The notes beneath the pieces are model-generated. The model saw nothing but the letters and a program-made list of their open reading frames with translations. It ran no database searches and was not told the DNA's origin. A stretch of DNA of 64,000 nt from Spirochaetota bacterium (GTDB lineage: Bacteria > Spirochaetota > GWB1-36-13 > JAKPDD01): contig JAKPDD010000023.1 of the NCBI GenBank assembly GCA_029552945.1, forward strand, positions 62,001 to 126,000. The letters run 5' to 3'. Below, piece after piece: positions 1 through 64,000 of this stretch; the stretch's first letter is position 1; the number at the start of each line of letters is the position of its first letter. The position numbers and the translations under genes were made by a program.

Positions 1-1724
1 ACCATCACAGTTATAGCATACTGCTCTGCCAACGGTTTATCCAGCGGGCCATAGGAAGTAAACCAGGAGTGAGTCTTTTTTTCAATATTTTGAGCACTCC
101 CTGTCTTCCCTGCTATAGGTATTTTTGATACATAATAGTGATAGGAAGCAGTACCACCAGGTTGTGTAACTAATTTTAAACCCTCTCTTATATATTCTAA
201 GTTCTTTGGATTAGCCTGATAATTAGAAAGGACTTCTGGTTGAAACCTTTTTTCCACAGCATTTGTATATGGGTTTCTTATTTCCCAAACAATTCTCGGT
301 TTATACAATTTATCTGCTGCAACAAAGGAAATTATATTATTAACTGCAAGTGGTGTAAGAGTTATAAAACCCTGACCTATAGCCGCATTAACAGTATCAC
401 CATCGTACCATATCTCTTTAAATACCTTCTCTTTCCATTCTGGTGTTGGAATAAAACTTGAAACCTCATCAGGTATATCTATTCCAGTCTTAGATGTAAG
501 TCCTAACTTCCTTGAATAATCTAATATTGCAGCATATCCTAATTTATAACCAATTTTATAAAAATATACATTAACTGACTTTTGAAGTGCAGTAAATAAA
601 TTTTCGTAACCGTGTACTTTCCAATCCTTGTAAACTCTATTTCCCAACTCAAAATAACCTTTTGAACAATCAACTTTTTCATAAGGATCTAAAATCCCAT
701 CTTCTAAAGCAGATAAAGCTGTTATTATTTTAAATATTGAACCTACAGCATATTTACCTTGTGTTATACGATTAAAAAATGGGTTGTCTTTCTTTGTCGA
801 TAATTCTAAAAATGCTTTTTCAACTTTTTCAGAATCAATAAAAAGATTTGGGTCATAAGATGGAGAACTTACAAACGCTATAACTTCTCCAGTTGAAGGT
901 TTGGTAATTAATATTATCCCCCTCTTACCCTTAATCATCTGATAAGCTAATTCTTGTATACTTCCATCAATACTAAGAACAAGGTTTTTACCAGGGACTG
1001 GCTTTACATGTTTTTCCGGTAGGTCTTTGATAGGCTCACCGAATGTGTTTACTATACTTATCTCTGATCCTTCAATCCCTCTAAGTATAACATCATAATA
1101 TCTTTCTATACCAGTTTTACCTATAATACTATTAATCCTGTATAACTTATTGTTTCTATTTTCATCAAGTTCTTTTTTATTTATAATACCAACGTATCCC
1201 AACAAATGAGCAACAGACTCTCCAAAAGTATATACTCTTGCAGGATACTGAAGAACTTTTAAAGGTGAATATTTTTTTTCTTGTTCCTCTAAAAATATTA
1301 TCTCTTTTTTTGATAAGTTTTCCCTTAATATAATCGGTTTATAGCTTGTTAATTGATATTCCAATCTCTTTATTATTTTATCATATGGGATTAAAAACTT
1401 TTCTGATATATCATTTAATAGATTCTGTCTTAATTTTTTATCTCTTGGTAAATATGCTGGTATTATAGCCAGATTATATGAAGGTGTATTTTTAGCAAGT
1501 ATATTATGCTTTCTATCATATATAATACCTCTAGGTGGTATTAGTGGCAAAGACTGTTCAGTATTACCTTCAGCTAACAAATGGTAATAATCACCCTTTA
1601 CTATCTGCAAATAAAAAAACCTTAGAAATAATAGTATAAGCATAAAATAATAAATATATAATAACTTAGATATTCTTTTTGGAAGACCTATATCCTGTCT
1701 TGGTTTTGTAGGGGTATAGTCCAA
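1..1724 (-). CDS. mrdA: Penicillin-binding protein 2 (peptidoglycan transpeptidase), C-terminus beyond the window
   Basis: Class B PBP that cross-links peptidoglycan during cell elongation. I read it on the minus strand from a TTG at 1724 that follows a GGGGGG ribosome-binding tract and lies one base after the mreD stop. Residues about 20-40 form a membrane anchor, followed by the PBP dimerisation motif PPRGIIYDR. The transpeptidase motifs are all present: SIFK with the nucleophile Ser near residue 329, SVN near 383 and KTGSAQ near 540. The frame stays open to base 1, so the final part and any rodA downstream are missing. It is the last visible gene of mreBCD-PBP2, the usual Rod-complex order. 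The first ATG lies inside the membrane segment, so TTG is the better start. Confidence 0.93.
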   Translation of the reverse strand, partial: MDYTPTKPRQDIGLPKRISKLLYIYYFMLILLFLRFFYLQIVKGDYYHLLAEGNTEQSLPLIPPRGIIYDRKHNILAKNTPSYNLAIIPAYLPRDKKLRQNLLNDISEKFLIPYDKIIKRLEYQLTSYKPIILRENLSKKEIIFLEEQEKKYSPLKVLQYPARVYTFGESVAHLLGYVGIINKKELDENRNNKLYRINSIIGKTGIERYYDVILRGIEGSEISIVNTFGEPIKDLPEKHVKPVPGKNLVLSIDGSIQELAYQMIKGKRGIILITKPSTGEVIAFVSSPSYDPNLFIDSEKVEKAFLELSTKKDNPFFNRITQGKYAVGSIFKIITALSALEDGILDPYEKVDCSKGYFELGNRVYKDWKVHGYENLFTALQKSVNVYFYKIGYKLGYAAILDYSRKLGLTSKTGIDIPDEVSSFIPTPEWKEKVFKEIWYDGDTVNAAIGQGFITLTPLAVNNIISFVAADKLYKPRIVWEIRNPYTNAVEKRFQPEVLSNYQANPKNLEYIREGLKLVTQPGGTASYHYYVSKIPIAGKTGSAQNIEKKTHSWFTSYGPLDKPLAEQYAITVM

Positions 1725-1725
1725 T

Positions 1726-2214
1726 TTAGATCCCCCCTGTCCTTTTCTCAAAATATTCCAGTAAATACCATAAAAAGACACCAACAACAGATGTATAAAT
1801 TATCTTTAACCAAAAAACAGAGCCTAAATAATCAACAAAACTTACATTTGTAAAAACAAGTATAGCAGACATAAAAATAATATTATTTATAAGAGTAACT
1901 ATTAAAATAATAAAAAATTGAACAAAAAAGTTATCAATAATAAAATTGGTTATTATTTTACCAGTTATATATCCAGTAATAAACTTAGAAAAAGAATAAG
2001 CACCAAAAAGAGTTGAATATATAAAATCCTCTGCTAACCCAGCAAAGAAACCAGTAATTTCACCCGAGAAAGCCCCTTTTCTATAAGCAATATAGATTAC
2101 AATTATAAGAACAATATCTGGTCTTACATTTTTTATTTTAAGAAAGTCAAAAAGATATATGATAATAAATATAGAGAATAAAATAAGAAATGATCGATAA
2201 AAAAAAGTAGCCAT
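1726..2214 (-). CDS. mreD: Rod shape-determining protein MreD
   Basis: Small (162 aa) polytopic inner-membrane component of the elongasome. It is almost entirely hydrophobic, with about five membrane segments, and carries the family-type stretch RPDIVLIIVIYIAYRKG near the N-terminus and GxxxGFFAGLxED in the middle. It starts three bases after the mreC stop and ends one base before the PBP2 start, so it is in the same transcript. MreD sequences diverge widely; the call rests on topology, length and position between mreC and PBP2. Confidence 0.88.
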   Translation of the reverse strand: MATFFYRSFLILFSIFIIIYLFDFLKIKNVRPDIVLIIVIYIAYRKGAFSGEITGFFAGLAEDFIYSTLFGAYSFSKFITGYITGKIITNFIIDNFFVQFFIILIVTLINNIIFMSAILVFTNVSFVDYLGSVFWLKIIYTSVVGVFLWYLLEYFEKRTGGI

Positions 2215-2217
2215 AAA

Positions 2218-3054
2218 TTACCTTCTCTCAGTTATTATAAAAACATTTTTTATACTGTTAAGTTCAATTTGAGGTTTTACAAAAACCCTATAAGTTAAAC
2301 TGGACTTGTCTGTATTATCAATATAATTTACATATCCAATCTTAATATTTTCAGGAAAAAGGCTACTTTCTGAAGTAGTTAAAACAGGTTCGTTTAAACT
2401 TATATTTGTTTCCTTATCTATATAATTTATAGTCATAAAGTTCTTATCATTAGAAATACCATTTACAACTCCCAAGACTTTAGAATAAGGTAAATATACC
2501 CCTGTTGAAAAAAGTGGATCTTTATAGGTTCTTACTTTTGAGGTTAAAAGATATACTTCAGAAATCACACCTACTACTCCTGGTTCATCTTGATTATAAG
2601 ATATTACTGGCATACCAACCCTTATACCATCAATATATCCTTTATCAATAATCAAGCTTGAAAAAATCTCTTCACTATCTCTTATAAGTATTTTTGACAC
2701 TTCTAATTTATATAAAGATTCGCTTTTATATTTAAGAGCCTCCTCAAGTTCTTTTATTTTATACTTCATAGAATAGTAATCAGCCAATTTTTCCCTATAA
2801 TACTCTATCATTTTTTCTTTTTCTTTTAACTCTTTCCTTAATGTACTTAACTCTGAAAAAGATAGGGAAATATAAGATATACCATCCCTTATATTAAAAA
2901 AAACATATTCAAAAGGATAAACAATAGTATTAAAAACACTTTTTAAAGATATAGAAAATCTTGTTGAACTAAAACTCATAAAAAGAACTGAAACAATAAA
3001 AAAAATTATAAAAATAAGTCTCTCTTTATTTTTAAAGATAAAGAAAGAAAACAT
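2218..3054 (-). CDS. mreC: Rod shape-determining protein MreC
   Basis: Periplasmic scaffold linking MreB to PBP2. One N-terminal membrane helix (about residues 13-30) is followed by a charged coiled coil (about 65-105, many Lys/Glu) and then the beta-rich MreC core with DKGYIDGIRVGMPVI and the later LNEPVLTTSESSLFPENIKIGYV. At 278 aa it is of ordinary length. Its start shares base 3054 with the last base of mreB, so translation is likely coupled. Confidence 0.93.
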   Translation of the reverse strand: MFSFFIFKNKERLIFIIFFIVSVLFMSFSSTRFSISLKSVFNTIVYPFEYVFFNIRDGISYISLSFSELSTLRKELKEKEKMIEYYREKLADYYSMKYKIKELEEALKYKSESLYKLEVSKILIRDSEEIFSSLIIDKGYIDGIRVGMPVISYNQDEPGVVGVISEVYLLTSKVRTYKDPLFSTGVYLPYSKVLGVVNGISNDKNFMTINYIDKETNISLNEPVLTTSESSLFPENIKIGYVNYIDNTDKSSLTYRVFVKPQIELNSIKNVFIITERR

Positions 3055-4064
3055 TAAAACTTCCTCTGCTTTATTTTAGCCAGCTCATCAAGGTACCTAC
3101 CAGCACCAAGTACAGCACATGTAAGAGGATTATCAGCAACAATAACAGGAACATTTGTTTCTTTGCTTATAAAGTCTGGCAATCCTTTTAAGAGAGCCCC
3201 ACCACCTGCAAGAACAATCCCCCTCTCTATTATATCTGCAGATAGTTCAGGCGGAGTCTGTTCCAATGTCTCAACTATAGCATTTCTTATCTCCTCAAGT
3301 TCCTTCTTTATAGCCTCTCTTATCTCTTCTGAATCTATTATAAGAGTCCTCGGCAAGCCGTTACCTGCATCTCTACCTTTAACCTCCATTTTTTTTGACT
3401 CCTTAGAAGGATAAGCATTTCCTATTGTAATTTTTATCTCCTCTGCTGTTCTCTCGCCTATTACAAGGTTATGAACCTTTTTTATATATTGTATTATTGA
3501 ATTATCAAACTCATCCCCACCTATTCTTATTGTGTTTGTTTTTACCATACTACCCAATGATATAACAGATATTTCTATTGTACCGCCACCAATATCAACT
3601 ATCATATTACCTGATGCTTCATATATAGGCATATTAGCTCCAATTGCAGCAGCAAGGGATTCTTCTATAAGATAGACCTCTTTTATGCCAGCCTGTTGTG
3701 CAGACTCTCTTACAGCTCTCTTTTCAACTTCAGTAATGCCCGCCGGAATACCTATAACAACTCTTGGGCTAACCCATTTATATGGAACAACTTTTCTTAT
3801 AAAGAACTTTATCATCTTTTCGACTATGTCAAAATCTGCTATAACCCCATCCCTTAAAGGTCTTATAGCAACAATACTATTAGGAGTCCTACCCAGCATC
3901 CTTTTAGCTTCTTCACCTATTGCAAGTACTTCTCTTGTAGTGCTATCAACAGCAACAACAGAAGGTTCAGAAAGTACTATCCCTTCCCCCTTTACGTAGA
4001 CTAAAGTATTAGCAGTTCCTAGGTCTATGCCAATTGAATTAGACCCTTTTATTTTTTTAAACAT
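3054..4064 (-). CDS. mreB: Rod shape-determining actin-like protein MreB
   Basis: Bacterial actin that organises lateral wall synthesis. Visible motifs are the phosphate-1 loop [15 protein letters not shown] near the N-terminus, the phosphate-2 motif [16 protein letters not shown], and the adenosine motif [13 protein letters not shown]. The frame is open up to 4121, but I choose ATG 4064: an AGGAGT ribosome-binding site lies six bases upstream, and family homology begins at once. That gives 336 aa, a normal MreB. It heads mreBCD-PBP2 and lies directly downstream of flgG-flgA. Confidence 0.96.
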
Positions 4065-4178
4065 ATCATAACTCCTGTTTTTAATTACACTTTTAGCTTT
4101 TAATGATTTTTTAAAACACAAAATTAAAGATATTTAAAATTATAAAAACTTATTTACATGCTTTAAAACTTTTTTACT

Positions 4179-4919
4179 TTATTTCAAACATTTTTCATAA
4201 ATAAAATCATTTTCTTTTATATAACACTTAAATTTTTTACCAATAAAATTTTTATAATCAGAAGCCAATAATGGATACGACCCATCCGAATTAAAATAAA
4301 TCTCGGATATTTCTTCCTTTATCAGGTCTTTTGTAAAAACTGTATTCTTATTAATATTTTTGACTGTTTTTAAAACCCTACTTTTTATAGAGATATTAAA
4401 GGTAACTAAAAAAGATTGATATATTTGATCATCAATCACTATTTCAATTCTTGCTGCCTTTGTTTTATTTGTTGTTGTTGATGGTATATAGACTTTTAAC
4501 TGGACATCTGATTGAGGTATTTTAATCTCTTTAAGGGGACTTGTTAATATTATCTGTATATACTCAGGATGTAAGTACTCATAAACTTTATAAGCCTCAC
4601 TTTTAATTTTCTCAACAATCTCTTGAGGAAGTAATATAGTATAAAGAGGTTTTATTAAGACACTATCCCCTTGAAGTACAAAGTCAATATTTAATTTTTC
4701 TTCTAGGATTTTTCTTATAATAGATGAGTCAAAATTCATAGTTTTTTCTGGAATTTTACAAATTTTAAAACTTTTTAACTCATCTTTGCCATCAATTTCT
4801 GCTATCTGCCCTAATTCAATATAAAGTCCACAAACCTGAGCCTCTTTTTTTAATTTTATGACCACTGGATAAAGATCAATAAAAATAAATAATGTTAACA
4901 AAATAACAATTATCTTCAT
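4179..4919 (-). CDS. flgA: Flagellar P-ring assembly chaperone FlgA-like (SAF domain)
   Basis: 246 aa exported protein. A hydrophobic signal peptide (residues 1-17) precedes a divergent middle, and the last ~65 residues fit a FlgA/SAF domain: VKNINKNTVFTKDLIKEEI, then FIGKKFKCYIKENDFIYEKCL. FlgA helps assemble the periplasmic P ring. It starts six bases after the flgG stop, matching the flgG-flgA order in Leptospira, but flgH, flgI and flgJ do not follow; mreB does. The N-terminal half is not recognisable alone, so the call relies on the C-terminus and context. Confidence 0.75.
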   Translation of the reverse strand: MKIIVILLTLFIFIDLYPVVIKLKKEAQVCGLYIELGQIAEIDGKDELKSFKICKIPEKTMNFDSSIIRKILEEKLNIDFVLQGDSVLIKPLYTILLPQEIVEKIKSEAYKVYEYLHPEYIQIILTSPLKEIKIPQSDVQLKVYIPSTTTNKTKAARIEIVIDDQIYQSFLVTFNISIKSRVLKTVKNINKNTVFTKDLIKEEISEIYFNSDGSYPLLASDYKNFIGKKFKCYIKENDFIYEKCLK

Positions 4920-4925
4920 ATTACA

Positions 4926-5744
4926 TTATCTTTTTAATGAAACTGCTGTACCTAACATATTATCCGATGTTTGTATTGCCTTCGAGTCCATTTCATATGC
5001 CCTCTGAGCAACTATCATATCAACCATTTCCTGAATAGCATTAACATTTGACATTTCAAGGAACTTTTGCTTTATAAAACCAAAGCCATTTCTTGCAGGA
5101 ATTCCTTCTATTGCAGGACCACTTGCTTGACTTTCAATAGCAAGATTTTTCCCTATATTAGTAAGCCCACCTGAATTAATAAATCTGTATATCAGTATTT
5201 GTCCTATCTCTATATCTTCATTTGGATTTGCTGCAGTCTTAACAGTAACAATCCCCTCCTCTGATATATTAACTGTCCCCGGGATATAATCTTGAGGCAA
5301 TGTTATTCTTGGTTCAAGATAATAACCATCAGATGTTAATATATCTCCATTAGAATCTAATTTAAAAGAACCGTCTCGTGTGTATGCTAATCTACCATCT
5401 GGAAGTCTTACTCTAAAAAAGCCATTTCCAAATATCATCATGTCAAGCTCATTCTCAGTCTGTTTTGCTGATCCTTGTGTATACTGTTTTTGTGTAGCAC
5501 CAACTTCAACACCAAGTCCAGCCTCTATTCCTGTAGGGTATTTAGAAAGATTCTGTCTATGTAGAGAAGAAGGTGAACCAGCAAGCCTTAAAGATTGATA
5601 TAGTAAATCCTGAAAATCAACTCTATTTTTCTTAAAACCAACAGTATTAACGTTCGAAAGATTATTTGCTATAGTATCTAAGAGAAACTGCTGCCCTTGC
5701 ATACCAGTAGCTGCAGTCCATAATGACCTCATCATTGTTGACAC
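4926..5744 (-). CDS. flgG: Flagellar basal-body distal rod protein FlgG
   Basis: 272 aa. The N-terminal rod domain shows MRSLWTAATGMQGQQ and DTIANNLSNVNTVGFKK; the C-terminal domain shows LEMSNVNAIQEMVDMIVAQ and AIQTSDNMLGTAVSLKR. These ends form the coiled distal rod of the axial structure. The wording is close to spirochaete FlgG. A short insert after YQSLRLAGSPSS makes it slightly longer than usual. The start has a clear AGGAGT ribosome-binding site. The rod/hook genes flgF, flgB and flgC are not adjacent, so this is a detached flagellar pair (flgG-flgA) placed before mreB. Confidence 0.96.
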   Translation of the reverse strand: MSTMMRSLWTAATGMQGQQFLLDTIANNLSNVNTVGFKKNRVDFQDLLYQSLRLAGSPSSLHRQNLSKYPTGIEAGLGVEVGATQKQYTQGSAKQTENELDMMIFGNGFFRVRLPDGRLAYTRDGSFKLDSNGDILTSDGYYLEPRITLPQDYIPGTVNISEEGIVTVKTAANPNEDIEIGQILIYRFINSGGLTNIGKNLAIESQASGPAIEGIPARNGFGFIKQKFLEMSNVNAIQEMVDMIVAQRAYEMDSKAIQTSDNMLGTAVSLKR

Positions 5745-5791
5745 TCCTGAAAATTGTAGTTAAATAGATTCTCGACCTATTTAAAAACTTA

Positions 5792-6661
5792 TTAAGTAGG
5801 ATTTTTACTTTCTTCAGGAGTTTCAAAAATAACTATCATACTATTTATAATCTTTTTAGTTATTTCATAGTTATAAGCTTTTTTTTCATAATAATCTGAC
5901 TTAAAAAAATAGAAACTTACATTAAAACATACCTTATCATAATAAGACTTTAAAAAATAAAAACTTTTATTGTAAGGAACAAACTCTTCAATATCATCAT
6001 TAATACAATCCTCTTTTAAAACTGAATTTATAAAATCTTTATATTCATTTAAAGAATCAGGATGAATTATTTTTTCAAAATCACCTAATATAGAAGACTT
6101 TGAATCAACACTAAGTTCTTCAACAACCTTTTTGTTTAAATTAACTATTTTAAATCCATTATCCCTATCAACCAGCTCAGAGATTATTATTGGTTTGTTA
6201 TTAATTGTAAGAAGAAAATTAATTTTTCTTTCATCTTCATTTATTTTACTTATTTTAGAATATGAAAACTCAATATAACATGTTAATAATTTTTTTATAT
6301 GTTCACCTAAAAAACCATATTCGTCTATAAGACTAATATTATCAAGAATTTTAATCGAATTTTCTGGTTTATCAAAACTTATTAAATCAAGTATTTTAAA
6401 ATATTTCCTATTACTATAAATAAAAGAGCCTATAATAACAAAAATATTAAGTACAATTAAAGTTACCCCCACTATTATAATCCATTGATTTAATTTAATA
6501 AGTAAAATTTTTTTTGCTGGATCAGATACATCTGAGATTATAAGGTTATTAGTTTGATAAAGAAATTCCAATCCTAAAATAAAAACAATTATATTAAGAG
6601 TAAGTGTAATTTTAGAAAGAGTATAGATAAAAGAATAACGCCTATTTTTTATGTTCTGCAT
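5792..6661 (-). CDS. Membrane protein of unknown function with a possible PAS-like cytoplasmic domain
   Basis: I do not recognise this 289 aa protein as a named family. Two membrane helices (about 14-30 and 54-78) flank a short external loop. The rest is soluble and includes, around residues 165-225, a stretch reminiscent of a PAS fold (GFKIVNLNKKVVEELSV, then IHPDSLNEYKDFINSVL). No kinase, GGDEF or methyl-accepting region follows, so if it senses something it must act through a partner. Its ATG overlaps the mltG stop and flgG starts 47 bases downstream, which suggests an envelope or motility role; that is inference. Confidence 0.6.
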   Translation of the reverse strand: MQNIKNRRYSFIYTLSKITLTLNIIVFILGLEFLYQTNNLIISDVSDPAKKILLIKLNQWIIIVGVTLIVLNIFVIIGSFIYSNRKYFKILDLISFDKPENSIKILDNISLIDEYGFLGEHIKKLLTCYIEFSYSKISKINEDERKINFLLTINNKPIIISELVDRDNGFKIVNLNKKVVEELSVDSKSSILGDFEKIIHPDSLNEYKDFINSVLKEDCINDDIEEFVPYNKSFYFLKSYYDKVCFNVSFYFFKSDYYEKKAYNYEITKKIINSMIVIFETPEESKNPT

Positions 6662-7713
6662 TACTTTACCTTTTGATAAAAAATATATTTTCTGTAAGCT
6701 TCCATATGTTCTTTTAAAGTTTTTGAAAAGTGGTGTGTTTTATCACCCTTATGAACAAAATAAAGATAATCTGTTTTTTCAGGATATATTGCAGCCTTTA
6801 TTGATGACAACCCAGGATTAGATATAGGACCTGGTGGCAATCCTCTTCTTTTATAACTATTATATGGTGAATCTATCTCAAGGTCTTTATAAAGTAATCT
6901 AGTTTTAATTATGCCCAATCTTTCAAAAGAGTAAATGACAGTTGCACATGACTCCAAAGGTATATTTTTATCCAACCTATTATAGAAAACAGAGGCAACA
7001 AAAGGTTTCTCGTTTTCAAGATAAACCTCTTTTTCTATAATTGAAGCAAGAATAATAATTTTCTTTTCTCCTTCTTTGCTAATCCCATTTAAAAGATCTT
7101 TAGTCTTATCTCTGAAAGTCTTTATAGTCATATCAACAAACTTTTTACCATCCATATTTTTTTTTGAAATATAATATGTTGAGGGAAATATATAACCTTC
7201 AACAGTATCAAATGGAATATTATATTTTTTTATGATCTCTTTATCACTAAAAGAATCTTTCACACTCTTAATAAAATCATAATTAAAGCTCTTTTTTTCA
7301 AGTAAAGCAATTATATCATAAGTAGTTGCCCCTTCTGGTATTGTAAAAGTTATAAAATGTTCTTTTCCTTCTTTTAATATTTCTAAAACCTTAATAAGAG
7401 ACATTGATCTTGTAAGTTTATAATAACCTGCTTTTAAAGAACCACCTTTTAATTTCCATAAAATTTTAGCATAAAATTTGGAAGATATTATATTATTTTC
7501 TAGTAATATATTTGCTACTTCATTAAAACTCTGTCCATTATTTATTTCCAGAAAAAAAGGTTCGTTATTATTCTTATCAACAGGCAAGATTTTTGAGATT
7601 GAAACAAAAAAGAAAATTAAAACTATTAAAATAGATATAAATATAAAAATATATCGTGGTCTTATTTTTCTAAAAAAATCAATTAAGAACTCTTTTACAA
7701 AATTGATTTTCAT
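6661..7713 (-). CDS. mltG: Endolytic murein transglycosylase MltG
   Basis: 350 aa YceG/MltG-family enzyme that cuts nascent glycan strands at the membrane and so sets their length. One N-terminal membrane anchor (about 18-40) precedes a LysM-like region ([18 protein letters not shown]). The catalytic region has the Glu in [20 protein letters not shown] and the signature [18 protein letters not shown], followed by [20 protein letters not shown]. Its start overlaps the end of pyrG by four bases. Placement upstream of flgG and mreB puts it in an envelope-growth neighbourhood. Confidence 0.95.
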
Positions 7714-9305
7714 CTACTACTTACCTTTATAAAATCAACAAATAATGGAACAGGTGAAAAAGGCTTAGACTTATATTCAGGATGAAATTGTACACCTATA
7801 GCCCATAAATGGTCCTTTATTTCAATAGCTTCAACAAGTCCACTTTCTTCATGAACACCAGCTATAATCATCCCATTTTTTTCAAAAATATTTTTAAACT
7901 CATTATTAAACTCAAATCTATGCCTGTGCCTTTCAAAAATGTATTCCTGATTATATATTTTATATAATTTAGAGTTTTTATTTAATTTTGTCTTATATGT
8001 CCCAAGTCTCATAGTACCACCAAGATTAATTATTTGCTTCTGTTCCTCCATTAAAGATATAACTGGATAAGGTGTATCCTCATTAAACTCCTCAGAATTA
8101 GCATCTTTCATCCCTAGTATATTCCTTGCAAACTCAACAACCATAAGTTGCATACCAAGACATATACCAAATAAAGGAATATTATTTTCTCTTGCATAAG
8201 TTATAGCTCTTATTTTCCCATCTATACCTCTACTACCAAAACCACCAGGTATTAAAATACCATTAACATCTTTAAAAGAATCTTCATTGAAATACTCAGA
8301 ATCTATTTTTTTTATATTAACTTTAATCTTATTTGCTATACCACCATGAACAAGAGCTTCAAAAAGACTTTTATACGCGTCAGATAATTCAAGATATTTA
8401 CCAACTACACCTATTTTAACCTCTTTTTTACTTTCAGAAATTATATTAACTATCTTTTCCCATCTAGAAAGGTCTTTCTTTTTTTGAGGAAGTTTCAATT
8501 TTTCAATTACAATGTCATCAAGTCCCTCTTTTGAATACTGTAATGGTATTTCATAAATAGTTGATGATATATCAAGAGCTTGAATAACAGCTCTCTTTTC
8601 AATATTGGTCATTATAGCTATTTTTTCTTTTATCTCCTCTGTTAAAGGTCTACTTGTCCTGCACATCAAAATATCTGGTAATATACCAAGACTACCAAGT
8701 TCTTTTACACTATGCTGAGTAGGTTTTGTTTTTAGTTCACCTGAGACAGGTATATATGGTATTAATGTTAAATGGATAAAAAGAACATTTTCTTTACCAA
8801 TATCAAGTGCAAACTGTCTTATAGCCTCAATAAAAGGGATACTCTCAATATCACCGACAGTACCACCAACCTCAACAATAAGTATATCAAGGTCATACTC
8901 TGTAGCAACTTTTTTTATCCTTGCTTTAATTTCAGTAGTAATATGAGGAACAACCTGAACTGTTTTACCAAGATATTCTCCTCTCCTCTCTTTATTTATA
9001 ACACTAAGATATATCTGGCCTGTTGTTATACTGTTAATTTTGGATACAGGGCTATCTGTAAATCTTTCATAATTACCAAGATCAAGATCAGTTTCAGCCC
9101 CATCAGCTGTTACAAAAACCTCTCCATGTTGATAAGGAGACATAGTCCCTGCATCAACATTCAAATAAGGGTCTATCTTTTGAAGTCCAATTTTAAAACC
9201 CCTAAGTTCTAACAAAGAACCCAATGATGCTGCAGCAATACCTTTACCTAATGAAGAACACACGCCCCCTGTTATAAATATATATTTTGTTTTGTTTTTA
9301 TCCAT
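7710..9305 (-). CDS. pyrG: CTP synthase
   Basis: 531 aa, full length. Makes CTP from UTP, ATP and glutamine. The synthetase domain opens with [20 protein letters not shown] and has [18 protein letters not shown]. The class I glutamine amidotransferase domain has the nucleophile in LFGICLGMQ and the His/Glu pair in [10 protein letters not shown]. It starts 36 bases after gpmI on the same strand and overlaps mltG by four bases (ATGA). Confidence 0.98.
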
Positions 9306-9341
9306 ATCATTTCCTCAATTTCAATAAAATTTAATTTAAAA

Positions 9342-10847
9342 TTAAGAATTTATAATCAAACTTTTACCAGTCATTTCAGGCGGTTTCTGAATCCCCATAA
9401 TATCAAGAATAGTTGGGGCTATATCAGCTAGTATTCCATCACTTCTTAAATTATATTTCTTAGTGTCAACTATGATAAATGGCACAGGACATGTTGTATG
9501 AGATGTTACTTTAGACCCGTTCTCATCTATCATTATCTCAGCATTCCCATGATCAGCTGTAACTATAACACTTATACCCTCTTTTTTAAAAGTCTCTACT
9601 ACTTTTTCAATACAATTATCTATTGCCTTAAGTGCTTTAACTGTAGCCTCAAAGTCACCAGTATGCCCAACCATATCAGGGTTAGCATAATTTATAATAT
9701 AAACATCATAATCCTTAACCCTCTTTAATATCTCATCCGTAACCTCGTAAGCACTCATTTCTGGCTTAAGATCATAAGTAGAAACTTTTGGTGAAGGGAT
9801 AAGGACTCTATCCTCTCCTTTAAAAGGCTCCTCTATCTGCCCATTAAAAAAGAATGTCACGTGGGCATACTTCTCTGTTTCAGCAATACGAAGTTGTTTT
9901 TTATTATTAATCTCAAGTACTTTTGCAAGTATGTTTTCCATATTATCTGGCGGAAAAACAATAGGAAAAGGGAAAGTTTTATCATATTCTGCCATTGTAA
10001 TATAAAAAATATTCATCTTTTCTGTTTCAAACTCTGAAAAGTCTTTAAGTGCCAAAGCCCTGGAAATCTGTCTTGCCCTGTCAGGTCTGAAGTTTATAAA
10101 CAATACACTATCATTCTCCTTAATAGCACCTTCTTTCCCAATAACAGTAGGTTTCACAAACTCATCTGTCTCTCCTCTTTCATAAGCATTTTTAACAGCC
10201 TCAATACTACTAGATGAAATTAAGCCTTTTCTATAAACCATAGCATCATAAGCAAGCTTTACCCTTTCCCATCTGTTGTCTCTATCCATACCATAATACC
10301 TACCCATAATTGTTGCAATCTTACCAATACCTATACTATTAATTTTGTCTTCCAGAGATTTTACATACTCCAATGCAGAAGTCGGGGGAACATCTCTTCC
10401 ATCAAGATTAGCATGAATGTAAACACTTTTTATCCCATTTTTCTTAAGCAATTCAAGAACAGCATAAAAATGTTGTATATGGCTATGAACACCTCCATCA
10501 GAAAGAAGTCCAATTATGTGAAAACTGCTGTTATATTTTTTAACATTCTCTATAGCATCAAGTAAAACCGGGATATTATTAAAACTTCCATCCTCTATAG
10601 ACTTATTTATCTTTGTATATATCTGATAAACAATTCTTCCTGCCCCTATATTAAGGTGCCCAACCTCTGAATTACCCATCTGCCCTTCAGGTAAGCCAAC
10701 AGCAAGCCCTGATGCTTTTAGTGTTGTAAAAGGATATGTAGTTTTAAGATAATTATAATATTTAAGGTTAGCAGACAAGATAGCATTTCCCATTTTTTCT
10801 TCTCTATGCCCAAAACCATCTAATATTATTAAAGCAACTCTCTTCAA
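9342..10847 (-). CDS. gpmI: Cofactor-independent phosphoglycerate mutase
   Basis: 501 aa alkaline-phosphatase-superfamily enzyme interconverting 3- and 2-phosphoglycerate with two Mn ions. ALIILDGFGHRE carries the first metal-binding Asp, GQMGNSEVGHLNIGAGR the nucleophilic Ser, HANLDGRDVPPTSA and GRYYGMDRDNRWER the substrate loop, and VTADHGNAE plus SHTTCPVPFI further metal ligands. It probably heads a transcript continuing into pyrG. Three other carbon-metabolism enzymes in the window (gap, pgk, manC) lie elsewhere. Confidence 0.98.
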   Translation of the reverse strand: MKRVALIILDGFGHREEKMGNAILSANLKYYNYLKTTYPFTTLKASGLAVGLPEGQMGNSEVGHLNIGAGRIVYQIYTKINKSIEDGSFNNIPVLLDAIENVKKYNSSFHIIGLLSDGGVHSHIQHFYAVLELLKKNGIKSVYIHANLDGRDVPPTSALEYVKSLEDKINSIGIGKIATIMGRYYGMDRDNRWERVKLAYDAMVYRKGLISSSSIEAVKNAYERGETDEFVKPTVIGKEGAIKENDSVLFINFRPDRARQISRALALKDFSEFETEKMNIFYITMAEYDKTFPFPIVFPPDNMENILAKVLEINNKKQLRIAETEKYAHVTFFFNGQIEEPFKGEDRVLIPSPKVSTYDLKPEMSAYEVTDEILKRVKDYDVYIINYANPDMVGHTGDFEATVKALKAIDNCIEKVVETFKKEGISVIVTADHGNAEIMIDENGSKVTSHTTCPVPFIIVDTKKYNLRSDGILADIAPTILDIMGIQKPPEMTGKSLIINS

Positions 10848-10996
10848 TATAATCTCCTATTTTTTGAAAATAAAATTTTACCAATAAAATTTAACCCTAT
10901 AAATTATTTAAAAAGCTACAAACTGAAAAAATTATTTCATAAAGTGTTATAAAAAATAAGGGTTATATTAATTTTAACATACTTTGAAAATCCCAA

Positions 10997-11016
10997 ATAA
11001 AAATCCTTGATTTTTT
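10997..11016 (-). terminator. Probable intrinsic terminator after the DUF457-type gene
   Basis: On the minus strand a 7-bp stem AAAAATC/GATTTTT with a three-base loop begins about 8 bases after the stop codon at 11024 and ends in T-rich sequence. The stem is AT-rich, so strength is uncertain. Confidence 0.45.
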
Positions 11017-11023
11017 AGTATCC

Positions 11024-11914
11024 TTACGATTTCTGTGAAGCTTTAAAAATAGCAGAAAATATTCTGACGCTCTTTTTTGTAAAATTATTAACAAAGGTGG
11101 GCATCTCTTTTTCAATAGTACTCATCTGTTTTTTATACCAATCAAAATCGTCTTTATAGTTACCATTTAATATTATTTTAGCACTCCAAACAAATGTAGT
11201 TAAGTGAAATAAAATAACCAAAATAAAAAGTGTAATTGTTAAATATTTAAACAACTTAAAATTAAGTTTTTTAAGAAAATTAACAATAAGTATTATAGCA
11301 GTAGAAATAAATACAGAACCTACAGTTATCCAGAAAACTTTAAGTTCATACCAGCCCATAGTAGAAAATCCACCAATCCGGTGATAGACTCCATTTACCT
11401 TTAAAGGGAAAAACAATGGGAGTCCACCCCATACACTTGGTGGTTGAAAAAGGTCACAAACAAGATGAGATAAACCTCCTATAAATGCTATTAAGAAATA
11501 TAAAAGAAATGTTTTATAATAAAAAGGATAGAAAATAAACTTCCCAAAATTAAACTCTATCTGTATCCCCTCTTTTTTTGAAAAATACTTATATAGTAAT
11601 CTCCAATAACCTGTAATAATTCTGAAAAGACTACTTAACATGCCCATAAGAAAAACAAGACCAAGCCCCAATACAGAGATGCCTATAAAAGAATGTGTCA
11701 TGCCTCTATGCCCTACCCACGGATCATTTGAAGTATAGTGACCAAAAAAACTATCAATATCAGGCAACATAGCAGATAAGGTCATAATAATTATGGTTTT
11801 TGTATATGTTATCTTCTTATATTTATCTTCTCTAATACCTTTAGACAATTGAAAAGAACTATAAGCTAAATTACCTAATGCAAATCCTATAGCAAAATGT
11901 TCAGGTGGTGTCAT
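11024..11914 (-). CDS. Membrane-bound metal-dependent hydrolase, YdjM/DUF457-like
   Basis: 296 aa, five or six membrane helices. The N-terminus MTPPEHFAIGFALGN, the MLPDIDSFFGHY motif (Asp-x-Asp then His), WVGHRGMTHSFIG and GLSHLVCDLFQPP match the DUF457/YdjM pattern, with the His and Asp residues likely binding a metal near the membrane face. Some relatives (LexA-regulated YdjM) are damage-inducible, but the substrate is unknown for the family. Its ATG overlaps the stop of the upstream gene (ATGA), so the two are translationally coupled. Confidence 0.8.
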   Translation of the reverse strand: MTPPEHFAIGFALGNLAYSSFQLSKGIREDKYKKITYTKTIIIMTLSAMLPDIDSFFGHYTSNDPWVGHRGMTHSFIGISVLGLGLVFLMGMLSSLFRIITGYWRLLYKYFSKKEGIQIEFNFGKFIFYPFYYKTFLLYFLIAFIGGLSHLVCDLFQPPSVWGGLPLFFPLKVNGVYHRIGGFSTMGWYELKVFWITVGSVFISTAIILIVNFLKKLNFKLFKYLTITLFILVILFHLTTFVWSAKIILNGNYKDDFDWYKKQMSTIEKEMPTFVNNFTKKSVRIFSAIFKASQKS

Positions 11915-12870
11915 TTTTTCGTACCTCTTACATCTCTTTTAAACTCAGTATTTAATTCTTTATAGATATATCCACTCCTTGCTCGACCACTTTTTGTAAT
12001 ATAAGGAACACCCTGTATACCAAAAATATTATATCCATTTTCATTATATTTGTTATAAACAGGGATAGGATAAAACTCACTTTTAGGCAAGGGGTCATAA
12101 GTTTCAAACTTTATTAAATCCTTTTGGGGGTCATAATAGGATATTCCTGTAATTGTTATAGAATGTGAAATGTTAGCATCTCTATTTTTTCTTGGATATG
12201 GATATTTTTTATTAGGTTTTTTCCAAACTGTGATACCAACCATTACATGATAACCATTCTTAACCAAATATACAAGTTCATCCATACTGTTAATAGAAAA
12301 CCATCTATAACGATAAATAGATTCCTTATTTATTCTTTTATTTATTTCATCTAATATCTCATCATTAAGTGTAATGTCCCACCCATTTAATCCCCATTTT
12401 TCATAAAGCTCTTTTGGACTAAACAATCTTTTAAAGTCCTTTATTTCCCAATCAGGTGGGATCATTCCTGCATGTTTCATAGCATTCATCTTGGCAGCAA
12501 AAAGACAATTATCATATCCGGAAAGCCAGTAGAGATAATTATTAATATGTTCTAAAGGTGGCCATTCCCAGACCTGGATTGTCTTTTTATAATTTAAAAC
12601 AGGATCAGGGAAAAGAGGAATTTCTCTATTTAACTTAGGAGTAGGAATTTTATCCAACATACTTTTTTTTCTTAGATTATTATAAATATTAAAAATACCA
12701 GTTATACTAAAATAAAGAACAAGAATTGATAATGTAAAAGATAAAAAAGTTTTAATTAAAATTTTGATATATAATAAGAAATTAGAATAAAAAGAACTAC
12801 TAACTCTATTATTTGAACCATAATTTTCTGAATTATCTTTTCTTTCAGACATAGACATATTAAAATCCAT
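11911..12870 (-). CDS. Membrane-anchored C39-like (papain-fold) peptidase candidate
   Basis: 319 aa. A Ser/Asn-rich N-terminus precedes one membrane helix (about 33-62); the rest is probably extracytoplasmic. I see three spaced elements fitting a C39-like cysteine peptidase: YDNCLFAAKMNAM (Cys with preceding Asn), SHSITITGISYYD (His) and FETYDPLP (Asp). In the C39-like family a Q/N precedes the Cys and the His starts a strand, as here. Substrate unknown. It is not part of a bacteriocin exporter. It could also be a non-catalytic binding protein. Coupled by ATGA to the downstream DUF457-type gene. Confidence 0.55.
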   Translation of the reverse strand: MDFNMSMSERKDNSENYGSNNRVSSSFYSNFLLYIKILIKTFLSFTLSILVLYFSITGIFNIYNNLRKKSMLDKIPTPKLNREIPLFPDPVLNYKKTIQVWEWPPLEHINNYLYWLSGYDNCLFAAKMNAMKHAGMIPPDWEIKDFKRLFSPKELYEKWGLNGWDITLNDEILDEINKRINKESIYRYRWFSINSMDELVYLVKNGYHVMVGITVWKKPNKKYPYPRKNRDANISHSITITGISYYDPQKDLIKFETYDPLPKSEFYPIPVYNKYNENGYNIFGIQGVPYITKSGRARSGYIYKELNTEFKRDVRGTKK

Positions 12871-13102
12871 CTTATATACCTTGCAATTTCCAATTAACTA
12901 AAATTTATTTATAAGAATATTAAAAATAATATTAGGGTGTTACATTATTATTATAACTTAATTTTTATTCTTATTTTTAATTTAAAGGATAAAACTCTAA
13001 AATTTAGTAATTACAAAATTTTTTTAAAATATAAAAATTTTTAATAATAAAAAATAAACTTGCTTAAAATAATATCAAAAAATTTAGGGAAATTAATAGG
13101 AT

Positions 13103-13129
13103 AAAAAAATTATTTTATACAAAATAATT
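13103..13129 (-). terminator. AT-only intrinsic terminator after the M23 peptidase gene
   Basis: Minus-strand hairpin AATTATTTT / AAAATAATT (9 bp, loop GTAT) begins directly after the stop codon at 13131 and runs into five or more T. No G-C pair lies in the stem, but perfect symmetry, T tract and position support termination. Confidence 0.65.
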
Positions 13130-13130
13130 G

Positions 13131-13940
13131 TTAAAATTCTTCGAATTTATATAAAAAATCTGCAGGATTAAGAAACTTATCATTTAGCTTTACTTCATAG
13201 TGTAAATGATAACCTAATGAACGTCCTGTAGAACCAACATATCCTACAAATTGCCCTCTCTTAACTCTATCTCCAGCTGTAACCATAAGGTTAGGCTGCA
13301 TATGAGCATATAAAGTTGAATAACCATAAGAATGTTCTATAATAACCATAAAACCATATTGAGGATTCCAGCCAGCAAACTTAACAATACCATTACCAGT
13401 TGCTCTTACAGGTACTCCAGGGAGTCGGAATATATCAACACCAGTATGAAATCCTAATTCTCCAGTAAAAGGATCGACTCTTACTCCAAATGGTGAATTA
13501 ATGTTACCCCCGCCAAGTGTTGGAAATATTGAAGGTATATCAGATAAAAACTCTTTATATTTCCTGTTCATATCAATAAAAGATTTTAAAATAGAAAGTT
13601 TTGCCTTTATTATATCTATCTTTTCAGGTTTCCCTTCTATTATAAAAACTTTTTCAAATGGTGGATAAATAGATTTTATTATATTATCCAGGTCATTATT
13701 CAATAAATTGTTAAAAAAATATATCTTTTCAATATTCTCCTCAAGAGTAGTAACAGTTAATTTTAAAGTATTATCTTCTTTAATCTTTAAAGGTTTTAAA
13801 ATATAAGTAACTATACCAAGTAAGATAATAAATGATAATAAACTTATAATAAAATAGATAGAAATATTTAAAATACTCAAACCTTCAGTAGAATCATCAT
13901 TAAGAGGAACAAGCATTATTGTATATCTTTTGAGCTTCAT
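13131..13940 (-). CDS. M23-family zinc metallopeptidase (murein endopeptidase), membrane-anchored
   Basis: 269 aa. One membrane helix (about 27-48) and a short coiled region (60-130) precede an intact LytM/M23 domain. Metal ligands and catalytic residues are all visible: H165 and D169 in FHTGVDI, H213 in TLYAHMQP, and H245/H247 in GYHLHYEV. It probably cleaves peptide cross-links in the periplasm. The adjacent upstream gene encodes a second protein of the same plan but without these residues, so the two could act as enzyme and regulator. The ATG at 13940 follows an AGGTGA-like site. Confidence 0.9.
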   Translation of the reverse strand: MKLKRYTIMLVPLNDDSTEGLSILNISIYFIISLLSFIILLGIVTYILKPLKIKEDNTLKLTVTTLEENIEKIYFFNNLLNNDLDNIIKSIYPPFEKVFIIEGKPEKIDIIKAKLSILKSFIDMNRKYKEFLSDIPSIFPTLGGGNINSPFGVRVDPFTGELGFHTGVDIFRLPGVPVRATGNGIVKFAGWNPQYGFMVIIEHSYGYSTLYAHMQPNLMVTAGDRVKRGQFVGYVGSTGRSLGYHLHYEVKLNDKFLNPADFLYKFEEF

Positions 13941-14026
13941 AAAATCAATTTCACCTGCCTTATTATTGCGATTTCATATTGCTTACATTATTATAATAAC
14001 AATTTATAAAAAATCCCATTTAATTT

Positions 14027-14983
14027 TTATCTTCTACCAAGATATGAAAAACTTTCAGGGTCAACAGGATTAATACCATTTTCATTTCCTATATAGATAC
14101 CATATTCTAAACAGCCCTCCCCTCTATTTTTACCAGTATATCCTATAATATCTCCTTTTTCTACTATATACCCCTCTTTTATCTCTTCCGGAATATTGTA
14201 AATGTTAGAATATGTTGTAATAAAGTTATAGTTATGTTTCAAGACTATCTTTAACAGATTATTTTCTATATCTATTTTAACAACTCTTCCCTTTGCGGTA
14301 GCAATTACTGGTGTATATGGGATTGATTCTATTTTAATTGTACCATTACCTTTTGAAACAATCTCACCTTCACCAATTAAAGGCCATATTGATGGTATAT
14401 ATCTTGTAATTTTTTCATAATTCTTTACTCTATTAACAACCTTTTTTATAGCTTTATCAATTGAGTTTATCTTGTTTTCAATCATTTTAAGGTCTTTTAT
14501 CTCTTCAATCTCTTTGAAGATCTCTTCATCTTTTTTTTCTGATTCATTATTTAATTCAACAAAAGGGCCCCCAAGAGAATTACTCTCTGAGTAAAATATC
14601 TGGTCAGACAAGCCCATATTTGCTAACAAAGAATTAAACACTTCACTGAAGTTTTTTTGACTCTTTATTATCTTATTACTATTATAAACAAGGTTTTCTA
14701 TTTTTTTTATCATTTCCTCATTTTCTGACTTAATACTTTTTTCTCTAAAGGTCAAATATATATATCTTGAGATTGACATAATAGAAAATAACATAGTAAA
14801 AATAAATACTGAAAAAATAATATATATCAACTTGCTACTTACTTTATAATTTTTAATACTCTTCTGATTATGAGGTACTATCATTAATGCATAATTTTTT
14901 TTTGGTATTTCTGGTTTAAGTAATTGAAATAATTTAAGCATTCTTTTAAACATAATAAGCCCTTTAGTAAAGATTTTTTTCAT
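14027..14983 (-). CDS. Degenerate M23-family protein lacking metal ligands
   Basis: 318 aa with the same layout as its downstream neighbour: membrane helix (about 48-70), coiled coil (75-200), LytM-like C-terminus. It shares the start MxVPHN/MLVPLND context and the phrase RYIPSIWPLIGEGE. Where the neighbour has HTGVD this protein has KIESIP, where the neighbour has TLYAHMQP it has TTYSNIYN, and HLHYEV is CLEYGI, so all zinc ligands are gone. Such LytM pseudoenzymes (for example EnvC, NlpD) activate amidases; that role here is inference. An ATG at 14956 (MFKRMLKLF) is an alternative start. Confidence 0.75.
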   Translation of the reverse strand: MKKIFTKGLIMFKRMLKLFQLLKPEIPKKNYALMIVPHNQKSIKNYKVSSKLIYIIFSVFIFTMLFSIMSISRYIYLTFREKSIKSENEEMIKKIENLVYNSNKIIKSQKNFSEVFNSLLANMGLSDQIFYSESNSLGGPFVELNNESEKKDEEIFKEIEEIKDLKMIENKINSIDKAIKKVVNRVKNYEKITRYIPSIWPLIGEGEIVSKGNGTIKIESIPYTPVIATAKGRVVKIDIENNLLKIVLKHNYNFITTYSNIYNIPEEIKEGYIVEKGDIIGYTGKNRGEGCLEYGIYIGNENGINPVDPESFSYLGRR

Positions 14984-15069
14984 TTTAAAAATAAAAATTA
15001 AGGTAAAATTTAATAAATTTTTAAAATAAAATTTCTATATTTATCGGTTATTTAGGTTAATAATATAAT

Positions 15070-16056
15070 ATGAATTGTCTAAAAAAAGAAAAAAAACTAC
15101 AAAATTTATATAATAATTTAAAAAATATTTTAATCTTAACAGCCCCTATAGCAGGGTATACAAGATATAGTTTCAGAAAATTAGTTAAAGATTACTTTCC
15201 TGATATAATATATACAGAGATGTTAAGTGTAAAGTCTGTAATCTATGATAATAAAACATTTTATCAAATTATACAAAAAAATAGAGATGATATTAATATT
15301 GGCATACAACTTTTTGGCTCTGAACCAGAAGATTTTGTTAAAGCAATAAAAATAATAAAAGAAAAAGATAAAAGTTACAATATTTTTGACATTAATATGG
15401 GATGCCCTGTAAAAAAAGTTATAAAAACTGGTGCTGGTTCTGCATTATTAAAAAATCCTGAAAAAGTTTATAAAATTGTTAAAAGTATAAGAGATATTTT
15501 CCCTGATATTACACTATCAGCCAAAATAAGGTTAGGATTTGATAACAATTCAAGAAACTATTTAGAAATTTCAAGTGCAATTGAAGAAGCTAAAGCAAAC
15601 TTTATAACAGTTCATGGCAGGACAAGAACACAGTTATATAGTGGTGAAGTTGATTATAATGCTATTGCAGAAATAAAAGAAAAATTAAATATACCAGTAA
15701 TAGCAAATGGGAATATATTTACTCCAGAAATAGCTAAAAAAGTAATTGAAAACACAAAATGTGACGGAATAATGCTGGCAAGAGGAATTATAGGGAATCC
15801 TTTTTTAATACACCAGATTAGAGAATTTCTTGAAAAAGGATATTATACTAAACCAACAATCAATCAAATAATAGAAAAACTTATCCAGCATTTTGAACTT
15901 GAAAAAGATGAATGGCATGAGTTTAAAAAAATAGGCATATGCTATCTTAAAGGATTACCAAACTCAACAGATTTTAAAAGACTTATAGCAGTATCAAGGA
16001 CACGAGAAGAGCTTGAACAGACAATAAAAAAAATAAAGGAATATTATACAAAATGA
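15070..16056 (+). CDS. dusB: tRNA-dihydrouridine synthase (Dus family)
   Basis: 328 aa flavoenzyme reducing uridines in the tRNA D loop. TIM-barrel motifs: LTAPIAGYTRYSFR at the N-terminus, QLFGSEPEDF, the catalytic Cys in INMGCPVKKV, the FMN-binding KIRLGFD, HGRTRTQLYSG and IANGNIFTPE, then GIMLARGIIGNPFLI. The layout is DusB-like, but the Dus subfamily cannot be fixed by eye. It overlaps rluD by four bases (ATGA), giving an RNA-modification pair. Confidence 0.93.
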   Translation: MNCLKKEKKLQNLYNNLKNILILTAPIAGYTRYSFRKLVKDYFPDIIYTEMLSVKSVIYDNKTFYQIIQKNRDDINIGIQLFGSEPEDFVKAIKIIKEKDKSYNIFDINMGCPVKKVIKTGAGSALLKNPEKVYKIVKSIRDIFPDITLSAKIRLGFDNNSRNYLEISSAIEEAKANFITVHGRTRTQLYSGEVDYNAIAEIKEKLNIPVIANGNIFTPEIAKKVIENTKCDGIMLARGIIGNPFLIHQIREFLEKGYYTKPTINQIIEKLIQHFELEKDEWHEFKKIGICYLKGLPNSTDFKRLIAVSRTREELEQTIKKIKEYYTK

Positions 16057-16946
16057 CTTCAGAAAAATATTTTTCAACAACAGTAAATGTAGAAAATAAC
16101 AGTAAAAGAATTGACGTACTATTAGCAGAACTTATAGGTATAAGTAGAACAACTGTAAAAAAATTCGAGGAAAATATTTTAGTAAATGGCAAAAGAGTAA
16201 AAACAAGTTATAAAATAAAAAAAGGTGACAATATAGACTTTAAATATAAAGAAGAGATAGAATGCAATAACATAAACCCCCAGGATATACCAATAGAGAT
16301 AGTGTATGAAGATGAATATATACTTGTAGTTAATAAGCCATATGGGATGGTAACACATCCTGCGAAAGGACATAAAGAAAACACATTGCTTAATGCTGTT
16401 TTCTGGAAAATAAAAGAAAAAGAATCAGATAGACCAGGAATAGTACACAGACTTGATAAAGATACAAGTGGATTAATAATAGTTGCAAAGACCAAAAAAG
16501 CTCAGGAAATTTTAATAAAGAATTTTAAAAAAAGGAGAATAAATAAAATATACTATGCACTTGTAGAAGGGCACCTTACTACAACAAAAGGGCTTATAAA
16601 CCTTCCTATCGGTAGAGATAAAAAAAACAGATTCAAGTTTAAAGTAACAGAGGAGGGGAAAGAGGCAATAACACTTTATAAAGTAATAAAAGAGTATAAA
16701 AATGCATCACTTTTAGCAATAAAAATAAAAACTGGAAGAACACATCAAATAAGAGTACACTTAAGCCATATAGGGAACCCGGTTGTAGGTGATAAAATAT
16801 ATGGGAAAAAATTCAAAAATTTTGACATGTGTTTAGTAGCAAAAAAATTAGGATTCACTCATCCTATAACAGAGAAATATATTAAATTATCTATAGAAAT
16901 ACCTGAACACATGAAAAGAGTGATGTTACAATTTAAAAATAAATAG
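16053..16946 (+). CDS. rluD: Ribosomal large-subunit pseudouridine synthase, RluD family
   Basis: 297 aa. An N-terminal S4 RNA-binding domain (RIDVLLAELIGISRTTVKKF, VNGKRVKTSYKIKKGD) is followed by the RsuA/RluA catalytic domain with GIVHRLDKDTSGLIIVAKT (catalytic Asp) and KTGRTHQIRVHLSHIGNPVVGD. Members convert uridines of 23S helix 69 to pseudouridine. Translationally coupled to dus. Its TAG stop codon overlaps the 3' end of the tRNA-Met gene on the opposite strand. Confidence 0.94.
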   Translation: MTSEKYFSTTVNVENNSKRIDVLLAELIGISRTTVKKFEENILVNGKRVKTSYKIKKGDNIDFKYKEEIECNNINPQDIPIEIVYEDEYILVVNKPYGMVTHPAKGHKENTLLNAVFWKIKEKESDRPGIVHRLDKDTSGLIIVAKTKKAQEILIKNFKKRRINKIYYALVEGHLTTTKGLINLPIGRDKKNRFKFKVTEEGKEAITLYKVIKEYKNASLLAIKIKTGRTHQIRVHLSHIGNPVVGDKIYGKKFKNFDMCLVAKKLGFTHPITEKYIKLSIEIPEHMKRVMLQFKNK

Positions 16947-17017
16947 CGGTGCAGGGAATTGAACCCCGGACACTACGGATATGAGCCGTATGCTCTAACC
17001 AACTGAGCTACACCGCC
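16944..17017 (-). tRNA. tRNA-Met (CAT), elongator type
   Basis: Read on the minus strand: acceptor GGCGGTG pairing with CACCGCT (first pair G-U), T8 A9, D stem GCTC/GAGC, anticodon stem TACGG/CCGTA with loop CTCATAT, T stem CGGGG/CCCTG, discriminator A. The anticodon stem lacks the three G-C pairs of an initiator; tRNA-Ile2 with a modified C34 cannot be excluded. CCA is not encoded. The 3' end overlaps the rluD stop codon by three bases. Confidence 0.93.
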
Positions 17018-17026
17018 CTTATAAAA

Positions 17027-17099
17027 TTGCGGAGACAGGACTTGAACCTGTAATCTTCGGGTTATGAGCCCGACGAGATACCAATTTCTCCACCCCGCG
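17027..17099 (-). tRNA. Initiator tRNA-fMet (CAT)
   Basis: Minus strand, 73 nt. The hallmark C1-A72 mismatch is visible (CGCGGGG against CTCCGCA), and the anticodon stem is TCGGG/CCCGA with the three consecutive G-C pairs required for initiation; loop CTCATAA. T stem ACAGG/CCTGT, discriminator A, no encoded CCA. Nine bases separate it from the downstream tRNA-Met, so both are probably one transcript. Confidence 0.95.
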
Positions 17100-17357
17100 T
17101 CTACTATTTAAAATTTACTAAAATCAACCATTCAATGTCAAATTATTAAATAAAATATAAAATATTATATTAATAAATCAAGAAACTGAATAATTCCTCA
17201 AATGTATTAAATATGATTTTAAGATTTGATAGACAAAAATTTGAATTTTAAATAAAAATAGTTATTATTTTAATAATTAGAAATTAAAATTGAATTAATA
17301 TAAAATTAACAAAGATTATAAAACAATTAATATTATAAAATTTTCAGGAGTTATAAA

Positions 17358-18155
17358 ATGAGGTTTAAACTTATTTTTAATGTTAAAAAAGGGGTTATTA
17401 TTCCCTTTAATTACCACTATGAATTAGGGTCAGCTCTCTACAAAGTTTTTATGTACATTAAAAAGAACTCAAAATATCTTGGTATGGATAATACACAATT
17501 TTTAAACCATATTACATTTTCAAGGCTTGAAATACCACAGAGGGAAATAAGAAAAGATGGGATATTATCCCTTGGATGTAATGTTTTTCTAAAATTATCA
17601 CTGAATTTTCCAGATATAGGCACAGACCTATTATGGAAAGCTTTCCTTAAGTTTAATAACACTATACAAATAGTTAAAAAGACAGATGAAGAAATAAAAA
17701 AAATTGAACTTATACTAAAAGATATAAGCTTTTGTAATTCCCCTGAATTTAAAGAAAACATGAAGTTTAAAATGTTATCACCTCTTGTAATAACAAAAAA
17801 GGATGAAAAACCTAAATATGTTTCCATAAAAAATAAAGATAAATTAAAAGAATTATTGAAAGATAATTTACTAAAAAAGTTTGAAGAGTTGTATGGAAAA
17901 AAAATAGAAATAAATAACTTTGATATAGAGTTTGATGAAAATTATTGTAAATCAAGGGATGAAAAAGATCTTTATTCATTAATAACAATGAAGGAAGGAA
18001 CTAAAGAGCCTTTCTGGGTACTAGGTATATTGGCACCATTTGAACTTAAAGCACCAACTGAAATAATAAAAGTGGGATACTTTAGCGGATTTGGAGAAAA
18101 AACTTCTATGGGTTTTGGTATGGTTGAAACTGTTAAAGAAAATAATGAAGAATAA
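17358..18155 (+). CDS. cas6: CRISPR-associated endoribonuclease Cas6 (isolated)
   Basis: 265 aa RAMP protein. The N-terminal ferredoxin fold has VIIPFNYHYELGSALYKVF and FLNHITFSRLEIP. The C-terminal half has IKVGYFSGFGEKTSMGFGMVE, the glycine-rich loop characteristic of Cas6, which cuts precursor crRNA. His-51 just before ITFSRL and Tyr-19/His-20 are candidate catalytic residues, by analogy only. Ribosome-binding site CAGGAG lies eight bases before ATG. No other cas gene and no repeat array is in the window, so it would have to serve an array elsewhere or be a remnant; the frame is intact. Confidence 0.88.
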   Translation: MRFKLIFNVKKGVIIPFNYHYELGSALYKVFMYIKKNSKYLGMDNTQFLNHITFSRLEIPQREIRKDGILSLGCNVFLKLSLNFPDIGTDLLWKAFLKFNNTIQIVKKTDEEIKKIELILKDISFCNSPEFKENMKFKMLSPLVITKKDEKPKYVSIKNKDKLKELLKDNLLKKFEELYGKKIEINNFDIEFDENYCKSRDEKDLYSLITMKEGTKEPFWVLGILAPFELKAPTEIIKVGYFSGFGEKTSMGFGMVETVKENNEE

Positions 18156-18257
18156 AATCCACTGAAATAAGAATTTTCTTTTCTCTATTATTTTTATTTA
18201 AAAATTTTTATTTTTTTATTATTATATTTTACAATACAATAAAGAAAGGAGCTTATA

Positions 18258-18764
18258 ATGGGAACAAGAGGAATATCTATAATAAAAGTAGATGTAAACG
18301 AACTTATAAAGCTACTTAATAAAGCTTTCGCTGACGAATGGCTGGCATATTATCAATACTGGATTGGAGCAAAGGTTGCAAGAGGACCAATGAAAGAGGC
18401 TGTTATAGCTGAACTCAACCAACATGCAGCAGATGAATTAAGACATGCAACAATGGTTTCTGATAGAATAATACAATTGGGTGGAACTCCAATATTAAGT
18501 CCTGAAGAGTGGTATAAAATGACAAACTGCGGGTATGATGCACCAAAAGACCCATATGTAAAAATATTGCTTGAGCAGAACATAAAAGGGGAGCAGTGTG
18601 CAATTTCAACTTATGAAAAATTACTGGAGTTTACAAAAGATAAAGACTTTGTAACTTTTAATATAGTCCAGCAAATATTACAAGATGAAGTAGAACATGA
18701 GGAAGACCTACAAGCATTAATGGAAGACTTCGAACTTATGGTCTCAAGAGAGATAAAAAAATAA
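18258..18764 (+). CDS. DPSL-type ferritin-like protein (Dps-like)
   Basis: 168 aa four-helix bundle. Iron ligands are visible as E27 (ADEWLAYYQY), E60/H63 (ADELRHA), E112 (KGEQCAISTYE) and E144/H147 (QDEVEHEED). Two cysteines, C91 (TNCGYDAP) and C114 beside the fourth ligand, are the marks of the DPSL class of oxidant-protecting mini-ferritins known in archaea and anaerobes. Likely role: storing iron while consuming peroxide. A good AAAGGAG site precedes the ATG and a probable terminator follows, so it is monocistronic. General bacterioferritin-like function is the alternative. Confidence 0.82.
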   Translation: MGTRGISIIKVDVNELIKLLNKAFADEWLAYYQYWIGAKVARGPMKEAVIAELNQHAADELRHATMVSDRIIQLGGTPILSPEEWYKMTNCGYDAPKDPYVKILLEQNIKGEQCAISTYEKLLEFTKDKDFVTFNIVQQILQDEVEHEEDLQALMEDFELMVSREIKK

Positions 18765-18766
18765 AA

Positions 18767-18792
18767 AAGGGATATTTATCCCTTCCCTTTTA
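18767..18792 (+). terminator. Probable terminator between the ferritin-like gene and the convergent MFS gene
   Basis: Stem AAGGGAT/ATCCCTT (7 bp) with loop ATTT starts three bases after the stop codon, followed by CCCTTTTAAA. The T tract is broken, so efficiency is uncertain; the near-symmetry could serve both converging transcripts. Confidence 0.55.
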
Positions 18793-18815
18793 AAAAATAT
18801 TAAAATTAAACGTAT

Positions 18816-19961
18816 TTAAAATTGGTCTTTAAAATTGATTTTAATTCTTATAAAAAATAAAAAAGATAAAATCTGGGTGATTCCAATAAAATAAAAAATA
18901 TACTGGATGTTCTTTTCATATAAAAACCCTAAAATTGAATTACCAATAAACAAACTTAACCCAAAGATAGTATTGAATATCCCAAAAAACTTCCCTTTCA
19001 ATTCAATAGGTATAGTATCAGCTATAAATGCTCTTATTACAGTCTCATAAAAAGAGATAACAATACCCCATAGAAAAAAGCCTATAATAACAAGAATAAA
19101 TATATTTGAAAAAGAGAAAATACTTATAAAAAAAATAAGAAAAGGCAATATCCCCATTACTTTAAACCCAATTTTATCATAAATAAGCCCTATTGGAATA
19201 GCAAGGAAACCATCTATTAACATAATCATAGAATAAACAAAGGGTATATATTTTTCATCTACAATGGAATATTTAACAGAGTGTAACCCAATTAAAGGAA
19301 ACCCTATAAAACCTAAGCTCGTTAAAAATATAAAAGTTAAATAATAATAAAATAATTTTAGATTATGAGAAACTTCAACCTTAGTTTTATCCCTGATTAT
19401 TTTGCCTGAGTTTATTTTTGCCATTATCATTGACAATATTATTAAAATAAAAGGTATAAAAAGAAAGAGAAAAGAATTTTTATACCCTATTCCCAGTAAT
19501 AGTAAAATAGAAAAGATAGCAGGCCCTGATACTGCCCCTATCTGGTCAGCAAGTTCATGTACCCCAAAAACAAATCCTTTTTTTAAACCGGGGGTATATA
19601 TGGATAGTATTGTATCTTTAGCTGGTGCCCTAAGACCTTTACCAACCCTTTCCAATATTACTAATAATGATATTAAATAGATGTTATCTGTTATCCCAAT
19701 TAAAGGCAAAAGTCCTATCATAGAATAACCCAAAAACACAAAAAGCCAGTAGTTTTTAGTTTTATCAACAACAAAACCAGATATTATCCTTACCGCATAC
19801 CCTAAAAATTCACCTATTCCAAACACAAAACCAATAAAAACAGCTGAAGCACCAAGACTTCCAAGGTATGGCCCTATTATAGATCTTACAGTCTCATACA
19901 CCATATCACCGAAAAGGCTGACAAGCCCTAAAAAAAGTATTATTTTTAATGAGTTTTTCAT
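18816..19961 (-). CDS. Major facilitator superfamily transporter
   Basis: 381 aa with about twelve hydrophobic helices in two halves. The loop between helices 2 and 3 has the MFS-A-like GFVVDKTKNYW, and ERVGKGLRAPAKDTILS with FGVHELADQIGAVSGPAIFS are typical of a poorly characterised MFS group. The second half repeats the pattern with GLIYDKIGFKVMG. Substrate unknown. It is the last gene of panB-VLRF1-MFS, starting about 20 bases after the VLRF1 stop. Confidence 0.85.
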   Translation of the reverse strand: MKNSLKIILFLGLVSLFGDMVYETVRSIIGPYLGSLGASAVFIGFVFGIGEFLGYAVRIISGFVVDKTKNYWLFVFLGYSMIGLLPLIGITDNIYLISLLVILERVGKGLRAPAKDTILSIYTPGLKKGFVFGVHELADQIGAVSGPAIFSILLLLGIGYKNSFLFLFIPFILIILSMIMAKINSGKIIRDKTKVEVSHNLKLFYYYLTFIFLTSLGFIGFPLIGLHSVKYSIVDEKYIPFVYSMIMLIDGFLAIPIGLIYDKIGFKVMGILPFLIFFISIFSFSNIFILVIIGFFLWGIVISFYETVIRAFIADTIPIELKGKFFGIFNTIFGLSLFIGNSILGFLYEKNIQYIFYFIGITQILSFLFFIRIKINFKDQF

Positions 19962-19981
19962 TTAAAGCTCCTTAACCACTT

Positions 19982-20566
19982 CTAACTATTAAAATTAACA
20001 CTGGAATAATACAAATTTTTTACGATTCTTTTCAATTCTTTAATCGAAGGTCTATTAAAATGAAAAGGTATTTTAATAAAACTTAAATTTATATCTTTTA
20101 TAACTTCAATTCTATTTTTAGGAATACCAACAAAAACAAAACAAAGACCATAGACTTTAATAAAGTCCCTTATCATCTCTTTTGTTTCTCCGATAAAAAG
20201 TTTTAACTCCCTAAGTCTTATTCTTGATCCCAATCTTGATTTTCCTTTTTTCTTCAAATGTTTATCTTGGGACTTACCCTGTGTTTTCCTTACAGTATAT
20301 CTTTTTATTATTCTGTAATCTATAAGTTTATTCCACTTAAACACAGCCATTATAGATAAACCACTTCTTATCAATAAAAAAGAATAATAGCATTTTTGTT
20401 TTCTAAAACAGCCTAAATAAGAAATAACATTTTTTAAGATAAATGATGGAGTAATAATATATTTTCCTACTTTTATATCTTTATTCTTATTTATATGATA
20501 TTCTATTCCATTTTTTCCAATTATTTCAAATGCTTTTCTAAGCCCTATTTTAGAATGAGTTTTCAT
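19982..20566 (-). CDS. Vms1/ANKZF1-like release factor domain protein (bVLRF1-type)
   Basis: 194 aa. Residues about 88-190 closely follow the VLRF1 domain of eukaryotic Vms1/ANKZF1: RYTVRKTQGKSQ, then GKSRLGSRIRLRELKLF, and the closing IPFHFNRPSIKELKRIV. In yeast Vms1 a conserved Gln in GGSQ releases nascent chains from tRNA on stalled 60S subunits; Q100 in GKSQ sits at that place. The first ~80 residues are not recognised and may bind the ribosome. No zinc finger or ankyrin repeats are present. A bacterial ribosome-quality-control or peptidyl-tRNA role is inference. It overlaps panB by 17 bases. Confidence 0.75.
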   Translation of the reverse strand: MKTHSKIGLRKAFEIIGKNGIEYHINKNKDIKVGKYIITPSFILKNVISYLGCFRKQKCYYSFLLIRSGLSIMAVFKWNKLIDYRIIKRYTVRKTQGKSQDKHLKKKGKSRLGSRIRLRELKLFIGETKEMIRDFIKVYGLCFVFVGIPKNRIEVIKDINLSFIKIPFHFNRPSIKELKRIVKNLYYSSVNFNS

Positions 20567-21341
20567 CAGATGGAAACTTCACATCAATAACATCTTTTAT
20601 ATAATTATTTACAGCATTTTCTATATCTGAATATAGGTTAAGATACTTTTTATTGTGTTTAAAGTTTTCAGGATTCAGTCCTAACATATCATTTATGACC
20701 AGAACCTGGCCATCACAATAAGGGCCTGATCCTATGCCTATTGTTGGGATATTAATAGAATTGGTAATCTCTTTTGCAACATCTTTTTTAACAAGTTCAA
20801 GAACAATCGCAAAAGCACCTGATTCTTCAAGAATTTTTGCATTATTAACAAGTCTTTTTACCTCATCCTCTTTCTTACCAATAACCTTATATCCCCCCAT
20901 AGCATGAACAGATTGTGGTTGAAGTCCAATATGCCCCATAACCGGTATGCCGGCCTTAACTAACTTCTCAACTATCAGAGCTATCTCCTCACCACCTTCA
21001 AGTTTAACAGCATCACATAATCCCTCTTTCATTAAACGCCCAGCATTATTTATAGCATCGTTAATAGAGATTTGATAACTCATAAAAGGCATATCAGACA
21101 CTATAAGCTGGTTTTTACACCCTCTTTTAACTGCTTTCGTGTGATATATAATTTCATCAATTGTTACCGGCAAAGTTGTTTCATATCCAGAAAAAACATT
21201 TCCAACAGAATCACCAACTAATACAATATCAAGATCAGTATTATCAAAAATCCTTGCCATAGAATAATCATAGCATGTTAACATTGTTATCTTTCTTTTT
21301 CCCTTAAGTCCCCTTATAAAAGAGATTGTTTTCTTGTTCAT
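20550..21341 (-). CDS. panB: 3-methyl-2-oxobutanoate hydroxymethyltransferase
   Basis: 263 aa, full length. Adds a hydroxymethyl group from methylene-tetrahydrofolate to ketoisovalerate, the first step of pantothenate synthesis. Motifs: MLTCYDYSMARIFDNTDLDIVLVGDSVGN (start region, metal-binding Asp), SDMPFMSYQ, VKLEGGEE, GHIGLQPQSVHAMGGYKVIG and PTIGIGSGPYCDGQVLVINDMLG. panC and panD are not adjacent; instead the gene leads the VLRF1-like and MFS genes. Confidence 0.97.
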   Translation of the reverse strand: MNKKTISFIRGLKGKRKITMLTCYDYSMARIFDNTDLDIVLVGDSVGNVFSGYETTLPVTIDEIIYHTKAVKRGCKNQLIVSDMPFMSYQISINDAINNAGRLMKEGLCDAVKLEGGEEIALIVEKLVKAGIPVMGHIGLQPQSVHAMGGYKVIGKKEDEVKRLVNNAKILEESGAFAIVLELVKKDVAKEITNSINIPTIGIGSGPYCDGQVLVINDMLGLNPENFKHNKKYLNLYSDIENAVNNYIKDVIDVKFPSDENSF

Positions 21342-21455
21342 TGTAAAATCCTTTTATATTTTTAAAACTTTTTAATTCAAAAATTATATTATAATTTAAA
21401 TTTAATTTTTATATTTAGTAGATAATACTATTTTAATAAAACTTTAAGGACTTAT

Positions 21456-22703
21456 ATGTATAGTATAAAACTATTATCCCCTGCTGGTGATCTTCAAAAG
21501 GGTAAAATAGCCATTGATTATGGTGCTGACAGTGTATATATAGGTTATCCTGGTTTTTCTTTAAGAGCAACAAATACATCATTAGACGAGATAAAGAAAC
21601 TTACAGAATATGCTCATGAGAGAGGCAAAACAGTAATAGCAGCACTTAATATAATACCTAGAAATAATGATATAACCAGGTTTAAAGAGTTAATAAGTAG
21701 CATAAAGTATCTTGGTATCGATGGGGTAATAATCTCTGACATAGCACTTATAGAAATAACAAGAAAAAAGTATCCAGATATTCATATAACAGTATCCACT
21801 CAAGCAAACCTTACAAATTATAAAACAATAAAATTTTATGAAAAAAATTTTAATATAAATAGAGTTGTTCTTGCCAGAGAGCTTACTATTGATGAAGTAA
21901 AAAAAATAAGAGAGAAAGTATCAATTGAACTTGAATCATTCGTACACGGTGCAGTATGTATGGCATATTCAGGTAGATGCCTATTATCAAGTTTTTTGAC
22001 AAACAAAAAACTTGGTATGACACATATAAAGTATGCAGATAATTATACAAGGTATTCAAACCTTGGTGAATGTGTTCAACCATGTAGATTTAAATTTGCT
22101 CTTGTCGAAGAAAATAGAAAAGATATAATGTTTCCAATTGAAGAAGACTCATTTGGTACGTACATACTAAGTGCAAAAGACTTATGCTTAATAAATAGAT
22201 TAAAAGAGATGTATGACGCTGGAATTACAACTTTTAAAATAGAAGGAAGAATGAAAAGTATATATTACATTGCTAATATAACAAGAGTGTACAGAAAAGG
22301 ACTTGACCTTATGATTAAAGGCGAAAAAATGCCAGAAAATTATAAAAATGAGGTATTTAACGTAAGTCATAGAGGATACACAGAAGGTTTTCTATTCAAT
22401 GAAAAAGAAAAAACAAATGTTTCATACTCAGGTTATATAACAAATTATAGATTTCATGCCCTCATAAAAGAAAAAATAGAAGCAAACAGCTATAAAATAG
22501 AAGTTTTTAACTCATTTACTGATGACAAAGAGATAGAGATAATTGGCCCTGATATGATTAACATAATCCTTAGGCCTGGTGAATATGAATTATATACAAG
22601 TGGGAAAGAAAAAGTCAAAAGAGTATTTCATGGAAACACAGAATTTTTTATAAAAACATCAGTACCTTTAAAAGAGAATTACATTATAAGGATAAAAAAA
22701 TGA
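21456..22703 (+). CDS. Peptidase U32 family protein (TrhP/YegQ-like tRNA hydroxylation type)
   Basis: 415 aa. Opens with LLSPAGDLQKGKIAIDYGADSVYIG and carries the U32 signature ELESFVHGAVCMAYSGRCLLSSF, with cysteines (also GECVQPCRFKF) that in characterised members hold an iron-sulphur cluster, then ILSAKDLCLINRL and FKIEGRMKS. Members thought to be proteases now include TrhP (tRNA uridine 5-hydroxylation) and RlhA (23S rRNA); length and order favour a TrhP-like role. Its TGA overlaps the next gene's ATG, making it the first of five coupled genes. Confidence 0.85.
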   Translation: MYSIKLLSPAGDLQKGKIAIDYGADSVYIGYPGFSLRATNTSLDEIKKLTEYAHERGKTVIAALNIIPRNNDITRFKELISSIKYLGIDGVIISDIALIEITRKKYPDIHITVSTQANLTNYKTIKFYEKNFNINRVVLARELTIDEVKKIREKVSIELESFVHGAVCMAYSGRCLLSSFLTNKKLGMTHIKYADNYTRYSNLGECVQPCRFKFALVEENRKDIMFPIEEDSFGTYILSAKDLCLINRLKEMYDAGITTFKIEGRMKSIYYIANITRVYRKGLDLMIKGEKMPENYKNEVFNVSHRGYTEGFLFNEKEKTNVSYSGYITNYRFHALIKEKIEANSYKIEVFNSFTDDKEIEIIGPDMINIILRPGEYELYTSGKEKVKRVFHGNTEFFIKTSVPLKENYIIRIKK

Positions 22704-22876
22704 AACTTTTAACTTTGATATTAATAGTATTAAATATTTTCCCTTCTGTAATAATTATATTTAATAAATCTAGATTAATTTTAGGATTGCCATTAATTTT
22801 TTTTTACATTATTGTAACGTCTTTAATTATATTAGTAGTATTAAATATTTACTTCAATAAAAAAGGTATTAAATGA
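22700..22876 (+). CDS. 58-residue membrane peptide, DUF3311-like symporter partner
   Basis: Small gene joined at both ends by ATGA overlaps: its ATG lies in the U32 stop and its TGA overlaps the ATG of the symporter-kinase. The product has two membrane helices joined by NKSRLILGLPLIFFY, which resembles the short DUF3311 proteins (P..YN.....GLPFFY) that accompany sodium/solute symporters such as PanF-type carriers. The next protein has a symporter-type N-terminal half, which supports the match. Likely a small subunit for that module. Confidence 0.75.
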   Translation: MKLLTLILIVLNIFPSVIIIFNKSRLILGLPLIFFYIIVTSLIILVVLNIYFNKKGIK

Positions 22877-25698
22877 TATCCATACTATCACTCCTATTAT
22901 ATCTTATGATTATGTTTATTGTTTTAAGATTTTTAAGAAAAACAAAAAAAATAATAAAAATTAAATCATGGATATATGGCCTTGCTATGCCATCCAGTTT
23001 TTTAACAGGCTGGGCATTTTTAGGTATGTCTGAGTCCTTTATAAAAACAGACCTTACTTTTATAAGTTTCTATTTTGGCATAATACTGTTTTCTCCAATA
23101 CTCCCATTTTTGATCGAAAAAATTAATAGACTAATAATTCAAAAAGACATAAATGATATTGTTTCATTTTTACATAAAAACTTTTGTTCTGACAAGTTTA
23201 TAAAAATTTTAACTCTAATCATTATTTCTACTATTGGAATTGTTTATTGTTTTATAAATGTTAAAACTCTTTTTTTATTATTTGGAGAAAATATATATAT
23301 TTTTGGCTTAAGTATTATAATAATCTTAATATTCATATTCACACTTAAAGACTGGGATGTGATAACATCAGTAGCTTTTCAAGGCATAATAATGATAGTA
23401 TCTTTTCTCATAATAGGGATCTTTCTTATTTCAAAACATTTTAACAGTATAGGAGACTTATTTAACACTATACTGAAAAATGATCCACAAAAACTTATTG
23501 TGAATAATACAGACATTTTAAGCCAATGGAATATTAACATAATTACAACTTTATTTGCTTATCTTTTTTTGCCACGGCAATTTTCAATACTTGTCCAAGC
23601 AAGGGATCTTACTTCAAAAGAAAAATCTACAAAGATAATTTTAGCAAGTACTATATTTTTTCTAATTTACGTACTTATAAATCTTATTATTTCATCAGTT
23701 TTTTATTTAAAAGTTGGGAATATAGATATTAAAATACTTGATTTTATAAAAGAATATGGTATTGTTATTAATGTAATATTTCTTATAAGCGGTTTATCGT
23801 TTATTTTATCTACTTTTAATCAACAGGTAGTAGCATTTTCAAAAATATTTGAAAATAATATTAACTTAAATAAATATATACCTTTATCAATATTTTTCAT
23901 TTTTATATTTTTAATGTTTCCTTTAATGGAAAACATTTATATAAGCCAGTTAGGTACATTCTGTTTTTCATCTTTATTTACTTTAATAATACCTATCCTT
24001 TTTATAATATTATCTAGAAATAGTGAAAAATTAATAAACCCGACTAGATTTTCCTTATTATTTTCATTTATTTCTATACTATTAATGTTTATATCACTTA
24101 TATCTGACCCAAATAATTTTACAATACAAAAATATGAAAACAGTTTTATTCAATTTATAAGATCAATATCAATAAACAATAATTATTTCTTTTCATTATT
24201 CTTATATCCTAATCTATTATCAATAATATTTTTTGGGCTGGAATTATACTCTATAAAAAAAGCTGCAAATGTTAATAAAGTTTATTCGCAAATTGATTAC
24301 CTTACAATAATAGATAAAATTTCTCGATTTTTCGATTACAACTTTTATCTTATATCTCTTTTTGCATTTTTCTACAATAACAGAAACTCAGAGTTTACAA
24401 TATTAGAAATAAAAGAATTATACCCAATAGAAAATATTGAAAAAAATATAGACATCCTTATAAAAAAAGGAGTAATTAAAGAATCAAAATTTGGGATTGA
24501 TTCATTCAAATATAATAATTCTTTTTTAATACCTGATATAAATGTGAAAAACCTTGCTGAATTTATAAAAACATTTCTTTTTACAAGAAGTCTTCTAGTA
24601 AGTGTTGAAAACGATTTTAAAAAAGAGAAAGAGGTCTATAAAGAAAAAATAGATATAATGAATAAAGCATATAAGGCATATATAAAACTAAGTAGAATAA
24701 AGAATACAAAAACTTTAATAAAAAATATGAGTAAAGTTCTACCTTATGTTGACAGTAATCTCCTTAAAATAGAATATATAAAAAATAAAAAAGCTAAAGT
24801 ATTATATCAAAGCCACTATTTTTCAAATGAAAGCACTATATTTCCCATAAACATAGGTAAAAACAGAACAATAAACATATACCTTGATACACCTGCAAGC
24901 ACAGAATTATGGTTTTATCTGGAGCCAATAATACATAGTTTTTATAAAAACGCAAAATATATAGACAAGATAAAAAAATATTTAATAAAAATTCAGGCAC
25001 TTGAAAAAATAAAAAGCTTTTTATTATCAAATATATCGCATGAGATAAGAACACCTCTTACACCTATAAAAGGTTATATAAGTTTTCTAAAAACATGTGA
25101 CATAGTAAAAAAGGAGGAACTAAAAGAAGCTCTGGATACTATGGAAGAAAGTTATAAAAGACTTGAAAAAATAATCAATAATATAACCGAGATAAAAAAC
25201 ATAAATATAGAAGAAAAAATAAAAAGCAATATTAACGAGGTCATTAGTATAAAAAACCTTTTAGATGTAGTCATAAATGATAATATAAATAATATTAATA
25301 AAAAAAATATAGAGCTTATAAATAATTTAAACGATACTAAAAATGAAAAAAAAGTTTTAGGAGATTTTAGAAAACTTAGAATAGCATTAAATGCAATACT
25401 GGATAATGCTATAAAGTTTAATAGAGATAATGGTAAAATATTTATAGATACTTTTGAAAAAAATGATTTTATAGTAATAAAGATAGAAGATACAGGTATA
25501 GGAATGTCTAGAGATGATATAAAAAAAGCTTTTGAAATATTTTTTCAAAAAGAATTGAACGATAAAAAAAGATATGAGGGACTTGGATTAGGATTAAGCA
25601 TAGCAAAAGAGGTATTAAAAAAACTAAATGGGAAGATAAAAATAAAATCAAAAGAAAATAAAGGAACAAAAGTATACATATATCTTAAAAAACCATGA
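22873..25698 (+). CDS. Sodium/solute symporter-histidine kinase fusion (CbrA-like sensor kinase)
   Basis: 941 aa. Residues about 1-440 form some 12-13 membrane helices of the sodium:solute symporter fold (for example SSFLTGWAFLGMSESF near residues 37-52, FLPRQFSILVQARD near 230). Residues ~490-640 are a soluble linker of unknown fold. The kinase core follows: H723 in LLSNISHEIRTPLTPIKGY, N box in ILDNAIKFN, DTGIGMS and GLGLGLSIAKEVL. Like CbrA, it may sense by transport or binding of a solute. No response regulator is adjacent. It is coupled by ATGA to the DUF3311-like peptide and to the MlaF-like ATPase. Confidence 0.88.
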   Translation: MISILSLLLYLMIMFIVLRFLRKTKKIIKIKSWIYGLAMPSSFLTGWAFLGMSESFIKTDLTFISFYFGIILFSPILPFLIEKINRLIIQKDINDIVSFLHKNFCSDKFIKILTLIIISTIGIVYCFINVKTLFLLFGENIYIFGLSIIIILIFIFTLKDWDVITSVAFQGIIMIVSFLIIGIFLISKHFNSIGDLFNTILKNDPQKLIVNNTDILSQWNINIITTLFAYLFLPRQFSILVQARDLTSKEKSTKIILASTIFFLIYVLINLIISSVFYLKVGNIDIKILDFIKEYGIVINVIFLISGLSFILSTFNQQVVAFSKIFENNINLNKYIPLSIFFIFIFLMFPLMENIYISQLGTFCFSSLFTLIIPILFIILSRNSEKLINPTRFSLLFSFISILLMFISLISDPNNFTIQKYENSFIQFIRSISINNNYFFSLFLYPNLLSIIFFGLELYSIKKAANVNKVYSQIDYLTIIDKISRFFDYNFYLISLFAFFYNNRNSEFTILEIKELYPIENIEKNIDILIKKGVIKESKFGIDSFKYNNSFLIPDINVKNLAEFIKTFLFTRSLLVSVENDFKKEKEVYKEKIDIMNKAYKAYIKLSRIKNTKTLIKNMSKVLPYVDSNLLKIEYIKNKKAKVLYQSHYFSNESTIFPINIGKNRTINIYLDTPASTELWFYLEPIIHSFYKNAKYIDKIKKYLIKIQALEKIKSFLLSNISHEIRTPLTPIKGYISFLKTCDIVKKEELKEALDTMEESYKRLEKIINNITEIKNINIEEKIKSNINEVISIKNLLDVVINDNINNINKKNIELINNLNDTKNEKKVLGDFRKLRIALNAILDNAIKFNRDNGKIFIDTFEKNDFIVIKIEDTGIGMSRDDIKKAFEIFFQKELNDKKRYEGLGLGLSIAKEVLKKLNGKIKIKSKENKGTKVYIYLKKP

Positions 25699-26438
25699 TA
25701 AAAATAGAAAACTTGTACACAATACTTGAAGATAACATAATACATAAAAATATATCATTAACAGTAGATAAAGGTAAGACAACAGTTATAATAGGAAGAA
25801 GTGGTTGTGGAAAGAGCGTATTGTTAAAAGTAATACTTATGCTAATAAAGCCAGCTAGCGGAAAAATATTTTTTGAAAATCAAGACTTAACAAAACTTAA
25901 TGAAGAGGAAATAAAAAATATAAGGCTTAAAATGGGAGTTGTTTTTCAGGGTTCAGCTTTATTTGATTCATTAACAGTTTATGAGAATGTTGCTTTTGGT
26001 CTTTTAAAAATAAAAAAAATACCTGAAAAAAAAGCGTTAGAAATAGCAAGAGAACTTTTAGAATGGGTCGGGCTAAAAAACATAGAATATAAATACCCAG
26101 GACAATTATCAGGTGGCATGAGGAAAAGAGTTGGAATAGCAAGAGCATTATCAATGAACCCAGACATAATAATATTTGATGAACCGACAACAGGACTTGA
26201 TCCTGTTATGACAGATGTAATAGATAATCTTGTAAATAGACTTAAGACAGAAAAAAAAATCACATCACTTGTAGTTACTCATGATATGAAAAGTGCTTAT
26301 AAAATAGGTGATTATATATATATGATGGAAAAAGGTGAAATAGTAGGAGAAGGAACTATAGAGGAAATAAAAAACAGTAGCAACCCTATGATAAAACAAT
26401 TTATAGAGGGTAAAGCTGAGGGACCAATAAAAATATGA
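25695..26438 (+). CDS. ABC transporter ATPase, MlaF-type (phospholipid/MCE system)
   Basis: 247 aa. Walker A IIGRSGCGKSVLLK, Q loop VVFQGSALFDSLTVYENVAFGL (the SALFDSLTV text is characteristic of the MlaF group), signature LSGGMRKRVGIARAL and Walker B DIIIFDEPTTGLDP, then VVTHDM. MlaF powers lipid movement between inner and outer membranes. The expected permease MlaE is not here; the ATPase is followed directly by an MCE protein. Both boundaries are ATGA overlaps. Confidence 0.92.
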   Translation: MIKIENLYTILEDNIIHKNISLTVDKGKTTVIIGRSGCGKSVLLKVILMLIKPASGKIFFENQDLTKLNEEEIKNIRLKMGVVFQGSALFDSLTVYENVAFGLLKIKKIPEKKALEIARELLEWVGLKNIEYKYPGQLSGGMRKRVGIARALSMNPDIIIFDEPTTGLDPVMTDVIDNLVNRLKTEKKITSLVVTHDMKSAYKIGDYIYMMEKGEIVGEGTIEEIKNSSNPMIKQFIEGKAEGPIKI

Positions 26439-27331
26439 AAACAGAATTAAAAGTTGGAATATTTGTATTTGTAAGTTTTATAATACTACTAATAATACTG
26501 GCATACTTAGGAAGAAGTTCCCTTAATGTTGAGGGGAGAGAATATTATATAGAGTTCAATTCTATAAACGATCTTAAAAAAGGAGCTGAAGTAAAGTTTG
26601 GTGGTGGAATATTAATAGGATATGTAAGAGATATATGGATCTCTGGGAATAAAATAAAAATGAAGTTATGGATAAGAAAAGACTTTCAAATAACCAATAA
26701 ACATGTTTTTTCAATATCTGCTGAAGGTGTTTTAGGAGAAAAATATATAAATGTAGTATACCAAGAATCTGATGAAAAACTAGAAATATTTGCGGAAGGA
26801 GTAACAATTAAAGGGAAAGATAGTGTAAGTTTTAATGATACTTTGAATGAGATATACACTCTCGTAAAGAGTTTAAGAGATACTGTTGATAATGTAAATT
26901 ATATAGTAGAAGGTCTTGCTAAAAAGAAAAGTATAGAAAAAATAAGTAATGCTACAGTAAAAATACTATCTGAAACACAGGATATTATAAGCCAAAACAA
27001 AGAAAACATAACTGCAATACTAAACGAAGTAGTTGAAGGTGCAAAAGGGCTTAACGTAACCTTAAATAAGAGCTTGCCCAATCTACTTAAAACAACAACA
27101 ACCTCTATAAACAAAATATCAACAAATATAGATGAATCTGTTGCATTAATTAAAGATATATTAGAAACAATAAAAACAAAAGAGAGTGTAATAAATACAT
27201 TACTATATGATAAAGAATCAGCAAAAAATATTAAAACTTCAATAAGCAACTTAAAAAAAATAATCGATTCACTTGAATACTCTTTAAAAAGATTTGATTC
27301 CAAATCAAAAGATAAAAACGAAATATGGTAA
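26435..27331 (+). CDS. MlaD-like MCE-domain lipid-transport protein
   Basis: 298 aa. One N-terminal membrane anchor (about 7-25) is followed by the MCE domain (about 35-115): FNSINDLKKGAEVKFGGGILIGYV and AEGVLGEKYINV. The rest is a long alpha-helical or coiled region rich in Lys/Ser/Thr/Asn (about 130-298) that in larger MCE proteins forms a periplasmic tube or needle. It would be the periplasmic substrate-binding part of the system energised by the upstream ATPase. Last gene of the five-gene coupled operon. Confidence 0.9.
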   Translation: MKTELKVGIFVFVSFIILLIILAYLGRSSLNVEGREYYIEFNSINDLKKGAEVKFGGGILIGYVRDIWISGNKIKMKLWIRKDFQITNKHVFSISAEGVLGEKYINVVYQESDEKLEIFAEGVTIKGKDSVSFNDTLNEIYTLVKSLRDTVDNVNYIVEGLAKKKSIEKISNATVKILSETQDIISQNKENITAILNEVVEGAKGLNVTLNKSLPNLLKTTTTSINKISTNIDESVALIKDILETIKTKESVINTLLYDKESAKNIKTSISNLKKIIDSLEYSLKRFDSKSKDKNEIW

Positions 27332-27704
27332 AATAAAAACTATATTAAATACTTTAAAGAAATATAAAACAATTATTAAAAACTTGTAGTTAAAAAACTT
27401 AAAAATTTCGATTATTATTAAATAATTAAAATGAAAAATATAAAATTATTCTGTATTGTAGAATTAAACTTAAAATATCATAGAACCTTAAGAAGAAAAA
27501 TAAAAAATAATTTTTTTAAAGAAAAATTTTTATTCAAATCTACTTTTTAGTATAAATTTTAAGGGAGTTAAACTATTTTTCGCAAAATTTTACACTAAAA
27601 TTTGAATTAAAAAATTTTAATTCCAAGTTCATAATTATTAAATTTAGATGTCAGTTTTATAACAGGCTTTTAGAAAATATTATTTTGTGCAAAAAATAGA
27701 TTTA
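27332..27704. other. 373-base intergenic gap before the tRNA/rplKAJL-rpoBC unit
   Basis: Extremely AT-rich, with no open frame that looks coded. It presumably contains the promoter of the following tRNA-ribosomal-RNA polymerase unit. A TATTAT hexamer at 27678-27683 could be a -10 element, but I find no convincing -35. A 20-base near-palindrome (GAATTAAAA, two bases, TTTTAATTC) lies at 27604-27623. I see no repeat or RNA gene. Confidence 0.5.
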
Positions 27705-27788
27705 GCCGGAGTGGTGAAATTGGTAGACGCGTTGGACTCAAAATCCAATGGGGGTTTCTCCGTGTCGGTTCGAGTCCGACCTCCGGCA
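27705..27788 (+). tRNA. tRNA-Leu (CAA)
   Basis: 84 nt. Acceptor GCCGGAG/CTCCGGC with discriminator A, anticodon stem TTGGA/TCCAA with loop CTCAAAA (anticodon CAA), and the long variable arm expected for Leu. T arm GTCGG/CCGAC. No encoded CCA. Confidence 0.96.
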
Positions 27789-27797
27789 TATAATACT

Positions 27798-27870
27798 GCC
27801 CATGTAGCTCAGTCGGTAGAGCACTTCCATGGTAAGGAAGTGGTCACCGGTTCAAGTCCGGTCATGGGCT
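27798..27870 (+). tRNA. tRNA-Thr (GGT)
   Basis: 73 nt. Acceptor GCCCATG/CATGGGC, D stem GCTC/GAGC, anticodon stem CTTCC/GGAAG with loop ATGGTAA (anticodon GGT), T arm ACCGG/CCGGT, discriminator T. No encoded CCA. rpmG starts 18 bases downstream. Confidence 0.96.
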
Positions 27871-27888
27871 TTATAAAGGGGTTTTAAA

Positions 27889-28041
27889 ATGAGAGTAAGA
27901 TTTGAATTAGAGTGTTCAAGTTGTAAAAGAAGAAATTACTCAACAGTAAAAAATAAAAAAAATACTACTGAAAAACTTGAATTAAAAAAATATTGTCCTT
28001 TTGAAAGGAAACACACTATACATAAAGAGATAAAAAAATAA
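27889..28041 (+). CDS. rpmG: Ribosomal protein bL33
   Basis: 50 aa, lying between tRNA-Thr and tRNA-Trp, the classic rpmG position before secE-nusG. N-terminus [19 protein letters not shown] and C-terminal [16 protein letters not shown] match L33. Cysteines: the first CxxC pair is intact but the second pair has only one Cys (CPFE), so the zinc ribbon is three-Cys. An AAAGGGG tract precedes the ATG. Confidence 0.95.
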
Positions 28042-28047
28042 AATAAC

Positions 28048-28121
28048 GGGTCAGTAGCTCCAATTGGCAGAGCATCGGTCTCCAAAACCGAGTGTTGGGG
28101 GTTCGAATCCCTCTTGACCCG
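28048..28121 (+). tRNA. tRNA-Trp (CCA)
   Basis: 74 nt. Acceptor GGGTCAG/TTGACCC (last pair G-U), T8 A9, D stem GCTC/GAGC, anticodon stem TCGGT/ACCGA with loop CTCCAAA (anticodon CCA), T stem GGGGG/CCCTC, discriminator G as usual for Trp. No encoded CCA. Confidence 0.96.
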
Positions 28122-28142
28122 CATAACAAAAGAGGTTTTCAA

Positions 28143-28331
28143 ATGAAAGAGAAAAGACCTAGTTTTTTTAGTGAAGTAAAACAAGAATATAAAAATGTTA
28201 GTTGGCCCAGTAAAGATCAGGTCATATCTTCTACAGGAGTAGTTATATTTTTTGTAATTGTTATTAGTATCTTCTTAGGATTAATAGATCTGGGTATAAT
28301 TAAACTTATAGATTTTATAATAGGGCTTTAG
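28143..28331 (+). CDS. secE: Preprotein translocase subunit SecE
   Basis: 62 aa, single-helix bacterial SecE. The amphipathic start FFSEVKQEYKNVSWPSKDQVISST carries the conserved WPS motif, followed by one membrane helix. Start chosen at ATG 28143 after an AGAGG site; the longer frame upstream runs into tRNA-Trp. Followed by nusG 27 bases later. Confidence 0.96.
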   Translation: MKEKRPSFFSEVKQEYKNVSWPSKDQVISSTGVVIFFVIVISIFLGLIDLGIIKLIDFIIGL

Positions 28332-28358
28332 TATTTCAAAAAACTGGTGAGTAATTAA

Positions 28359-28934
28359 ATGAAAAAATGGTATGTTTTACAGGTAATAGTAGGTAAAGAA
28401 AAAAAGATAGCTGAAAACTTAGAAATTTTAAAAAAATATAAGAATTATGAAGATATAATTGGGCAAATAAAAGTTCCTGAAGAGGAAGTTGAAGAAAAAA
28501 CAAGTAAAGGCAAAAAAAGAAAAGTAAGAAAAAATATTCTTCCTGGATACATACTAATAGAGGTTGATTTTCCGGAAAATGATACTGTCAAAGCAAAAGA
28601 TATTTATAGAGACATAGTTACTGTAAATGGTGTTGGAACATTTATAGGTGGGAAGATAAATAAAAATGGTTTTGATTTCCCAAAACCAGTATCAGAAAGC
28701 GAGCTTGAAGAATTATTTGTAAAAATGGGCGAAATTAAAAAGACTACAAAAATAGAAAGTGTAATAATGTTTGACATAGGAACCGAAGTTAAGGTAACAG
28801 ATGGGCCTTTTAAAGATCTTAAAGGTAAAGTTGAGAAAATAGATACAGAAAGGAATAAAATCAGAGTAAGACTTGAAATATTTGGTATGCCAACACCAGT
28901 TGAACTTGATATCTCTCAGATTGAAAGAATATAA
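28359..28934 (+). CDS. nusG: Transcription termination/antitermination factor NusG
   Basis: 191 aa. NGN domain begins MKKWYVLQVIVGKEKKIAENL and includes ILPGYILIEVDF; a C-terminal KOW domain has GTEVKVTDGPFKDLKGKVEKID. NusG binds RNA polymerase and links it to Rho or to the ribosome. No extra domain. Standard place between secE and rplK. Confidence 0.97.
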   Translation: MKKWYVLQVIVGKEKKIAENLEILKKYKNYEDIIGQIKVPEEEVEEKTSKGKKRKVRKNILPGYILIEVDFPENDTVKAKDIYRDIVTVNGVGTFIGGKINKNGFDFPKPVSESELEELFVKMGEIKKTTKIESVIMFDIGTEVKVTDGPFKDLKGKVEKIDTERNKIRVRLEIFGMPTPVELDISQIERI

Positions 28935-28972
28935 AATTAAATAAAATAAACCTAAAATAAAGAGGATGGAAA

Positions 28973-29398
28973 ATGGCTAAAAAAGTAAAAGCAGTTGTAA
29001 AATTGCAATTGCCAGCAGGAAAAGCCAATCCTGCTCCACCAGTAGGGCCTGCTTTAGGACAGCATGGTGTAAATCTTATGGCTTTTTGTAAAGAGTATAA
29101 TGCTAAAACTGCTGATAAGCAGGGTTATGTTATACCAGTTGTTATTACTGTTTATGAAGATAGGAGTTTTAGTTTTGTAACAAAAACACCTCCTGCTTCA
29201 GATTTGATAAAAAAAGCGTTAGGAATTGAAAAAGGTTCAAGCCAACCTAATAAAACTAAGGTTGGTAAACTTACTAAAAAACAGATCGAAGAAATAGCAA
29301 AATTAAAAATGCCAGACCTTAACGCAAATGACCTCGATGCCGCAGTGCGGATCATACGAGGGACAGCACTAAATATGGGGGTTGAGGTAGAGTCTTAG
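28973..29398 (+). CDS. rplK: Ribosomal protein uL11
   Basis: 141 aa, normal length. Opens with [32 protein letters not shown], and the C-terminal RNA-binding domain has [26 protein letters not shown]. Part of the GTPase-associated centre. AGAGGATGG lies before the start; rplA begins 25 bases after the stop. Confidence 0.98.
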
Positions 29399-29423
29399 CC
29401 CTTAAAGCTGGAAAGGAGATGAG

Positions 29424-30107
29424 ATGAAAAGAGGTAAAAAGTATTTAGAGGCTTTAAAGAAAATTGACAAGAACAAGGCATATTCTATTTCAGAAGGTGT
29501 TACACTTGCCAAACAAACATCTTATGTTAAGTTTGATGAGTCTATAGAGATAGTAATAAGACTAAACATTGAACAAAAACACACAATAAGAGGCAGTATG
29601 TCTCTCCCTAACTCTATAGAATCAAAAGAAAAAAGGGTTGTGGTATTTGCTGAAGGCAATTATGCAGAAGATGCAAGAAAAGCAGGTGCAGATTATGTTG
29701 GCCTTGATGATCTTATTGAAAAGATCAAAGGTGGCTGGTTAGAGTTTGATGTAGCCATAGCTACTCCTGATGTAATGAAATCATTAGGTAAACTTGGCCC
29801 TATACTTGGGAAGCGAGGTTTAATGCCAAACCCTAAAGACGGTACTGTTACACAGGAAATAACAAAAGCAGTATCTGAGTTTAAAAAAGGTAAAATAAAT
29901 TACAGAGCAGATAAAACCGGGATAGTGCATAATAAGATAGGTAAAGTTTCTATGGATGATGCTAAAGTCCTAGAAAATATAAAAGCTCTTTACGATGAAA
30001 TCTTAAGAAAAAAACCTTCAGACATAAAAGGTGAATACATAAAGTCTATATACCTCTGTACAACAATGGGCCCTGGAATAAAAATTGATAAATTAAGTCT
30101 AAAATAG
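29424..30107 (+). CDS. rplA: Ribosomal protein uL1
   Basis: 227 aa. Contains the L1 signature GPILGKRGLMPNPKDGTVT and FKKGKINYRADKTGIVHNKIGK. L1 of many bacteria represses rplKA by binding its leader; I do not see an obvious 23S-like L1 site in the short rplK leader. Strong AAAGGAGATGAG site. Confidence 0.98.
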   Translation: MKRGKKYLEALKKIDKNKAYSISEGVTLAKQTSYVKFDESIEIVIRLNIEQKHTIRGSMSLPNSIESKEKRVVVFAEGNYAEDARKAGADYVGLDDLIEKIKGGWLEFDVAIATPDVMKSLGKLGPILGKRGLMPNPKDGTVTQEITKAVSEFKKGKINYRADKTGIVHNKIGKVSMDDAKVLENIKALYDEILRKKPSDIKGEYIKSIYLCTTMGPGIKIDKLSLK

Positions 30108-30123
30108 GTATTGGAGGGAATAC

Positions 30124-30639
30124 ATGCCAAGTCAAAAAAAGATTGAAACAGCAAAAATATATAAAGCTTACCTGGAAAAATATTCTGACTTTATATTCAC
30201 AGAGTATAAGGGCTTAACAGTAGAAGAGGTAACAAGTTTTAGAAAAAATATAAAAGATAAATCTTCAAAATATGTTATAATAAAGAATAAGGTATTTGAG
30301 AAAGCTTTACAAGAAAAAAATCTGAATATAAACAATATAATTGGTCCAACAGGTGTATTATTTTCAAATGACATAGTAAATGCTGCTAAGTCTATAAAAG
30401 ACTTTATAAAAGAACCATCAAAAAAAGATAAATTATCAATAAAAGGTGGTTTTTGTGAAGGTAAAATAGTGGATGCTTCTTATGTCCTTGCATTAGCAGA
30501 CCTGCCAAGCAAAGAAGAGATAATAAGCAAATTGCTTGGTACTTTAAACAACCCAATAAGCAGATTTGTAAGGGTTATAAACAATCCTATACAAAAATTG
30601 GTTTTTGCTTTAAAAGCAATAGCTGAGAAAAAACAATAA
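30124..30639 (+). CDS. rplJ: Ribosomal protein uL10
   Basis: 171 aa stalk base protein binding L7/L12. Typical text: YKGLTVEEVTSFRKNIKD, VIKNKVFEKAL, GPTGVLFSNDIV, and a C-terminal helix that binds L12 dimers. Only 16 bases separate it from rplA, so the long L10 leader found in many bacteria is absent and the gene cannot have the classic L10-binding leader directly upstream. Confidence 0.97.
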   Translation: MPSQKKIETAKIYKAYLEKYSDFIFTEYKGLTVEEVTSFRKNIKDKSSKYVIIKNKVFEKALQEKNLNINNIIGPTGVLFSNDIVNAAKSIKDFIKEPSKKDKLSIKGGFCEGKIVDASYVLALADLPSKEEIISKLLGTLNNPISRFVRVINNPIQKLVFALKAIAEKKQ

Positions 30640-30665
30640 AAAAATAGAAAATCAGGAGGCTTAAA

Positions 30666-31046
30666 ATGGAAAAATTAACAAAAGAACAATTAGTAGAAAT
30701 AATAAAAAGTATGACTATGGTAGAAATAAATGAGCTTGTTAAAGCTTTAGAAGAAGAGTTTGGTGTAAGTGCTGCTATGCCAGTAATGGCTACTGCTGCT
30801 CCAACAAGTGGTGGAAGTGCTGCCCCTGCTGAAGAAAAAACTGAATTTGATGTAATACTAAAAGATGGTGGTGCTAATAAAATTAATGTAATAAAAGAAG
30901 TTAGAGCTATAACTGGATTGGGTTTAAAAGAAGCTAAAGATCTTGTAGAAAAAGGTGGGAAAGTAATGGAAGGTGTTGCAAAAGATAAAGCACAAGAGAT
31001 TAAAAAGAAATTAGAAGAAGCAGGTGCAAAAGTAGAGTTAGCATAA
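30666..31046 (+). CDS. rplL: Ribosomal protein bL12
   Basis: 126 aa. N-terminal dimerisation region, an Ala/Thr/Pro/Ser-rich hinge (about 38-58) and the C-terminal domain with [41 protein letters not shown] and [13 protein letters not shown]. Strong AGGAGG site. Followed by a 188-base spacer holding a long hairpin before rpoB. Confidence 0.98.
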
Positions 31047-31055
31047 TTAAAAATA

Positions 31056-31125
31056 AGAGGGAAGTTTTCTTTCCTCTTCAAATCCTACTCTTTCATTCTT
31101 TATGTAGTATTTGAAAAGGAAAGAG
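31056..31125 (+). promoter_or_regulatory. Long hairpin in the rplL-rpoB spacer with a competing upstream hairpin
   Basis: Bases 31069-31088 pair with 31104-31123 in 18 of 20 positions (mismatches at 31076/31116 and 31084/31108), extended by 31067-31068 with 31124-31125; the loop is 15 bases. A second stem, 31056-31064 with 31069-31077 (9 bp, loop TTTT), shares 31069-31077, so only one can form. Neither has an immediate T run. In E. coli this spacer holds an attenuator and an RNase III site; an equivalent role here is inference. Confidence 0.6.
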
Positions 31126-31234
31126 TTAATATGTATGTATTTTCAGAATTATTTTATCATTATTATCATTTTTTTCTTTTTTCAGGAAGTAAAAATATTT
31201 TTTTGAAAACAAAAATTAATGTGAGGGGAAATCA

Positions 31235-34200
31235 ATGCTAAAAATTAAAGAAAAAGTAAGAGAATATATAGGAAAAATTAAAAAAGTAGACCTTGATATT
31301 CCTAATCTGCTTGAAATTCAGGTAAAGTCTTACAATGATTTTTTACAGAAAGACATAAATCCTAAAGAAAGAGACCCAGAAAAAGGTTTAGAATATGTTT
31401 TAAGAAGTAGTTTCCCTATAAAAAGTAATAATGAAAAAATTATATTAGATTATCTATTTTACGAAATAGAAGAACCAGAAAATAGCGAAGATGAGTGTAT
31501 AAAAAAAGGGATAACTTATGAATACTCTATATGGGGAGTTTTTAGAACAACAAACCTGGAGACAAAAGAAGTAAGAGAAAAAAAGATGTTTCTCTGTAAA
31601 ATCCCTGCTATGACAAAAAGAGGGTCTTTTATATTTAATGGAGTTGAAAGAACAATAATAAATCAGATATATAGAACACCGGGAATAATATTTTCTTACA
31701 ATGATATATATAATCTTTTTATTGCTAAAGTAATACCTGCCAAAGGTTCCTGGCTAGAGATAGAACTTGATGAAAAAAAAGAGGTTTTATACGTAAGAAT
31801 AGACAGGAAAAAAAGAATACTCCTTTCAACATTCTTAAAATCAATCTATTTTGATGAATATAAGGGCAAAACAAGTATCAACAGAAACTCAGATATTATA
31901 GACTTATTCTATAATATAATATTTCTAAAATTGAAAGATCAAAAACAAATAAAAGAGGTTTTTGGTGAAAATGAAAAAAATGAAGTTGTGCTCGCAGAAG
32001 ATATAATATCAGATGAAGAAGTAAAGTTTGAAGCAGGATACATTTTAAGTATAACAGATATTGAAAAATTAATAGACAGAGGTATAAATGAAATAAAAGT
32101 TATTGATCCAATAAGTCTTGAAAAAAACAAGGTACTAATTAATACAATAAGAAAAGATGATACAGAAGATCTTGATGAAGCAGCTGAAAAAGTTTTCAGT
32201 GTAATAAGACCTGGAAATCCAGTACCTTCAACAGAAAAAGCAAAAAAAGAGATATCTTCAATCTTTTTTGATCCAAAAAAATATGACCTTGGTGAAGTTG
32301 GAAGATATAAAATTAACTTAAGATTATATAATGATGAAAAAAAATATGTGGAAAGAATATTAAGAATAGAAGATATAATAGAGACAATAAAAAGACTTAT
32401 AAAAATATATACCCAGGAAATACCATTAGACGATATTGATCATTTAGGTAATAGAAGAATAAGGAGCGTAGGAGAACTACTTGCAAACCACATTAAATTA
32501 GGTTTTTCAAGGATGGAAAGAACAGTAAAAGAAAGAATGACAACAGCAGAAGATGAAGCATTAAGCCCTCATAGACTAATAAGTATAAAGTATATAACAG
32601 GTGCAATAAAAGAGTTTTTCGGAACAAATCCTTTATCTCAATTTTTAGAACAAACAAACCCATTAGCAGAAATTACTCATAAAAGAAGAATAAGTGCATT
32701 AGGTAAAGGTGGGCTTACAAAAGAGAGAGTAGGTTTTGAAGCAAGAGACGTTCATTATACACATTATGGTAGGTTATGCCCAATAGAAACTCCTGAAGGA
32801 CAAAATATAGGACTTATATTATCCCTAGGTATTTACACAAAACTGAATGATTTTGGCTTTCTTATAACACCATATAAAAAAGTTGAAAATGGTTATATAA
32901 CTGATCATATAGAATATATAAGCCCAATAGAAGAAGATAATTATTATATAGCACAGTTTGATACTAATAAAGATTCAAAAGGAAAAATAACTGATCAATT
33001 AGTTGTGTGTAGACACCAGGGAAATATAGTTATGGTAGAGCCAGAAAAAGTAAACTATATAGACCTTACACCAAAACAAATATTCAGTATATCAACAGCA
33101 CTCATACCATTCCTCGAGCATGACGACGCTAACAGAGCATTAATGGGTTCAAATATGCAAAGGCAGGCAATTCCTTTAATAAACCCTGATGCACCAATTG
33201 TAGGTACTGGATTAGAAGAAATAGTTGCAAAACATTCAAATATATGTATATCAGCTGAAAATGATGGCAAAGTAATAAAGGTTGATAATTCAAAAATAGT
33301 AATTGAAGAAGATAGTGGGATAAAAAGAGAATATCAACTTGTAAAAATGAGAAAAACAAATCAGAATACAGTTTATAATCAAAAACCTGTCGTAAAAGTT
33401 GGTGAGTATGTTAAAAAAGGTCAATTATTAACAGATGGTCCATCAGTTTCAGAAAATGAACTTGCACTTGGTAAAAATATACTTGTTGCATTCATGCCAT
33501 GGGAAGGACATAATTTCGAAGATGCTATAGTAATATCAGAAAGACTTGTAAAAGAAGATGTTTTTACAAGCATAACTTTAAAAGAGTTTATTGCAGAAGC
33601 AAGAGACACAAAACAAGGGCCTGAACTAATAACAAGAGATATACCTCATATAAGTGAAAATGCTCTTAAGAATCTTGATGAACATGGTTTAATAATACCA
33701 GGTACATACGTAAAACCAGGTGATATACTTGTAGGTAAAATAACTCCAAAAGCTTACAAAGAACAAATCCCCGAATATAAATTACTTTACTCTATTTTTG
33801 GTGAAAAAGCAAGAGACGTTAAAGATACATCCCTTAGAGTACCATCTGGATTTGAGGGTACTGTTGTTGATGTTATAAAATATGATAGGTCAAACTATCC
33901 AGACTTACCTGCAGGCGTTGAAAAATTAGTTAAAGTATATGTTGCACAAAAAAGAAAAATAAAAGTTGGAGATAAGCTTGCTGGTAGACACGGTAACAAA
34001 GGTGTTATCTCTACAATACTACCTGTTGAGGAAATGCCTTTCCTTGAAGATGGAACACCAATAGACATTGTACTAAATCCACTTGGAGTTCCTTCAAGAA
34101 TGAATATAGGGCAAATCCTAGAGGTTTTATTAGGATGGGCTGGTTATAAATTGGGTAAAAAATTTGCAACACCAGTATTTGAAGGTGCAAAAGTTGAAGA

Positions 34201-34699
34201 TATAAAAAACTTATTAAAAGAAGCAGGATTACCAGAAGATGGTAAAGTAGAACTTTACGACGGAAGAACAGGGGAAAAATTCACTGATAAAGTCACTGTA
34301 GGATATATGTATATATTAAAACTTAACCATATGGTTGATGATAAAATGCATGCAAGAAGTACAGGACCTTATTCGTTAATTACACAACAACCTTTAGGTG
34401 GTAAATCTCAGTTTGGTGGACAAAGAGTTGGTGAAATGGAAGTATGGGCATTTGAAACCTATGGTGCAGCATATACTCTACAGGAAATACTAACTGTAAA
34501 GTCTGATGATATAGATGGTAGATCAAGAATGTATGAAAATATAATAGAAGGAAGATTATCTCTTGAACCTGATATACCAGAATCTTTTAACGTAATAGTC
34601 CAGGAATTAAGAGGACTTGCTATAGATCTTCAGATACATAGTGAAAAAGGAAAAATACCTTTCAAAGAAAAAGAAATTAATCCAAATATAGCCTTTTAA
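31235..34699 (+). CDS. rpoB: RNA polymerase beta subunit
   Basis: 1154 aa, compact, without the large lineage inserts. Recognisable blocks: rifampicin region SQFLEQTNPLAEITHKRRISALG, CPIETPEGQNIGL, LGKNILVAFMPWEGHNFEDAI, KVGDKLAGRHGNKGVIS, VLNPLGVPSRMNIGQ, and the C-terminal GGKSQFGGQRVGEMEVWA. GAGGGG precedes the ATG. Relative to E. coli, positions 508-510, 515, 516 and 518 of the rifampicin region differ while Ser531 is kept. Confidence 0.98.
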   Translation: MLKIKEKVREYIGKIKKVDLDIPNLLEIQVKSYNDFLQKDINPKERDPEKGLEYVLRSSFPIKSNNEKIILDYLFYEIEEPENSEDECIKKGITYEYSIWGVFRTTNLETKEVREKKMFLCKIPAMTKRGSFIFNGVERTIINQIYRTPGIIFSYNDIYNLFIAKVIPAKGSWLEIELDEKKEVLYVRIDRKKRILLSTFLKSIYFDEYKGKTSINRNSDIIDLFYNIIFLKLKDQKQIKEVFGENEKNEVVLAEDIISDEEVKFEAGYILSITDIEKLIDRGINEIKVIDPISLEKNKVLINTIRKDDTEDLDEAAEKVFSVIRPGNPVPSTEKAKKEISSIFFDPKKYDLGEVGRYKINLRLYNDEKKYVERILRIEDIIETIKRLIKIYTQEIPLDDIDHLGNRRIRSVGELLANHIKLGFSRMERTVKERMTTAEDEALSPHRLISIKYITGAIKEFFGTNPLSQFLEQTNPLAEITHKRRISALGKGGLTKERVGFEARDVHYTHYGRLCPIETPEGQNIGLILSLGIYTKLNDFGFLITPYKKVENGYITDHIEYISPIEEDNYYIAQFDTNKDSKGKITDQLVVCRHQGNIVMVEPEKVNYIDLTPKQIFSISTALIPFLEHDDANRALMGSNMQRQAIPLINPDAPIVGTGLEEIVAKHSNICISAENDGKVIKVDNSKIVIEEDSGIKREYQLVKMRKTNQNTVYNQKPVVKVGEYVKKGQLLTDGPSVSENELALGKNILVAFMPWEGHNFEDAIVISERLVKEDVFTSITLKEFIAEARDTKQGPELITRDIPHISENALKNLDEHGLIIPGTYVKPGDILVGKITPKAYKEQIPEYKLLYSIFGEKARDVKDTSLRVPSGFEGTVVDVIKYDRSNYPDLPAGVEKLVKVYVAQKRKIKVGDKLAGRHGNKGVISTILPVEEMPFLEDGTPIDIVLNPLGVPSRMNIGQILEVLLGWAGYKLGKKFATPVFEGAKVEDIKNLLKEAGLPEDGKVELYDGRTGEKFTDKVTVGYMYILKLNHMVDDKMHARSTGPYSLITQQPLGGKSQFGGQRVGEMEVWAFETYGAAYTLQEILTVKSDDIDGRSRMYENIIEGRLSLEPDIPESFNVIVQELRGLAIDLQIHSEKGKIPFKEKEINPNIAF

Positions 34700-34711
34700 A
34701 GGAGATAAAAG

Positions 34712-39891
<5,180 letters not shown>

Positions 39892-39918
39892 AATTTTAAT
39901 TAATTAAGGATATAAACA

Positions 39919-41133
39919 ATGAGTTCTTTTTTAAGCTATGCTACTAATAAAAAGACTTTAGATGATATAAATGTATCAAAAAAGAGAGTAATATTAAGAG
40001 TTGATCTTAATGTACCACTGGACCATAATCTTGAAGTTATGGATACAACAAAAATAGATTCATCTCTTCCAACAATAAAGTACCTTCTAAAAAATAAAGC
40101 AAGCGTAATACTCATAAGCCATCTAGGAAGACCTAAAGGAAAAGTAGAAGAAAGGTTAAGGTTATTACCTGTCGCAAGGAAACTCGAAGATAAACTTGGA
40201 CAGCCAGTTTTATATGTAAAGTCAGCAGTAGGTCCAGAAGTAGAAAGAATAGTTGAAACACTAAGACCAGGTGAAATACTTATGCTTGATAATATAAGAT
40301 TCTATTCAGAAGAAGAAGAAAATGAACCAGAGTTTGCTCAAAAATTAGCTTCATATGGTGACATATTTGTAAATGACGCTTTTGGGACACTTCATAGAGC
40401 ACATGCCTCAACAGTAGGGATAGCAAGATTTCTTCCAGCTGTAGCAGGTTTTTTAGTTGAAAAAGAGATAAAATATTTTGCAGGTATATTTGAAAATCCA
40501 CAAAAACCATTCACTGTAATACTCGGTGGATCAAAAGTATCAACAAAAATAGGAGTAATTAACAGTCTTATGAAAACTGTGGATAAACTTTTAATCGGTG
40601 GTGCAATGTGTTTTACATTTTTAAAGACATTAGGGAAAAAAATAGGTAAGTCAATGTATGAACCAGACAAAATTGATCTTGCTTACCATATCTTGGAAGA
40701 GGCAAAAAAAAATAATGTAGAAATAGTTTTACCTGTTGATATCGTTGTTGCATCTGAAGTGACTAATAACGCTGAAAAAGATATAGTAAGTGTTGATAAT
40801 ATACCAGACAACATGATAGGTGTTGATATAGGGCCAAAAACAATAGAAATATTTAAAAGTAAAATTAATGGATCAAAAATGATCTTCTGGAATGGGCCAA
40901 TGGGAGTTTTTGAAATACCAAGATTCGCTAATGGTACATTATCAATAGCAAAAATAATGGCTGAAGAAAAAAATGCTATAACAATAGTTGGTGGTGGTGA
41001 GTCTGTTATGGCTACTAACATAGCAGAAGTACAAGATAAAATGACACATGTATCAACGGGAGGGGGAGCAACATTAGAGTTCCTTGAAGGGAAAAAGCTT
41101 CCTGGTATAACAGCATTAATGGACAAAGATTAA
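39919..41133 (+). CDS. pgk: Phosphoglycerate kinase
   Basis: 404 aa. Motifs: KKRVILRVDLNVPLD, ISHLGRPKGKV, LLDNIRFYSEE-type LMLDNIRFY, VNDAFGTLHRAHAS (substrate-binding), FTVILGGSKVSTKI, and the nucleotide loop WNGPMGVFEIPRFANGT with VGGGESVMA. A small N-terminal extension (SSFLSYATNKK) is present. Follows gap by 27 bases and ends the long operon before a strong terminator. Confidence 0.98.
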   Translation: MSSFLSYATNKKTLDDINVSKKRVILRVDLNVPLDHNLEVMDTTKIDSSLPTIKYLLKNKASVILISHLGRPKGKVEERLRLLPVARKLEDKLGQPVLYVKSAVGPEVERIVETLRPGEILMLDNIRFYSEEEENEPEFAQKLASYGDIFVNDAFGTLHRAHASTVGIARFLPAVAGFLVEKEIKYFAGIFENPQKPFTVILGGSKVSTKIGVINSLMKTVDKLLIGGAMCFTFLKTLGKKIGKSMYEPDKIDLAYHILEEAKKNNVEIVLPVDIVVASEVTNNAEKDIVSVDNIPDNMIGVDIGPKTIEIFKSKINGSKMIFWNGPMGVFEIPRFANGTLSIAKIMAEEKNAITIVGGGESVMATNIAEVQDKMTHVSTGGGATLEFLEGKKLPGITALMDKD

Positions 41134-41147
41134 TATATTTTTAATAT

Positions 41148-41176
41148 GAGGGCCTATAATATAGGTTCTCATTTTT
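41148..41176 (+). terminator. Intrinsic terminator after pgk
   Basis: Ten-base stem GAGGGCCTAT/ATAGGTTCTC (two G-U pairs), three-base loop, then ATTTTT; 15 bases after the pgk stop. It closes the tRNA-rpl-rpoBC-gap-pgk unit. Confidence 0.88.
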
Positions 41177-41347
41177 AAGTGATCCTTAAACTTTCAAGAA
41201 TAGGAAATGTTAAATGTCAAGATGAATTTATTCAAAAATAAAATTTTAAAATTTTCATTATCAAATTTTATAATTTTACACAATACATCTTAAATCTTAC
41301 ATATAAAGAAAATATAAAAAAAGAGATTAGATAACTAAACTTTAATT

Positions 41348-41812
41348 TTATATAGGTTCTATATTATACTCCAGGGCTATCTCATTACAGTTTGGATAAT
41401 GGGGGCAATTTATGCAATCAGACCATATTTTATGTGGCAATTTTGTTTTTTCTATCTGAAAAAAACCAAGTTTTTTAAAAAACTCCGGGACATAAGTTAA
41501 AGTAAAAACCCTTGTTAAACCAAGACTTTTTGCTTCTTCTATAGCTGCTTTAACAAGATCAGCCCCAATATTTTTTTTCTGATATTCTTCTTTAACTGCA
41601 AGACTTCTTATCTCTCCTAAGTCTTCCCATATTATTGAAAGTGCAACACATCCTACAATATTATTGTTTTCTTCATAAACAAAAAATTCTCTTATTCTTG
41701 TATATATATGTGATAAAGGCCTGGCAAGCAAAAGTCCTTTAGATGCGTAATAATTAAGAATTGTATGAATATCTTTTCCATTTTTTAATGTTGGTTTTTT
41801 TATATTACCCAT
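41348..41812 (-). CDS. GNAT acetyltransferase, short-form N-acetylglutamate synthase candidate
   Basis: 154 aa. GNAT acetyl-CoA site at EEYQKKNIGADLVKAAIEEAK after IRSLAVK. The C-terminus KIWSDCINCPHYPNCNE with three Cys is the tail seen on the short arginine-pathway N-acetyltransferases of several bacteria (amino-acid N-acetyltransferase, ArgA-like). It would acetylate glutamate with acetyl-CoA. The next gene upstream encodes a PII-like protein; PII regulates arginine synthesis in other bacteria, which supports the assignment. Other GNAT substrates remain possible. Confidence 0.75.
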   Translation of the reverse strand: MGNIKKPTLKNGKDIHTILNYYASKGLLLARPLSHIYTRIREFFVYEENNNIVGCVALSIIWEDLGEIRSLAVKEEYQKKNIGADLVKAAIEEAKSLGLTRVFTLTYVPEFFKKLGFFQIEKTKLPHKIWSDCINCPHYPNCNEIALEYNIEPI

Positions 41813-41822
41813 ATTCTACCTA

Positions 41823-42134
41823 TCAAATTATTTCTATACTGTTTAATATCTCTTGAACAAAAATTTTGCCATCACCAATAATCCCAGTTCTTATCTTTTC
41901 AAGTATTAATTTTATTATTTCTTCATGAGTCCCTTTATATGTGTATATTGTTATTTTACTTTTTGGAAGAGACTCAAGGATCTTCTTTTGACCCTTATAA
42001 AGGTTTAATGGATTAACATTGACTCCAATACCATTAACATCTTCTATTATTATAGATTCATTTTCAAAAGATAAAATATCTCTTATTATTTGAGTTTGAT
42101 ATGGTCTTACAATAACTTCAATCTTTACCAACAT
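41823..42134 (-). CDS. PII-family signal protein with altered T loop
   Basis: 103 aa. Core text follows PII: MLVKIEVIVRPYQ, the T-loop region LYKGQKKILESLPKSKITIY, and the nucleotide/oxoglutarate site IRTGIIGDGKIFVQEIL. Tyr46-like Y in LYKG is kept, but the residue equivalent to the uridylylated Tyr51 is Lys (YKGQK versus YRGAEY), so classic uridylylation is impossible. No amtB or glnA is adjacent. Overlaps cutA by 17 bases and precedes the GNAT gene by 10. Confidence 0.85.
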   Translation of the reverse strand: MLVKIEVIVRPYQTQIIRDILSFENESIIIEDVNGIGVNVNPLNLYKGQKKILESLPKSKITIYTYKGTHEEIIKLILEKIRTGIIGDGKIFVQEILNSIEII

Positions 42135-42447
42135 AACTCTTAAGCCAATTAAAATAAGATATATCGAATAGTGTTTTTACTACAGCTATTTCTGGTACAG
42201 AATATGGATGAATAGTTTTTATATACTTAACAAGTTTTTTTACTCTTTCTTTTGTTGTTTTTATAATAAGCAAAAACTCTGATGCTACTTCTACTCTATT
42301 CTCCCAATAATATTTACTTTCAATATTAGGTAGTATACTAACACATCCAGCAAGTTTATTTTCAATTATCTTCTGAGAAATATCTCTTGCCTTATCTATT
42401 GTATCAACAGTTGATATTACAATAAAACCTTTTTTGTTAATAAACAT
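42118..42447 (-). CDS. cutA: CutA1-like divalent-cation tolerance protein
   Basis: 109 aa from ATG 42447; the frame continues upstream but homology starts here. Typical CutA text: FIVISTVDTIDKARDISQKIIENKLAGCVSILPNIESKYYWENRVEVASEFLLIIKT, then HPYSVPEIAV. CutA trimers are PII-like in fold; function is unclear. The start overlaps the dksA stop by 11 bases and the end overlaps the PII gene, so two proteins with PII-type folds lie side by side. Confidence 0.92.
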   Translation of the reverse strand: MFINKKGFIVISTVDTIDKARDISQKIIENKLAGCVSILPNIESKYYWENRVEVASEFLLIIKTTKERVKKLVKYIKTIHPYSVPEIAVVKTLFDISYFNWLKSYVGKD

Positions 42448-42790
42448 CTTTAGTCTTTTTAGAACATTCTTTACAATATTTTGTATATGGTAATATTTCA
42501 AGTCTTTCAAAAGAAATCTCCTTTCCACAACCACATATACCATAAGTTCCTTTATCAATTGCCTCTAATGCCTCTTCTATTGATTTAAGTTTTTTTCTAT
42601 TTTTTTCAGATAATTTTATTAAAATATTTTTATCAATACTATCAAAAGCCTGCTCACCTACATCTTCAACATATTGAGCAGAATTATTAATTATATTTTC
42701 CTCATCTATAAATTCATCCAGTATTTCCTGTTTTTCTTTTATAAGAAGTTCTTTTAGTAAATTTAACTGTTCTTTTGAAAGGTGCTTCAC
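42437..42790 (-). CDS. DksA/TraR-family zinc-finger transcription factor
   Basis: 117 aa from GTG 42790, chosen because a GGGGG ribosome-binding tract lies just upstream; ATG 42802 in the same frame has none. A coiled-coil hairpin (LLKELLIKEKQEILDEFIDEEN...) is followed by the four-Cys zinc finger YGICGCGKEISFERLEILPYTKYCKECSK. DksA-like proteins enter the polymerase secondary channel. Acidic tip residues DxxDxA are not clearly conserved, so do not assume (p)ppGpp-dependent DksA activity. First of dksA-cutA-PII-GNAT. Confidence 0.85.
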   Translation of the reverse strand: MKHLSKEQLNLLKELLIKEKQEILDEFIDEENIINNSAQYVEDVGEQAFDSIDKNILIKLSEKNRKKLKSIEEALEAIDKGTYGICGCGKEISFERLEILPYTKYCKECSKKTKDVY

Positions 42791-42984
42791 TATATCCCCC
42801 ATTTTTGAAAAAAAATTTAAGATATTCAAATTTAAATAATTATAAAACAAAAACAAACAACAAAATCAGGATTTAACACAGTAGAATCATGTTATGATAA
42901 ACCTAAAATAAAATTTATTTTATAAAAATAAGTACTCTTTTTATTAAAAGTTTGAATAATATATGATAAATCAATGGAAAAAAA

Positions 42985-43015
42985 AATTTAAAAAATAAAG
43001 GGCAAAAAAGCCCTT
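42985..43015 (-). terminator. Intrinsic terminator of the HEAT-repeat gene
   Basis: Minus-strand stem AAGGGC/GCCCTT with loop TTTTTT overlaps the stop codon at 43014 and is followed by TATTTTTTAAATTTTTTTT. Confidence 0.8.
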
Positions 43016-43706
43016 ATGAATTCTGCAACATTTCTATAGACTTTTTAGCTTCCTCTTTAACAACCCTTAAATAACCTTTTTGAGTAACTGCAATAAGATG
43101 AACCAGAGCCTTTGGATGACCTAATCTTCCCAAAGCTTTTACAAGCATTAAAGCAAGAAGGTTTTTATTGACCGGGGTATGATTTAATTTTGTGATAAGT
43201 TCATCTGCTATCCTTTCTTTAACATCAGGGTCAGCATCTCTTCCTATTATTCCTAAAGTTAATGCACACTCACCTTTTACTCTCTCTTCAGGGTCATAAA
43301 CCATCACCTTAGTAAGTGGCATATATACTTTTCTTGTAACTTCTTTGTCACCTGCGTAAGCCCTTATTGCTCTTGCTGCTGATACTCTTACCTTCCAGTT
43401 CTCTTGCATCTGTTTATCACCATAAGCATATACATTTTTGTAAGGTTCCTCAAGAATATCTATTAGTGCTTGTACACTTTCAGGTTTTTTAAGGTTAGCA
43501 AGTTGCTGTATAGCTTTTATCCTTGTATCAATATCAGGTGCATTTTTAGCAAGATCATGTAATTTTTTTATATCGCCCAATGGAATTTCAATCTCTTTAC
43601 CACCTTTAGGTTCTACATTTGGTTCTTCAACATTATCACTCTGCCCGAATAGATTAATAACACTAAAGGCAAATAACATTATTAATAACAAACCTATTTT
43701 TTTCAT
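43014..43706 (-). CDS. Exported HEAT-repeat protein
   Basis: 230 aa. Signal peptide 1-21 (cleavage after NLFGQ-like end, no lipobox Cys). The mature protein is a series of about five HEAT-type helical repeats: DIDTRIKAIQQLANLKKPESVQ, WKVRVSAARAIRAYAG, ERVKGECALTLGIIG, KNLLALMLVKALGRLGHPKAL, VVKEEAKKSIEML. Such periplasmic HEAT proteins are common in spirochaete and related genomes; partner unknown. Ends in a terminator; an AAGGGG tract precedes the ATG. Confidence 0.85.
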   Translation of the reverse strand: MKKIGLLLIMLFAFSVINLFGQSDNVEEPNVEPKGGKEIEIPLGDIKKLHDLAKNAPDIDTRIKAIQQLANLKKPESVQALIDILEEPYKNVYAYGDKQMQENWKVRVSAARAIRAYAGDKEVTRKVYMPLTKVMVYDPEERVKGECALTLGIIGRDADPDVKERIADELITKLNHTPVNKNLLALMLVKALGRLGHPKALVHLIAVTQKGYLRVVKEEAKKSIEMLQNS

Positions 43707-43843
43707 TTATAACCCCTTATTTTTAATGTTTTATAGTATTTTACCCTTAAAACAGTATTCATTTTTATACTTATATTAATATTACTTTTTTTAAAAAAAA
43801 AGTCAAATATTTTTTAATAAAATTATCATCAAAAAACCAAATT

Positions 43844-45031
43844 TTAAATTACACCCAATGCTTTACCAACTTCTTTAAAAACACTGAGTGCATAGTCCAG
43901 CTGGCTATCTGTATGTGTTGCCATATAACTTGTCCTAATTAAACAACTACCATCAGGTACAGCAGGTGGTACAACTGGATTTACAAAAAGTCCCCTTTCT
44001 GTTACCATTTTCCAGAACTTAAATGTAGTATGCATATCCTTTGTTATAATAGGAATTATAGGAGTTTCTGATATTCCTATATCAAACCCCATACTAGTTA
44101 TCTCTTTTGCCATCTTATGTGTTATTTCCCATAATCTTTTTATTCTTTCCGGTTCTCTTTTCATTATTTCAAGTGATTTAGCAACAGTTGCAACAGCAGC
44201 AGGTGGCATACTTGCACTGAATATTGCTGCTCTTGAATGGTGTCTTAAAAAATGTATAACATCTGCTTCACCACAAACTGCACCACCTAACGAAGCAAAA
44301 GACTTTGAAAAAGTCATCATTATAAGATCAACCTTATCTGTTAATCCAAAATGGTGAGCAGTCCCCTGACCTAATTCACCTAATACACCTGTTGAATGTG
44401 CATCATCCAGCATTATTCTTACCCCATATTTTTGAGCAACTTCAACAAGTTTATTAAGTTTTACTATGTCCCCTTCCATACTAAAAATTCCATCTGAAAC
44501 TATAAAAAGTCCATAATCCTCACCAGCAAACTTTTCGATCTGCTTCTCCAAATTATCCATATCATTATGATTATACTTTACAACTTTTTTTGCAAAAGAG
44601 AACCTACATGCATCATATATACTTGCATGATCCATTCTATCTATAAAAATTATATCTCTTGGACCAGCAAGTCCTCCAATTGCACCAACATTTGTTTGAT
44701 ACCCAGTCCCATATAATAAAGCTGCTTCTTTTCCAACAAACTCGGCAAGTTTTTTCTCAAGATCTTCATGAATATCAAGTGTACCATTCAAAAACCTTGA
44801 ACCAGCATTTCCAGTCCCATACTTTTCTATCGCCTTTATTGCTGCTTCTTTAACCTCAGGATGAGTAGTTAAACCCAAATAACTATTTGAACCAAGCATT
44901 ATATACTTTTTACCTTTTATATAAACTTCTGTATCTTGAGCTGATGATATTTCTCTAAAATAAGGATAAAGGCCCATTTCCATTATTTTCTTGGCGTCTT
45001 GAAAAGCATAACACTTGTTAAAAAAATCCAT
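43844..45031 (-). CDS. spt: Alpha-oxoamine synthase, serine palmitoyltransferase-like
   Basis: 395 aa fold-type I PLP enzyme. IMEMGLYPYFREISSAQDTEV and the block GSNSYLGLTTHP...GTGNAGSRFLNGTLDIHEDLE closely follow bacterial serine palmitoyltransferases rather than BioF or KBL. Active site: DHASIYDACRF (His stacking on PLP), DDAHSTGVLG, and the Schiff-base Lys in MTFSKSFASLGG. SPT joins serine and palmitoyl-CoA, the first step of sphingolipid synthesis. Glycine C-acetyltransferase (kbl) is the main alternative; no tdh or bio gene is adjacent. A 47-aa gene lies 68 bases upstream. Confidence 0.72.
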   Translation of the reverse strand: MDFFNKCYAFQDAKKIMEMGLYPYFREISSAQDTEVYIKGKKYIMLGSNSYLGLTTHPEVKEAAIKAIEKYGTGNAGSRFLNGTLDIHEDLEKKLAEFVGKEAALLYGTGYQTNVGAIGGLAGPRDIIFIDRMDHASIYDACRFSFAKKVVKYNHNDMDNLEKQIEKFAGEDYGLFIVSDGIFSMEGDIVKLNKLVEVAQKYGVRIMLDDAHSTGVLGELGQGTAHHFGLTDKVDLIMMTFSKSFASLGGAVCGEADVIHFLRHHSRAAIFSASMPPAAVATVAKSLEIMKREPERIKRLWEITHKMAKEITSMGFDIGISETPIIPIITKDMHTTFKFWKMVTERGLFVNPVVPPAVPDGSCLIRTSYMATHTDSQLDYALSVFKEVGKALGVI

Positions 45032-45099
45032 ATTTATCTCCTCATTAAAAGTTTTTATTCTAATTTAAAGATCATTATTTAAAAAAAGAAAGTATTAAA

Positions 45100-45243
45100 T
45101 TACCCTTCTACAACTTCAACTTTTTCTTGTACGTATTTTTCAAAATCTTCCCTACTCATTTTGTCCTTATATAATTGCCATAAAGACTCTTTAAGTTCTT
45201 CCATTGTTTTAAACTTAGCACCCTCTATTTTATAGAAAGGCAT
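45100..45243 (-). CDS. Short conserved-looking peptide of unknown function (47 aa)
   Basis: A real-looking small gene: ATG 45243 preceded by the perfect ribosome-binding site AAGGAGG at seven-base distance, and 47 codons to TAA. The product MPFYKIEGAKFKTMEELKES...is soluble, acidic/basic mixed and helical (WQLYKDKMSREDFEKYVQEKVEVVEG). No acyl-carrier Ser motif or Cys is present. It lies between proB and the SPT-like gene on the same strand. I cannot assign a function. Confidence 0.75.
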   Translation of the reverse strand: MPFYKIEGAKFKTMEELKESLWQLYKDKMSREDFEKYVQEKVEVVEG

Positions 45244-45323
45244 CAACCCTCCTTAATCTTTATTTTCCTTATATTAAATATATAATAAAAATAATTAATT
45301 ATCGTGAAAATACTAATTAAAAT

Positions 45324-46421
45324 TTAAGCAATAATAATATCATCTCTATGTATTATTTCATCACCATTAGTATATCCAAGTATTTTTTCTATATTTGAAG
45401 ATGGATTTTTCTTTATTAATTTCAATTCTTCTGAAGAATATTTTGATATTCCACGGCCAATTTCATTAGCATTAAAAATTATTCTAACTGCATCTCCTTT
45501 TTTAAAACTACCACTTATATCTAATACACCTGCGGGTAATAAACTCTTATAATTCTTTAAAGCTAAAAAAGCTCCTTCATCTATATATATCTGACCTTTT
45601 GGGTTATGAGTTATTAAAAATAGCCATTTTTTCTTTGATGCAATTTTCTCTTCCGGAACAAATGTTGTACCCAGATCCTCATTATTTATAAGATACCTTA
45701 TAAGTCCATCTGGTGTTTTTGAACCAAGAATAACAAACTTTATTCCCATCTTAATACTTTTCTCAGCAGCATTTATCTTTGATTCCATACCACCAGTAGA
45801 CAATGACCCAGGTTTTTTTATAATAAAAGACCTTATTTTATCATCTATCTTCTCAACAATCTTTATTCTCTCTTGAGAATCAGTACCATAATTTTTATAA
45901 AGGCCATCGGTATCGCTTAATATTATACAGATATCAGAATCAGATATAACAGCAGTATTAACAGCAAGATTATCATTATCACCAAACTTTATTTCATCTA
46001 TTGAAACTGTATCATTTTCATTAACTATTGGGAGTATTTTCTTAGATAAGAGTGTATTTATTGTATTTCTTGCATTAATAAATCTTTCCCTCATCTTTAC
46101 TACATCAGAGGTAAGTAATATCTGGGCAACATTAATATTATAAAACTCAAAAAATTGTCTATACAAACTCATTAATATAGGTTGTCCTATAGCTGCACAT
46201 GCCTGTTTCAAAGCCATTGTTTTTGGAATTTTACCATTAAGCATTACAGATGCTCCAGCTCCAACCGCACCACTTGATACTAGAATCACCTGATTACCAG
46301 CTCTTAGTATTTTTGCTACCTGAGTACCTATAGCTGATATTTTTTCTTTTGAAGGAACACCGTTTTTATCACATATTGAATATGTACCAATTTTTACAAC
46401 TATCCTTTTCATTTTTAACAA
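45324..46421 (-). CDS. proB: Glutamate 5-kinase
   Basis: 365 aa. Amino-acid kinase domain starts RIVVKIGTYSICD, with VILVSSGAVGAGASVMLNGKIPKTMALKQACAAIGQPILMSLY, VNENDTVSIDEIKFGDNDNLA and STGGMESKINAAE. A C-terminal PUA domain (LPAGVLDISGSFKKGDAVRI, GRGISKYSSEEL) makes it full length. First step of proline synthesis; proA is not adjacent. Begins six bases after the AbiEii-like gene. Confidence 0.97.
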   Translation of the reverse strand: MLKMKRIVVKIGTYSICDKNGVPSKEKISAIGTQVAKILRAGNQVILVSSGAVGAGASVMLNGKIPKTMALKQACAAIGQPILMSLYRQFFEFYNINVAQILLTSDVVKMRERFINARNTINTLLSKKILPIVNENDTVSIDEIKFGDNDNLAVNTAVISDSDICIILSDTDGLYKNYGTDSQERIKIVEKIDDKIRSFIIKKPGSLSTGGMESKINAAEKSIKMGIKFVILGSKTPDGLIRYLINNEDLGTTFVPEEKIASKKKWLFLITHNPKGQIYIDEGAFLALKNYKSLLPAGVLDISGSFKKGDAVRIIFNANEIGRGISKYSSEELKLIKKNPSSNIEKILGYTNGDEIIHRDDIIIA

Positions 46422-46427
46422 TCACAA

Positions 46428-47336
46428 TCAAAAATATCTTTTAAGATAACTTATTAATTCAATAACTTTTTTTGCATCAGTCTTAAGGTCATCAAATCTA
46501 TATTCTCTTGAAAAGATATGTTTCTTAAAATCATTAAAGCCTTTTGCTATTTCATATTCATAAGTATTTGATTCTAAATTACTATAATCTGGCTTCTCCA
46601 ACAACAAAATTTTATCACAAAATAATATTGTATCTTCAATAACCTCTTTTATAGATATACTTTTTTGCTGAATTCTACTTTCCTGTTCAAAATTAGCAAT
46701 AAAAGATTCTTTTATTATTTTGACATCACATTCTTTCCTACTTAATCTTGATATATCAAATATATGTTTTAATCTTTGCCCCTCTTTATTTTTACCTAAT
46801 GGAATACCTAAGGTAGAAGGTCCTATAGTAAGCAGTTTATCCCCTATAAGGCCAGATATAGTTGGGACTTCAACAATCTGATTAGACCTATAAATCCCCT
46901 TTGATTCAACATAAACCTTTTGCCCAGGATAAGATGGTGATTCTAATATAATATCCAGCATAATAAATTCATTATTATAATAAGAATCAAAGTACATGTT
47001 AAAACTTATCATAGGAAGCCATGGCTTAGTTTTTGGTAATCTTGCCTCATATTTTTTAAATACACTGTTAGAGACTATCTTTTCTATTACCTCTGTAATT
47101 TTTTCTTTTTTCTCTGCAGTTGCTATATCAACATCAATTGAAAATCTTTCAGGTTTATCAAGCAATAATAATATAGAGTTACCACCTTTAAATCTAAAAT
47201 TAAGATTATAATAGGATAATAAAGAAACAAGTTCAAGAGAATATACTACCAATTCTGATAGAGCAGGAGTTGACAAACCTTTTATTGACTCAAAATACTC
47301 TTTTTGAAAAACATTCTTATCCAATGATAAGATCAT
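46428..47336 (-). CDS. AbiEii/AbiGii-type nucleotidyltransferase, no antitoxin visible
   Basis: 302 aa. Nucleotidyltransferase motif FKGGNSILLLLDKPERFSIDVDI has the GG/S at residues 51-54 and D68/D70 metal ligands; GDKLLTIGPSTLGIP and QRLKHIFDISRL complete the AbiEii pattern. Family members are toxins of abortive-infection and toxin-antitoxin pairs that modify tRNA or other RNA. AbiEi (the transcription-factor antitoxin) would normally be adjacent, but proB lies downstream and tRNA-Gly upstream on the same strand. It may be a housekeeping relative or use an unlinked antitoxin. Confidence 0.82.
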   Translation of the reverse strand: MILSLDKNVFQKEYFESIKGLSTPALSELVVYSLELVSLLSYYNLNFRFKGGNSILLLLDKPERFSIDVDIATAEKKEKITEVIEKIVSNSVFKKYEARLPKTKPWLPMISFNMYFDSYYNNEFIMLDIILESPSYPGQKVYVESKGIYRSNQIVEVPTISGLIGDKLLTIGPSTLGIPLGKNKEGQRLKHIFDISRLSRKECDVKIIKESFIANFEQESRIQQKSISIKEVIEDTILFCDKILLLEKPDYSNLESNTYEYEIAKGFNDFKKHIFSREYRFDDLKTDAKKVIELISYLKRYF

Positions 47337-47417
47337 TAAAAATCCTACAGACTTAATAAAATTAAAATTAATAAAAAAATATTTTAATTTAAAATATTAC
47401 TACGAATAAAACTAAAG

Positions 47418-47490
47418 AGCGGAAGACGGGATTTGAACCCGCGGCCTTTTCCTTGGCAAGGAAACGCTCTACCAACTGAGCAACTCCCGC
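47418..47490 (-). tRNA. tRNA-Gly (GCC)
   Basis: 73 nt on the minus strand. Acceptor GCGGGAG/CTTCCGC (one G-U), D stem GCTC/GAGC, anticodon stem TTTCC/GGAAA with loop TTGCCAA (anticodon GCC), T stem GCGGG/CCCGT, discriminator T as usual for Gly. No encoded CCA. Confidence 0.96.
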
Positions 47491-47588
47491 TTTATAGAAA
47501 ATTCTAAAATTTAAATTTAAAATTTTATAAGTAAAAAGTCAAGATATAAAATATTTAAAAACTTAAGATCTTTATTCAAAAATACATT

Positions 47589-47604
47589 TAAATGGAACCA
47601 TTTA
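47589..47604. promoter_or_regulatory. Palindrome upstream of the carD promoter
   Basis: TAAATGG AA CCATTTA: two perfect seven-base arms around a two-base centre, lying just upstream of the proposed -35 element. Size and symmetry suit an operator for a dimeric regulator; function inferred. Confidence 0.45.
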
Positions 47605-47610
47605 TTTTCA

Positions 47611-47639
47611 TTGAATTTAATGACAAAATTTGTTAAATT
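47611..47639 (+). promoter_or_regulatory. Candidate carD promoter
   Basis: TTGAAT at 47611-47616 and TAAATT at 47634-47639, spacing 17. This would start transcription near 47645, at the base of the leader hairpin. AT-rich context makes chance matches likely. Confidence 0.35.
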
Positions 47640-47644
47640 TAATA

Positions 47645-47676
47645 GAAATAATTTACAACCGAATGTAAATTATTTT
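47645..47676 (+). promoter_or_regulatory. Perfect hairpin/palindrome in the carD leader
   Basis: Bases 47646-47657 pair with 47664-47675 without a mismatch (12 bp; the core arms are AATAATTTACA and TGTAAATTATT), loop ACCGAA. It ends just before the ribosome-binding site AAGGAGG (47677-47683). It could act as an operator in DNA or as a stabilising or start-controlling hairpin in RNA. Confidence 0.65.
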
Positions 47677-47692
47677 AAGGAGGATACTAAAA

Positions 47693-48199
47693 ATGCAGGG
47701 AGTAATTGCATTTAGGCCAGGAGACACTGTTGTATATCCTAAACATGGAGTAGGAATTCTTGAAGATATAAAGACATTAAGCGTTGGGGAACAGGAATGC
47801 AAGTCATTTGCAATAACATTAAAAGCAACAGGGGTAAAAATATTTGTACCAGTTGAACAGGCTTCTATAATGGGGCTAAGACATATAGAGTCAGAACATG
47901 TTATTGATAAGGCAATAGAAATTTTATCAAATGAGGATGCATTATCTGAAATAAAAAAGATAAAATCATGGAAAGATAGGAAAAAAAAGCTTGATGAACT
48001 TTTTAGGTCAGGAAGACCAGAAGATCTAGCAATAATAGTAAGATTCCTATATGAAAAAAATAAACAAAAATTATTGCCTAACTCTGAAAGAAGAATATAC
48101 GATTACGCAATAAAATTTTTAATACATGAGGTTGCAGAAGTAAAAGGCATAAGTGAGGTTGAAGCAGATCATCTTATAGCAGAGTGTTTAATGAAATAG
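47693..48199 (+). CDS. carD: CarD-family transcriptional regulator
   Basis: 168 aa. N-terminal RNA-polymerase-interacting Tudor-like domain: FRPGDTVVYPKHGVGILEDIKTLSVG, then IFVPVEQASIMGLRHI. The C-terminal helical DNA-binding part has KSWKDRKKKLDELFRSGRPEDLAIIVRFLYEKNK and ERRIYDYAIKFLIHEVAEV. CarD binds the polymerase beta subunit and stabilises open promoter complexes. Excellent AAGGAGG site. A palindrome and a leader hairpin precede it, suggesting own regulation, possibly by itself. Confidence 0.95.
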   Translation: MQGVIAFRPGDTVVYPKHGVGILEDIKTLSVGEQECKSFAITLKATGVKIFVPVEQASIMGLRHIESEHVIDKAIEILSNEDALSEIKKIKSWKDRKKKLDELFRSGRPEDLAIIVRFLYEKNKQKLLPNSERRIYDYAIKFLIHEVAEVKGISEVEADHLIAECLMK

Positions 48200-48201
48200 T
48201 T

Positions 48202-49050
48202 TTATTTTAGATATTCTATAATACAAACTCTATTCATTCCATAATTATCAGGGGTAAATCTTTTTATTATATAATTTTTTTTAATTATTTCATTTTCCTT
48301 AAAAACATTTTCCAGATATTTATCTGTATTAAATCCTAACTCAAAAATAATTAAACCCTTATTTTTTATATGACCAAGGGCACTTATTAATATTTTTTCA
48401 TAAAACTCTATCTTATAATTACAAAAAAGACTTAATTTAGGTTCATATTTCAATTCAGGGTCTATAATATCTTTTTCCTCTTTTGTTATATATGGTGGAT
48501 TCGATAAAATAGCATCAAACTTACTATCTATTTTAGAAAATAAATTAGAATAAACAAACTTAACAGATGAAGTATTCCCTAATAAAATATTACAATTCTC
48601 TTTGGCTACTTTCAGAGCCTTTTTAGAAATATCACTCATTGTTATATCAAGGTCACTCCTGTAATATTTAAGTGTCAAACCTATAGCACCTGAACCACAA
48701 CCTATATCCAAAACCTTACTATTTTTATTAAGGATTTTTATAGCTTCCTGGACAAGAATTTCTGTTTCCGGTCTAGGTATAAGTACATTTTTATTAACTT
48801 TAAATTTTAAACCTAAAAATTCTTCCTCACCAATAATATACTGAAGAGGATACCTTTTTGATCTCTTAAATATCTTAATTATTAACCTCAGTAATTTCCT
48901 AAAATCTAAGTTTTTTTGAGGATTAGTAATAAACTCATTATAACTTATTTCTTCAGATTCAAAAATCCATTTAATTTCATTTTTGTAATTAGTTACCCCA
49001 GACTTTTTTAATTTCTCCAATCCCCAGTTGTATATTTTATTTATTTTCAC
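48202..49050 (-). CDS. prmC: Peptide chain release factor N5-glutamine methyltransferase
   Basis: 282 aa. An N-terminal helical domain is followed by the SAM-binding VLDIGCGSGAIGLTLKYY and the catalytic NPPYITKEE, with QYIIGEEEFLGLKFKVNKNVLIPRPETEILV in front. Methylates the GGQ Gln of RF1/RF2. prfA is not adjacent. Its start overlaps the CBM48 lipoprotein stop (ATGA). Converges with carD, leaving two bases between stops. Confidence 0.96.
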   Translation of the reverse strand: MKINKIYNWGLEKLKKSGVTNYKNEIKWIFESEEISYNEFITNPQKNLDFRKLLRLIIKIFKRSKRYPLQYIIGEEEFLGLKFKVNKNVLIPRPETEILVQEAIKILNKNSKVLDIGCGSGAIGLTLKYYRSDLDITMSDISKKALKVAKENCNILLGNTSSVKFVYSNLFSKIDSKFDAILSNPPYITKEEKDIIDPELKYEPKLSLFCNYKIEFYEKILISALGHIKNKGLIIFELGFNTDKYLENVFKENEIIKKNYIIKRFTPDNYGMNRVCIIEYLK

Positions 49051-49418
49051 TCTACTTTAAAAACTCCTATCTTACCAGCTAATTTAGTATCTCTTATCAA
49101 TGGTGCATTCTCATCTAAAACCCATTCCCCATCAACTATAAACTTATATTCATTTTCACCTTTTAAAAAATAATTTTCCGGTAATGTTATTTCCCATAAG
49201 TCTAACCCCTTTTGGGAAAGTCTATATTTTGGGTCAGATACTTTCCAATTATTAAAGTTACCAGCCATAAAAACCTGATTAGCTTTTCCCTTATAAGTGA
49301 ATGTATAATACTTCACATCTTTGGAAAGAGAGGGTGCTTTTTTAACATTATTGACATTACTACAAGATAGAGCCAATAGAAACACAGAGAAAACAAATAA
49401 AACAAATTTTCTATTCAT
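49047..49418 (-). CDS. Lipoprotein with a CBM48 (AMPK-beta-type) domain
   Basis: 123 aa from ATG 49418, chosen because a GGGGG tract lies just upstream; the frame could start 12 bases earlier. Signal peptide with lipobox LALSC. The mature part is one CBM48/E-set domain: YTFTYKGKANQVFMAGNFNNW, YFLKGENEYKFIVDGEWVLDENAP. In enzymes this domain binds alpha-glucans; here it stands alone on a lipid anchor. Overlaps the end of ispH and is coupled to prmC. Confidence 0.85.
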   Translation of the reverse strand: MNRKFVLFVFSVFLLALSCSNVNNVKKAPSLSKDVKYYTFTYKGKANQVFMAGNFNNWKVSDPKYRLSQKGLDLWEITLPENYFLKGENEYKFIVDGEWVLDENAPLIRDTKLAGKIGVFKVE

Positions 49419-50268
49419 CTTTACCCCCATTTTTTATTTTTTCAATAACTTTATTTATAACAAACATAGGTGTCGATGCACCTGAAACTATTCCAATAAC
49501 ACTATTGTCGTTAATATTATCAAAAAAATTAGATTTTAATTCATCAGCTTTTTCTATATAAAAAACATTATTGTTTATATTTTTTACTATTTCGTAAAGT
49601 TTTTTAGTATTAGAACTCTTTTTATCCCCTATTATAATAACAAAATCCGAATTTTCTGCTATTTCTCTGGCTTCTTTCTGCCTATTTGACGTTGCATCAC
49701 ATATAGTATTTTTTACTACAAGATTATCCGTCTTCCTCTTTATTATATCAATTATATCTGTAAAGGTATTCAAATTAAAAGTTGTTTGAGATACTACAAG
49801 TATACAATCTTTAGGATTTATATTCAAGGTCATTGCTTCTTCAACAGATGCTATAACCACACAATTGTCAGCATACCCTCTTATACCCTTAACCTCTGGA
49901 TGGTCAGGATCACCAGTAATTATTATGAAATACCCTTTTTTAGAATATTCCTCAACAATTTTATGAACAGCTTTAACCTTTGAACATGTAAGATTCAATA
50001 CTTCTCTGGCATTTTCTTTTATATTTTTCTCAATTTCTGGGGCAATCCCATGAGTTCTTATTACAACTGTTTTGTTTCTTATATCTTCTAGATTTTCAGA
50101 TATAAATATTCTTTTTTCTTTTAGGTAATTATTAAATATTTTATTATGAATAAGCTCACCAAAAATATATATATCATCTGTTATTTTATCTCTCAATTCC
50201 AATATTTTTTTTTCAGCTATTCTAACTCCTAAACAAAAACTTATGTTTTTTGCAAGTTTTATCTTCAT
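49411..50268 (-). CDS. ispH: 4-hydroxy-3-methylbut-2-enyl diphosphate reductase
   Basis: 285 aa, final step of the non-mevalonate isoprenoid pathway, with a 4Fe-4S cluster. Three cluster cysteines are visible: ISFCLGVRIAEKK (near residue 12), LNLTCSKVKAVHKIV and VVKNTICDATSNRQKEA; catalytic region RTHGIAPE, GDPDHPEVKGIRGY and VSQTTFN are present. It lies two bases after the 2H-phosphoesterase gene. No S1-domain fusion. Confidence 0.97.
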   Translation of the reverse strand: MKIKLAKNISFCLGVRIAEKKILELRDKITDDIYIFGELIHNKIFNNYLKEKRIFISENLEDIRNKTVVIRTHGIAPEIEKNIKENAREVLNLTCSKVKAVHKIVEEYSKKGYFIIITGDPDHPEVKGIRGYADNCVVIASVEEAMTLNINPKDCILVVSQTTFNLNTFTDIIDIIKRKTDNLVVKNTICDATSNRQKEAREIAENSDFVIIIGDKKSSNTKKLYEIVKNINNNVFYIEKADELKSNFFDNINDNSVIGIVSGASTPMFVINKVIEKIKNGGKDE

Positions 50269-50270
50269 TA

Positions 50271-50762
50271 CTATAACTCAATAGATACTATTCTATCCCA
50301 AACTCTATTTTTAACATAAATAGAGACAGAATCAGAAAAGAAAGTCTGACTTATATCAATATCCTTGAGTTCCTCATATATAATTTGGGTTTCCTCTAGT
50401 TTATGATTTTTCACAACAATTATATGTGGATAAAAAAAAGAATTGAATTCAGGAAAATTGTATACTATACTATCATATAAATCTTTTATCTTTTCATAAT
50501 TTTCTATATTAAGAAATATCATAGGTGATTCCTGTACAGTATAAGAAACAATACTTGTTATTACTTTTATTTTTTTTGAGGATTTCAAAATCAATCTTAT
50601 TTTTTTTTCAAGAACTTTAAGGTTAGTAAAAGTCTCAACAGGTGAAATAATATGAATATATTGATAATTTTCTTTTATAAGTTGCCTATCATAATGATAT
50701 CGTATATTATCAATCATTTTTTTTAATTTTTCTGGGATATTTAGAGTAATACAAATCTCCAT
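50271..50762 (-). CDS. 2H phosphoesterase-like protein (2'-5' RNA ligase fold)
   Basis: 163 aa from ATG 50762. Two His motifs fit the 2H superfamily: QYIHIISPVETFTNL (H-x-x-S) and FYPHIIVVKNHKLEE (H-I-I-V), separated by roughly 75 residues, as in LigT/YjcG-like phosphoesterases that act on 2',3'-cyclic or 2'-5' RNA ends. Their second His motif is usually H-x-[ST]; here it is HII, so activity is uncertain. No strong ribosome-binding site; translation is probably coupled to the overlapping hom end. Confidence 0.6.
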   Translation of the reverse strand: MEICITLNIPEKLKKMIDNIRYHYDRQLIKENYQYIHIISPVETFTNLKVLEKKIRLILKSSKKIKVITSIVSYTVQESPMIFLNIENYEKIKDLYDSIVYNFPEFNSFFYPHIIVVKNHKLEETQIIYEELKDIDISQTFFSDSVSIYVKNRVWDRIVSIEL

Positions 50763-50767
50763 AGTAA

Positions 50768-52057
50768 TCAATCTATTATTCTATAATAAACTATCTCTTT
50801 TACAAAATTAAAACCTTTTATTAATTCAATCGCTTTAAAAAAGTCTTTTTCTAGAGCAATATGAGTTGTAAAAACTAGAGGTACTACCCCATCTTTTTTA
50901 TAAATATCTCTCTGTATAAGACTTGATATACTGATATTATTATCACCCATTACCTTAGCTATCTTTGCTAAAATGCCAACTTTATCTTCTGTTATCAGCC
51001 TTAAATAATACTTTGAATATATTTCTTCATGAGACTTAACTTTATTTTCCTCGTCTATAAACAAAAGATTAGGGTTATATTCTTTATTAAAAGCTATTTT
51101 ATTTCCTATATCTATAATATCAGAAAAGACAGCACTGGCTGTGGGTCTTGCCCCTGCTCCCCTTCCATAATACATAGTCTTACCAACAAAGTCTCCGGCT
51201 ACAAGAACAGCATTATATTCATTGTTAATATTAGCTAATGGATTTGAAAGTGATACCAGTGTTGGATTAACTCTTATTTCTATATTATTATTTTCATCTA
51301 TTTTAAACATAGCTATAAGCTTTATTACATACCCCAAGTCTTCAGCTTCTTTTATGTCTATAAACTCTATATCATTTATCCCTTCAACATAAACATCTTT
51401 TAAACCTATATTCTGATTAGATGATATTGCAGCAAGTATTGCTATCTTACTAGCAGCATCAGTACCATTTATATCTAATGTAGGGTCAGCTTCAGCAAAG
51501 CCTAATTTTTGAGCAGTTAAAAGTGCTTCTTTAAATGATATTTTTTCTTTATGCATTTTGGTTAAAATATAGTTTGTTGTACCATTTATTATACCTTCAA
51601 TACATTCTATCTTGTTAGCTAAAAGGCTTTCTTTTATTGTCTTTATTATTGGTATCCCCCCTGCAACACTAGCTTCAAATCCTATATATTTTTTATTTTC
51701 CCTTGCTAACTTGAACATTTGATATATTCTATCTGCAATTAAAGCCTTATTTGCTGTAACAAAATGTTTACCATTTAAAATTGCTTCATTGTATAAATTC
51801 CACGCAAAATCAATGCCACCAACAAGCTCAACTATAATATCAACATCTGATTTTATAGCATCTTTATAATTCTTACTGACTTTAATTCCATAATTTTTAG
51901 GTTTCTCTAATTTTGAATCATCAAGATCAACTACTAAAGAAAGTTCAAAATTTATTCCTGTCTTTTTCTTAACAATATCTATATTTGAAACAAAGAGGTC
52001 AACAACACCGCCTCCTATCGTACCTGAACCGATAATAGCAAACTTTATTTTTTTCAT
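50768..52057 (-). CDS. hom: Homoserine dehydrogenase
   Basis: 429 aa from ATG 52057 (GGGGG tract seven bases upstream). NAD(P)-binding KFAIIGSGTIGGGVVDLF, catalytic ATNKALIA-type block TANKALIADRIYQM, EASVAGGIPIIK, GIINGTTNYILTKM, AEADPTLDINGTDAASKIAILAA, and YGRGAGARPTASAVFSDI. A C-terminal ACT domain (LRLITEDKVGILAKIAKVM) implies feedback by threonine. Makes homoserine for Thr and Met. Downstream genes are 2H and ispH. Confidence 0.97.
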   Translation of the reverse strand: MKKIKFAIIGSGTIGGGVVDLFVSNIDIVKKKTGINFELSLVVDLDDSKLEKPKNYGIKVSKNYKDAIKSDVDIIVELVGGIDFAWNLYNEAILNGKHFVTANKALIADRIYQMFKLARENKKYIGFEASVAGGIPIIKTIKESLLANKIECIEGIINGTTNYILTKMHKEKISFKEALLTAQKLGFAEADPTLDINGTDAASKIAILAAISSNQNIGLKDVYVEGINDIEFIDIKEAEDLGYVIKLIAMFKIDENNNIEIRVNPTLVSLSNPLANINNEYNAVLVAGDFVGKTMYYGRGAGARPTASAVFSDIIDIGNKIAFNKEYNPNLLFIDEENKVKSHEEIYSKYYLRLITEDKVGILAKIAKVMGDNNISISSLIQRDIYKKDGVVPLVFTTHIALEKDFFKAIELIKGFNFVKEIVYYRIID

Positions 52058-52076
52058 TAGTTCCCCCAAAATTAGT

Positions 52077-53102
52077 TTAATTAATTAAAGAATACCCTAA
52101 TTGCCCACAAGCACCCTTTATTTCTTCACCAGCACTTCTTCTTCTTATACAAGAAAAACCCTTGTTTCTAAGATACGAAATAAAAAAGTCTCTTTTTTCC
52201 TCACTAACAGGTTTTAGTCCATTAACATCTATAGAATTATACCGCATGAAATTTACTTTCACAGGTAGCCCTTCAAGCAATTTAGAAAGAGCTTCGGCAT
52301 CTTCAACACTATCATTTATTCCTTCAAGTAATAAATATTGAATAGAAATTCTTTTATTCTTTTTGATAGGATAATTTCTGATAAAATTGATAATCTCTTC
52401 AATAGTATACTTTCTAGATATAGGCATTATTTTTTCTCTCTTCTCTTGATTCGAAGCATGTAAAGATATTACAAGAGTTGGTTTATCCTTTTTATCTAAA
52501 AGTTTCTTAAGCCCCGATAAATATCCAACACTAGCTACTGTAACCTTACTTTTGGCAATACCATATATTAATTGATCAGAAAATATTAAAAAAGCTTTAT
52601 ACATGCTTTCAAAATTATCAAATGGTTCACCCATTCCCATTATTGTTATATGAGTAAGTTCTCTACCTTTTATATAATTTATATAAGTTGCTCTTACCTG
52701 TTCCACTATTTCCCACGTACTTAAATCCCTTACAAATCCTAATTTCCCGGTAGCACAGAATACACACCCCATTTTACATCCTATCTGGGTTGAAACACAT
52801 ATAGAAGTTTGTTTTTCCCTTGTTAATACAACAGTTTCTATTATATGATTATCATCTGTCTGATAACCTATTTTGATATTTCCTTCATTATCTTTGTTAG
52901 AGTAAACTTCTCTTAATACCGGGAAGATATATTCGGATTTTAAAAAATTTATTAAGTCTTTATCAACATTTCTTATTTCATTAACCTCAATATACTCTCT
53001 ATAAAACTTATGGTAAAAATTAATAAGTTTATTTCTCGTAAATCCTTTATTAATTATTTTAGTAAGTACTTCATTAAAATTAAACGACTGTATTGGTATC
53101 AT
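52077..53102 (-). CDS. rlmN: Dual-specificity 23S/tRNA adenine C2-methyltransferase RlmN
   Basis: 341 aa radical-SAM enzyme. Cluster motif STQIGCKMGCVFCATGKLGFVRDL (CxxxCxxC), GMGEPFDNFESM, SLHASNQEKREKIMPI, and the C-terminal Cys of the family in RRRSAGEEIKGACGQLG that forms the methyl-carrying Cys. It lies 19 bases before hom. The start at 53102 lacks a clear ribosome-binding site. Confidence 0.96.
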   Translation of the reverse strand: MIPIQSFNFNEVLTKIINKGFTRNKLINFYHKFYREYIEVNEIRNVDKDLINFLKSEYIFPVLREVYSNKDNEGNIKIGYQTDDNHIIETVVLTREKQTSICVSTQIGCKMGCVFCATGKLGFVRDLSTWEIVEQVRATYINYIKGRELTHITIMGMGEPFDNFESMYKAFLIFSDQLIYGIAKSKVTVASVGYLSGLKKLLDKKDKPTLVISLHASNQEKREKIMPISRKYTIEEIINFIRNYPIKKNKRISIQYLLLEGINDSVEDAEALSKLLEGLPVKVNFMRYNSIDVNGLKPVSEEKRDFFISYLRNKGFSCIRRRSAGEEIKGACGQLGYSLIN

Positions 53103-53354
53103 ATTAGACCTGAAAAAAATTTTAAGATAAAATTTAACAAAATTAATAGTTTAACTTAATTTTGATATTAATAAAGTTACATACTCACATTCTTATCAAG
53201 AAGAAAAAATAAAGTTAATCCTTAATTTAAAAATTTTTTAATTTAACAATTGTACATATAAAAAATTTAAATAACACAAATATTTTTAAAAAAGAAAGAT
53301 TTATTTTCTGTTACAAAACTATTATTTAATTAATAATTAACCAAAAGTAGTTTT

Positions 53355-53840
53355 TTACTTAACAAAAAGAATTATTTGAGTCATAAGGTCCTCTGGCTTT
53401 GTATTTTCAGGCGAATTAAGATAAACCTCAACAAGGAATTCAGAAAAACCTTCTATTAAAGATTCACTTTTAAGTCTTTTAGCCTCTTTATAAACTGCAT
53501 CATAGTATTTATATTTTATTTTGTCGTAATAAGGGCCCTTATAAATAACTGTTAAAGCATCCCCATTTTTTATTTTCATTGATATGAAGCCATCTGGAGC
53601 TGGTATCTCTTTTTTCAATGGAAAACCAAATCTAGCACGACATTCCTCTGCGGGAGTTTCCAAAGGATTATCATAAAAAAAAGCCCACATTGGTCCTGCA
53701 AGAAGATCAATATTGTTTTTACCCCACATATAGACTTCTAATATTGTTGCATCAGCCTCCCAATAAGGGCCTTTATAATCTTTTAAAATAAAACATAGAT
53801 CATCTTTAAATGAGACTTTTTCAACTTTTATGTTATCCAT
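53355..53840 (-). CDS. GyrI-like small-molecule-binding domain protein
   Basis: 161 aa, soluble. Begins VEKVSFKDDLCFILKDYKGPYWEADATILEV and contains ETPAEECRARFGFPLKKEI, then ALTVIYKGPYYDKIKYKYYDAVYKEAK and FSEFLVEVYLNSPENTKPEDLMTQI. The Y/F-KGPY...EVYLNSPxNTxPEDL order fits GyrI-like (AraC effector-binding fold) stand-alone proteins, some of which are hydrolases of cyclopropanoid compounds. Good AAGGAGGAC site. Function unknown. Confidence 0.78.
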   Translation of the reverse strand: MDNIKVEKVSFKDDLCFILKDYKGPYWEADATILEVYMWGKNNIDLLAGPMWAFFYDNPLETPAEECRARFGFPLKKEIPAPDGFISMKIKNGDALTVIYKGPYYDKIKYKYYDAVYKEAKRLKSESLIEGFSEFLVEVYLNSPENTKPEDLMTQIILFVK

Positions 53841-53889
53841 ATTTTAGTCCTCCTTAACAAAAGAATTAATCAGAAATTAATTTTAAAAT

Positions 53890-54372
53890 TTAATCTATTT
53901 TTAACAATTTTTTTTCTTTTTCTAAAAGAAATTTTTTAAGTTTAATATCCCACTTAAAACCACCAATATTGCCATCACTCCTTATGACTCTATGACATGG
54001 GAATATTATAGGAAAATTGTTTTTAGAAAGTATTTTACCCACAATCCTTGCCGAGTTCTTATCCATACCACTTAATAAAGCTAAGTCTTTATATGTTATA
54101 GTTTCTCCAATCTTTACCCTGTTTTTTAAAGCCAAAAATACCTGTAATTCCCTCTCTTTAAAAGAAGATAATTCAAGAAGACCAATATCAATTTCTATTA
54201 TTTTACCATATCTAATATATGAATTAAAAAAATCATAAATCTCCCATAAAAAAACAGGTGTTTTATCTAAAAAAAAGTTTTTTTTAACTAAATAAATATC
54301 TATTTTTTCTATTTTCTTAGATATATAAACTTTAAACAAAATCCTTTCTATAATAAACTCAAAAATATTCAT
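53890..54372 (-). CDS. ogt: Methylated-DNA--protein-cysteine methyltransferase
   Basis: 160 aa. Irreversibly takes alkyl groups from O6-alkylguanine onto the Cys of FPCHRVIRSDGNIGGF. The winged-helix DNA-binding part has LQVFLALKNRVKIGETITYKDLALLSGMDKNSARIVGKILSKN. The N-terminal ~70 residues are divergent. Its ATG overlaps the methyltransferase stop (ATGA). Confidence 0.94.
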   Translation of the reverse strand: MNIFEFIIERILFKVYISKKIEKIDIYLVKKNFFLDKTPVFLWEIYDFFNSYIRYGKIIEIDIGLLELSSFKERELQVFLALKNRVKIGETITYKDLALLSGMDKNSARIVGKILSKNNFPIIFPCHRVIRSDGNIGGFKWDIKLKKFLLEKEKKLLKID

Positions 54373-54998
54373 AAATAGATCAATACTGTAAAATCATTAT
54401 CAGCGTAATCTGAAAAAATCTTATAATTTTTAATATTCATTTCATTTAGCAAACTTTCTACAATTTTTTGATCATAATGAAAAAGCCTTTCATCTTTTAT
54501 ATAACCATCTGCCTCTTTAAGTAAAGTAACACCAATAGCATTATTTGTTATAGAAATAGATTTATTAATAAAATCAAATAAAAGTCTATAGTTATCATCC
54601 TCTTTAAGATTAAGGCTACCATTACATATTGTAAAATCATAAGAGTTTGTAAATTTATGATTAAAAAAATCATTATTTATTAGATTTATGTTTTCATAAC
54701 CATTTAACCTTATCTTAGCAGTATCAAAAAACTCTTTTAATATTTCTATACCTGTATATTTTATATTAAAAGAATTTTCTTTTAAAAAGAAAAACAGATC
54801 AGCTATCCCACATCCAACATCAAGTAATGATTTATTTTGAAAATCACCTAATCTTAATAAAGACCTGAATCTTACTAATTGACTCTCCTTAGAGTTCCAC
54901 CTCAAGGCTTTAACAGAAAAAGGAGAGTATTTTTTTATACTCTCCTTATAAAATATATAATGTTTTTCCTTTCTATCTGACTGTCCTGAAGTATTCAA
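54369..54998 (-). CDS. Class I SAM-dependent methyltransferase, start uncertain
   Basis: 209 aa if started at TTG 54998. SAM site KSLLDVGCGIADLFFFLKE with YTGIEILKEFFDTAKIRL and later DFTICNGSLNL. Family homology seems to begin at YSPFSVKALRWNSKESQLVRFR. Substrate unknown. The 5' part overlaps the upstream COG3014 gene by 26 bases and also contains a perfect terminator-like hairpin. No in-frame ATG or ribosome-binding site is placed well, so initiation is uncertain. Confidence 0.78.
   Translation of the reverse strand: MNTSGQSDRKEKHYIFYKESIKKYSPFSVKALRWNSKESQLVRFRSLLRLGDFQNKSLLDVGCGIADLFFFLKENSFNIKYTGIEILKEFFDTAKIRLNGYENINLINNDFFNHKFTNSYDFTICNGSLNLKEDDNYRLLFDFINKSISITNNAIGVTLLKEADGYIKDERLFHYDQKIVESLLNEMNIKNYKIFSDYADNDFTVLIYL
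54915..54947 (-). terminator. Terminator-like hairpin inside the methyltransferase 5' region
   Basis: On the minus strand a perfect 11-bp stem AAGGAGAGTAT/ATACTCTCCTT (54947-54937 with 54930-54920), loop AAAAAA, runs into TTTTTC. It lies 25 bases after the COG3014 stop and inside the downstream coding frame. It could end the COG3014 transcript, act as an attenuator, or hide the AAGGAG sequence at its 5' side. Confidence 0.7.
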
Positions 54999-56238
54999 TT
55001 GTTACTTGCCCATCTTTTATTTCTATCTCTCTTTCTTCAGATTCACCTATAACATTTTTATCTTGATTTAAATATAACAATTTAAGCGTATACTTACCAG
55101 GCTTTAAATTATAACTCCTCAAAAACTGTATCTGACTTGGCAATGAAGTCCAACTCCTTAAGTCAGCCCTTTCTATTGCTGACGAAACTTTAGAAGTAAG
55201 TGATACTATTGCACCTATAGTACCAGCAGTTCCTTTCTGTTTTGCCATCTCATCTCCAACAACCTGGGTAGTAAGTTTTAAGGCAGCCCTTGCAATTAGT
55301 GCTTTTAATTGTTTATCTTTATCCTTTTCATACTGTGCAAGTATTGTCTCGCCAAGGTTATACAATAATTGAGTTTCCCCAACCTCCTGGCCATTTATTA
55401 ATATTTTGCATGACTTTATGACATACTCCCTAGCTCTATATGAAGGATAAACAATGCTGAGTATTTTTGGCCCTGATTGTGTATCTATTCTGGTTTTATG
55501 TGAAACCTCTATCTTTATAGGTGACATACCAAGGTCAACAAATACAACAAGGTCTGATAATTTAGGTGTTGATTTTATTCTTTTTATTTCATTCTCCATC
55601 AAAGTCTCTAAATACTTTTTCGTTTCTTTAATTTTTGTATATTCTATCCTTGCATCCTGGAACTTACCCTCATTTTCATATATTATTGCAGATATATATC
55701 TTGCAAAAGGATTTTCAAGATAATCTGTTGCTGGTTTGTTAGACTCTATATAAGTATTAATTTTATTTATTACTCTATTTCTTTCAACTCTTGCACCTTC
55801 AAAGTCTTTAAGGCCAAAATACGCTATCAATAAATATGGCGATATCATTATTTTCTCAAGTGGAGCAGCCTCATATTCTTTAGTTGTATCATCCAAAAAT
55901 AGAGAACTAGCCTCTTCTGATAAAGATATAGTACCCTCTATATCAAGAAACCTTTTTTCAGCCTCTGATAAATCTTTAATAGCTACATTATACTCTCTTG
56001 CATCAAGGGCTATCTTACCTCTCTCCAGAAGAGCAACATAAGTATCTTGTGGATAATTTTTAGCAACATCTAAAACAAACTTATCAGCAAGTTCCAGAGC
56101 CTTTCTAAAGTCATGTGCATTGTAATGCAATAATACATTTTTTTGCTGGTCAACATAAGTCTTTGAAATCCTTTTTCCACAGCCTAGAAAAAGAGAAATT
56201 ATAAAAAAACTGAATACAATAAAAATTGTTTTTTTCAT
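54973..56238 (-). CDS. COG3014-type lipoprotein with helical repeats
   Basis: 421 aa. Lipobox LFLGC at about residues 16-20. The N-terminal half has TPR-like helices (ALELADKFVLDVAKNYPQ, DYLENPFARYISAIIYENEGKFQDARIEY). The C-terminal half has GTIGAIVSLTSKVSSAIERADLRSWTSLPSQIQF and the beta-rich ending LKPGKYTLKLLYLNQDK. In other Gram-negatives a COG3014 gene sits beside lpoB, as here. Probably an outer-membrane partner of the LpoB/LPP20 proteins; mechanism unknown. Its ATG lies 16 bases after the LpoB-like stop. Confidence 0.82.
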   Translation of the reverse strand: MKKTIFIVFSFFIISLFLGCGKRISKTYVDQQKNVLLHYNAHDFRKALELADKFVLDVAKNYPQDTYVALLERGKIALDAREYNVAIKDLSEAEKRFLDIEGTISLSEEASSLFLDDTTKEYEAAPLEKIMISPYLLIAYFGLKDFEGARVERNRVINKINTYIESNKPATDYLENPFARYISAIIYENEGKFQDARIEYTKIKETKKYLETLMENEIKRIKSTPKLSDLVVFVDLGMSPIKIEVSHKTRIDTQSGPKILSIVYPSYRAREYVIKSCKILINGQEVGETQLLYNLGETILAQYEKDKDKQLKALIARAALKLTTQVVGDEMAKQKGTAGTIGAIVSLTSKVSSAIERADLRSWTSLPSQIQFLRSYNLKPGKYTLKLLYLNQDKNVIGESEEREIEIKDGQVTIEYFRTVR

Positions 56239-56254
56239 TTATCTAACCTTTTAA

Positions 56255-56857
56255 TTATCTAAATTTTTTCTTTTCAGCCTTTCTGCCTATTTCATATTCA
56301 TCAGTCCATAATATCTGTAATGTCTCAAGATCAACAACCTGGAGTGTTATATTATAGTAATTTATATCTGTCCTTTCGCTCCTTTTTCTTATATTAGATA
56401 TAGCTCCCCTTAATATGAGTTTTGCTCCTATAAACTTACCTACCTTAGCTGCTTTCTCATTGTTAAAAAGGTCACTCTGTTGTAATTCAAGTTGTTTTAA
56501 TGCAGTATCAAGTGCCTCATCATCTATAAATATAGCTGTTCCATCATTAATAAGTTTTGTCCGTATTCTCTCCATTATGACTCTTGTATTTATATGTTCA
56601 TCTGTATCATTTCTAAGCTCTTTTGCAAGCATCCATCTTGGTTTTTCTGTTCTATACTTCATACTTGATATAAACTTAGCATTCGAAATTGAATCAACCA
56701 TATAATTCCTCACCTTTTGGACATCTTCTGGTGACCAGTCAGCATCAACTGTAGCCTCTGAAGCAGTTATTGATGTCACATTTTTCTTTACACCATGTGA
56801 ACATGAAAAAAGAAAAAAAGCAATTAAAATAATTGAAACACTCATTAATTTTTTCAT
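56255..56857 (-). CDS. LpoB-like penicillin-binding protein activator lipoprotein
   Basis: 200 aa from ATG 56857, preceded by a GGGGG tract; the longer frame upstream is not needed because the signal peptide starts here (lipobox FLFSC). Mature region: TVDADWSPEDVQKVRNYMVDSI, RIRTKLINDGTAIFIDDE, GAKLILRGAISNIRKRSERTDINYYNITLQVVDLETLQILWTDEYEIGRKAEKK, which follows the LpoB/CsgG-type fold. LpoB activates PBP1b from the outer membrane. The protein has a terminal charged tail. Confidence 0.85.
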   Translation of the reverse strand: MKKLMSVSIILIAFFLFSCSHGVKKNVTSITASEATVDADWSPEDVQKVRNYMVDSISNAKFISSMKYRTEKPRWMLAKELRNDTDEHINTRVIMERIRTKLINDGTAIFIDDEALDTALKQLELQQSDLFNNEKAAKVGKFIGAKLILRGAISNIRKRSERTDINYYNITLQVVDLETLQILWTDEYEIGRKAEKKKFR

Positions 56858-56922
56858 ATTTAGCCCCCATTTTATAATAAAATTTTGTTTATTTAAATTT
56901 TTCACTTTATAAGATTTCTTAA

Positions 56923-57855
56923 TTAAATATAGTCATCATCTTTCTTTTTCCCCGATGGATCTTCCATAAACTTTTCAATAAAAGACTTTATTAACTTTCT
57001 ATACGCATCCTCTGTAGCACTATCATCTTTTCTCATACTGACCCCCTTACCTTCTATAAGATTAGAGGATACAACCTCTCCCGTAGTAAGATCAACTTCA
57101 CTTATACTAAGTGAACCTAAAATACTTGTTATAACAAAATTACCTTGATTCTGTTTTCTTACAGAAGTTGTAGTTATAATACATATAACTGCTTTCTTTA
57201 CCTCAGGAAATGCTGATTTTTTAAGGAAACTTAACATTTTATTCCTTGATTTCAATACATCAGCTTTAGGTTCTATATCAATACTCTTAATATTAAATCC
57301 CATATCTTTGTAAACTGACTCAATTGTTGTCCTTATATCTTCAACCTCTTCAACCTGATTATTAGGAGAAATTGCAAAAGCAAAAACACCCATAGCATTT
57401 GCTTTTCTTTCAGCAGCTTCTTTTTCAAGTCTCTCTCTTGCTTTAGCTATTTCAGACTTCGGAACTTTTACAAGAATATAAAATACTGTGTATTCCTTTC
57501 CTTCCTCTTTTATTTTCTCTGTTTCCTGTTTTTCAAGAGTAAAATTTTCTATAACAGCCTCGCCTTTTGCTCTAACTTTACTATATACAGCTGAGTTTCT
57601 CCTTGCCTCTTTTTCATTTTCCTCAACATATTTTTCAAAAGTAGAGTTTGCAGTTACACTTGCCCTTACCATATAGACTATTTGAGAATAAACATCCCCA
57701 AGTGCAGCCTCTTTCGCAGCTTTAGGGTCTTTGCCTCTACCTATCCCAGCAAAATAAAATGAACCAGCCTCTTTTGGTGGATTATAAAACCATTCTGGTT
57801 CTGCATAAGATAAAGAAAAAATAAAAATCAAAATAATTGGTCTAATGATTTTCAT
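56923..57855 (-). CDS. LPP20-family exported protein
   Basis: 310 aa. Signal peptide 1-18 ending LSYA, without a lipobox Cys, so it is probably periplasmic or outer-membrane associated rather than lipid-anchored. N-terminal EPEWFYNPPKEAGSFYFAGIGRGKDPKAAKEAALGDVYSQIVYMV is the LPP20 domain. A Lys/Glu-rich region and a second CsgG-like segment follow (AVICIITTTSVRKQNQGNFV). It leads LPP20-LpoB-COG3014. Start has AAGGAGGA-type spacing. Confidence 0.82.
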   Translation of the reverse strand: MKIIRPIILIFIFSLSYAEPEWFYNPPKEAGSFYFAGIGRGKDPKAAKEAALGDVYSQIVYMVRASVTANSTFEKYVEENEKEARRNSAVYSKVRAKGEAVIENFTLEKQETEKIKEEGKEYTVFYILVKVPKSEIAKARERLEKEAAERKANAMGVFAFAISPNNQVEEVEDIRTTIESVYKDMGFNIKSIDIEPKADVLKSRNKMLSFLKKSAFPEVKKAVICIITTTSVRKQNQGNFVITSILGSLSISEVDLTTGEVVSSNLIEGKGVSMRKDDSATEDAYRKLIKSFIEKFMEDPSGKKKDDDYI

Positions 57856-57962
57856 ATATTCCTCCTTAAAAAACTATATATTAAATAATAACACAAAAAA
57901 CTAAAAACAAAAATTGACATATAAAAAAAACATTTATTAAATTTTAATCTGGTAAGTTTGAT

Positions 57963-58048
57963 GCCTGAGTGATGGAACAGGTAGACATACGGGACTTAAA
58001 ATCCCGGGGACCCTAAAGTCCGTGCCGGTTCAAGTCCGGCCTCAGGCA
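57963..58048 (+). tRNA. tRNA-Leu (TAA)
   Basis: 86 nt. Acceptor GCCTGAG/CTCAGGC, anticodon stem CGGGA/TCCCG with loop CTTAAAA (anticodon TAA), long variable arm, T arm GCCGG/CCGGC, discriminator A. No encoded CCA. It ends six bases before the manC stop on the other strand. Confidence 0.96.
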
Positions 58049-58053
58049 TTAAA

Positions 58054-59427
58054 TTATTTTCTGTTATAATCATCCTCAAATCTTACTATATCATCCTCAC
58101 CCAAATAATCACCCATTTGAACTTCAACTATTACAAGATTATCCTTACCAGGATTTGTAAGTCTATGTTTTTCACCCTTCTGTATAAGTATATTCTGACC
58201 CTGTTTTAACATGAACTCTCTATCACCGATAACAACAAGAGCATCGCCCCTGACAACTGTCCAACTTTCTGACCTATGTTTATGTAATTGTAAACTAAGT
58301 CTTTGTCCCGGATAAACAATTATCTCTTTTATTTTATAACCATCTTCATCTATAACACTCTTGTAATAACCCCAGGGCCTAAAAACCTTTTTATGATAAA
58401 AAGCCTCTTCTTTATTCTCTTTAGATATTAAACTATATATATTCTTAACATCCTGTGACATATTTTTATCTGCTATTAAAATAACATCCTCTGTATCAGC
58501 TACCACTACGTTTTTAATACCTATTAAAGAAACTATCCTTTTATTAAATCCCTCGGATATAACAAGGTTATTATTACTTTCTATTTCATAAAGACTTATA
58601 TTACTATAGTTGTTCTTACTATCTTTATCAAGAATATCATGCAAAGAACTAAAACTACCTACATCATTCCATCCCATATCACATGCTATAAGTTTTATTT
58701 TATCTGTTTTTTCCATTATAGCATAGTCTATTGATATGTCAGGAAATTGATAATATAAGTCTTTTATATCATCAGAGTTAATATTTATCTCAGAAAGAAT
58801 TTTGTATATTTCAGGCGAATGTATTTTAAACTCATTTAATATTGTACTAACCTTAAAAACAAACATACCACTATTCCAATAGTAGTTTCCCTTTTTTATA
58901 TATTCCAAAGCTATCTCTCTTGTTGGTTTCTCTTTAAAACCCTCAACATCAAAATAATAATCTATTTTATTTTTTACCTTTATGTAGCCATACCCGGTTT
59001 CAGGAGCACTTGGTTTTATACCAAAGGTAATAATATACCCCTTTTCTGCCAGGACTTCGGCTTCTTTCAACCTCTCTTTAAAATATTCAACATTTTTTAT
59101 AAAATGGTCAGAAGGCAATACACAAACTATATCATTTTCATCAAAAAACTTTGTCATATATGCTATAGCAGGACCAGTATTCCTTCCTATAGGTTCAATT
59201 ATTATATTTGAGTCTTTAAACTCTTTATAATTTTTGAGGTCCTCTTTTACTAATAAATCATTACCATAAGTTGTTACAATGTAAACAGGATAAGATTTAA
59301 CTCTTTCAAATGTAAGTTGTAAAAGGCTTTTGTTACCTAATATTTTTAGAAATTGCTTCGAATAATACTTTCTTGATAATGGCCATAACCTTGTGCCACT
59401 ACCACCTGCAAGTATAACTATTTTCAT
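58054..59427 (-). CDS. manC: Mannose-1-phosphate guanylyltransferase / mannose-6-phosphate isomerase (type II)
   Basis: 457 aa bifunctional enzyme. N-terminal guanylyltransferase has LAGGSGTRLWPLSRKYYSKQFLKI, VLPSDHFI, GYGYIKVKN and FKEKPTREIALEYI. C-terminal cupin isomerase has FRPWGYYKSVIDEDGYKIKEI, PGQRLSLQLHKHRSESWTVVRGDA and IPKGEKHRLTNPG-like QKGEKHRLTNPG. Makes GDP-mannose for polysaccharide or LPS. No other GDP-mannose gene is adjacent. Confidence 0.96.
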   Translation of the reverse strand: MKIVILAGGSGTRLWPLSRKYYSKQFLKILGNKSLLQLTFERVKSYPVYIVTTYGNDLLVKEDLKNYKEFKDSNIIIEPIGRNTGPAIAYMTKFFDENDIVCVLPSDHFIKNVEYFKERLKEAEVLAEKGYIITFGIKPSAPETGYGYIKVKNKIDYYFDVEGFKEKPTREIALEYIKKGNYYWNSGMFVFKVSTILNEFKIHSPEIYKILSEININSDDIKDLYYQFPDISIDYAIMEKTDKIKLIACDMGWNDVGSFSSLHDILDKDSKNNYSNISLYEIESNNNLVISEGFNKRIVSLIGIKNVVVADTEDVILIADKNMSQDVKNIYSLISKENKEEAFYHKKVFRPWGYYKSVIDEDGYKIKEIIVYPGQRLSLQLHKHRSESWTVVRGDALVVIGDREFMLKQGQNILIQKGEKHRLTNPGKDNLVIVEVQMGDYLGEDDIVRFEDDYNRK

Positions 59428-59460
59428 TGTTATATTCCTTTAAGGATTAATTACTACACG

Positions 59461-59496
59461 TTAATTATTCAAATTTAATTTATTCTTAATTTATTC
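59461..59496. repeat. Three short direct repeats in the manC / gld-type operon divergent region
   Basis: TTAATTATTC at 59461, then TTAATTTATTC at 59475-59485 and again at 59486-59496 (the last two in perfect tandem), followed by TTAATAAA. They lie between divergent genes, where a regulator could bind. The sequence is AT-only except for one C per unit, so low complexity may explain it. Confidence 0.5.
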
Positions 59497-59656
59497 TTAA
59501 TAAAAGACAAAAGAAAATAAAATAAAAAAGTTGAAGATTACCAATAATTTTACTAAAAAAATTTAAATTATTAAATTTTTTAATAGATATTATTTTCAAG
59601 CTTCTAAAAACTATTTTAAAACAACACCATTTTTTTAAAACAAAAGGAGAAGTTTA

Positions 59657-60574
59657 ATGATAAAAATCGAATCCCTTGTAAAATATTATAATGAATTTAA
59701 AGCACTTGATAATATATCCTTTGAAATTAATCAGGGTGATATAGTAGGGCTATTAGGGCCAAATGGTGCAGGTAAAACAACAACTATGAGAATAATTACA
59801 GGGTATCTCTCTTATGATAGTGGAGAGGTAAAAATTGGTGATTTAGACCCTCAGGATAAGCCTTTAGAAGTAAAAAAAATAATAGGATATCTTCCTGAAA
59901 ATCCTCTACTTTACGATGAGATGACAGTATTTGAGTTTTTAAAGTTTATCTGTGAATTAAAGAATGTAAAAGAAGTAAATAAAGAGATTGAAAGAGTTAT
60001 TGAGATAACAAAAATTGGTGATAAAAAAAATCAGATTATAGGAACTTTATCAAAAGGTTATAAACAGAGAGTGGGATTATCAAGTGCCCTAATTTCTGAT
60101 CCACCTATATTAATACTTGATGAACCTACATCAGGACTTGACCCAAACCAAATAATAGAGATAAGAGATGTTATAAAAAAAATGAGAAAATCAAAAACAA
60201 TAATATTAAGTACTCACATATTACCAGAAGTCGAAGAGGTCTGTAATAAAGTCATACTTATAGATAAAGGTACAGTAAAAGCAATTGATTCAATAGAAGG
60301 TATAAAAAATATAAGCCAGGGAAGACCAAGTATAATAATCAAGTGTGATGATAACAATAAATTAAAAAATGTATTATCAAAAATTGACTATATTACTGAA
60401 ATTGAAGAAAAAGAAAGTGAAATAGAAGTATTCATAAAAAATGAATCATACAAAAAAGAACTGCTTGAAACACTTGTAGCAAACAAAACAGGGGTTTATG
60501 AGTTTTATTCACCAAAGATCTCATTAGAAGATGTCTTCCATAGACTCACAATTAAGGAGGGTGATAATGAATAA
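59657..60574 (+). CDS. ABC transporter ATPase (GldA/CcmA-like)
   Basis: 305 aa. Walker A LLGPNGAGKTTTMR, signature LSKGYKQRVGLSSALI, Walker B PILILDEPTSGLDPNQI, H loop STHILPEVEEV. The last ~90 residues form the extension typical of GldA and other ABC-2 exporters. Strong AAAGGAG start. Its stop overlaps the next gene by eight bases. In Bacteroidetes GldA is tied to gliding; here it is only the same transporter family. Confidence 0.9.
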   Translation: MIKIESLVKYYNEFKALDNISFEINQGDIVGLLGPNGAGKTTTMRIITGYLSYDSGEVKIGDLDPQDKPLEVKKIIGYLPENPLLYDEMTVFEFLKFICELKNVKEVNKEIERVIEITKIGDKKNQIIGTLSKGYKQRVGLSSALISDPPILILDEPTSGLDPNQIIEIRDVIKKMRKSKTIILSTHILPEVEEVCNKVILIDKGTVKAIDSIEGIKNISQGRPSIIIKCDDNNKLKNVLSKIDYITEIEEKESEIEVFIKNESYKKELLETLVANKTGVYEFYSPKISLEDVFHRLTIKEGDNE

Positions 60575-61280
60575 AATATGGATTATAGCTAAAAAAGAGT
60601 TAGCAAGCTTTTTATATTCACCTATTGGTTATGTTATAGGATTTATTACAACAGGCCTTGTTGGATATTTTTTTTATATTGATACAATCTATAGTGGTTT
60701 TGCGGGTATGCACTTTACAATAAGTCTTCTTGCTACATTATCGCTTTTTACTCTGCCTCTTATGACAATGAAACTTGTATCAGAAGAAAAAAAGAGAGGG
60801 ACAATAGAATTATTAATGACACTACCAATAAAAACAAGTGAGATAATAATAGGGAAATATTTTGCTGTACTGTTAGTATTTTTAATGATTTTAGCTATCA
60901 CATTTTTACACTTTTTGTTAATTTTAATAATTGGTAATCCAGAGTTTTTAGTAAATATAGGACTATATTTTGGAATAATACTTGAAGGAATGGCTCTATT
61001 ATCAATAGGTATTTTTATATCTACTTTAACAGACTCCCAGGTTATTTCAGGGCTTGTTTCAATAGGAGTAGGATTATTACTATTTGTTATAAACCTATTA
61101 TCTGACAAAGTATCTGGTATATGGGCTAACATATTTTCAGAAATATCTTTTGGTAAACACCTTTCTGGTTTTTTTAGGGGAGTAATAGACCTAAAGGATG
61201 TTGGATTTTTCATATTGATTACTGTTCTTGGAATATTACTTTCTATAGTCTATCTTGACAATGAAAAATGGAGAAAATAG
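60567..61280 (+). CDS. ABC-2 type permease (GldF-like)
   Basis: 237 aa from ATG 60567, preceded by AAGGAGGGT; a longer in-frame reading (60531) is less likely. Six membrane helices with IAKKELASFLYSPIGYVIG and ITMKLVSEEKKRGTIELLMTLPIKTSEIIIGKY, the ABC-2 signature, matching GldF. Forms the membrane part with the ATPase. Confidence 0.9.
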   Translation: MNKIWIIAKKELASFLYSPIGYVIGFITTGLVGYFFYIDTIYSGFAGMHFTISLLATLSLFTLPLMTMKLVSEEKKRGTIELLMTLPIKTSEIIIGKYFAVLLVFLMILAITFLHFLLILIIGNPEFLVNIGLYFGIILEGMALLSIGIFISTLTDSQVISGLVSIGVGLLLFVINLLSDKVSGIWANIFSEISFGKHLSGFFRGVIDLKDVGFFILITVLGILLSIVYLDNEKWRK

Positions 61281-61289
61281 GAGGATCTC

Positions 61290-62876
61290 ATGAAAAAAAA
61301 TATTAATTGGATAATAGGAGTTTTATTATTTCTTGCTTTTACATCATATTTTTTGGACTGGGCAGGAGTTATCTATATTATTTTTACTTTGTTTTTTTTG
61401 GGTTTTTCTGGTTTAAAAGTTTACTATATTTTAAAGACAGAAAACAAAAAAAATAAAAATAGATTCTTTTCATACCTTAATCTATTTCTGGTATTATTCA
61501 TAATAATTGCTTTATACTTAATATTTCTTAAATACCCGATTAAGTTAGACCTTACTACAGACAAAACCTATAGCCTAACTGACAAAACAAAAGAAATAAT
61601 CAACAAGATAGACTTCCCAGTAAAAATAATAGTATTTCAAACAGATTCAACACCAGATATAGCACTTGGAGAAGAGGGGTATAGAATATACAATAATGTT
61701 AAAAACCTACTTGAAGAGTATAAAAGAAGAAACAATAAAATAGAAATAGAATTCATAGACCCTAATGAAGAACCAATGAGGGCTAAAAACTACAATCTTA
61801 GGAATATAGGTGACATCATAATAGAATCACAACGAGGGAATAGATACATAGAAAAGGGATCAATGGTCAAATGGGGTTTTGAAAAAGATATGTTTGGTGG
61901 TTACCGAAGAGTTATAGAAGCATACAAAACAGAAGAAAAGATAACATCTTCATTGCTTTCTCTAATAGAGGAAGGTAAAATTAGCATAGGCTGGATTATT
62001 GGAGATGAAGAGGTTTCTATAACATCTGATAATGGGGCTTCAATATTAAAAGAAGCTTTAGAAAATAATAATTTTGAAGTAAAAGAGATAAAATCAACAG
62101 AAAAACTGGGAGATTATGATTTATATATAATAGCAGGAGCAAAAAAAGTACTAACTCAGGAAATTATAAACAGCCTTAAAGAAAAACTAAAAAACAAAAA
62201 GACTCTTATAGTCTTACAGGACCCACTTATTGATATAGAAGAAACAGGAGTAAATAAAATAATAAAAGAGTATGGTTTTGGGTTTAAAAACTGGATAATG
62301 ATAGATGAAAAAAACTCATTTAGAACCCCAATAAATATTTTGCCAGAATATGTTTCTAGTAAGATTACAAGTGCTTTGGAAGCAAAAAAAATACCTGTAG
62401 TAATGTCATTGGTCTCATTTATTGATGATATTGAAGTAAAAGATATAGAAAAAGAGAGAGTATTATTATGCTCAAAAGAATCATGTGAAGTTGTAAAAAA
62501 TATAAAAAAAGTTGCTCAAAGTGGAATAGAAAAAAAAGATAGAGAAAAAATAACTAAAGAAGCTATAATTGCTGCAATAGGAAAGAATAAATCTAATGAT
62601 TCAAAAGTTGTAGTGATAGCAGATAGTGACTTCATAACAAACAACATGATAAATATGGGTGCAAATAAAGACTTTTTTCTAAACCTATTAAATTATGTAT
62701 TGGAAAAGAAAAGTCCTCTCTCTATAGAAAAACCTGTTGAGAAAGAAAGAAGAATGATGATAAGTGAAGGTTCAAAAAAGTATTATCTATATTTTTACGT
62801 AATATTATTACCACTCCTAGTAGTAGGAACTGGAATTTATATTGGATTAAAAAGAAGAAAACTTAAAACATTATAA
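61290..62876 (+). CDS. GldG-like ABC-associated auxiliary protein
   Basis: 528 aa. Three membrane helices at the N-terminus (about 8-30, 34-50 and 58-75), then a large soluble domain with PIKLDLTTDKTYSLTDKTKEIINKIDFPVKIIVF, the DUF4350/GldG pattern, and a C-terminal membrane helix (about 497-520). Contains KKTLIVLQDPLIDIEETGVNKII. It would be periplasmic and bind substrate. Third gene of the cluster. Confidence 0.88.
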   Translation: MKKNINWIIGVLLFLAFTSYFLDWAGVIYIIFTLFFLGFSGLKVYYILKTENKKNKNRFFSYLNLFLVLFIIIALYLIFLKYPIKLDLTTDKTYSLTDKTKEIINKIDFPVKIIVFQTDSTPDIALGEEGYRIYNNVKNLLEEYKRRNNKIEIEFIDPNEEPMRAKNYNLRNIGDIIIESQRGNRYIEKGSMVKWGFEKDMFGGYRRVIEAYKTEEKITSSLLSLIEEGKISIGWIIGDEEVSITSDNGASILKEALENNNFEVKEIKSTEKLGDYDLYIIAGAKKVLTQEIINSLKEKLKNKKTLIVLQDPLIDIEETGVNKIIKEYGFGFKNWIMIDEKNSFRTPINILPEYVSSKITSALEAKKIPVVMSLVSFIDDIEVKDIEKERVLLCSKESCEVVKNIKKVAQSGIEKKDREKITKEAIIAAIGKNKSNDSKVVVIADSDFITNNMINMGANKDFFLNLLNYVLEKKSPLSIEKPVEKERRMMISEGSKKYYLYFYVILLPLLVVGTGIYIGLKRRKLKTL

Positions 62877-62890
62877 AAAAGGCAAGAAAA

Positions 62891-63802
62891 ATGAAAAACA
62901 CTATTAAACTAGCAATAATATTTTTTATAATATTAGGCATAGTTATAATTCTCCCTTCCAAAAAAGAAAAAGAAGATAAAAATGATTTTAAAACAGAGCA
63001 ACTTATAAGTTTACCAGAACCAATGCTTGAAAAACTTATTGTATATACAAAAGAAGGTAAAATTGAACTTGTAAAAGAAAATGAAAAATACAAAATAGTA
63101 TCAACAGAATATATTGCAGGCCCTCAAGAATTTTCTCTATTTTTAGGAGATATAAACTCAATAGAGGGATATAAAATAAAAGAAATCAAACAGATAAAAG
63201 AGGAAAAAATATTTATAGAAGCATATCTTAAAAATAATATAAAAAAATATGTAAGTATAGTTGGCAAGTCAGAGTTTGGAAAAGATTCATATTTCTTAAA
63301 AACAGAAAAAGGATTCTATCAAATAGAATCTGAAAAAATAAATAAAGTCCTGGATTATACGATTAAAAAACTAAGAAATCATGCAATCACAGACTTTATT
63401 TCTGATGACATAAAAGAGTTTTGGATAGATAATATTAATTTTTATAAAGATCAGAGTAATAAATGGCTAATAAAAGATTATAAAGAAGAGATTGATGAAA
63501 ATAAGGTTTTTGGTGCTTTTGCCATGGCAACCGGATTAAGAGCAAAGGAATTCACATGTTCAAAAAACTTAAAAGAATATAATCTTGATAAACCAAATCA
63601 TAAACTGGTTATTTATAAAAGTGACGACAATAAAATTGTAATAATATTTTCAAAGAAAAACAATAATTATTATGGTTACAGTGATACAGTAAAAGAAATC
63701 TTTGAAATATATAAAACAGACTGGGATATTTTAGAGAAAAATAAGGATTATTATAAAAAAGAAAAAGAGGATAAAAAAGAAGTAAAAGATAATGAAAAAT
63801 GA
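62891..63802 (+). CDS. DUF4340 domain protein
   Basis: 303 aa. N-terminal membrane anchor (about 5-22), then DUF4340 in the mature part (VYTKEGKIELVKENEKYKIVS, LKTEKGFYQIESEKINKVLDYTIKKLRNH, AFAMATGLRAKEF). DUF4340 proteins regularly follow GldG-like genes. C-terminus is Lys/Glu-rich. Function unknown; co-occurrence suggests a periplasmic part of the transporter. Confidence 0.8.
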   Translation: MKNTIKLAIIFFIILGIVIILPSKKEKEDKNDFKTEQLISLPEPMLEKLIVYTKEGKIELVKENEKYKIVSTEYIAGPQEFSLFLGDINSIEGYKIKEIKQIKEEKIFIEAYLKNNIKKYVSIVGKSEFGKDSYFLKTEKGFYQIESEKINKVLDYTIKKLRNHAITDFISDDIKEFWIDNINFYKDQSNKWLIKDYKEEIDENKVFGAFAMATGLRAKEFTCSKNLKEYNLDKPNHKLVIYKSDDNKIVIIFSKKNNNYYGYSDTVKEIFEIYKTDWDILEKNKDYYKKEKEDKKEVKDNEK

Positions 63803-63820
63803 AAGTAGAGGATAAAATTT

Positions 63821-64000
63821 TTGAGTAAAATTTTATTACTGATCTTTGTTTTTGTTTTATTTACAAATATAAGTGGAATATCATTTGAAAAATGGAGAAT
63901 AGAAACAGATAAAAATGGGCGGGTAGTTATTTTTTATGAAGATATGCCAGTAAATGTAAATGAATCTCCATTTACAAGTTATTTATCAGTTAAACTAGAT
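63821..64000 (+). CDS. Exported protein, N-terminus only (window edge)
   Basis: Reads from TTG 63821, with AGAGG about nine bases upstream, through to base 64000 without a stop. First ~20 residues are a signal peptide or membrane helix (ILLLIFVFVLFTNISG), followed by FEKWRIETDKNGRVVIFYEDMP. No family recognised. Likely the fifth gene of the gld-type operon. Confidence 0.55.
   Translation, partial: MSKILLLIFVFVLFTNISGISFEKWRIETDKNGRVVIFYEDMPVNVNESPFTSYLSVKLD

Follow-up and report, generated by a model that had tools for sequence, protein, structure and literature searches.

Organization of the locus

The window, by which we mean the whole 64,000-nucleotide stretch analysed here from the genome of a Spirochaetota bacterium (G000), carries a run of five plus-strand genes, hereafter the unit, next to a divergently oriented panB.

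20550–21341, minus strand: panB, divergent neighbour, not counted into the unit (69% identity to the panB beside U32 in the comparison genome G001)
21456–22703, plus strand: U32-family protein, TrhP-like, 415 aa (Peptidase_U32, E 1.5e-83; U32_C, E 1.4e-8)
22700–22876, plus strand: CbrX-like two-helix membrane peptide, 58 aa (two hydrophobic helices; similarity to a small ORF of genome G020)
22873–25698, plus strand: SLC5-type transceptor histidine kinase, 941 aa (hhalign of the N-terminus; HisKA and HATPase_c)
25695–26438, plus strand: MlaF-type ABC ATPase, 247 aa (ABC_tran, E 8e-38; MlaF model, E 4.9e-58)
26435–27331, plus strand: MlaD, 298 aa (MlaD domain, E 2.6e-11)

All five open reading frames start with ATG. 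They lie exactly where an earlier sequence-only reading of this DNA placed them, and, as described there, neighbouring genes share ATGA, a 4-base overlap, at all four junctions. The overlaps show what appears to be a tight operon, with the five genes probably carried on a common transcript; a promoter scan gave no more sites than are found in shuffled sequences. The same reading had deduced from the ATGA junctions a synthesis of the proteins in fixed ratio, a deduction that we do not retain: an overlap alone does not imply a ratio, and the window has seven further 4-base overlaps outside the unit, so that such junctions are ordinary for this genome and the fixed ratio is unproven. By eye, sequences resembling ribosome-binding sites precede the starts of the small-peptide and kinase genes, and none is obvious before mlaF, the translation of which may therefore depend on coupling. 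The mlaF start of G001 has GGAGG upstream, indicating that the missing site is not a conserved trait.

The nearest curated model of the U32 protein is NCBIfam TrhP, which it matches with 292 bits and without reaching the equivalog cut-off of 534; the gene probably codes for a TrhP-like tRNA uridine hydroxylation enzyme. On the far side of the unit's neighbour panB, and overlapping it, lies a gene for a protein resembling bVLRF1, of the Bacteroidetes release factor family (19982–20566, minus strand, E 2e-17). A Cas6-type CRISPR RNA endonuclease is encoded at 17358–18155 on the plus strand (PADLOC Cas6b, E 2.6e-37), and the 64-kb window shows no evident CRISPR array.

Conservation of the unit

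The comparison genome G001, the only other genome of the order that we examined, belongs to a different family and carries the same block: panB divergent from U32, then a 64-aa transmembrane peptide, the positional counterpart of the 58-aa one, a 971-aa SLC5-type kinase, mlaF and mlaD. Its successive junctions are an 8-base overlap, a 1-base gap, an 8-base overlap and a 4-base overlap. The identities measured by blastp between the window and G001 are, besides that of panB, 52% for U32, 30% for the kinase, 62% for mlaF and 45% for mlaD. Ferritin, considered as an additional common neighbour, was discarded since blastp found no match for it when the loci were compared. When three control loci (mlaE1, mlaE2 and mlaC) were compared in the same way between the two genomes, only the dnaB-mlaE pair was retained. 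As the unit is kept while control-locus synteny is lost, the linkage is real, being either selected or slow to break. The gene order is thus conserved in the one relative of the order available to us, and the conservation is to be read as that of a small sample, two genomes carrying the unit.

Searching 393 genomes of the phylum with the N-terminus of the kinase brought responses from the window genome, G001 and G020 only, and the G020 kinase adjoins a receiver gene and a symporter, not mla genes. Such a kinase beside mlaF and mlaD was therefore found in G001 and nowhere else among these 393 genomes, in which the unit is restricted to one order.

A diverged symporter-type sensor kinase

The layout of the 941-aa protein is the following.

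residues ~1–463: SLC5-like transmembrane domain
residues ~488–550: predicted winged helix, followed by a helix
residues ~610–690: predicted GAF-like domain
residues 714–774: HisKA
residues 830–940: HATPase_c

Pfam recognizes only HisKA (E 1.2e-15) and HATPase_c (E 1.2e-22) in this protein; both are intact, and kinase activity may be expected of it. The symporter part is not matched by the Pfam SSF model. It emerges instead from profile-profile comparison: over 452 columns, hhalign matches the N-terminal ~460 residues of the kinases from the window and from G001 to three canonical SLC5 kinases of the phylum at a probability of 98.7 and a P-value of 1.9e-16, and the controls, an MFS protein and two plain symporters, remain below a probability of 2. 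The canonical SLC5-kinase of G020 matches PDB entry 10ed, an SLC5-STAC structure, with an E-value of 3e-73; this entry is probably CbrA, in view of its size, of the name histidine kinase that it bears and of the SLC5-kinase match. The window kinase alone also has 10ed as its first PDB match, with an E-value of 0.08 in a single-sequence search, and a profile of the N-terminus built from two sequences found nothing in the PDB at E up to 1. Reciprocal genome searches join the window kinase and a canonical SLC5-kinase (E 2.5e-9 and 8.8e-9), the identity to one canonical member being about 21%. Together, the hhalign, 10ed and reciprocal matches identify the window protein as a much diverged SLC5-type kinase, in agreement with its earlier designation as a symporter-type sensor kinase that has a partner peptide. 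Only kinase-domain matches were obtained when the genome contigs were searched with this protein, as well as in a plasmid collection among the matches listed.

The middle region (residues 464–712) holds no detectable STAC domain, an identity that we considered and abandoned after hhalign against the STAC of canonical members gave a probability of 0.2. An AlphaFold2 model of the entire kinase reached a pLDDT of 37 and was not usable. The model of the middle region, built from two sequences, has a pLDDT of 76.5, with values of about 78–93 across most of the first domain, and displays in order a winged helix (H-E-H-H-E-E), a long helix and a GAF-like domain. Foldseek pairs this region with MarR/TrmB-type winged helices, several of them at target TM scores of 0.41–0.51, and with GAF proteins at 0.38–0.47, no match to either fold being better than E 0.001. 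A winged helix and a GAF-like domain are thus likely, not proven, occupants of the place of STAC.

The peptide encoded upstream of the kinase had been described as DUF3311-like. This identity was ruled out by the missing Pfam match to DUF3311 (none up to E 1); the best Pfam match, DUF4212, is insignificant at E 0.16, and local alignment shows no similarity between the peptide and the DUF4212 one of G020. It is significantly related to the 82-aa open reading frame preceding the canonical SLC5-kinase of G020, with an alignment score of 69 as compared with a shuffle mean of 36 and with none of 1000 shuffles equalling it. The layout, 58 residues with two hydrophobic segments and a 4-nt overlap with the start of the kinase gene, fits that of CbrX, and no CbrX chain was matched in the PDB sequence set. 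By its sequence and layout, the peptide is a putative CbrX-like partner of the SLC5-kinase. A C-terminal segment resembling the two-helix peptide, as if fused, is seen in a plain sodium/solute symporter of 546 aa in another genome (G038, locus L155).

There is no receiver domain in the 64-kb window, and the absence of a response regulator from the unit, held earlier to be unusual, is confirmed. Elsewhere in the genome there are 31 receiver-domain matches. Among the positions listed, at least five of the 31 have a P0003-like kinase within 4 kb, and the receiver at C30:207427 adjoins another kinase-like gene beyond these five; the lack of a linked regulator is consequently no strong oddity. The window kinase would transfer its phosphate to an unlinked regulator.

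MlaF, MlaD and the dispersed Mla components

The match of the window MlaF to the phospholipid MlaF model lies below the equivalog cut-off. In a whole-genome search, the next-best ATPase scores 121 bits, as compared with 525 bits for the query itself. MlaD has an MCE domain, a single N-terminal transmembrane helix and a long helical C-terminus, and is the only MlaD of the genome. Two MlaE proteins are encoded outside the unit, MlaE1 at C2, where its gene overlaps dnaB by 4 bases (G000:C2, L012 3161–5298), and MlaE2 at C16, matching the Pfam MlaE model with E-values of 3.7e-74 and 6.0e-55, respectively. The latter is diverged and encoded by a lone gene with no evident mlaF or mlaD next to it, both in the window genome (G000:C16, L013 3955–4740) and in G001 (G001:C145, L087 2770–3564). 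A single, lone mlaC gene is found at G000:C3:25454–25864 (E 1e-24). A check for a complete mla operon elsewhere in the genome was negative, with one MlaD and no close second MlaF. The sole clear mlaF and mlaD, taken with the lone mlaC elsewhere, thus probably complete one scattered MlaFEDC transporter; with the unlinked MlaE and MlaC, MlaF and MlaD would probably form the only MCE lipid transporter detected in the genome.

Such dispersal is frequent in the phylum. In the survey over 100 relatives, MlaE is missing within 3.5 kb of 66 of the 150 MlaD matches listed, and an MlaE-MlaD pair is absent altogether from 32 of the genomes that gave a match. The mlaF gene often stands alone at a third locus, and in the relatives whose loci were read neither mlaF nor mlaD lies beside a related kinase or U32. 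Directly beside dnaB stand 12 of the 20 mlaE genes whose loci were examined, mostly unpaired ones; including the window genome, this adjacency is present in 13 genomes from nine families (L012, L086, L088–L094, L097, L098, L100 and L105) and represents a conserved pairing in the phylum. The sequence-only reading was right that the unit has no mlaE but saw a peculiarity in it; with two copies elsewhere in the genome and mlaE behind dnaB in at least nine families, a missing mlaE is normal, and we rejected it as a sign of a special system. At the two loci whose neighbour was read, an orphan mlaD is followed by a radA-like gene with a zinc-finger start (L067 2105–4324 and L068 1862–4089), and a similar neighbour of 440–450 aa is seen in other families. 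The frequent separation of mlaE from mlaFD and its tie to dnaB matter for pipelines that find MlaF by synteny only.

Possible roles of the unit

We consider it somewhat more probable than its opposite that the unit, as a whole, is a lineage-specific conserved operon for a transceptor, in which mlaF and mlaD are co-supplied through shared expression and each protein would do the usual job of its family. The symporter-fold membrane domain, held by the CbrX-like peptide, would set, together with the cytoplasmic winged-helix/GAF-like module, the autokinase activity, and the phosphate would pass from the kinase to an unlinked response regulator. MlaF and MlaD, translated from the same mRNA, would join the dnaB-linked MlaE1 and the unlinked MlaC. 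The linkage of the kinase with mlaFD would then reflect shared expression and not a kinase that controls Mla directly. That the genes have separate functions and share a promoter seems more likely than the kinase-Mla switch proposed earlier, which is possible; a link between kinase and Mla is deduced from the gene order, its sole basis. The retention of the kinase beside mlaFD over an order-level distance, amid lost synteny, would also be expected from a functional link.

A dedicated sensor-effector system is a serious alternative, though one that we find rather unlikely: the transceptor would sense a solute or the lipid state of the membrane and control outer-membrane lipid traffic, through a regulator acting on the operon or through direct contact with MlaFED. 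The linkage surviving between two families while other synteny vanishes speaks for it, as does the absence of a complete mla operon elsewhere in the genome, but no regulator, operator, binding site or contact was identified, the unit was not found beyond one order in the 393 genomes, and the relatives read keep mlaF and mlaD apart from a related kinase or U32. The window mlaF, without a clear ribosome-binding site, may depend for its translation on the kinase gene, a point in favour, against which stands the GGAGG of G001. An operon formed by accident in a compact, AT-rich genome, with housekeeping genes under a common promoter and a kinase unrelated to its neighbours, is unlikely. It would explain the presence of a tRNA-modification-like U32 gene and panB in the same block, and it suits a window rich in 4-base overlaps and a phylum whose mla genes lie scattered beside unrelated ones such as dnaB; the accident and its overlaps must, however, have outlasted an order-level split that erased the synteny of mlaE2 and mlaC. 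It is highly improbable that MlaF and MlaD pair mainly with the diverged MlaE2 of C16, which is retained as a lone gene in both genomes, rather than with the dnaB-linked MlaE1, which is better conserved in G001 (64% versus 54%), nearer to the Pfam model and widespread in the phylum.

Beyond the transceptor operon that we favour, the kinase might represent a new class of transceptors (SLC5, winged helix, GAF-like domain and kinase), reading a solute or the lipid state of the membrane and tuning the production or activity of MlaFD directly; we judge this quite unlikely. If true, it would place a dedicated sensor inside an MCE lipid transporter operon. To our knowledge, the regulation of MCE/Mla lipid transport is poorly known, and a literature search on linkage between a kinase and mlaD gave nothing relevant among the titles listed. 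A conserved operon in which a transceptor kinase accompanies a genome's sole mlaF and mlaD offers a concrete and testable candidate for such regulation. The replacement of STAC by a winged-helix/GAF-like module, if real, bears on the signal path from symporter-fold sensors to kinases.

Comparison with known systems

In the Mla/MCE transporter (MlaFEDB-C), as here, an MlaF ATPase and an MlaD MCE protein are encoded in F-D order, and MlaE and MlaC are present in the genome; the window genome differs in having mlaE and mlaC at separate loci and mlaF and mlaD behind a sensor kinase. A study of Veillonella inferred MlaEFD as the ancestral core, with MlaC sparse (PMC10665443).

The first half of the unit has a precedent in Pseudomonas, where cbrX codes for a peptide of about 58 aa and overlaps cbrA, the translation of which is coupled to it (PMC6591292); CbrX co-purifies with CbrA and is bound to its SLC5 domain in a cryo-EM structure (PMC13022988). 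A small peptide with a symporter-kinase is thus already a known kind, and the window shares with it an SLC5 membrane domain fused to a histidine kinase and, upstream and overlapping, the gene of a 58-aa two-helix peptide. The overlap is 17 nt in cbrX/cbrA and 4 nt in the window. CbrA has the architecture SLC5-STAC-PAS-histidine kinase, whereas the window kinase has no detectable STAC and a predicted winged helix and GAF-like domain there; it also differs by the lack of a linked response regulator and by the mlaF and mlaD genes downstream.

CrbS/R and RpuS/R likewise have a symporter domain fused to a kinase. RpuS/R, a third SLC5/STAC system, is near a DUF3311 gene (PMC9100948), and its nearby genes for small symporter-subunit-like proteins recall the peptide-kinase pair of the window. 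Unlike the window kinase, both systems have STAC and an adjacent LuxR-type regulator and govern acetate or pyruvate use. With the DUF3311 and DUF4212 small symporter subunits, the 58-aa peptide shares the short two-helix form and a GxP...Y motif, of which the plain symporter of G038 has a similar version at its end, but it has no significant Pfam match. The kinase is unusual in being a very diverged SLC5-type transceptor without detectable STAC, and the second oddity of the unit is its stable linkage with mlaF and mlaD.
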